IMG/VR virus record: IMGVR_UViG_3300025030_002198
Location: 1 to 23,709 of that record
DNA length: 23,709 nucleotides
Source: a virus
Reading direction: 5' to 3' (one strand)
The notes beneath the pieces were generated by a model. That model worked only from the letters and a program-made list of their open reading frames with translations. It searched no databases and had not been told where the DNA came from. Below, in pieces: positions 1 through 23,709 of the stretch (the stretch's first letter is position 1; each line of letters starts with the position of its first letter). The position numbers were made by a program, and so were the translations under genes.

Positions 1-1
1 T

Positions 2-475
2 ATGAAAAATCATGCTGGAATGATTACTTTTAGTAAGTGTGGTTGTCAAGCACAAATTATTTTTGATGATAAGGTATCTGACAGTCAAGAATATTGTTCA
101 CCAAAGGAAGCACAGAAGTTTCATGATGCTTTAATAGAAGAGCAATTAAATAAGTTAAGAACTTTGCGTTCTGATGTTAATGTGAGATCTGCTGATAAAT
201 ATTCACAATTAAAAGACTGGTACAATATATTATTAGCAGAAGCAGATAGAAGAATAAAAGAACTAAAAATAAAAGCTTCTACAACTGAATTAAGTTCTGA
301 AGACTATCAAACTGAACTTTCAAAGATAAAAAATCAAACTATAAATTTATTATACATTAATCCTGATCCACAACCTATGCCACATGTCTGTTCTGAGCAT
401 AAATTTTTAGGGCATACAAAAGCAAGATATCATTTACTTCAAGAAGAAAACAAAATTAAAGACAAAGAAGAATAA
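2..475 (+). CDS. Hypothetical protein with scattered Cys/His, upstream of tail gene
   Basis: 157-aa reading frame that I do not recognise. Visible features are an N-terminal CGC pair, a later single Cys before a PKEAQ stretch, a Lys/Glu-rich central part likely to form helix or coiled coil, and a C-terminal segment with a Pro-rich patch followed by Cys-Ser-Glu-His. The Cys and His residues could bind a metal, but no clean CxxC knuckle pair is present. It ends 6 bases before the large baseplate/tail gene and so sits in the virion operon; a structural accessory role is inference. The first ATG is at base 2, so the true start could lie outside the window and no ribosome-binding site can be judged. 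Confidence 0.7.
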   Translation: MKNHAGMITFSKCGCQAQIIFDDKVSDSQEYCSPKEAQKFHDALIEEQLNKLRTLRSDVNVRSADKYSQLKDWYNILLAEADRRIKELKIKASTTELSSEDYQTELSKIKNQTINLLYINPDPQPMPHVCSEHKFLGHTKARYHLLQEENKIKDKEE

Positions 476-481
476 GCACAT

Positions 482-3400
482 ATGTCTACAACATATCTAA
501 TTGCTGGTGGCAGGAACCATGCTAATGGTTTTTCGGTAGCCGCAGGAGTCACTAAGTATTATGCTCCCATATCTGATATAGCAAATAATGTTACTGAAAC
601 TAGTGTGCAACTTAGAATAAAAGATAGTTATGTTGTATCAAAAATGACTTTATATATAGGATCTAATACACTGTCTGGTTCTTGTGTTTTTACTTCTCGT
701 AAAAATAGTGGACCAGGAAATCAAACAATGACAGTTACTACTGGGGTTACAGGCGAATTTCAAGATTTAACTCATACTGATATTCTATCAACTGGGGATT
801 TTTTCAATTATCAAGCTATCGCTGACGCAGGATCTGGCACGATAAAAGTAACAACATCAAGTTGGAACTTAGAAGCTACGAATAATACTTCATTCATAGT
901 AATAAATAATGCCCCCAATAATCCGTTTGGGGGATATACACGCCTCTATCTTCCAATCGCGGGATATATTGATGACTATTATGGAGCTGAAGCGGGGTCA
1001 AAAGTAAGATTCAGGTTTTCTGCTACTTTAGCTAATATGCGAATATATGTTTCTTCTAATGCAGATGTTGTCGGAAGTATTTGGAGATTGAGAAAAAATG
1101 GAACAGATGGAAATCAAGTAATAACAATCAATGGTAGTTTAACGGGTTGGTTTGAAGACACAACGCATACAGATTCTATAACTAGTGGAGATGATCTTAA
1201 TTACTCACTAGATTGTCCAAATGGTTCTGTAGCTTATTATCCCACTATTATTATGGACATATCTTCCACATCTCGTATCTTAGTTAATGGCGGACAAGGT
1301 GCATTAACTACAGGGGCAACTTTTTATGAACATGTAGAAGGATATTTTCAGAATGGTTATAAGATAACAACTGAAGCGCATGCTCAAACAAAATGTATGA
1401 CTGCTATCACATTAAGTAATCTTGGGGTAGAAGTTGCAGTAAATACAGCTATTTCTGATGGCGAAATAAGAACTAGAATAAATTCTAACAATGGTAATCT
1501 TATTGTGAGCCTTACTGCTGGGGTTATTGGAATTTTCGAAGATACTACTCATAGTGATGTTATTGATGTAGGTGATTTAATTAATTATCAAATTACTCCA
1601 GTAACTGGTATTACAATTAATTGTAAATGGGTAAATGAAATACAATATTCTTTGTCTGAGTCCGGAAGTACTACAAAAAGTTCAATATATTACTATGATA
1701 GCGCTAATTCTTGGGTGGAAGAAGAGGTTTGGTCTAGTTTCAATTTTTTTGAGTCTATAAATTCTCCAAGGATTTTAGAGTTTATAGTTCCAGATTCTAA
1801 TAACATTATACAAATATCTGGCGACCCATCTGATAGTGGGAATAGATACCGAGTAGGCCAGTATATTTATGCTGAAGAAAAACAAACTGCTGGCCAATTA
1901 AAATTCTTTTTTGGTTTAGTTAGTCATGTTGAAAGTCAATTTATTGAAAGTGGTCATGTAATTAGAGTAACAGCTAAAGACATGCTAAATAAAATATCTT
2001 CATATTCTTTAAATGATAGTTATTCTATGGAAACAGGACTTAGCAATGTTATTAAAAGAGCTTTTCAATGGGAAATACCCTCTATTACAGCAAATACACA
2101 AATTTTAGACGTTACAAATTTTGATATTATTTTTGCTTATGATGCGAGTGCAGTTATATATACTAATGAAACTTCTTTTGCTTGTAATGATACTATTGAT
2201 GATATGGAATTAATTTCTTCTACAGATATAAATGCTGTTGACGATTGCTATTATTTTGGTTGGGAATATTTATTTGGCGGATTGATTATAGATATTTCTA
2301 CGGCTACAGGAACTCCAGCAAATTTAACTATGGCTTATGAATATTTTGATTTTACTACTGGATGGACAGCTCTCTCTAATATAAATCCAGCAGCTTTTAA
2401 ATATTCACCAACAGGCGAAAACACTATTACTTGGGATATTCCAGGAACTTGGAGTCCAACTACAATTAATGGTGTTGTAAAATATTGGGTGAGATTTAGA
2501 GTAACTGGTGTTGGAGCGGGATTAGGGACTGTACCATTAGGCAAAAGGACGTGGAGAACTAATGATTGGTTTATTGCTTCTTATGACACTATTGCTACAA
2601 GTAGTATAAATTATTTAAGAAGTAAAGTTGATGCAACTGAAGCTTTTAACAAATTAGCTAGATTTGATAAATACAATATCGTTGCACCTATAGACTATGG
2701 CTTTTATTTTTTCACAGATAATCAGAGAGCAAACTATATTGGAGATGCTACAACTAGCGCATTATTACCCACAAAATTGTATTATTTCCCCAGAGATAAT
2801 TATACTGGATTTTCTAATGTTGGAGTTAATGCAAATATTTATAGCACTTTTCAGGGATTAAGTGGCTTAGTGCAATCTTATGACGCTGTCATAGATGTGT
2901 ATACAGACGAGACTACAGAGGCGTCTAATCTTACTCTTAACGACATGATTTTGATACAATCTATGGTCAATAATACTGCTTATTTATTCCATTTGCCATA
3001 TAAATTCAATAGAATAATTTTAGATATTAGTACAGTTGGAGTTAAAGGTGCAGGTAATTGGACATTGAACTATGAATATTGGAATGGTAGTTATGTAGCA
3101 TTAAGTGGTGTTGTTGATAATTCTAGCGAATATACAGTTTCTGGCAATTGCGAAATAAGTTGGGATATGCCAAGTGATTGGACGACTCAAGCGGGACTAT
3201 ACACAATAAGATTTAGAATTAGTAATGTTTCTACTGGCGCGGGCCAAATTTTTCCCATAGGTGGAATAGTTTATATAAAAGATGCGGGAGTATCTGGACT
3301 AACTGTAGAATTTAGAGGTTCTTTTGCTGATGCCATAAAGCCAATGTTGCAAGATTACAACTTTTCTAAATATCCAGTAGAACTTTTATCAGAAGTCGTA

Positions 3401-3799
3401 ACGCATTATTCAGAAAATGCGACTGAGATAGCTGAAGAAGAGACTGCTTCTCAAAGTGCTGTTAAAACAGCTTTAAAAAAAGAGCAAGAAACACATATTT
3501 ATTTATATGAAGTTAAGACAAGTTCTGTTGCACAACAAAATTCTACTGCGTATATTTCTCAACAGGGTCAATCAAATGGAATTTTAAGAGGCGAATTTGG
3601 GATACCGTGGTTACCTACTTTTAAAAAAGATTCTGTTTGGTATCTAGTAAGACCCGGTCATACTATAAAAGTTAAGAATGATAATTTTAGCTTAGATTCT
3701 GATATGATAGTTACTGAAGTATTTTATTCTGAACCGGAATCAATGTCTAGAATTAAAGTGTTAGAATTGAAAAAAGGATATTCTGGCTTGGAATATTAG
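482..3799 (+). CDS. Large baseplate hub / tail protein with internal repeats
   Basis: 1105 aa. The N-terminal ~390 residues are three beta-rich copies of ~130 aa, each carrying an F-x-D-x-T-H-x-D signature (about residues 93-100, 224-231 and 352-359). Residues ~425-515 (SPRILEFIVP, GDPSDSGNRYRVGQYI, VIRVTAKDMLNKISSY) resemble the domain found in phage baseplate hub and late-control-D-like tail proteins, which describe an operator and a coordinate-like barrel. Two further beta-sandwich copies follow at ~556-688 and ~801-928. The C-terminus (~965-1105; VRPGHTIKVKND, MIVTEVFYS) again looks hub-like. Composition is rich in Thr, Ser, Asn, Gly and Tyr, as in extracellular virion parts. The fibre gene follows after 3 bases. 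I infer a baseplate/tail-tip protein that carries surface-binding modules; the exact virion position is uncertain. Confidence 0.72.
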   Translation: MSTTYLIAGGRNHANGFSVAAGVTKYYAPISDIANNVTETSVQLRIKDSYVVSKMTLYIGSNTLSGSCVFTSRKNSGPGNQTMTVTTGVTGEFQDLTHTDILSTGDFFNYQAIADAGSGTIKVTTSSWNLEATNNTSFIVINNAPNNPFGGYTRLYLPIAGYIDDYYGAEAGSKVRFRFSATLANMRIYVSSNADVVGSIWRLRKNGTDGNQVITINGSLTGWFEDTTHTDSITSGDDLNYSLDCPNGSVAYYPTIIMDISSTSRILVNGGQGALTTGATFYEHVEGYFQNGYKITTEAHAQTKCMTAITLSNLGVEVAVNTAISDGEIRTRINSNNGNLIVSLTAGVIGIFEDTTHSDVIDVGDLINYQITPVTGITINCKWVNEIQYSLSESGSTTKSSIYYYDSANSWVEEEVWSSFNFFESINSPRILEFIVPDSNNIIQISGDPSDSGNRYRVGQYIYAEEKQTAGQLKFFFGLVSHVESQFIESGHVIRVTAKDMLNKISSYSLNDSYSMETGLSNVIKRAFQWEIPSITANTQILDVTNFDIIFAYDASAVIYTNETSFACNDTIDDMELISSTDINAVDDCYYFGWEYLFGGLIIDISTATGTPANLTMAYEYFDFTTGWTALSNINPAAFKYSPTGENTITWDIPGTWSPTTINGVVKYWVRFRVTGVGAGLGTVPLGKRTWRTNDWFIASYDTIATSSINYLRSKVDATEAFNKLARFDKYNIVAPIDYGFYFFTDNQRANYIGDATTSALLPTKLYYFPRDNYTGFSNVGVNANIYSTFQGLSGLVQSYDAVIDVYTDETTEASNLTLNDMILIQSMVNNTAYLFHLPYKFNRIILDISTVGVKGAGNWTLNYEYWNGSYVALSGVVDNSSEYTVSGNCEISWDMPSDWTTQAGLYTIRFRISNVSTGAGQIFPIGGIVYIKDAGVSGLTVEFRGSFADAIKPMLQDYNFSKYPVELLSEVVTHYSENATEIAEEETASQSAVKTALKKEQETHIYLYEVKTSSVAQQNSTAYISQQGQSNGILRGEFGIPWLPTFKKDSVWYLVRPGHTIKVKNDNFSLDSDMIVTEVFYSEPESMSRIKVLELKKGYSGLEY
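608..1650 (+). repeat. Threefold internal protein repeat in tail gene
   Basis: Three copies of a ~130-residue unit, each with NG/NS-rich strands, a G-x-F-x-D-x-T-H-x-D motif and a following G-D-x-x-N-Y strand. The spacing between motifs is 131 and 128 residues. The similarity is at the protein level only; DNA copies have diverged. Boundaries are approximate. Confidence 0.6.
2147..3265 (+). repeat. Twofold internal protein repeat in tail gene
   Basis: Copies at residues ~556-688 (bases 2147-2545) and ~801-928 (bases 2882-3265). Shared order of motifs: Y-T-[ND]-E-T, then II-[LI]-DIST, then N-[LW]-T-[LM]-[AN]-YEY, then [IT]-[ST]-WD-[IM]-P, then [IV]-RFR-[IV]-[TS]-[GN]-V and a final P-[LI]-G. 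The pattern suggests a duplicated beta-sandwich, possibly carbohydrate-binding. Confidence 0.6.
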
Positions 3800-3802
3800 A
3801 AA

Positions 3803-4885
3803 ATGAGTGGTTTTTACGAAAATAAGATAATTAATCATATGCGAGATACTGCAAAAAGTGCGAGTATTGGGCAATTTCAAAATTTGGCTTCTGCGGGTTG
3901 GACGGGTGTTTTACCTGTAGGTGGAGTTACGCCGCCATTCAATTTGACAATAGAAGACGCTATTACAAACACCACTACTACTTTTATTAATTTTACTCAT
4001 ACTTCTACTGGAACAGTTGCTAATAATTTTGGTATTAGGAATCTATGGTTATTAGAAGATTCTGCAAACAATGCAGCTGAAGAAGCTTTTTCTATGGATA
4101 TTATTTGGTCAAATGCTACTTCTGGAAGTGAAGAAGCTGATGTTGTATTTAGGCATAAAGTTACTGGTGCAGCATTGGCTGAAAAATTTAGATTTCAGTC
4201 TGATAGCAGATTGTATATTCAAAGTAGTGATGCTGTCACTGGGTATGCGGGTGTTCGTTGTTATACGCCTAATCGGGAATATTATATGGGGTTATCTACT
4301 GGAAATGCAAATTTTCAAATATATGACAATACTGCGGGTATTGCTAGACTTTGGATAAAAGATACGGGTGAAGTTCTAATAGGAAATACTGCTGGGGCTG
4401 CAGCAGACTCCATATTGCATGTTCATTTAGCTACAGCTGGTACGGTTACAGCACCAACTGGCACAATTTTAACAGTTGAAAATAGTTCAAATTCTTTAGT
4501 TACTATACTTTCTCCAAATTCTTCCTATGCTGGATTTGTCTTTGGAAGACCCTCAGACAACGATGCTGGGTATATTCTCTATGACCATGCTTTTGGGAAT
4601 TTTCAATTTAATGCTGAGAGTGTTAGTCAACTTATTTGGACTAATGCTGTAAGTTCTACATTCCAATTCCAAAAAAATACTACAATAAGTTCTACTGGGC
4701 AACTAACATTGTCTTCTCATATTTTTATAATGAATGAAATAGCGGCCCCAGCAGTATCAGCCTCTGGAACTGGGAAAATATATTTTGATAGTACAGCTAA
4801 AGTATTTAAAGTTTCTGAAAACGCTGGTGATTATGTCGATCTTAGTAATTGGGTAAATGGCCTTATTTTAGGATTAGCGGGGTAA
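3803..4885 (+). CDS. Tail fibre / tip protein
   Basis: 360 aa, rich in Thr, Ser, Asn and Gly, with many short beta-strand segments typical of trimeric phage fibres (for example RFQSDSRLYIQ, ARLWIKDTGEVLIGNT). The C-terminal part (about residues 307-350) has the pattern M-N-E-I-x2-P-x4-S-G-x-G-K-I-Y-F-D-S followed by K-V-F-K and G-D-Y-V-D-L. This matches a recurring element in phage fibre and tail-spike proteins, where it is commonly close to a terminal trimerisation or attachment part. It starts 3 bases after the baseplate/tail gene and is followed by two small paralogous proteins, so it is most likely a receptor-contacting appendage. No enzymatic motif is visible. Confidence 0.7.
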   Translation: MSGFYENKIINHMRDTAKSASIGQFQNLASAGWTGVLPVGGVTPPFNLTIEDAITNTTTTFINFTHTSTGTVANNFGIRNLWLLEDSANNAAEEAFSMDIIWSNATSGSEEADVVFRHKVTGAALAEKFRFQSDSRLYIQSSDAVTGYAGVRCYTPNREYYMGLSTGNANFQIYDNTAGIARLWIKDTGEVLIGNTAGAAADSILHVHLATAGTVTAPTGTILTVENSSNSLVTILSPNSSYAGFVFGRPSDNDAGYILYDHAFGNFQFNAESVSQLIWTNAVSSTFQFQKNTTISSTGQLTLSSHIFIMNEIAAPAVSASGTGKIYFDSTAKVFKVSENAGDYVDLSNWVNGLILGLAG

Positions 4886-4889
4886 ATAA

Positions 4890-5219
4890 ATGGCTAAAGG
4901 TGACGTAGTTAGTAATAAAGCCTCTATAGCAGCAGGAGCAAATCTAACGTATCAGCCTTCTGCTGGAGTAGAAGCTCTTATAACTGCAATTGGTAGTGGA
5001 GCATTTGCTGGTTCTACCCCAAATAAGATGCCTGACGTGATGGTTAATCTATATAATGGCAGTCTGTTCTCTACCTTATATAAGTCTGCCGGTTTAGGAC
5101 AGGCTGCGGTAATATTCATGCGCAGACCTGTAGCGATTAATAACTCAGTATATCTCAGAGTTCTCAATGAGAATGGACTTACTGCCTTCCTCAGCTATAC
5201 CGGCATTCAAACAAAGTAA
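4890..5219 (+). CDS. Small virion-associated protein, paralogue A
   Basis: 109 aa of unknown family. It starts A-K-G-D-V-V, contains LTYQP-[SA]-AGVEA-[LM]-I, a central D-V-M-V-N-L-Y-N-G strand, P-[VT]-[AL]-INN-[SA]-VYL, and ends SYTGIQTK. The next gene repeats all of these elements in the same order, so the pair arose by tandem duplication. The pattern of short beta strands and the position directly after the fibre suggest a small structural or decoration protein of the appendage; this is inference. A GGGG run lies just upstream of the ATG as a ribosome-binding site. GC content is clearly higher than in neighbouring genes (individual 60-base lines reach about 40-47%, against 25-35% nearby). 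Confidence 0.8.
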   Translation: MAKGDVVSNKASIAAGANLTYQPSAGVEALITAIGSGAFAGSTPNKMPDVMVNLYNGSLFSTLYKSAGLGQAAVIFMRRPVAINNSVYLRVLNENGLTAFLSYTGIQTK

Positions 5220-5227
5220 GGAGTTTT

Positions 5228-5551
5228 ATGTCTAAAGGCGATGTAGTAGTATCAATCCAGAGTATAAGCACTTTAGCCTATCTGACATATCAGCCTGCTG
5301 CCGGAGTAGAAGCTATGATTCTATGTGCCGGTAGTGAGGACTGGATAGGCACTGCTCCAGATGGTACTCCAAATATGGATATTCTTATCTACGACGGCGT
5401 ATCCTCTGCATCTGTTATGAGTTATAATAGCGAATCTTTAACTTGGCTAGCAGGTAAGCCTACGCTAATTAATAATGCTGTATATCTATTACTATACAAT
5501 CCTGCGCTTAGTGCCAAAAGTCTATCCTATAGCGGTATTCAAACTAAATAG
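5228..5551 (+). CDS. Small virion-associated protein, paralogue B
   Basis: 107 aa and a tandem paralogue of the preceding gene. Shared elements: N-terminal KGDVV, LTYQP-AAGVEA-M-I, a [MI]-x-[VI]-L/N-[IL]-Y-[ND]-G strand, P-T-L-INN-AVYL and the C-terminal S-Y-S-G-IQTK. Between these anchors the sequences differ, for example a Trp-containing loop (SEDWIGTAPDG) here against SGAFAGSTPNK in A. That means the copies are old or under diversifying pressure at loops. GGAG lies 8 bases upstream of the ATG. It shares the raised GC content of its partner, so both may have been acquired together. The function is unknown; a two-component structural element next to the fibre is a reasonable guess. Confidence 0.8.
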   Translation: MSKGDVVVSIQSISTLAYLTYQPAAGVEAMILCAGSEDWIGTAPDGTPNMDILIYDGVSSASVMSYNSESLTWLAGKPTLINNAVYLLLYNPALSAKSLSYSGIQTK

Positions 5552-5560
5552 GGAGTTATT

Positions 5561-5896
5561 GTGAAAGCCGAAGAAATTATAAGACAGAAATTAAATGGGA
5601 GAACATCTTGCCCAAAGATTCTTCCAAATGACGACATATATTTAGAAGAATTCGAAGATAGAGATGACAAAGGAAATCTTCGTGGAACAATACGGCACGT
5701 GATAACTTTAGAAATACTAGCTAATCATTTACGTGCTGCATTAGAAGATAGCCCAACAGATGGGCCAAATAAAATTAAAGAAAAAAGAGAAAAAATTAGA
5801 CAAAATAATGAAGTTAAAGACTCTTCTGGGAAAAAGATTGGTGTTAAAATTCCAGAGAAGCTTTTAGATTTTTGGGAAAAAGAAGAAATAATTTAG
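5561..5896 (+). CDS. Hypothetical acidic/basic small protein
   Basis: 111 aa starting at GTG, with GGGAG 6 bases upstream supporting that start. The protein is highly charged. The N-terminal part (EEIIRQKLNGR, YLEEFEDRDDKGNLRGTIRHV) looks globular and is followed by a helix (ITLEILANHLRAAL), a Lys/Glu-rich linker, and a short C-terminal helix LLDFWEKEEII. I do not recognise the family. It is the last gene before a 66-base gap and the portal-proximal block, and base composition drops back to AT-rich here. No signal peptide or membrane segment is seen. Confidence 0.65.
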   Translation: MKAEEIIRQKLNGRTSCPKILPNDDIYLEEFEDRDDKGNLRGTIRHVITLEILANHLRAALEDSPTDGPNKIKEKREKIRQNNEVKDSSGKKIGVKIPEKLLDFWEKEEII

Positions 5897-5904
5897 TCGA
5901 ACAA

Positions 5905-5929
5905 AAATGTTGGGATTTTTATATAATAG
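5905..5929 (+). promoter_or_regulatory. Possible promoter in the 66-base gap before the portal block
   Basis: A TATAAT hexamer at 5922-5927 lies in the only non-coding gap of this part of the operon, 36 bases before the next ATG. It is preceded by AAATGTT at 5905-5911. A similar arrangement (AAATGTT ... ATATAATAG) occurs at 9709-9734 before the next operon break. No convincing -35 hexamer at 17 bases is present, and AT-rich DNA yields TATAAT often, so confidence is low. Confidence 0.25.
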
Positions 5930-5962
5930 ATATATGGAAAATTATTAAACTGAGCATAGAAT

Positions 5963-6901
5963 ATGGACATAACTGTAACTGAGCTATATAATCAAATAGA
6001 TGAATTTTTAGCTAAAGCTGAAAAGAAATATTTTGATCCAAAAAAAGGCCAAAAACCTCCTAAAGGAGTGCAAATTAAAGTTGGCCCTAAGCAGGGAAAA
6101 TATTACTTAACTGAAGAGAGAGCTCCCACACAACAAGTTGATGAGAATACTCTGAGAAGGCAATACGCAGCGTATAAAACTAAACTTAAAGGAAAATTAA
6201 CCCCTCAAGAACAAGATTTTGTAAATTCTACTTTAGGCGAATTAAATAAATTAAATCCAGACGAGTTGATTCAATATTTTAGAGTGCAATATTCTCTTAA
6301 GAATAAGAAAGCGGGAGAGGTAAATAAAAAAGCATTTGAAAGAAATTTAAAAATGTATGGAACTAAAATAAATATCGAAAAAAATTTAGATACAAATAAA
6401 GTTCCAGAGATTTTTAAGTGGTTAATAAAGTCTACTGAAGTTGATAAAACACATGACTATGCTTTAATTTATAAAACTGTGACTGAATTAATTCATAAAT
6501 TTCATGTAGAAAATACGTATATCTTTAAGATAAGAAATTGGGTTTTTGATGGTGTAAAAAATTTATTGAATAAGGGGGATTCACAACTATTGGATTATGC
6601 TGCGGGAAGAATTAAATATTACTTTAGTGGCATGGACCCAAAAGATAAAAACGAAGCTGCTAGATTCTTAATGGGAAATGTATATTCTGAAGGTATTTTA
6701 TTAAAAAAGATTTCTTATTTTAAAAAATATGAAAAGGAATCTAAGTCATTATACGACTTATTTATTTTAGCTCTAAAACCAATAAAAGAAAATACTTCTG
6801 ATTACAAATATCAAGTTCCCATATACAATGCTTTTATAAAAAGAGATTGGGATAAAGCTGAATTGCTTACTAAAAGCACTAGATATGGGATTTTAAGGTA
6901 G
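5963..6901 (+). CDS. Portal-adjacent hypothetical protein (GP-x-GKYY motif)
   Basis: 312 aa, mostly alpha-helical and rich in Lys, Asn and Tyr. Near the N-terminus is PPKGVQIKVGPKQGKYYLTE. This resembles the short GP(R/K)GGKYY-type motif that recurs in phage head-morphogenesis and portal-linked proteins and in their flexible tails. Residues ~60-110 look like paired helices (LRRQYAAYKTKLKGKL, EQDFVNSTLGELNKL). The rest (TEVDKTHDYALIYKTVTELIHKF, GMDPKDKNEAARFLMG) is helical with no catalytic motif I recognise. It ends 7 bases before the portal gene, which suggests a role in head assembly or a head-proximal factor; this is inferred from position only. Confidence 0.65.
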   Translation: MDITVTELYNQIDEFLAKAEKKYFDPKKGQKPPKGVQIKVGPKQGKYYLTEERAPTQQVDENTLRRQYAAYKTKLKGKLTPQEQDFVNSTLGELNKLNPDELIQYFRVQYSLKNKKAGEVNKKAFERNLKMYGTKINIEKNLDTNKVPEIFKWLIKSTEVDKTHDYALIYKTVTELIHKFHVENTYIFKIRNWVFDGVKNLLNKGDSQLLDYAAGRIKYYFSGMDPKDKNEAARFLMGNVYSEGILLKKISYFKKYEKESKSLYDLFILALKPIKENTSDYKYQVPIYNAFIKRDWDKAELLTKSTRYGILR

Positions 6902-6908
6902 GGTAAAG

Positions 6909-9686
6909 ATGAAATTACAAGATTTTCTATCAAATAATGTTACAACTAATACACAGATAACTACTTATCAAAGTGGGTTTTTGGAATTTTTAAAGTCTTC
7001 AGAAAAAACTTCTACTAAATATAAGCCATTAGGAATGGAGCAGTTGTACTTTGACTGGTTAAGAACAGCATATTCGTATAGAAGGATGTTTATTCAGGAT
7101 TTATATTTATTAGCTTTTGATATAACTGAAGTAAGAACAGCTTTATTACATCTTAAAAATGAAATATTTAGGAAAGGCTTTGATGAGTGGATTCCAAAAT
7201 TTGTTGCTAAATGCCCAAAATGTGCTATTGAATATCAAGAACCCACAGAATTTTGTCCAGATTGTTTTAAAACTGAAGAGAAATTAGCTGGATATAATGT
7301 TGAAAAAGTATTAAACTCTGCAGGCGAATATGAGTTAAATAAAAAGCCATATTATGAAAAAGCTTATGTATTAGATGAAAAAGGCAACAAAGTTAGAGTA
7401 GAAACAATTTCTCCAGATTTATCACAAATAGACTATTTTGAAAAAGTAAAATATAATTGTAATGAGTTCGGAAAAACTATAGAAGATAATCTTCGTATGG
7501 TTGTAGATGATGTTAATATTTGTGTTGTTCCTGAAACTTTGATTTATAGAATGACACCTAAGCAAGGATATACACAAATTAAAAATATCCAAGTTGGTGA
7601 TAAAGTATATACTCATACTGGAAAAGTAAAAAAAGTACTTAAAGTATATACTAGGCAAATTAATGAAGAAATATTTAAGTTAACTTTAGATAATAGAGAG
7701 ATAATCAAGATTACTGGAAATCACCCTATTTATACAAAAAGAGGTTGGATTAGGGTGGATGAATTAACTAAAGAAGATATTCTGTATAAATTATCAGATG
7801 TTAAAAATTATACAAATAATTTAACTTCAGAAGAAAGAAAAGTTAGATGTTGGAAAGTTGGAGCTTTAAAAAGAAAAGGTATAAAAAGAGGAAAGTATAA
7901 TTATATAAGTCCTAGAAAAGGTTTAACTTGGGAACAATATTATGGCTTAGAAAAAGCAAAAATAATAAAAGAAAAAAATTCTTTAAGTCAAAGTGGAAAA
8001 CCACATGGATATAACTTTAGGAAAAAAATAGGAAATTTTAAAGGTTTAAATAATCCTAATTGGAATGGTGGAATAGCTCGATTGCCATATACTTTTGAAT
8101 TTAATAATGATTTAAAATATCAAATATTTAAGAGAGACAATTTTACTTGTCAAATATGCAAAAAATATTCCATAAATTGTTCTGCACACCATATCGATTA
8201 TGACAAGACAAATTCTGTTGAGAAAAACTTAATTTCTTTATGTAAAAGTTGTCATATGAAAACTGGATACAGAAGAGAATTTTGGAAAGAGTTTTTGACA
8301 AATATTATTAGTGAGAAGTATGTTTCTGTGCATAATGGTTCTCGTATTATTGAAATAAAGAAAGAATGTTATGAAGGTATTGTATACAACTTAGAGATTG
8401 AAGATGATAATTCATATGTTGGTAAGGGTATTATTTATCATAATTGCGATGATGCTTTCTTACTATTAAATAAAACTTATAAATATGAGAACAATAAATT
8501 AAAGTATTCAAAAGTAGAAGAGATTAGAAGAATACATCCAGCGTTAATGGAAATAGAGTTGGACAAAGAGGGTCTTCCAAAAAATACTCATTGGATTTGT
8601 TATGAGCATAGGGGTCAGCCACGAACAGATCCCGGTTTATGCTTAGTAGATGAATGTGGCAAAGAGACTTTTCCTGTGATGTACATTTACAATCATAGGG
8701 GATCTAGATTGTATTATACTGAAGATGAAATAATTCATTTTAGTAGATTTTCCGAAAGTGACAGTTATGGGTACTCTCCCCTCTTAACTATTATGCAAAA
8801 AATATTGACTTTATCTGGAATGGACAGATTCTTGTATAGATACTTTTTTGAAAGAAAAACACCCACGGGCATTATATTAACATACACCGATGATCCAAAG
8901 TCATTAGATATAGCTAAAGATACTGTGGAATCTAAAATGATGGAAGATCCAACATATACTCCATGGGTGGCAGTTTCTACAAAAACTGGTAGGGGAAGAA
9001 CTGATTTTGTGCGGCTATTCCACACTTTACATGAAATGGATTATTTGCCAGTTAGAAATGAAATCCGAGACAGAGTGTCTTCTATTTATGGCGTTCCTCA
9101 AATGTATATGAATGTTATGGAGGGAGTGGGAGGTATAAGCGGACAAACACAACAATTAAGATTATTTTCAATCACTATAGAAGACTACCAAAGAATTATA
9201 AATGAAAAGGTGCTTCCCAAAATACTTAAAGCTTTTGGTATTACTGATTGGGAAATTAAACTTAGAACACCAGAGGAAAAAACTGAGCAAGCACAATTGC
9301 AAGTTTCGCAACAAAAAATACAATTAGCGAATGCTTTATTCCAGATGGGATTTGATATCAAATTGCAAAAAGGAAAAGGAAGAAATCTGTTTGATATTGA
9401 TTTTTCTGTTAGTGGAGAAGCTAAACGTCTTGACATGGGCGGTGGATTACCTATGCAGAAACCCGGCGGTAAAGATTTAGCTTTACCTGGTGAAAAAGAA
9501 GACAAAGTTGATGAAGAGAAAAAATCTCCTGATGAAGTTGAAAAGCTATTAGCTGAGTTTAAAAAGCCAAGAAAAAATACAAGAGAAGAGGATGCATTTA
9601 ATGAAGTAGAGTCTAAATCATTAGATTCTCAAGAAGATTCTGATAAATCTAAACAAGAGAACATGGTATGGAATGAGCATAAATAA
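6909..9686 (+). CDS. Portal protein, interrupted by an intein
   Basis: 925-aa precursor; removing the 308-aa intein (residues 205-512) leaves a 617-aa portal. Typical portal features lie in the C-extein: D-E-I-I-H-F, then SESDSYGYSPLL, then a long helix with FERKTPTGIILTY, and IRDRVSSIYGVPQMYM, which matches the SPP1/HK97-type portal core and the late helix leading to the stem and crown. Residues 102-119 hold a CPKC-x10-CPDC zinc ribbon. A second possible site is C564-x2-H567 with C578 and C583. The C-terminal ~100 residues are Lys/Glu-rich and probably disordered. The portal forms the dodecameric DNA gate of the capsid. The ATG is preceded by AGGG. It is the last clear virion gene before the sigma/replication region. 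Confidence 0.85.
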   Translation: MKLQDFLSNNVTTNTQITTYQSGFLEFLKSSEKTSTKYKPLGMEQLYFDWLRTAYSYRRMFIQDLYLLAFDITEVRTALLHLKNEIFRKGFDEWIPKFVAKCPKCAIEYQEPTEFCPDCFKTEEKLAGYNVEKVLNSAGEYELNKKPYYEKAYVLDEKGNKVRVETISPDLSQIDYFEKVKYNCNEFGKTIEDNLRMVVDDVNICVVPETLIYRMTPKQGYTQIKNIQVGDKVYTHTGKVKKVLKVYTRQINEEIFKLTLDNREIIKITGNHPIYTKRGWIRVDELTKEDILYKLSDVKNYTNNLTSEERKVRCWKVGALKRKGIKRGKYNYISPRKGLTWEQYYGLEKAKIIKEKNSLSQSGKPHGYNFRKKIGNFKGLNNPNWNGGIARLPYTFEFNNDLKYQIFKRDNFTCQICKKYSINCSAHHIDYDKTNSVEKNLISLCKSCHMKTGYRREFWKEFLTNIISEKYVSVHNGSRIIEIKKECYEGIVYNLEIEDDNSYVGKGIIYHNCDDAFLLLNKTYKYENNKLKYSKVEEIRRIHPALMEIELDKEGLPKNTHWICYEHRGQPRTDPGLCLVDECGKETFPVMYIYNHRGSRLYYTEDEIIHFSRFSESDSYGYSPLLTIMQKILTLSGMDRFLYRYFFERKTPTGIILTYTDDPKSLDIAKDTVESKMMEDPTYTPWVAVSTKTGRGRTDFVRLFHTLHEMDYLPVRNEIRDRVSSIYGVPQMYMNVMEGVGGISGQTQQLRLFSITIEDYQRIINEKVLPKILKAFGITDWEIKLRTPEEKTEQAQLQVSQQKIQLANALFQMGFDIKLQKGKGRNLFDIDFSVSGEAKRLDMGGGLPMQKPGGKDLALPGEKEDKVDEEKKSPDEVEKLLAEFKKPRKNTREEDAFNEVESKSLDSQEDSDKSKQENMVWNEHK
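7521..8444 (+). other. Intein with HNH homing endonuclease inside the portal gene
   Basis: The in-frame insertion begins at Cys205 (CVVPETLIYRM, block A) and continues with the G-D-K-V-Y-T block and ITGNHPIYTKRGWIRVDEL (block B, with the expected His). It ends with block F/G: YEGIVYNLEIEDDNSYV then GKGIIYHN, followed by Cys513 as the +1 nucleophile. The terminal His-Asn and Cys+1 are those needed for class 1 protein splicing. Between the splicing blocks lie a NUMOD3-like segment (KGLTWEQYYGLEKAK, GLNNPNWNGG) and an HNH nuclease (FKRDNFTCQICKK, SAHHIDYDK, NLISLCKSCH), all catalytic residues present. The segment is more AT-rich (about 25-27% GC in sampled lines) than the flanking C-extein, consistent with a mobile origin. 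All signs point to an active intein. Confidence 0.9.
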
Positions 9687-9708
9687 TTTTTTAGGGTATT
9701 TACTTTCT

Positions 9709-9734
9709 AAATGTTATGGTATAAAATATAATAG
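9709..9734 (+). promoter_or_regulatory. Possible promoter after the portal gene
   Basis: The 57-base gap behind the portal holds TATAAA at 9720-9725 preceded by TGG (an extended -10 pattern) and a second TATAAT at 9727-9732. AAATGTT lies at 9709-9715, as in the gap at 5905. This is where virion genes give way to small regulatory genes, a sensible place for a promoter. There is no clear -35 box. Confidence 0.28.
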
Positions 9735-9743
9735 GATTTAATT

Positions 9744-9902
9744 ATGGAGATTATTTGTCCAGAATGCAAAAATTCTTATATAGTAACTACAAAAAAATAT
9801 TTTAATAGAGCACCAGATAAGAGGGGTAATAAAATAGTTAGATGCCCAGAGTGTGGACATAGGGCATTATTTAATATTATATTTAGAGAGATAAAGAAAT
9901 AA
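9744..9902 (+). CDS. 52-aa zinc-ribbon protein
   Basis: A short frame, ATG at 9744, that encodes CPEC near the N-terminus (residues 5-8) and CPECGH at residues 34-39, separated by a basic linker. This is a textbook two-knuckle zinc ribbon. The spacing between knuckles is 25 residues, and the remaining chain is short and basic, which fits a nucleic-acid-binding or protein-adaptor role. The ribosome-binding site is weak (AGGA about 8 bases upstream). It follows the portal after a 57-base gap with possible promoter sequences and precedes the sigma-like gene. Similar tiny zinc ribbons are common in phages but rarely have known functions. Confidence 0.75.
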   Translation: MEIICPECKNSYIVTTKKYFNRAPDKRGNKIVRCPECGHRALFNIIFREIKK

Positions 9903-9906
9903 ATTT

Positions 9907-10047
9907 TTGTTATATAATATTGTTTGTTTGAAATGTAACAAATTATTTATAAAGTCTTATAAACAAAAATATTGCTCTATATCGTGTGCACAAGAGTACG
10001 TCTTTTCACTGAAATTCTTAATTATTAAAGTTCAAGGCTATTTTTAA
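9907..10047 (+). CDS. Possible 46-aa zinc-finger peptide or remnant
   Basis: Translation from TTG 9907 (or a start a few codons later) gives C-L-K-C-N-K-L-F, then QKYCSISCAQE, ending in a short hydrophobic tail. The arrangement C-x2-C-x-K-x-F ... Q-K-Y-C-S-x2-C is a well-known treble-clef/zinc-finger pattern seen in small phage proteins and in N-termini of HNH-type endonucleases. There is no ATG and no good ribosome-binding site. It could therefore be a weakly translated microprotein, be coupled to the upstream zinc-ribbon gene 4 bases away, or be the relic of a longer endonuclease gene. It accounts for most of the otherwise empty interval before the sigma-like gene. Confidence 0.35.
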   Translation: MLYNIVCLKCNKLFIKSYKQKYCSISCAQEYVFSLKFLIIKVQGYF

Positions 10048-10091
10048 TAAAATATTTAGAACAGTAAAATAATAAAAATAAAAGGAGAGAA

Positions 10092-10583
10092 ATGAAAAGT
10101 CAAGAAGAGAAAGAGAAAGTTTTACGCCAATGGTATCCGCTAATAACTTCATTGGCGTATAAGAATTATTTTCAATTATCAATTCCTTTTGAAGACCTAC
10201 GTCAAGAATTGAATATCATTGCACTAAAAGCTCTTGATGTGCATGATCCCGTTATTTCAAAATTTTCTACTTGCTTAATCACATATCTTAAGCAGTATAT
10301 CCAAAACATAAGGAATATTAATAGATCTAAAAAAAGATATGGTTTATCTATTAGTTTGGATGATGATATCTTTGGTTATTCACTAACAAACATTGTAGCT
10401 GATAATGATTCAACTTTAGAAGAAATAGAATATCGATCTATGTTTGTCACTAGAGATGAAGAGAAATTCTATGACTTAATAAATTTAGGATATCCTTCAT
10501 ATATTGTAAAAGAGGAATTTGGTAATAAAAAATATTGGAAAATAGTAAAGAGAATGCAAAGAAAATTAACCTATTCCAGATAA
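10092..10583 (+). CDS. RNA polymerase sigma-70-like factor
   Basis: 163 aa. Residues ~30-75 match sigma region 2: PFEDLRQELNIIALKALDVHDP, then S-K-F-S-T-C-L-I-T-Y-L-K-Q-Y-I-Q-N-I-R-N, the helix that binds the core polymerase clamp and melts the -10 element. A short linker with an acidic DDD segment follows. The C-terminal ~45 residues (NLGYPSYIVKEEFGNKKYWKIVKRMQRKL) could be a reduced region-4 or helix-turn-helix. At 163 aa it is the size of phage late sigma factors such as T4 gp55 rather than a full host sigma. AAAGGAGAG lies just before the ATG, one of the strongest ribosome-binding sites in the window. I infer that it redirects host RNA polymerase to phage promoters, probably late ones. 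Confidence 0.75.
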   Translation: MKSQEEKEKVLRQWYPLITSLAYKNYFQLSIPFEDLRQELNIIALKALDVHDPVISKFSTCLITYLKQYIQNIRNINRSKKRYGLSISLDDDIFGYSLTNIVADNDSTLEEIEYRSMFVTRDEEKFYDLINLGYPSYIVKEEFGNKKYWKIVKRMQRKLTYSR

Positions 10584-10981
10584 GAAATATTTTTACAAGA
10601 AATTTAAAAAATTTATATAATATTGAATACGGCAAAGAGAATATTGGTCGAGAATTAAAGAGTTTAAAATTATTATTGCAAGAATATGATTTAGAATTAA
10701 TCATATTTGCCATTTCAAAATTTTTAGAAAAATATAGTACTAACTCTAATTTATTAAAGTTTACTAATAAAAGTTTTTTTGATAATGAATTTTCTAAATA
10801 TAAAAAAGTAGCTTATTTTTATAACAATATATTTAGAATATCCCCAGATAAAAGAAAATATTCACTGATATTACTAGAAGAATATGAAGACTATATTACA
10901 GCTATAGTGACAACAGTTGAAGATAAAAATAGAAAAGAAGAGATTATACAAGAATTGGAAGAAATTTATGGAAAATTATAG
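10535..10981 (+). CDS. Hypothetical helical protein overlapping the sigma gene
   Basis: Up to 148 aa in the +2 frame relative to the sigma-like gene. The only early start is TTG 10535, which overlaps the sigma gene by 49 bases and has no Shine-Dalgarno at normal distance. The true start may be a rare codon near 10580 or the TTG around codon 49. Visible parts: a predicted helical segment ENIGRELKSLKLLLQEYDLELIIFAISKFLE, similar in style to small phage replication-associated proteins, then a Phe/Tyr/Lys-rich middle, and an acidic C-terminal helix. The family is unknown. Position before the helicase gene could fit a replication accessory such as a loader, but there is no motif evidence. Confidence 0.5.
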   Translation: MENSKENAKKINLFQIRNIFTRNLKNLYNIEYGKENIGRELKSLKLLLQEYDLELIIFAISKFLEKYSTNSNLLKFTNKSFFDNEFSKYKKVAYFYNNIFRISPDKRKYSLILLEEYEDYITAIVTTVEDKNRKEEIIQELEEIYGKL

Positions 10982-11135
10982 TTGTGGAAGATGTAAGTAT
11001 TTTGAAATGAAGCCAATAGAAACTGCTTGGGATATAGAAGTAGTTTATATCCCAGTTTGTTATCGTAATCTCACTCCAGTTTTATCTATAATTAAATGCG
11101 ATTCTTTTATAGAGGATGTTGATGTTTCCGATTGA
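10968..11135 (+). CDS. 55-aa four-cysteine protein
   Basis: Started at ATG 10968 because GGAAG lies 7 bases upstream; upstream in-frame codons only read through the end of the preceding gene. The protein has CGRCKYFE at the N-terminus, a central PVCYRN and a C-terminal KCDSF, a C-x2-C ... C ... C layout with a closing C-D-x-F. This resembles small metal-binding phage proteins of the type C-x2-C-x-Y-F ... C ... C-x-x-F. A zinc-binding role is inferred; the partner and function are unknown. It overlaps the previous gene by 14 bases and the helicase start by 14, so all three are probably translationally coupled. Confidence 0.6.
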   Translation: MENYSCGRCKYFEMKPIETAWDIEVVYIPVCYRNLTPVLSIIKCDSFIEDVDVSD

Positions 11136-12417
11136 AGTTGAAGAAAGATTATTAAATACTATCAAAGAAGCTAAAGATTTAGCTATTTTATATGAGCTGG
11201 GTGTGAATATAGATTGTTTTAGGAATAGAAAAGATATTTTTAAGTTTCTCATAGAATACTATAAAAAATATTCTAAGATACCAACATATGACATTATAAA
11301 AGTAAATTTTAAAGATTTTGCTAAATATGATGTTGGAAAGGATGAAATAAATTATTTAGTAGATGAATTATTAAATCTTGATTTACAGTTTAAAACTGCT
11401 AAAGTACTTGAACAGAGCACATCAATCCTGAAAAATGATGCTAAAGCAGCAATTGATTTTATTACTTCAAAATTATTGTCATTTAGAAAAACTACAAAGT
11501 TGTCAAAAAATACTACAGATAAAAATGCTTTAGAAAGACTTGATAGATATTTAAAACGAAAAAGTATAATTTCTTCTGGGAAGATACTTGGTTTAAGAAC
11601 GGGCTTCAAATTATTTGATGATGATTATTTGGGATGGCAGCCAGGGAATTTAATTGGCCTAGTTGGCCGGCCGGGAATAGGAAAAACAGAGCTATTATTA
11701 TATACTAGTTGTGTAGCATATATTGAAAATCATAGAGTGTTAATGATTAGTCCAGAGTTAACTGTGGAAGAGATGGAAGACAGATGGGATGTGTTAATGT
11801 TCAATCTTATGAAAAAGGGGGAATTAAGCCATAAAAAGCTATCATCTGGGAATAATATAAATTTGAATGAATATAAGAAATTTCTAACTGAAGTTGGCGC
11901 TAGAGACGATTGGTTAACAGTTGATTCGCATAATTATGGGCCATTTACTTTAGAGATAATACAAGCACTTATTGATGAGCACAAACCTGAGTTAGTTTCT
12001 ATTGATGGCCTTCCTTTATTGAAAGATTCTAGTAGGAACAATGGAATGTGGGAAAGTGTGAAAAATATTTCTTATGGTTTAAAAAATATTGCTGTCAGTA
12101 ATAAGTTAGTTATATTGATTACTACACAAGCTAATAGAGGAACTACTGTCAAAGGCCCAGAGATGGATAATATTTCTTATGGTGATGCGTTAGCTCAGGC
12201 TGCAGATGTATTAATAATGATAAGTGACAAAGAAGACGAACCATTGTATAGATATATAAAAGTGCCAAAAAGAAGAAGTGGTGGGGCTGTAATAAATAAA
12301 AGAGCTTGTATAACATTTGATATAGACAAAGGAAATGTTGGTAATTTAATAAGCACAAAACCTAAAATAGAAAAACAAAATCAAGATGTAATAAATGTAG
12401 AAAAGGAAGTATTTTAA
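11122..12417 (+). CDS. DnaB-type replicative DNA helicase
   Basis: 431 aa from ATG 11122, chosen over ATG 11116 because AGAGG at 11111-11115 then sits 6 bases upstream. The first ~120 residues are helical, as in the DnaB N-terminal domain. The RecA-like motor follows, with Walker A GRPGIGKT (residues ~182-189), ISPELTVEEM (the H1a-type glutamate strand), a Walker B strand PELVSIDGL, LVILITTQANRG, and DALAQAADVLIMI, which matches the DnaB H4 region. Near the end are KVPKRRSGGA (an arginine/H5-like region) and a Lys-rich tail. It should form a hexamer unwinding 5'-3' on the lagging strand with the primase encoded just downstream. Confidence 0.9.
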   Translation: MFPIEVEERLLNTIKEAKDLAILYELGVNIDCFRNRKDIFKFLIEYYKKYSKIPTYDIIKVNFKDFAKYDVGKDEINYLVDELLNLDLQFKTAKVLEQSTSILKNDAKAAIDFITSKLLSFRKTTKLSKNTTDKNALERLDRYLKRKSIISSGKILGLRTGFKLFDDDYLGWQPGNLIGLVGRPGIGKTELLLYTSCVAYIENHRVLMISPELTVEEMEDRWDVLMFNLMKKGELSHKKLSSGNNINLNEYKKFLTEVGARDDWLTVDSHNYGPFTLEIIQALIDEHKPELVSIDGLPLLKDSSRNNGMWESVKNISYGLKNIAVSNKLVILITTQANRGTTVKGPEMDNISYGDALAQAADVLIMISDKEDEPLYRYIKVPKRRSGGAVINKRACITFDIDKGNVGNLISTKPKIEKQNQDVINVEKEVF

Positions 12418-12593
12418 TGAAAATAGTTATATTAACTTGGAAGGAATTATATAAACTAGAAAATCTAATTAGACAAATGAAATTAGAACAAAGTTCTCCT
12501 GAAAGGTCATTTGAAGGTTTCTGTAAAGATGAACAATCTGGATACATAGAATACGGTCAAAATACTATAAAAATTGGAATTACTGAAGACTAG
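12417..12593 (+). CDS. 58-aa hypothetical protein ending inside a tRNA gene
   Basis: The ATG at 12417 shares a base with the helicase stop codon (TAATG), a classic termination-reinitiation overlap, and GGAAG lies 10 bases upstream. The peptide starts MKIVILTWKELYKL, has a helical stretch E-N-L-I-R-Q-M-K-L-E-Q and ends in GYIEYGQNTIKIGITED. The family is unknown. Its last codons and TAG stop lie within the acceptor stem of the tRNA-Pro gene (12590-12664), so the two genes share bases 12590-12593. The coupled start and coding-like amino-acid composition support it as real. Confidence 0.65.
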   Translation: MKIVILTWKELYKLENLIRQMKLEQSSPERSFEGFCKDEQSGYIEYGQNTIKIGITED

Positions 12594-12664
12594 GTATAGC
12601 TCAGTTTGGTAGAGCGCTTGGCCTGGGACCAAGAGGTTCGATAGTTCAAATCTATCTACCTAGA
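12590..12664 (+). tRNA. tRNA-Pro (anticodon UGG), with C33
   Basis: Full cloverleaf by hand: 7-bp acceptor CTAGGTA/TACCTAG; D arm GCTC/GAGC with a 9-base loop containing GG; anticodon stem CTTGG/CCAAG with loop CCTGGGA, giving anticodon TGG at 12624-12626; variable loop of 6; T arm GATAG/CTATC with loop TTCAAAT; discriminator A. The 3' CCA is not encoded. The TGG anticodon with G37 is standard for proline. Position 33, normally U in almost all tRNAs, is C here. The gene lies between helicase and primase genes and overlaps the end of the 58-aa gene by 4 bases. Confidence 0.9.
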
Positions 12665-12679
12665 CATAAGACAAAATAA

Positions 12680-13597
12680 ATGAAAATAATAAACATATTA
12701 GAATCATTAGACTTAGGCGATATCTCTGAAGATAAAAATGACTATTTAGTTATTTGCCCATTTCATGAAGATACTAATCCCTCATTAAGAATACACAAAG
12801 AAAAAGGGCTTGTAAATTGTTTTGCTGGGTGTGTAAAAGGTAATGTATTTGATTTAATTGCAAAGAGATTAAGTATAACTAGAGAAGAAGCCAAAAATAA
12901 ATATACAACTAATAACTTATTTACTTATGAAATGTGGCAAAATAATCTTAAATTAAATTTGAATAGTATCTTTAACACAAAGACACTATTAGAAAATTAT
13001 TCTTTAATCAATTCAATAGATTATATTTCCGCACTTTCTAATGAAGATTCTTTAAGATATTTATTTAGCAGGGGTTTAACAAGAGATACAATAAAAATTT
13101 ACAAGATTTTATATAATATAAAGTGTAGGGAAATTGCAATTCCAATTTTTAATAAAGAGGGCAAACTGGAAAGTTTTGTTAATAGAAGCATACTAGAGAA
13201 AAGATACAAAAATTCTTTTGGTTTTTCTATTTCAAAATTAATTTTTGGTCTTAATCTAATAGCGCCTTCTTCAGAATGTTATCTCGTTGAAGGGGCCTTT
13301 GACCAAATAAAATTGTATCAATACGGATTTAAGAATGTTTTAGCTTTATTTCATTCTGGAATAAGCGATACTCAAGTTTCAATTTTAAAAAAATATTTTA
13401 AAGAAATAAATTTAATACTAGATAATGATGACGCTGGAAATAAAGCAACAGAAAATATAGCTACAAAATTAATAAGGGAGGGATTTATAGTATATAGAGT
13501 AGAGCTAGATAAAAATAAAGACCCTGACGAACATACAAAAGAAGATTTAGAAGAAAGAATAAGATCAAAAAAATTAAATTTAATAAGAGGAGAATAA
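12680..13597 (+). CDS. DnaG-like primase (CHC2 zinc domain plus TOPRIM)
   Basis: 305 aa. The N-terminal CHC2 zinc-binding domain is clear: C26-P-F-H29, then PSLRIHKEKGLVNC47-F-A-G-C51, followed by G-N-V-F-D-L. After a linker, the TOPRIM part has E-C-Y-L-V-E-G-A-F-D (the catalytic Glu strand) and L-I-L-D-N-D-D-A-G (the metal-binding D-x-D), with K-D-P-D-E-H near the end. At ~305 aa it is about half the size of bacterial DnaG and lacks the C-terminal helicase-binding domain, as is common in phages. It lies 16 bases downstream of the tRNA and two genes after the DnaB-type helicase. It probably makes the RNA primers for lagging-strand synthesis. Confidence 0.88.
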   Translation: MKIINILESLDLGDISEDKNDYLVICPFHEDTNPSLRIHKEKGLVNCFAGCVKGNVFDLIAKRLSITREEAKNKYTTNNLFTYEMWQNNLKLNLNSIFNTKTLLENYSLINSIDYISALSNEDSLRYLFSRGLTRDTIKIYKILYNIKCREIAIPIFNKEGKLESFVNRSILEKRYKNSFGFSISKLIFGLNLIAPSSECYLVEGAFDQIKLYQYGFKNVLALFHSGISDTQVSILKKYFKEINLILDNDDAGNKATENIATKLIREGFIVYRVELDKNKDPDEHTKEDLEERIRSKKLNLIRGE

Positions 13598-13598
13598 A

Positions 13599-13739
13599 TT
13601 GGGTGTTTCAACAGTATCTGTAAAATACACTTTGTCAAATAATAAAGAAGTGTTTATTTCTACTACTGGAACTAAAGAAGAAATAGTCGAAGCAATAAAA
13701 TTTTTTGAAAAAGAATTAGAATTGAAAGGAGAAAAATAA
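13599..13739 (+). CDS. 46-aa hypothetical protein
   Basis: The TTG start at 13599 has AGAGGAGA about 6 bases upstream, which makes the start convincing. The peptide is M-G-V-S-T-V-S-V-K-Y-T-L (a beta strand), N-N-K-E-V-F-I-S-T-T-G-T (a hairpin), then an amphipathic helix K-E-E-I-V-E-A-I-K-F-F-E-K-E-L-E. A short beta-beta-alpha arrangement of this kind is frequent in tiny phage proteins. The family is unknown. It sits 1 base after the primase stop and 3 bases before the SSB gene, so it belongs to the replication operon. Its gene ends in AAAGGAGAAAAATAA, which also supplies the Shine-Dalgarno of the SSB gene. Confidence 0.65.
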   Translation: MGVSTVSVKYTLSNNKEVFISTTGTKEEIVEAIKFFEKELELKGEK

Positions 13740-13742
13740 GAG

Positions 13743-14465
13743 ATGCTAAAAGGTTTACAAAATATAAAAGCACATTCAGAAGAAGTTCAGAAAGCTAAAG
13801 CAGAAAAAGATAATTTAATAAGAACACTTAGGATAAGTAGTGGTGATTCTGTTAAGCTTAGATTTTTAACGGATGGTGATGAAATTATTCAAGTACCATT
13901 TCATAATTATACAATAAACTTTCCTTCAGGAAAGAAATTCTCTAAAGATGTCTATTGTGTTGGAAGGGGTTGTGTAGTATGCGATGAAGATAAATTCACT
14001 GAAGAAAATAAAGCTATTAGACAGAAGATATTAGCATATGTGTTTGTTTACGAAATTGAGCATAGGCAAAAAAGACCTGATACTGATTGGAAACTAGATC
14101 CTGCTACAAAGAAATATTTAGAGAAAGTAAATTCTCCAATGTTGCTTTTTACTGGAAAGGGCAATGGCGGATATATAGAAGGCTTATTTACTAGTTATTA
14201 CGGTAAATATAAGACTCTAGTAGATAGAGACTATACTTGGGAACGCAAGGGTGACAGTATGAATGATACTACGTATGCTCTTATGCCCGACGATAAAACA
14301 AAAGCTTCTAGCATAGTTACTGAGTCTAAGAAAGGTCTAAAACCATTAGAAGAACTACTTACAATAATGTATTCTTCAGATGGTATACGAGGAAACACAA
14401 AATCTGGTGAAAGTTCTCAGCAAATACTAGATTCACTAACTAAATCTGATGACAGTTTATTTTAG
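13743..14465 (+). CDS. Single-stranded DNA-binding protein, gp32-like
   Basis: 240 aa. A Lys-rich N-terminal helix (AHSEEVQKAKAEK) is followed by a core with RTLRISSGDSVKLRFLTDG, then H54 and a C72-x4-C77-x2-C80 cluster (YCVGRGCVVC). This is the His-Cys3 zinc-site layout of T4 gp32-type single-stranded DNA-binding proteins, inserted in an OB fold. The last ~30 residues are disordered and end acidic with terminal Phe (DSLTKSDDSLF), the classical SSB tail for recruiting partners. It lies between primase and a basic micro-gene. It should coat single-stranded DNA at the fork and contact helicase, primase and polymerase. Confidence 0.8.
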   Translation: MLKGLQNIKAHSEEVQKAKAEKDNLIRTLRISSGDSVKLRFLTDGDEIIQVPFHNYTINFPSGKKFSKDVYCVGRGCVVCDEDKFTEENKAIRQKILAYVFVYEIEHRQKRPDTDWKLDPATKKYLEKVNSPMLLFTGKGNGGYIEGLFTSYYGKYKTLVDRDYTWERKGDSMNDTTYALMPDDKTKASSIVTESKKGLKPLEELLTIMYSSDGIRGNTKSGESSQQILDSLTKSDDSLF

Positions 14466-14476
14466 AAGGAGGTGAT
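14466..14476 (+). promoter_or_regulatory. Near-perfect Shine-Dalgarno site (AAGGAGGTGAT)
   Basis: An 11-base match to the complement of the 16S rRNA 3' end, the longest in the window. It lies directly after the SSB stop codon and 10 bases (from the GGAGG end) before the ATG of a 20-codon frame. Such a complete match is notable for so short a gene. Confidence 0.7.
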
Positions 14477-14482
14477 AAATAA

Positions 14483-14545
14483 ATGGGAAAAATGCCTAAG
14501 AAGGGAGTTCCTGAGAAGGAGTCCAAAGTTAAGAGAGTAAAGTAG
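14483..14545 (+). CDS. 20-aa strongly basic micro-peptide
   Basis: ATG at 14483 and TAG at 14543-14545. The peptide (MGKMPKKGVPEKESKV then a K-R-V-K end) has about eight Lys/Arg and three Glu residues, with no hydrophobic core. It is preceded by the full Shine-Dalgarno sequence AAGGAGGTGAT, so strong translation is predicted. A second ATG at codon 4 is possible. A nucleic-acid-binding or ribosome-interacting peptide is plausible, or the frame could be a leader for the downstream region; neither is shown. It lies between SSB and a 147-base non-coding stretch with RNA-like secondary structure. Confidence 0.55.
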   Translation: MGKMPKKGVPEKESKVKRVK

Positions 14546-14552
14546 AATTATA

Positions 14553-14657
14553 ATTATTGGTGCAAAAATTTAAAGAATGTATTTTCGTGGAGCACAACTT
14601 TAAAGAGTAAGTTAAATCGGATTTTTAATTGCAAGAAATTGCCTAGCAGCCAATAAT
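14553..14657 (+). ncRNA. Possible structured RNA or leader element
   Basis: This 147-base non-coding stretch (14546-14692) has a long inverted repeat: ATTATTGG-TGC at 14553-14563 pairs with GCA-G-CCAATAAT at 14646-14657 (11 bp with one bulge), closing an ~82-base interior. Inside are a GCAA-GAAA-TTGC hairpin at 14631-14642 (a GNRA-type tetraloop) and two copies of a TTTAAAGA-containing segment. It could be a small RNA, a 5' leader or a processing site. I recognise no known family, and the pairing may be chance in AT-rich DNA. Confidence 0.3.
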
Positions 14658-14692
14658 ATAAAACATAAGAAAAGACGTAAAGAGGCTTAAAA

Positions 14693-15079
14693 ATGGAGAT
14701 AAAAAAATTAGACAAATCTTCATATAATCCGGGAAGCTTGGAAGCAATAGAAAGAGGTTGTACATGTCCTCAAATGGATAATAATTATGGAAAAGGTGTG
14801 GGGAACGGAAACTATTGGATGCTTGAAGATTGTCCTTTACATGGGAGTTTCTTAATTGATGACGTTCCCATAAAACTTAGAAAGAAGAAAAAACAAACAG
14901 TGACCGCGAGAATTGTCGATCCCGTGGGTTCTCTTTTCTCAGGGGAAATAAGAGAAACATTAAGTTTAGAAGAACGTGTGAAACTGTTAGAAGAAAGGGT
15001 TTTTGGCTTGGAAAAAATTATAGCAAACTCAAATAAACCACACGAACACCGTAGATTGAATAATATAATAGGAAGATAA
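14693..15079 (+). CDS. Hypothetical protein with GCTCP...CPLHG motif and C-terminal coiled coil
   Basis: 128 aa. The N-terminal ~60 residues carry N-P-G-S-x-E-A-I-x-R-G-C-T-C-P-x-M-D-N-x-x-G-x-G and D-C-P-L-H-G. I recognise this pattern from a small protein family widespread in phages and bacteria, in which the Cys/His set probably binds a metal. A basic KLRKKKK linker follows, then a helix with heptad-like E/L spacing (SLEERVKLLEERVFGLEKII), likely a coiled coil for self-association. AGAGG lies about 8 bases upstream of the ATG. It follows the non-coding segment and precedes a second small coiled-coil protein; its function is unknown. Confidence 0.75.
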   Translation: MEIKKLDKSSYNPGSLEAIERGCTCPQMDNNYGKGVGNGNYWMLEDCPLHGSFLIDDVPIKLRKKKKQTVTARIVDPVGSLFSGEIRETLSLEERVKLLEERVFGLEKIIANSNKPHEHRRLNNIIGR

Positions 15080-15135
15080 AATTTGGGAACAAAATTAGAA
15101 AATCTACCAAATATAAATGTTATGAAGGAGTAAAT

Positions 15136-15453
15136 ATGGCGAAGGTAAGCGTAGATTTGGGATTAACTTTAAAATTACCAAAGGGTGATAATTTTGAATT
15201 TATACGACCCGCAGTGTCAGTGCAAGAAGTAGATGTTAGTAATGTAGACAAGGAACTTGAACTAGTAAGAAAAGCTTTACCAAAAGTTTGGGATGAAGCT
15301 TCGACACAACTGGAAACATTGTTAGAAAAGGAATTTACTGATTTAGACGTAGAGAAAAAGAAATCGCTAGTAGAAGTAGTAAAAGTGCTTAGAAATGAAG
15401 TAAAAATACTAAAAGAAGCTGTGTTAGCCATAGAAAAGAAAAGCAATAAATGA
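15136..15453 (+). CDS. Hypothetical coiled-coil protein
   Basis: 105 aa with AAGGAG 7 bases before the ATG. The first 35 residues are beta-like (KVSVDLGLTLKLPKGDNFEFIRPAVSVQEVDV). The rest is helical with heptads rich in Leu, Glu and Lys (KELELVRKALPKVWDEASTQ, VVKVLRNEVKILKEAVLAI), a likely coiled coil. Small proteins starting with a similar KVSV-x-x-G strand pattern are frequent in phage replication clusters, but I know no function. It overlaps the next gene by 4 bases (ATGA), so it is translationally coupled to the Rossmann-fold gene. Confidence 0.7.
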   Translation: MAKVSVDLGLTLKLPKGDNFEFIRPAVSVQEVDVSNVDKELELVRKALPKVWDEASTQLETLLEKEFTDLDVEKKKSLVEVVKVLRNEVKILKEAVLAIEKKSNK

Positions 15454-16211
15454 AGTTGAAAGTAGCTATTTTAGGATCTGGGCCCTCAGGTTTAATGGCT
15501 TATTGGGCATGTTTGAACAGGGGTGTATATCCTCAAATTATCTCTGATAATATTAAAGTGCCCATTGTAGAAGGATTTCATTATTTGCATGAATCATGTG
15601 GACTACCTTTAAAACCCAGCTCATTGCTTCACCAAATTATTCCGAATAATTGTGATTTAAAAGTTGCTAGTGAAAACTATAGTCAAAAAGTCTATGACAA
15701 CACACAGATGAAGAACAATGTTCGATGTGGTTACCAGGAGATTTATAATCTTCGCGAAGCAATTAATTTTTTATATAATATAGCTAAAGGTCAAATGTTG
15801 AACTTAAGAATTACTAGTATTGCTGATGTTAACTCTTTATCTACCAAGTATGATTTAGTATTTTCAAGTATCCCATTTAATTTTTTCTTTCCTGGAAATT
15901 GCTGTTTTAGGATTAGTTTTATTAAACATTATCATGATCTTGCTAACCTTAATTTCTGTTTCTATGATACTTTGCCTGATAGTGTGTATCTTAGATTTGG
16001 CACAGTATTTAATAGTGCATTTATCGAAGCAAAAACACAAATTGATGCTGACTACAAAGCTACTATAAAAGTTACTACTACTAATGTCATTGGCGGAGGA
16101 TTCAATGAGAATGTTATAAGAATAGGACGTTTTGGTGCATGGGATAAGAAAGAGAGAATTGATACTACTTATCATAAAGTTATAAAGGTGCTTGATGGAA
16201 GAACTGTATAA
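15450..16211 (+). CDS. Rossmann-fold FAD/NAD-binding protein, ThyX-cluster type
   Basis: 253 aa with an N-terminal VAILGSGPSGLMAYWAC, a G-x-G-x-x-G dinucleotide-binding loop of the FAD-dependent oxidoreductase superfamily. After it come VEGFHYLHESCGLPL and the tract EIYNLREAINFLYN. RFGAWDKKERIDTTYHKV near the C-terminus resembles a conserved block of similar short oxidoreductase-like proteins in other phage nucleotide clusters. It is shorter than full monooxygenases (~400 aa) and lacks a visible second dinucleotide site. It overlaps the next gene by 17 bases and lies two genes before the ThyX-like enzyme, so a flavin-linked role beside ThyX is plausible but unproven. Confidence 0.65.
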   Translation: MKLKVAILGSGPSGLMAYWACLNRGVYPQIISDNIKVPIVEGFHYLHESCGLPLKPSSLLHQIIPNNCDLKVASENYSQKVYDNTQMKNNVRCGYQEIYNLREAINFLYNIAKGQMLNLRITSIADVNSLSTKYDLVFSSIPFNFFFPGNCCFRISFIKHYHDLANLNFCFYDTLPDSVYLRFGTVFNSAFIEAKTQIDADYKATIKVTTTNVIGGGFNENVIRIGRFGAWDKKERIDTTYHKVIKVLDGRTV

Positions 16212-17046
16212 TATACAAAAAAGATTTACTGATAAAATATTAGTTGATTATGGTGTAAAACATCCTATTACTTATGCTGATAAAGTTAGGCTCACAAAAG
16301 AATATATCTTGTCTTTACATAGTGAATGTGATGAAGTATTAGAACAACTAAATTGGAAAAGCCATAGAGCTGAAAATAAAGAGTTGAACATAGACAATGT
16401 TTACACAGAGCTTATAGATGTTCAGAAATATTTGTGGGGATTAATGTATATCTGGGGAATGGATGTAGAAGTAATATCAAAAATATTTACTTTGAAATCT
16501 TTGGAGGTAGAAAGAAGATGGATTCAAGATAAAGAACTTTCTAATAATAAGGATAATATTTGCTTAATTGATATCGATGGCGTATTAAACAATTATCCAG
16601 TATGCTTTTATGACTGGGTGCTATCTACATATAATAAAGAATATAGCGAATATATTAATAATCCTGTAGAATATGAACGCTATAAACATTTATATAGATC
16701 TAGCGACGCAAAATCTAAACTTCAAGTAATACCCTCATCTATTGAAGCATTAGATAAACTTAAACTTAAAAAGTATAAAATAATATTATTTACAAATAGG
16801 CCCTTTTCGAAATACTTTTTAATGTATTCTTATACATTACAATGGTTATCAGATAATAGTATTCCCTATGATTATTTGCTTTCATCAGAGAATCGAAAAA
16901 TAATTGATTGCAAGGGGATAAATAATATAAAATTTATTATTGATGACAATAAAGATACTTGTAGTGATTTTAAGGCATTGGGAATAAAGGCGTATCAATT
17001 TGGAGTAGATATAAGGAATATTAAAGAAATTGAGGAATTGAAGTGA
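16195..17046 (+). CDS. All-alpha NTP pyrophosphatase (dUTPase/MazG type) fused to HAD phosphatase
   Basis: 283 aa from ATG 16195, with AAAGGTG just upstream; a TTG one codon earlier is less likely. Residues ~35-110 have the all-alpha NTP-PPase pattern E44-C-D-E47 ... E72-L-I-D75 with a NWKSHR element typical of dimeric dUTPase/MazG-like proteins, which cut (d)NTP to (d)NMP plus pyrophosphate. Residues ~121-283 form a HAD phosphatase: D126-I-D128-G-V, then ILFTNRP (motif II Thr), and FIIDDN (motif IV), as in 5'(3')-deoxyribonucleotidases. The two-domain order suggests dNTP to dNMP to nucleoside in one chain. It overlaps both neighbours, between the Rossmann protein and ThyX-like gene. Confidence 0.75.
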   Translation: MEELYNIQKRFTDKILVDYGVKHPITYADKVRLTKEYILSLHSECDEVLEQLNWKSHRAENKELNIDNVYTELIDVQKYLWGLMYIWGMDVEVISKIFTLKSLEVERRWIQDKELSNNKDNICLIDIDGVLNNYPVCFYDWVLSTYNKEYSEYINNPVEYERYKHLYRSSDAKSKLQVIPSSIEALDKLKLKKYKIILFTNRPFSKYFLMYSYTLQWLSDNSIPYDYLLSSENRKIIDCKGINNIKFIIDDNKDTCSDFKALGIKAYQFGVDIRNIKEIEELK

Positions 17047-17999
17047 ATAGCATAGGTGAATTAAGAAAAATAATGGGAACAAATCCCAAAGAAAACGTAG
17101 AACTTAAAACTGAATTCTATGAGGGTGTAAAAGGAATTTCAGTAAAACTAATGGATTATAACATTAACCCATATAAAGCGATGTATAATATGGCAACTTC
17201 AACATGGGGAAATACTATAGATAAATGGCATGAAACTTCTTTAGAAGGCAAATTCCAGGTAATAAAAGCAATATTAGAATTTAAAGCTTTGCCTAACGCA
17301 ATGGAAGAACCCACATTTTGTTTTGCAATAGAAAAATGTTCTAGATCAGCGTTTGACCAAATAGCGAGAGCTAGAATAGGGGCAGTATTTTCGAGTCAGG
17401 GTTGGCGCGACAATGATCATTCTGACATAGGATTTAGAGTGCCACAGTCAATTTGGGATGATGCGCAATCTCTTGATAATTTTAAGATATCTTGCAATAT
17501 GGCAAAAAAGGAATACCATAGATTAATTTCTGAGGGACAATCAAATTGGCAAGATGCAAGAGCTCTACTCCCTATTTCTGCTTGTCATAATTTTTCAATG
17601 TCTATGAATTATATGGCTTTAAGAAATTTTTGTAATAAAAGATTGAAAAATTGCGAACAAGCAGATACCGTAGCAGTGGCATGGTTAATTAGAGAAGAAG
17701 TGCATAAAGTATTTCCTTTATTGGGTAGTTATCTAAGACCCTCATGTGACTGGAAAAGAATCTGTGAATATCATCAGAATTATGCTTTATCAGAAGCTTT
17801 TGGTTGTCTATTTAGGAGTTGCGGTAGAAATAAAGATTTGAATCAAGATAATTATGCTTCTTTTAATTATTCTTGTTCTAATAAGGACACGATTGCAAAA
17901 CAATTAGGAATTACAATTCCTAATGCTGACGAGTATCTTCCTATTAGTAATGTAGAGTATTTATCTAAAAATGATTTTGGATTATTCAATGCTGATTAA
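17043..17999 (+). CDS. thyX: ThyX-family flavin-dependent thymidylate synthase, divergent
   Basis: 318 aa, started at GTG 17043 overlapping the previous stop (GTGA). The C-terminal half has ARALLPISACHNFSMSMNYMALRNFCNKRL followed by Q-A-D-T-V-A-V-A-W-L-I-R-E-E-V-H-K-V-F-P, the order of ThyX helices that bind dUMP and folate. The family signature RHRxxSxNxxSxRY is replaced by RARIGAVFSSQGWRDN at residues ~109-124; the two Arg residues are kept but His, Ser, Asn and Arg-Tyr are not. Canonical ThyX makes dTMP from dUMP using FAD, NADPH and methylene-THF. Here the altered signature could mean an atypical ThyX or a different flavin-dependent pyrimidine-C5 enzyme. Family assignment is good; the exact reaction is not certain. 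Confidence 0.75.
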   Translation: MNSIGELRKIMGTNPKENVELKTEFYEGVKGISVKLMDYNINPYKAMYNMATSTWGNTIDKWHETSLEGKFQVIKAILEFKALPNAMEEPTFCFAIEKCSRSAFDQIARARIGAVFSSQGWRDNDHSDIGFRVPQSIWDDAQSLDNFKISCNMAKKEYHRLISEGQSNWQDARALLPISACHNFSMSMNYMALRNFCNKRLKNCEQADTVAVAWLIREEVHKVFPLLGSYLRPSCDWKRICEYHQNYALSEAFGCLFRSCGRNKDLNQDNYASFNYSCSNKDTIAKQLGITIPNADEYLPISNVEYLSKNDFGLFNAD

Positions 18000-20370
18000 G
18001 ACAAACAATGAATTTAACACACTATTAGAGGACATCAAATCGCAGCAATATATTGGATTTGATACTGAAACTACGGGATTATTTCCATTTTTAGGAGATA
18101 GGATTTGTGGTATTTCAATTTCATTTAAAGATAAGCGAGTATTTTATATACCCATTAAGAATATATATAATAGTCATGGGTTTTCTAACAATGCGGTCAA
18201 ACTATTATATGACATGATCATTTCAAATAATGTTACTATTATTGGGCATAATCTAAAATTTGATCTCGAGATGTTATATTTTGAAAACATTGATATTTTT
18301 AAATTTAAGATATATGACACTTTAATACTTGCGCGTCTTTGTTTAAAAGAGAAATTTAGATATGGACTAAAAGAAATTGCTAGTGAATTGATTGACGAAT
18401 CAGCGAAAAGCTCAGAAGACATACTTAAAAAATTGATGCGCAAGAGTAAAATTAAGTCATATGCACAAGTTCCAATAGATGATATGGTTACATATGCATC
18501 AAATGACGCATTATATACGCTAGAACTATTTAAACTTTTTCAAAAACAAATAGTTGATGAGAACTTACAAGCTATTTGTGAAATAGAACATAGATTATTA
18601 TTTACATTAATACAAATGGAATTATCGGGCGTAAAAATTGATAGAGAGTATGTTACTAAATGTCAAGTAATAGAAACAAAGAAATTAGATTTATTACAGA
18701 AAGAGATTTTTTCTTTTGCAAGAACTGAATTTAATATATTGAGCAATAAGCAGTTAAATGAAGTGATGCAGAGTTTAAAGTTCACTTCGCCTGTAATGGG
18801 AAAAAATTCATTTTCATGGAGTGAAGAAGTTTTAGCGCAATTACAGCATCCATTTGCTGATGCAATTTTGCGTTATCGCACACGTGCTAAACTTTTATCT
18901 ACATACATTGAGCCATTTCTTAATTATACAAGTGACACTAACGAATTTATTCATTGTAATTTTAGACAGTATGGAACTAGAACAGGGCGTCTTTCTTGTG
19001 TTGAACCAAACTTACAAAATATTCCTAGAATAGAAGAATTTCCCACTAGGAACGTTTCATTAATTACTAGTAGCGATAATATTAACAAGATGATAGATGA
19101 AAATGATATTAGCAGTATTCGTTCTGCGTTTATTCCATCAATAGGGAAATTATTTTTCTTTGATTATAGTCAAATGGAGTTACGAGTTGCAGCTGATTAT
19201 GCAAATGAAGACGTGATGATTGATGCATTTAATAAAGATATTGACGTACATAGCGCTATTGCACATGAGTTATTTAAGATGCCCGAAGACAAAGATTCAG
19301 CAGAATATAAGTATTTGCGTGATACAACTAAAAAAATAGATTTCGGTATATTATATGGTATTGGCCCGAAATTATTATCTACACAAATAAACAAAACGTA
19401 TGATGAAGCTAAAGCGTACTTAAATAAATTTTTTAAGCGCTTTAAGAGTTTAAAACAATTTATTGATAAAGTTGCAAAAACAGTTGAAACTAGAGGTTAT
19501 ATTTTTAATAAATTTGGTCGAAGATATCGAATTGATGCAGAACGTTCATATACGGGGATTAACTATTTAGTGCAAGGATCTTGCGCAGATATATTAAAAT
19601 CTGCAATGGTGAAAATTGCAGACTATTTAAAAGATAAGAAAACAAGAATGATTCTATCAATTCATGATGAGCTAGCATTTGATGTTGCAAACGATGAATA
19701 TTTCGAGGTTATTCCTAAAATAAAAGAAATAATGGAATTCTCTAGTGTACTTAACCGTGTGCCATTAAAAGTTGAAGTTGCGTATTCATCATTTAGTTGG
19801 GGTAAAAAAGCTGAATTTAATATTGACTTATATAATTTACATTGTCAACAATATAGTTGTTCAAACTGCAAATTATGCGAACTAAGTGTGAATATAGCAA
19901 ATTCTCAATTGGGTCATGGGAAATTAATTGGCTATGGTTTTGGAAAAGTCTTCTTTGTTGCGCAAAATCCATCTTATTATCGGCATAAAAATATTATCAC
20001 GCCCATTGATGACGTGGGTATCAGTCGCCAATTCATGAACATGCTATTTTCATTGGGTTTTAAGTCAAAATATTACTATACAAATTTAGTTAAGTGCAGC
20101 ACTAAAGATAATATTGTTCCTGATATTGAAACTATTAATGTTTGTGCAAATAATTGGCTACAAAAAGAACTTAAAATCGTACAACCTAAATTAATTGTTG
20201 CAATGGGAAAGCTATCAATAGATTTTTTCAATGGTAAATTAGGCGAATTTACTCACTATAATGATTGTGATGTATATTCGATATATCATCCGTCGTATAT
20301 TGCGCGAAACAATAATTTAAAGAAAGAATACATTGAGGAGTTAGAAAAAATTATAGGAGTTGCAAAATAA
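17971..20370 (+). CDS. DNA polymerase I (3'-5' exo plus polymerase) with C-terminal uracil-DNA glycosylase domain
   Basis: 799 aa from ATG 17971; ATG 17989 has a better GGA at 7 bases and is an equally likely start. Residues ~28-180 are the DnaQ-like proofreading exonuclease (FDTETTGL, IIGHNLKFDLEML, YASNDALYTLEL), acidic residues intact. Residues ~330-610 are the family A polymerase: motif A FFFDYSQMELRV, motif B KKIDFGILYGIG, motif C LSIHDELAFDV. Residues ~625-799 match Fe-S UDG: C630-x2-C633-x2-C636, VFFVAQNPSYYRH, then LVKC709-x15-C725, and IYHPSYIARN. There is no 5'-3' exonuclease domain. This is the phage replicative polymerase joined to a uracil-removing domain. It overlaps the ThyX-like gene by 29 or 11 bases. 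Confidence 0.88.
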   Translation: MILDYSMLIKTNNEFNTLLEDIKSQQYIGFDTETTGLFPFLGDRICGISISFKDKRVFYIPIKNIYNSHGFSNNAVKLLYDMIISNNVTIIGHNLKFDLEMLYFENIDIFKFKIYDTLILARLCLKEKFRYGLKEIASELIDESAKSSEDILKKLMRKSKIKSYAQVPIDDMVTYASNDALYTLELFKLFQKQIVDENLQAICEIEHRLLFTLIQMELSGVKIDREYVTKCQVIETKKLDLLQKEIFSFARTEFNILSNKQLNEVMQSLKFTSPVMGKNSFSWSEEVLAQLQHPFADAILRYRTRAKLLSTYIEPFLNYTSDTNEFIHCNFRQYGTRTGRLSCVEPNLQNIPRIEEFPTRNVSLITSSDNINKMIDENDISSIRSAFIPSIGKLFFFDYSQMELRVAADYANEDVMIDAFNKDIDVHSAIAHELFKMPEDKDSAEYKYLRDTTKKIDFGILYGIGPKLLSTQINKTYDEAKAYLNKFFKRFKSLKQFIDKVAKTVETRGYIFNKFGRRYRIDAERSYTGINYLVQGSCADILKSAMVKIADYLKDKKTRMILSIHDELAFDVANDEYFEVIPKIKEIMEFSSVLNRVPLKVEVAYSSFSWGKKAEFNIDLYNLHCQQYSCSNCKLCELSVNIANSQLGHGKLIGYGFGKVFFVAQNPSYYRHKNIITPIDDVGISRQFMNMLFSLGFKSKYYYTNLVKCSTKDNIVPDIETINVCANNWLQKELKIVQPKLIVAMGKLSIDFFNGKLGEFTHYNDCDVYSIYHPSYIARNNNLKKEYIEELEKIIGVAK

Positions 20371-20375
20371 AAATA

Positions 20376-20798
20376 TTGATTTTCGAGGGACTTGATTGCT
20401 CTGGAAAAAGTCCTGTGATTACTAGAATTCGAGAACTTCTGGGTAAATATAATTTTCATGATTTAGTAATTGATAGATTCATATGTTCATTGTATGTCTT
20501 TGATACATTTTTTAAGCGCGTGACACCAGAAAGAATGCGTGAAATTAAAGAAATGCAAGATAATTTTTCAAAATTGCCAATAGTAACAATTTTTCTAGAT
20601 ATTTCTCCTGAAATAGCATTTAAGCGTTGTCAAGTTAAGGAGACTTTTTTTAATTATTCAATTACAGATTTGACACAAATGCGCAACATATATTTTAAAG
20701 CATTTACAGAACTGGGTGTGCAAAATATCTTACATATAGATGCGAATAATAAAGATATTGACACTATCGCAAAAGAGATATTGGAGAAAATTAAATGA
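20376..20798 (+). CDS. Deoxynucleoside monophosphate kinase, P-loop
   Basis: 140 aa from TTG 20376, giving IFEGLDCSGKS (Walker A) at the N-terminus, LVIDRFICSLYVFDTFF (the D-R substrate and lid element of thymidylate kinase-like enzymes) and a VTIFLDISPEIAFKRC strand-helix followed by a short lid. It is shorter than cellular Tmk (~210 aa), a reduced phage type. An ATA codon at 20367, three codons earlier, would give K-I-L-I-F-E-G and sits 7 bases after AGGAG, so the true start may be that rare codon. It most likely phosphorylates dTMP or a related dNMP for the phage polymerase. It follows the polymerase immediately and overlaps the next gene (ATGA). Confidence 0.75.
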   Translation: MIFEGLDCSGKSPVITRIRELLGKYNFHDLVIDRFICSLYVFDTFFKRVTPERMREIKEMQDNFSKLPIVTIFLDISPEIAFKRCQVKETFFNYSITDLTQMRNIYFKAFTELGVQNILHIDANNKDIDTIAKEILEKIK

Positions 20799-21694
20799 CA
20801 ACTGTACTAGTTACGGGCGAAGATGGAATGTTAGCTAGAGAAGTCATAGCACAATTATCTCGAAATACACAGTATATACTACTAAACCAGTACATTCTTG
20901 AGCAACATAAAACATTTAAAACACAATACAATGAATATCCTGAACTTGATATACGCGATAATGAATTAGTGCAACATTATTTTACCAAATTAAAACCTGA
21001 TATTGTCACAAATACAGCTGCAATAGTAAATACAGATAAATGTGATGACGACAGAAACTTAAGTTTTTCTTGCAATGTTGTTGGTTCGCACAATATAATA
21101 AGCGCTTGTAAAAAATATCATACATTTCTAATTCATTTTGAAACAACTGCGATGCTTGATTGTCATCCAACTATAAAATTATATACTGAGACATCACAAA
21201 TAAATCCTAAAACTTATTATAGTTTAACTAAGTACTTATCTCATTTAGATTTATTGGGATATTTTAGATTAGATGATGTTTTACTGTTGCGTATATGCTT
21301 TGTATATGGTGCGCAAAGGGATACTAGTAGTAATATTTCAAAGATAATACATGCATCAGCGAATAGGGAAAAATGTGTAACACTAAATATTTCTAGTGAA
21401 TACAAAAAAGACTATTTATATATTAGTGATTTTGGGACAGCATTTATGAAATTACTAGAAAACAATTCGCGAGGAATTTATAACATTAGTTATGGTAATG
21501 CAATTAAATATTCAGAGATAATAAATTTATTGTTAAATAAATTAGAACATAAGCCGATTGTGATATACAATGAATTATCTGAGTATTTATATGACCATGT
21601 CTTAGCTAATATAAAACTAAAATCACTTGGCTGGAGACCAAGAATAACTTTGGATAAAGGATTATCACTAGCGATAAATAATATATTAAAATGA
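20795..21694 (+). CDS. NAD(P)-dependent extended SDR, RmlD-like reductase/epimerase
   Basis: 299 aa. VLVTGEDGMLAREV gives the T-G-x-x-G-x-L-A dinucleotide-binding loop; PDIVTNTAAIVNTDKC matches the N-x-A-A strand of dTDP-4-dehydrorhamnose reductase-like proteins; FSCNVVGSHNI is the N-x-x-G-x-x-N helix; Y142-S-L-T-K146 is the catalytic YxxxK. Late features (DYLYISDFGTAFMKLL, GIYNISYG) fit extended SDRs of the RmlD group. Such enzymes act on nucleotide sugars. It stands between a dNMP kinase and dCMP deaminase, with overlapping ATGA junctions on both sides, so it is co-translated with nucleotide genes. A role in sugar-nucleotide supply or DNA-base glycosylation is possible but there is no partner glycosyltransferase in view. 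Confidence 0.75.
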   Translation: MTTVLVTGEDGMLAREVIAQLSRNTQYILLNQYILEQHKTFKTQYNEYPELDIRDNELVQHYFTKLKPDIVTNTAAIVNTDKCDDDRNLSFSCNVVGSHNIISACKKYHTFLIHFETTAMLDCHPTIKLYTETSQINPKTYYSLTKYLSHLDLLGYFRLDDVLLLRICFVYGAQRDTSSNISKIIHASANREKCVTLNISSEYKKDYLYISDFGTAFMKLLENNSRGIYNISYGNAIKYSEIINLLLNKLEHKPIVIYNELSEYLYDHVLANIKLKSLGWRPRITLDKGLSLAINNILK

Positions 21695-22194
21695 AACAAA
21701 CTTTTAAGAAACAAACTTTTAATGCAAACATTTTTGAAATTATTCGTGTACTTTCTAAAAGAAGCACTTGTCTTAGACGCCAAATTAGTTCAGTAATAAC
21801 AAAAGAAAATAACATTATTTCTACGGGCTATAACGGCGCACCAAGTGGCTGTGTTCACTGTGTTGTTGTGGGTTGTCTAAGACAAAAACTAAATATTCCT
21901 TCGGGTGAACGTATGGAACTTTGTAGAGCAGGTCACGCTGAAGTGAATGCAATTGTGCAAGCAGCGAAACATGGTATATCTACGAATGGCGCAAGTATTT
22001 ATACTCAATCTATTCCCTGCGGATATTGCGCAAAAGCTATTATAAATTCTGGAATAACTGATGTATACTATTTAAAAGATGATTATCCAGATAAATTAGG
22101 AATTCAACTTATTGAAGAAAGCGGAAAGGTAACATTGCATCAAATAGTTCTAAAAGAAAAACTTAAAGAAGATTTTGAATATAGGTTGCCATAA
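21691..22194 (+). CDS. dCMP deaminase (ComEB-like)
   Basis: 167 aa. The CDA-family zinc site is intact: H82-A-E84-V-N-A and P109-C110-G-Y-C113. STGYNGAPSGCVHC is the substrate/ligand loop seen in dCMP deaminases, and extra Cys residues (C54, C57, C78) could bind the structural zinc common in phage and ComEB-type enzymes. It converts dCMP to dUMP, the substrate for a thymidylate synthase; the ThyX-like gene is encoded about 4 kb upstream in the same operon. Length and motif spacing are normal. It starts by ATGA overlap with the SDR gene. Confidence 0.88.
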   Translation: MKQTFKKQTFNANIFEIIRVLSKRSTCLRRQISSVITKENNIISTGYNGAPSGCVHCVVVGCLRQKLNIPSGERMELCRAGHAEVNAIVQAAKHGISTNGASIYTQSIPCGYCAKAIINSGITDVYYLKDDYPDKLGIQLIEESGKVTLHQIVLKEKLKEDFEYRLP

Positions 22195-22293
22195 ATGTAT
22201 TATCTGGGAAGTAAAGAGAAATATTCAAAAATAATTAGTACTTTAAAAGATAAAACGAAGAATAGACATTTTTTGTATTGGAATAAGTTATAA
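22195..22293 (+). CDS. 32-aa hypothetical micro-protein
   Basis: The ATG starts directly after the dCMP deaminase stop codon (TAA-ATG), so coupled translation is possible. The frame encodes a lysine- and tyrosine-rich peptide (MYYLGSKEKYSKIISTLKDK then NRHFLYWNKL) with no known motif and fills the 108-base interval before the MazG-like gene. GGTTG is the only weak Shine-Dalgarno. Support comes from position and lack of other content only. Confidence 0.4.
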   Translation: MYYLGSKEKYSKIISTLKDKTKNRHFLYWNKL

Positions 22294-22302
22294 TGAGGAT
22301 AT

Positions 22303-22713
22303 ATGAAGTCAAATTATATTTGTACAAATGTAGCATGCACAATTTGTGGTAGTAGATCAATAACGTCAGCACATAATTGTCAAGATGCTAAATTATTAGC
22401 ATTGAATAGTTTCTCTAGAGATGTTGCTAATTGGAGAGAGAAAAAGGGCTTCATAACCTCTTGGGATAATATGCTAGAAAAATTATGCTTAGTTCACTCA
22501 GAAGTTTCTGAAGCTGCTGAAGCATATAGAAAAGATGAAAAAATTGCATTTAATATTGAAATAGCTGATATTTTTATAAGGTTAATGGATATTTGTGGTA
22601 CTCTAGGCATAGATATCGAAAGTGAAATAATAAACAAAATGCAATATAATAGAACAAGACCATTTAAACACGGAAAAACTAAGGGTGATGTAGTTAATGG
22701 AAAAAATCATTAA
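22303..22713 (+). CDS. MazG-like NTP pyrophosphohydrolase with N-terminal Cys cluster
   Basis: 136 aa. E67-V-S-E70-A-A-E-A-Y and E86-I-A-D89-I-F are the paired E-x2-E and E-x2-D metal sites of MazG-like all-alpha NTP-PPases, and a KM-x-YN-x-TR-x-x-K-H-G-K end is typical of phage MazG proteins. The N-terminal ~28 residues hold C7-x4-C12-x2-C15 and H24/C26, a small extra zinc knuckle not usual in MazG. MazG proteins hydrolyse (d)NTPs or, in some phages, (p)ppGpp-related nucleotides. It is the second NTP-PPase in the window, after the HAD fusion. GAGG lies 4 bases before the ATG. Confidence 0.8.
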   Translation: MKSNYICTNVACTICGSRSITSAHNCQDAKLLALNSFSRDVANWREKKGFITSWDNMLEKLCLVHSEVSEAAEAYRKDEKIAFNIEIADIFIRLMDICGTLGIDIESEIINKMQYNRTRPFKHGKTKGDVVNGKNH

Positions 22714-22742
22714 TTATTATATAATATATCAGGGGGAATAAA

Positions 22743-22934
22743 TTGGATAGTTATACTAGTTATAGTAGCATTGAACTAAAACAAGAGCCTATTTTTCTTA
22801 GATGTAAAATATGTGGTGAAGATAAGATACCCTGGCGAACTTATCAATTAGGATGCCCACCAGAATTTTGTAATGACTACAGAAAAGAAAATTCGTTAAG
22901 CAGTACAATTGATTACTCAAAGCAGAGAGCTTAG
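22743..22934 (+). CDS. 63-aa Cys-rich hypothetical protein
   Basis: TTG start with AGGGGGAATAAA directly upstream, a clear Shine-Dalgarno that decides the start. The peptide has F-L-R-C-K-I-C-G-E-D-K near residue 20 and G-C-P-P-E-F-C about 15 residues later, a C-x2-C ... C-x4-C arrangement that likely binds zinc. The N- and C-termini are polar and Ser/Tyr-rich. The upstream gap has TATAATAT, a possible -10. It is followed after 1 base by the RecA-like gene, so it may be expressed with it. The function is unknown. Confidence 0.6.
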   Translation: MDSYTSYSSIELKQEPIFLRCKICGEDKIPWRTYQLGCPPEFCNDYRKENSLSSTIDYSKQRA

Positions 22935-22935
22935 A

Positions 22936-23709
22936 ATGGTTGAAATAAAAAGTTTATTAAGTAACGCGAATGATTCATTTAAAGGAAAGATTTTTATCGG
23001 TGATGATCCAGATTTAAAGATAAAAAAGATTTCTTCTGGAATAAAGATATTAGATGATATTCTGGGTGGTGGTGTTCCAAGAGGTCGGAGTATAGTTATA
23101 AGTGGCGAGTTTAGCACAGGTAAAACTTTTCTTACACAAAAGTTTATTGAAACGTCACAAAAAGATGGACTGTCTTGTGTTTTTATTGATGCTGAAAAAG
23201 CTGTTGATCCAGAGTGGTTTAAGATGACCGGAATTGATTTGAATAAATTAATTGTTGCAAGGCCGAACACTGGTGAAGAAGGGATAGATATGATAATACA
23301 TTTTTTAAAAGAGAATGTTGATTTAATTGTATTAGATAGTCTTGCAGCTTTAGTTCCATCTAGTGAAATAAACGAAAATATGGAACAACAATTTATTGGA
23401 CTTCAATCTAGATTAATAAATAAGGGTTTTAGAAAAATACTTGCAGAAAATAATAACACTGTCTTTATTGCGATTAATCAATTAAGAGAATCTATTGGAA
23501 AACCTGGAATTTTTAAATCTATGCCTGGTGGAAAAGGGCAATACTTTTTTTCTAGTATTATCTTAGAAGTTAGCAGAAAAGAGTGGATAAAAAATAAAGA
23601 AGACCAGAAAGTGGGTTTTATTATTCGATGTCTAACTTCTAAAAATAAGTTAGCTTCCCCATTTCAAACCGTAGATATTCCATTTAATTTTATAACTGGT
23701 CAAGTAGAC
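22936..23709 (+). CDS. recA: RecA-family recombinase, 3' end beyond window
   Basis: 258 codons are visible from ATG 22936 and the frame is open at the last base. G57-E-F-S-T-G-K-T64 is Walker A, then VFIDAEKAVDPEWF (the conserved IDAE strand), PNTGEEGIDM, LIVLDSLAALVPSSE (Walker B with L1-adjacent region), FIGLQSRLINKGFRK, and VFIAINQLRESIG. GGKGQYFFSSIILEV matches the RecA L2/core end. The order and spacing match bacterial RecA and phage RecA/UvsX-type proteins; the N-terminal part is short. It would polymerise on single-stranded DNA for recombination-dependent replication and repair. The visible length does not settle whether the C-terminal domain is present. Confidence 0.9.
   Translation, partial: MVEIKSLLSNANDSFKGKIFIGDDPDLKIKKISSGIKILDDILGGGVPRGRSIVISGEFSTGKTFLTQKFIETSQKDGLSCVFIDAEKAVDPEWFKMTGIDLNKLIVARPNTGEEGIDMIIHFLKENVDLIVLDSLAALVPSSEINENMEQQFIGLQSRLINKGFRKILAENNNTVFIAINQLRESIGKPGIFKSMPGGKGQYFFSSIILEVSRKEWIKNKEDQKVGFIIRCLTSKNKLASPFQTVDIPFNFITGQVD

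Follow-up and report, generated by a model that had tools for sequence, protein, structure and literature searches.

The interrupted portal gene

The window analysed here is a stretch of 23,709 nucleotides from a virus known only from metagenomes (IMG/VR). Within it lies the gene of the portal, the protein ring that serves as the channel for DNA packaging. Its reading frame, without an internal stop across its whole length (925 aa), contains an in-frame insert of exactly 308 codons, corresponding to residues 205–512 of the precursor (Table 1). The first residue of the insert is a cysteine (Cys1, 7521–7523) and its last two are His-Asn, followed by a second cysteine at position +1 of the C-extein (HN and this Cys at 8439–8447). 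An earlier reading made from the sequence only had placed an intein in a portal protein at these positions, and its coordinates proved exact: the profile, structure-model and empty-site evidence described below all agree with it.

Table 1: Positions of the portal precursor, its exteins and the blocks of the intein in the window.
Feature	Position	Strand	Length and evidence
Portal precursor ORF	6909..9686	+	925 aa, stop within coordinates; PF04860 above cut-off; phrog_18178 E 4.7e-40
N-extein	6909..7520	+	204 aa, C-terminal end ...DDVNI; alignment with intein-free portals
Intein	7521..8444	+	308 aa; Pfam Intein_splicing E 3.5e-14; TIGR01443/TIGR01445; fold match to solved inteins; absent from relatives
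Block A, Cys1	7521..7544	+	
Block B with TGNH	7701..7736	+	
HNH endonuclease motif with two cysteine pairs	8127..8267	+	Motif; phage HNH families; 48% identity over 96 aa to a free-standing HNH protein
Blocks F and G, His-Asn end	8376..8444	+	TIGR01443 above cut-off
C-extein	8445..9683	+	413 aa; Cys+1 at 8445–8447; alignment with intein-free portals

The flanks of the insert match the Pfam family PF04860 (Phage_portal) with 40.6 bits against a cut-off of 39.1, which identifies the host protein as an HK97-type portal, and they also match the portal family phrog_18178. The closest named portals are those of the haloarchaeal viruses HCTV-5 and HVTV-1, at about 23–26% identity, and of a virus assigned to Methanomassiliicoccales. 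No portal relative was confirmed in bacterial or archaeal genomes with the two peptide patterns used, and a sequence search of solved structures with the portal returned one weak portal match, which leaves the insertion site uncovered. The exteins contain two Cys-rich, zinc-ribbon-like motifs, CPKC...CPDC and C-x2-H...C-x2-C, and ten intein-free relatives all retain the C/H/C/C of the second.

Two further genes of the window deserve mention. In contrast to the archaeal-virus relatives of the portal, a small protein encoded at 10092–10583 has a sigma-70 region 2-like domain, just below the Pfam cut-off. At 17971–20370, a single ORF encodes a family A DNA polymerase, with its exonuclease and polymerase domains, and at the C-terminus a domain of the uracil-DNA glycosylase superfamily.

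The splicing domain

The Pfam Intein_splicing profile matches the insert well above its threshold (53.3 bits, cut-off 35.8). The NCBIfam profile intein_Cterm is above its cut-off (19.4 bits, cut-off 15.6), while intein_Nterm falls about one bit short (23.4 bits, cut-off 24.5). The TxxH signature of a class-1 block B is present as TGNH (intein residues 65–68), and its T, N and H are invariant across 17 aligned inteins. Cys1, the GD of block N2, the TGNH of block B and the ending of blocks F and G are conserved between the insert and phage ribonucleotide reductase and helicase inteins; an intein alignment that also had HNH rows was discarded, as MAFFT had misplaced these rows. The splicing blocks, terminal HN and Cys+1 listed by the sequence-only reading are thus all present.

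An AlphaFold2 model of the intein was generated from the window and locus sequences only. It is mostly confident for residues 1–90 and 273–308, and poor between these. The confident parts superimpose on the NpuDnaB intein (4o1r; Z 18.7, 131 residues, 2.2 Å) and on the gp41-1 intein (6riz; Z 18.5, 124 residues, 1.6 Å), with both matches spanning model residues 1 to 308, and the best Foldseek match of the model has an E-value of 1.5e-6. In the model the Hint fold is formed by both ends of the intein, which are encoded in a single open frame and not, as in a split intein, in separate genes. By its motifs and its predicted fold, the insert is an ordinary class-1 intein in layout, and it very likely splices.

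The endonuclease domain

Between the two Hint halves lies the putative endonuclease, FKRDNFTCQICKKYSINCSAHHIDYDKTNSVEKNLISLCKSCHMKTG, with the H, N and H of the HNH motif (HH 223–224, Asn 236 and His 245, in intein numbering) and four cysteines (Cys 210/213 and 241/244) all intact. The Pfam HNH profile PF01844 scores 17.9 bits, below its cut-off of 21.4; phage HNH families match the region better (best E 1.5e-12), and it also resembles IscB-type HNH domains. I therefore describe the domain as HNH-like by its motif and by the phage families, without support at the Pfam threshold. Homing by this intein, a prediction from known intein biochemistry, is likely.

An intact NUMOD3/HNH region had been proposed at the outset. 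The HNH part of this proposal stands, with a complete motif. The NUMOD3 part was not detected: PF07460 gave no Pfam match in the intein at E ≤ 10, a search in which the HMMER filters drop weak matches, and the repeats are NUMOD3-like by eye only. A related free-standing HNH protein has a weak NUMOD3 match (E 0.026), below the cut-off.

The insertion site in relatives

Relatives of the portal were gathered with an IMG/VR search using the C-extein, a wider search using empty portals, and a search with a conserved region (484 relatives, of which 80 were kept). The intein-free portals among them are at 54–56% identity and below, and the close ones lack exactly the insert of the window. Their sequence at this position (hereafter site A) reads D-x-N/S-I followed directly by x-D-D, closing precisely at the junction that had been proposed. 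Site A is empty in L002, L003, L004, L005/L006, L008, L009, L041/L042, L044 and L048, and the junction motif HN[CST] is absent from 68 more distant portals. The refuting outcome named beforehand, homologous portals that contain the segment, was looked for and not encountered. A fold model of the empty portal (L002 and nine relatives), intended to place the insertion sites in the portal ring, had a mean pLDDT of 44 and was unusable.

In the IMG/VR searches, the only other carrier of the site-A intein is the contig IMGVR_UViG_3300009031_000713, which shares 99.4–99.9% identity with the window along about 11 kb. IMG/VR yielded no allele from the same population that lacks the intein (a degenerate Cys/Ser junction query retrieved only the L002 contig), and so gives no evidence of recent mobility. 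Base composition was considered as a sign of recent entry and rejected, because the intein, with a G+C content of 25.9%, differs little from the N-extein at 27.9% (C-extein, 34.3%).

The residue at position +1 is variable. Among 16 other portals whose alignment covers site A, it is Val in 13, Ala in two and Ser in one; Cys is found only in the window, and the +1 codon differs from that of the window in every relative examined. In the tree, the window and the virus with Ser, L002, are sisters (support 0.894). L002 encodes this Ser as TCT, which a single base change would turn into a Cys codon; the window has TGC. Val and Ala cannot act as the +1 nucleophile in splicing. Since the Cys+1 codon belongs to the extein and not to the intein, either the lineage must already have drifted to a compatible +1 residue when the intein invaded, or co-conversion during homing must have brought the Cys codon with it.

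The flanks of site A had also been read as a conserved homing site (DDVNI followed by CDDAFLLL). D-4, D+2 and D+3 are indeed invariant in the 16 relatives. The 12-residue region as a whole, however, ranks no higher than the 72nd percentile when conservation is compared along the portal, so the site should not be called exceptional, and exceptional conservation was rejected as a property of the insertion site.

A second site in the same portal family

Four contigs (L008, L009, L010 and L044) have an intein elsewhere in the portal, between SGQ and TQQ, downstream of site A (site B). These inteins are 334–343 aa long, with Ser1, an HN end, Ser or Thr at +1, and LAGLIDADG motifs. They share the portal family with the window intein, but differ from it in site and in type (Ser1 and LAGLIDADG as opposed to Cys1 and HNH), and are unrelated to it. 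Site B is empty in the window, and none of the contigs found has an intein at both sites. The portals of L009 and L044 are 69.5% identical and their inteins 33.4%, whereas for L008 and L044 the values are 55.1% and 52.9%. Because intein and portal identities disagree, the site-B inteins were not simply inherited with the portals, and the comparison points to independent entries or transfer. One portal family has thus been hit at two sites by two classes of endonuclease.

Proposed mechanism and alternatives

In my interpretation, to which I give a probability of about 0.93, an uncultured tailed virus here carries in its portal gene a mobile intein of class 1 that has its own HNH homing endonuclease. 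On the known biochemistry of inteins, the 925-aa precursor would be translated as one chain, in which Cys1 would start an N-to-S acyl shift. The N-extein would then pass to Cys+1 by transesterification, and cyclisation of Asn308 would free the intein and leave the exteins rejoined as a 617-aa portal (...DDVNI-CDDAF...). In co-infected cells, the HNH domain of the freed intein would attack portal alleles that lack the intein, nicking or cutting them at the D-x-N-I/x-D-D codons; with the intein-bearing copy as the template for repair, the intein would be copied into the cut allele. The Cys+1 codon may have pre-existed (compare the Ser of L002) or may have been co-converted.

An intein that splices but no longer homes, with an inactive HNH domain and vertical inheritance with the virus, is unlikely but is the best of the alternatives. 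It would fit the restriction of the intein to one near-identical pair of contigs, the lack of an intein-free allele found in the same population, and the Pfam HNH score below cut-off. However, a decaying endonuclease usually loses its catalytic or zinc residues, or is deleted, whereas here the frame is open and has kept the catalytic H, N and H as well as the zinc cysteines.

It is improbable that the intein owes its retention to an effect on the maturation of the portal, which it would delay or make conditional (on redox or temperature, for instance), thereby regulating packaging. Such a conditional or regulatory role has been suggested for the terminase inteins of cyanophage Mic1 (PMC7156551), and the chemistry of Cys1 and Cys+1 could in principle be redox-sensitive; but the patchy occurrence and complete endonuclease agree with an element that is mobile and regulates nothing. 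Still less probable is a Hint domain that only cleaves, of the bacterial intein-like or toxin-release type, leaving the exteins unligated. PT-HINT and bacterial intein-like domains do occur among the matches, but Cys+1 and the His-Asn end are present, and the C-extein is the complete, conserved remainder of the portal, needed by an essential protein. Finally, that the insert belongs to the normal portal fold of this lineage can be dismissed, as no support for it was found, the empty homologues close exactly at the junction, and the insert itself has a Hint fold and intein motifs.

Beyond the mobile intein itself, I tentatively propose, at a little less than even odds, a history for this portal gene. 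In this virus clade inteins would have entered it repeatedly, at two or more sites and with the HNH and LAGLIDADG types arriving independently; and at site A, where most relatives have Val or Ala at +1, this residue would have become Ser and then Cys in one lineage, opening the site, or the intein would have brought its own Cys by co-conversion. If true, this would be a traceable case of an intein entering a site whose usual residue forbids splicing, and the +1 pattern provides a concrete, testable example of such an entry.

Comparison with known inteins

The type of intein is well known, and the portal gene is its less usual home. The suggestion that a portal host gene is uncommon holds in this sense, but portal inteins are already published: the 229 mycobacteriophage inteins of Kelley et al. 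(2016, PMC5050341, Table 1) include six portal (PORT) inteins, all from phages of cluster C1. Among the papers searched, none uses the phrase 'portal intein', and in the parts examined of the annotation of phage ET08, consulted for a known mycobacteriophage portal intein, no portal is labelled. The PORT inteins have a phage portal as host gene, as in the window, but occur in other hosts and in the portal orthologous group POG1190, and are likened to the window intein by host gene alone. The window is therefore a further case in a new host lineage, and brings a second lineage of virus portals into what is a short list.

Other intein candidates were seen among the phage loci. In Gordonia phage SchottB (L132:592-3693), a MuF-like minor capsid protein has an in-frame Hint segment ending in VHN followed by C, a candidate structural-gene intein. 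In Streptococcus phage vB_SagM-GXN1 (L136:741-3356), a long unannotated ORF begins close to a sequence that resembles the C-terminal end of an intein (VVSHN followed by C), and a Hint N-terminal domain comes later in the frame. The 595-kb phage LR756511 has a ribonucleotide reductase ORF (L131:2246-5242) with two apparent inteins.

In structure, the gp41-1 and NpuDnaB inteins have a Hint fold like that of the window intein, but they sit in other exteins, and their chains of 127–142 residues are too short for an HNH domain. In sequence, the nearest N-terminal splicing domains are those of phage ribonucleotide reductase inteins and UvsW-helicase split inteins (35–48% identity over about 75–95 aa). 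The full-length aligned ribonucleotide reductase inteins are without the mid CxxC/HNH motif, whereas the window intein has an HNH domain; and the UvsW inteins have their two parts in different genes, whereas that of the window is contiguous. The HNH domain in turn is 48% identical over 96 aa to one of the free-standing NUMOD3-like phage HNH endonucleases (253 aa, in LR756504, a 636-kb phage), which is encoded by a gene of its own, while that of the window sits inside an intein. Because the two parts have separate best matches, I infer that a splicing domain of the ribonucleotide reductase/helicase type was joined to an HNH module of the free-standing type.

Follow-up and report, generated by a model that had tools for sequence, protein, structure and literature searches.

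A uracil-DNA glycosylase-superfamily domain at the C-terminus of a phage family-A DNA polymerase

Background

Fusions of a uracil-DNA glycosylase (UDG) with a DNA polymerase are already known in phages, and the order with the UDG at the N-terminus has been documented for PaBG and its group (PMC7412058). The stretch of viral DNA analysed here (IMG/VR record IMGVR_UViG_3300025030_002198, 23,709 nucleotides, the whole of which is called the window) raises the question whether a UDG has also been joined to the opposite end of a phage polymerase and, if so, whether the joined domain is a working glycosylase or serves the polymerase in some other way. As judged from sequence comparison, what is novel in this locus is the reversed domain order, the separate origin of the fusion and an altered motif A.

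The polymerase and the UDG domain are encoded by one gene

The fusion gene (Table 1) starts with ATG and runs uninterrupted on the plus strand to give a chain of 799 amino acids in the order exonuclease-polymerase-UDG. Pfam DNA_pol_A_exo1 and DNA_pol_A match the first two domains with E values of 1.7e-25 and 7e-94, respectively, and Pfam UDG is placed at residues 659-791, in agreement with a preliminary description of this DNA in which the polymerase was followed by a UDG in one open frame. The polymerase motifs are complete, namely, motif A, DYSQMELR, at residues 398-405, motif B, RDTTKKIDFGILYG, at 450-463, and motif C, HDE, at 565-567. They include D398, R450/K454/F458 and H565-D566-E567, and the exonuclease has D31, E33, D98 and D179. 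By alignment, the catalytic residues of both domains are intact, as in a family-A polymerase with 3'-5' proofreading, and no 5' nuclease domain was found in the 799-residue fusion protein.

The 2400-nt gene is base-for-base identical in two other IMG/VR contigs (L001 and L002), that is, divergence among the three copies is zero, and one of these contigs differs from the window by 7% a few kilobases upstream. Because the identical gene is present in two further contigs, one of them with a diverged flank, the gene is unlikely to be a chimera made in a single assembly, and we reject an assembly or annotation artefact for the same reason. It is also unlikely that two genes have been read as one. 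Since there is no ATG within codons 590-665, where the only start-like codons are GTG or TTG at residues 597, 640 and 647, nothing obvious marks the UDG as a gene of its own. The fusion of the polymerase and the C-terminal UDG domain is real.

Table 1. Positions in the window of the fusion gene, its parts and its neighbours
Feature	Position	Strand	Basis
dUTPase/MazG-like N-terminal part and 5'-nucleotidase-like C-terminal part	16192..17046	+	weak dUTPase match, residues 2-86; phrog_173, 2-95; NT5C, 150-265
ThyX-like gene	17043..17999	+	Pfam Thy1, E 7e-26
Pol-UDG fusion gene	17971..20370	+	ORF and Pfam; identical in L001 and L002
3'-5' exonuclease domain, residues 9-194; D31, E33, D98, D179 present	17995..18552	+	Pfam and residue alignment
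Family-A polymerase domain, residues 232-606	18664..19788	+	Pfam and motifs; AlphaFold2 pLDDT mostly above 90
Polymerase-UDG linker, residues 611-632 (about 20 residues)	19801..19866	+	domain boundaries
C-terminal UDG domain, residues 633-795	19867..20355	+	Pfam UDG, TIGR00758 alignment 633-795, AlphaFold2, Foldseek
Predicted Fe-S ligands C633-x2-C636	19867..19878	+	Cys in 56/56 aligned free UDGs and most N-fused UDGs
Altered motif A, VAQNPSYYRHK, residues 663-673	19957..19989	+	aligns with [VI]GE[AG]PGxxED of other UDGs
TNLVKC, residues 704-709: putative uracil-binding Asn705 and Fe-S ligand C709	20080..20097	+	alignment; Asn role from PMC10359453
Predicted Fe-S ligand C725	20143..20145	+	alignment
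Motif B, YHPSYIAR, residues 772-779, canonical	20284..20307	+	alignment
Thymidylate-kinase-like (TMP kinase) gene	20376..20798	+	Pfam Thymidylate_kin, E 5.6e-12
dCMP deaminase	21691..22194	+	phrog_174, E 4.5e-31; Pfam

The C-terminal domain belongs to the UDG superfamily

Comparison of the C-terminal residues with UDG families was the check that had been proposed for this assignment, and it was borne out. The Pfam UDG match has an E value of 5.8e-15, with the domain alone scoring 60 bits against a cut-off of 24.3, and the domain matches solved family-4 UDGs in sequence (1ui0, E 5.9e-14), the closest solved structures being those of Thermus, Sulfolobus and Thermotoga. With a UDG profile built without the window, the real domain scored 85 bits, whereas none of its 5000 shuffled versions exceeded 6.9 bits. 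AlphaFold2 applied to the isolated domain (67-row alignment) predicted the alpha/beta/alpha fold of the superfamily with a pLDDT of 81.5 and a pTM of 0.81, and Foldseek returned 1ui0, the UDGa of Thermus, first (TM 0.78, E 3.9e-13), with other family-4 UDGs and UdgX next. Confidence in this model is lowest in the motif A loop (model residues 68-74, pLDDT below 50). Structure prediction of the full chain, on the other hand, gave a well folded polymerase part (pLDDT mostly above 90) but an unfolded UDG part, in a model built on a polymerase-only alignment that held no rows for the UDG. The view that the C-terminal part is not a UDG is rejected by the profile, fold and shuffle tests.

The curated family-4 model TIGR00758 gave 59.6 bits, its cut-off being 125.3 bits, and because this score is far under the cut-off we refrain from assigning the domain to family 4. 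By sequence it is a divergent member of the UDG superfamily, of the family-4 type. It shares with Thermus thermophilus UDGa the fold, the four Cys, TNxVKC and the HPSxxxR of motif B, but it is 23-25% identical to that enzyme, is part of a polymerase chain, has no PFVG Phe and reads AQNPSYYRH instead of GE(A/G)PGxxED.

Residues for uracil binding are kept and motif A is altered

Alignment places C633, C636, C709 and C725 at the four conserved positions of family 4 that hold a [4Fe-4S] cluster, and such a cluster is predicted here. The preliminary description had correctly named C709-x15-C725 but had taken C630-x2-C633 as the other pair, whereas the conserved pair is C633-x2-C636 and C630 is an extra cysteine outside the conserved set. 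In a residue census of distinct aligned UDGs, N705, H773 and R779 are kept along with the four Cys, so that the Asn of TNxVKC (in TNLVKC, 704-709) and the HPSxxxR of motif B (HPSYIAR, 773-779) are both present. The motifs AQNPSYYR and HPS, which had been pointed out before, lie at 664-671 and 773-775. The former is where the domain departs from its relatives. Its AQNPSYYRH stands against GE(A/G)PGxxED elsewhere, the catalytic Glu and the ED pair being lost. The motif A Glu is found in 53 of the 56 free UDGs and in 27 of the 32 UDGs fused at the N-terminus of a polymerase (N-fused UDGs), and the window has Gln665 there. The base-stacking Phe of PFVG is missing, the window reading TPIDDVG in a loop where both the alignment and the model are poor, and the stretch KCRPPxNR is altered, its R residues being gone.

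UdgX (family 7), a uracil-binding relative of family 4, resembles the window domain in having a uracil-recognising family-4-like fold and an altered motif A, but the window has AQNPS and not GEQPG, and in place of the KRRIH R-loop that bears the nucleophilic His it reads KCSTKDNIVPD. In UdgX, uracil is bound by Asn91 and His178, and the role of the Glu is to activate the nucleophile, which in the H109S background is water. Each of the substitutions E52Q, E52N and E52A impairs the reaction of His109, and in the H109S background E52N lowers kcat/Km about 75-fold but excision is not abolished (PMC10359453). Since in UdgX the Asn and the His bind uracil, the Glu activates the nucleophile and E52N slows the reaction, we infer that in the window domain recognition is kept and catalysis is slowed or altered. 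Uracil excision by this domain, which had been suggested earlier, is therefore plausible but probably slow or altered. The suggestion is weakened by the loss of the Glu, the ED pair and the PFVG Phe and by the low family-4 score, while the residues predicted to bind uracil are retained and leave recognition plausible as well.

The domain order is the reverse of that in other phage fusions

A search of 50,697 phage records with the UDG domain gave 20 matching records, and the UDG was in front in every polymerase-joined case that was examined. The best 80 viral-contig UDG loci together with the phage set gave 32 distinct N-terminal UDG-polymerase fusions and 56 free UDGs, and among these listed loci the C-terminal fusion was found in one species, the window's own virus only. 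No C-terminal UDG outside this virus was seen among the best 80 polymerase relatives and the extra pattern matches. Likewise, no other C-terminal fusion was found among the matches listed from phage proteins, from viral contigs (by UDG alignment, by polymerase alignment, and by peptide and DNA patterns), or from genome contigs and plasmids. The literature, coverage of which lay mostly outside subscription papers, gave no description of a polymerase fused to a UDG at its C-terminus. The fusion order is thus reversed relative to the usual UDG-exonuclease-polymerase of phages, with one C-terminal species among the listed loci. A search for the same order in other phages had been proposed, and it returned this order only from the window's virus among the matches listed. 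The contrast drawn earlier with the N-terminal fusion of SPO1 type is stronger than it was put, N-terminal fusions being common (32 distinct).

The usual fusions, found in the Lupandier jumbo phages (e.g., gp205 of Pseudomonas phage PaBG), in SPO1-like phages and in Pseudomonas phage PMBT14, likewise have an exonuclease-polymerase and a family-4-like UDG on one chain. They differ in that the UDG is N-terminal in 32 of 32 distinct fusions listed, whereas in the window the exonuclease begins at residue 9 and the UDG occupies 633-795. They differ also in that the sampled N-fused polymerases form another clade and most of them keep the canonical motif A.

On the polymerase side, the C-terminal fusion arose separately

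In the polymerase tree the window groups with the UDG-less polymerases L107-L111 (98/93), and 12 sampled N-fused polymerases form a clade of their own (100/99) apart from it. Grouping the window with these 12 is rejected by the AU test (p 9.7e-6). The closest polymerase relatives among those listed are UDG-less polymerases of viral contigs (L107-L113), which are 30-36% identical to the window polymerase and have a similar G[IV]NYL[VI]QG stretch but, unlike it, have no UDG domain at either end. Because the nearest polymerase relatives are without a UDG and the AU test rejects the grouping with the N-fused polymerases, the tree shows that, on the polymerase side, the fusion at this other end of the chain was a separate event. 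For the polymerase part, and with respect to the N-fused polymerases that were sampled, the AU test likewise rejects that an N-fused polymerase lost its UDG and gained one at the other end. A quick tree with wider sampling gives the same picture for the main N-fused clade but places three further N-fused polymerases elsewhere, and since these three sit outside the main clade it suggests that the N-terminal fusion also arose more than once. In the UDG tree the window lies near the N-fused UDGs of SPO1-like phages (L004 and L060), a position to be read with a warning of long-branch attraction as the end branch is 3.25.

Gene neighbourhood

By gene content, the fusion gene sits in a thymidylate operon. 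The end of the ThyX-like gene overlaps its start by 29 nt, and the ThyX-like protein lacks the His of RHR. Downstream there are also an epimerase gene and a MazG-like pyrophosphatase gene. A search for a dUTPase of family PF00692 gave no match, an AP endonuclease of family PF01261 was not found in the known parts of this incomplete phage, and no similarity could be detected between the gene at 15450-16211 and the pyrimidine hydroxymethylase-type genes of L007 or L008. Genes for dCMP deaminase and thymidylate synthase-type enzymes lie beside several N-fused polymerases too (PMC7412058). Because the same gene setting recurs around the N-fused polymerases, UDG-polymerase fusions appear to be tied to phages whose pyrimidine synthesis passes through dUMP.

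What the tethered domain may do

Based on these comparisons, we propose that the tethered domain is a module for recognising and holding uracil more than a fast glycosylase, and that it was acquired at the C-terminus separately from the N-terminal fusions; we give this proposal a probability of roughly 45%. A Klenow-type replicative polymerase of a phage, with an exonuclease and a family-A domain and no 5' nuclease, would have gained a C-terminal Fe-S domain of the UDG superfamily. The tethered domain would sample DNA at the fork for deoxyuridine, flip and bind it, and hydrolyse the glycosidic bond at a low rate or with a changed specificity, and the polymerase may thereby be stalled or retained at the deoxyuridine. 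The run of genes for dCMP deaminase, the ThyX-like enzyme, TMP kinase and the dUTPase-like domain would fit pyrimidines routed through dUMP and a need to control uracil in DNA.

A reading to which we give a lesser, though still appreciable, chance is that the domain is an active UDG that excises uracil at the fork and so couples the exclusion of uracil to synthesis. In families 1-3 motif A reads GQDPY or GINPG and has a catalytic Asp/Asn (PMC10359453). The AQNP of the window keeps the invariant Pro and has an Asn at this Asp/Asn position, and therefore, as a counterpoint to the holding module, the domain could have full activity through a mechanism like that of families 2 and 3. Motif A would then be of the Asn type (QNP; MUG, TDG, SMUG1) or would combine this type with the GQDPY of family 1, and Asn666, one residue before the Pro, may take over catalysis. 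The retention of N705, H773 and R779 and the thymidylate operon fit this reading, and so does the canonical site of most N-fused UDGs (27 of 32 with the Glu), from which active glycosylases on polymerases are probably common. Against it stand the loss of the family-4 Glu, the ED pair, the PFVG Phe and the R residues of KCRPPxNR as well as the score under the family-4 cut-off. In addition, excision from the template ahead of synthesis would create abasic blocks, and the AP endonuclease searched for in the known parts of the phage was not found. The bolder idea, that the exchange of the family-4 Glu for a QNP motif A resembling GQDP/GINP marks an undescribed UDG-superfamily activity or mode of uracil sensing, gained separately and carried on the same chain as synthesis, seems to us rather doubtful.

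It is improbable that the domain reads a modified uracil, e.g., 5-hydroxymethyluracil, for a polymerase that copies thymine-replaced DNA, catalysis having been lost since the base must stay. What suggests it is that the motif A Glu is Asp in the N-fused L004, L007, L008 and L011, which adjoin a ThyA-family synthase; an SPO1-like phage is among them, as are two phages in which pyrimidine hydroxymethylase-type genes or a homologue are annotated. But L009 has modification genes and yet a canonical motif A. Foldseek also finds a stretch matching the UDG fold in 9qhs, a solved family-A polymerase from phage phiLo whose entry includes a modified template. The missing His of the ThyX-like RHR may fit too, but neither a dUMP hydroxymethylase nor another base-modification gene was recognised in the genome parts at hand. 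Least probable is a catalytically dead structural or DNA-binding appendage (for processivity or Fe-S redox signalling), which would suit the degenerate motif A and surrounding pocket, the great divergence of the domain and the loss of even Cys and His in the SPO1-like N-fused L011, but a mere tether would not need the four Cys, the uracil-binding Asn and the His and Arg of motif B, all of which are retained.

Phages appear to have fused family-A polymerases with a uracil-recognising domain on more than one occasion, and at either end of the chain. This repetition argues that selection acts on the physical link between uracil handling and synthesis as such. Since the two orders, and the canonical and altered sites, can be compared directly, the role of the domain, whether to excise, to stall or to read modified bases, is testable with single proteins. 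Archaeal family-B polymerases stall at uracil. A uracil sensor borne by a phage polymerase, if true, would be analogous to this in effect and not in origin.

Other features of the window

The portal protein gene contains an in-frame intein, and portal matches lie C-terminal to its Hint and HNH segment. When the window was aligned with the contig G002, a stretch of about 70 bases had no match while the blocks flanking it were 99.0% and 99.7% identical, and this difference is, judging from the alignment, a local replacement or indel. In a further gene, a dUTPase/MazG-like all-alpha domain and a 5'-nucleotidase (NT5C/PNK-phosphatase-like) domain are joined in an apparent fusion. The ThyX-like protein matches Thy1 with an E value of 7e-26, and its closest named relatives are the ThyX proteins of the Sulfolobus viruses STSV1/2 (about 30%). 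Its RHR signature reads RAR, with loss of the His, and there is an insertion inside the motif; the function of this protein may be altered.

Locations of features in the window and in locus L011 (Bacillus phage Goe26)
Feature	Location	Remark
Portal protein gene	6909-9686
Intein (Hint splicing domain and HNH endonuclease)	about residues 204-512 of portal gene product	domain matches
tRNA-Pro (TGG) gene	12590-12665	flanked by helicase and primase genes
Stretch unmatched in G002	14469-14538
dUTPase/MazG-like and nucleotidase gene	16192-17046
ThyX-like gene	17043-17999
Goe26 polymerase ORFs	L011:5028-6845 and L011:7696-8622	annotation

Phage polymerases with an N-terminal UDG

The SPO1-like polymerase of Goe26 is annotated as separate ORFs, a UDG-exonuclease part and a polymerase part, with a further ORF between them. 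SPO1 gene 31 carries an intron, and perhaps a similar intron explains the split in Goe26.

In the N-terminally fused polymerases of loci L004, L007, L008 and L011, motif A is degraded to DNPT, DNPN, DAPN and DTAS, and the SPO1-like polymerase has also lost Cys and the motif B His. The neighbours of these polymerases are ThyA-family or pyrimidine hydroxymethylase-type genes. It looks as if the UDG is undergoing disarming.
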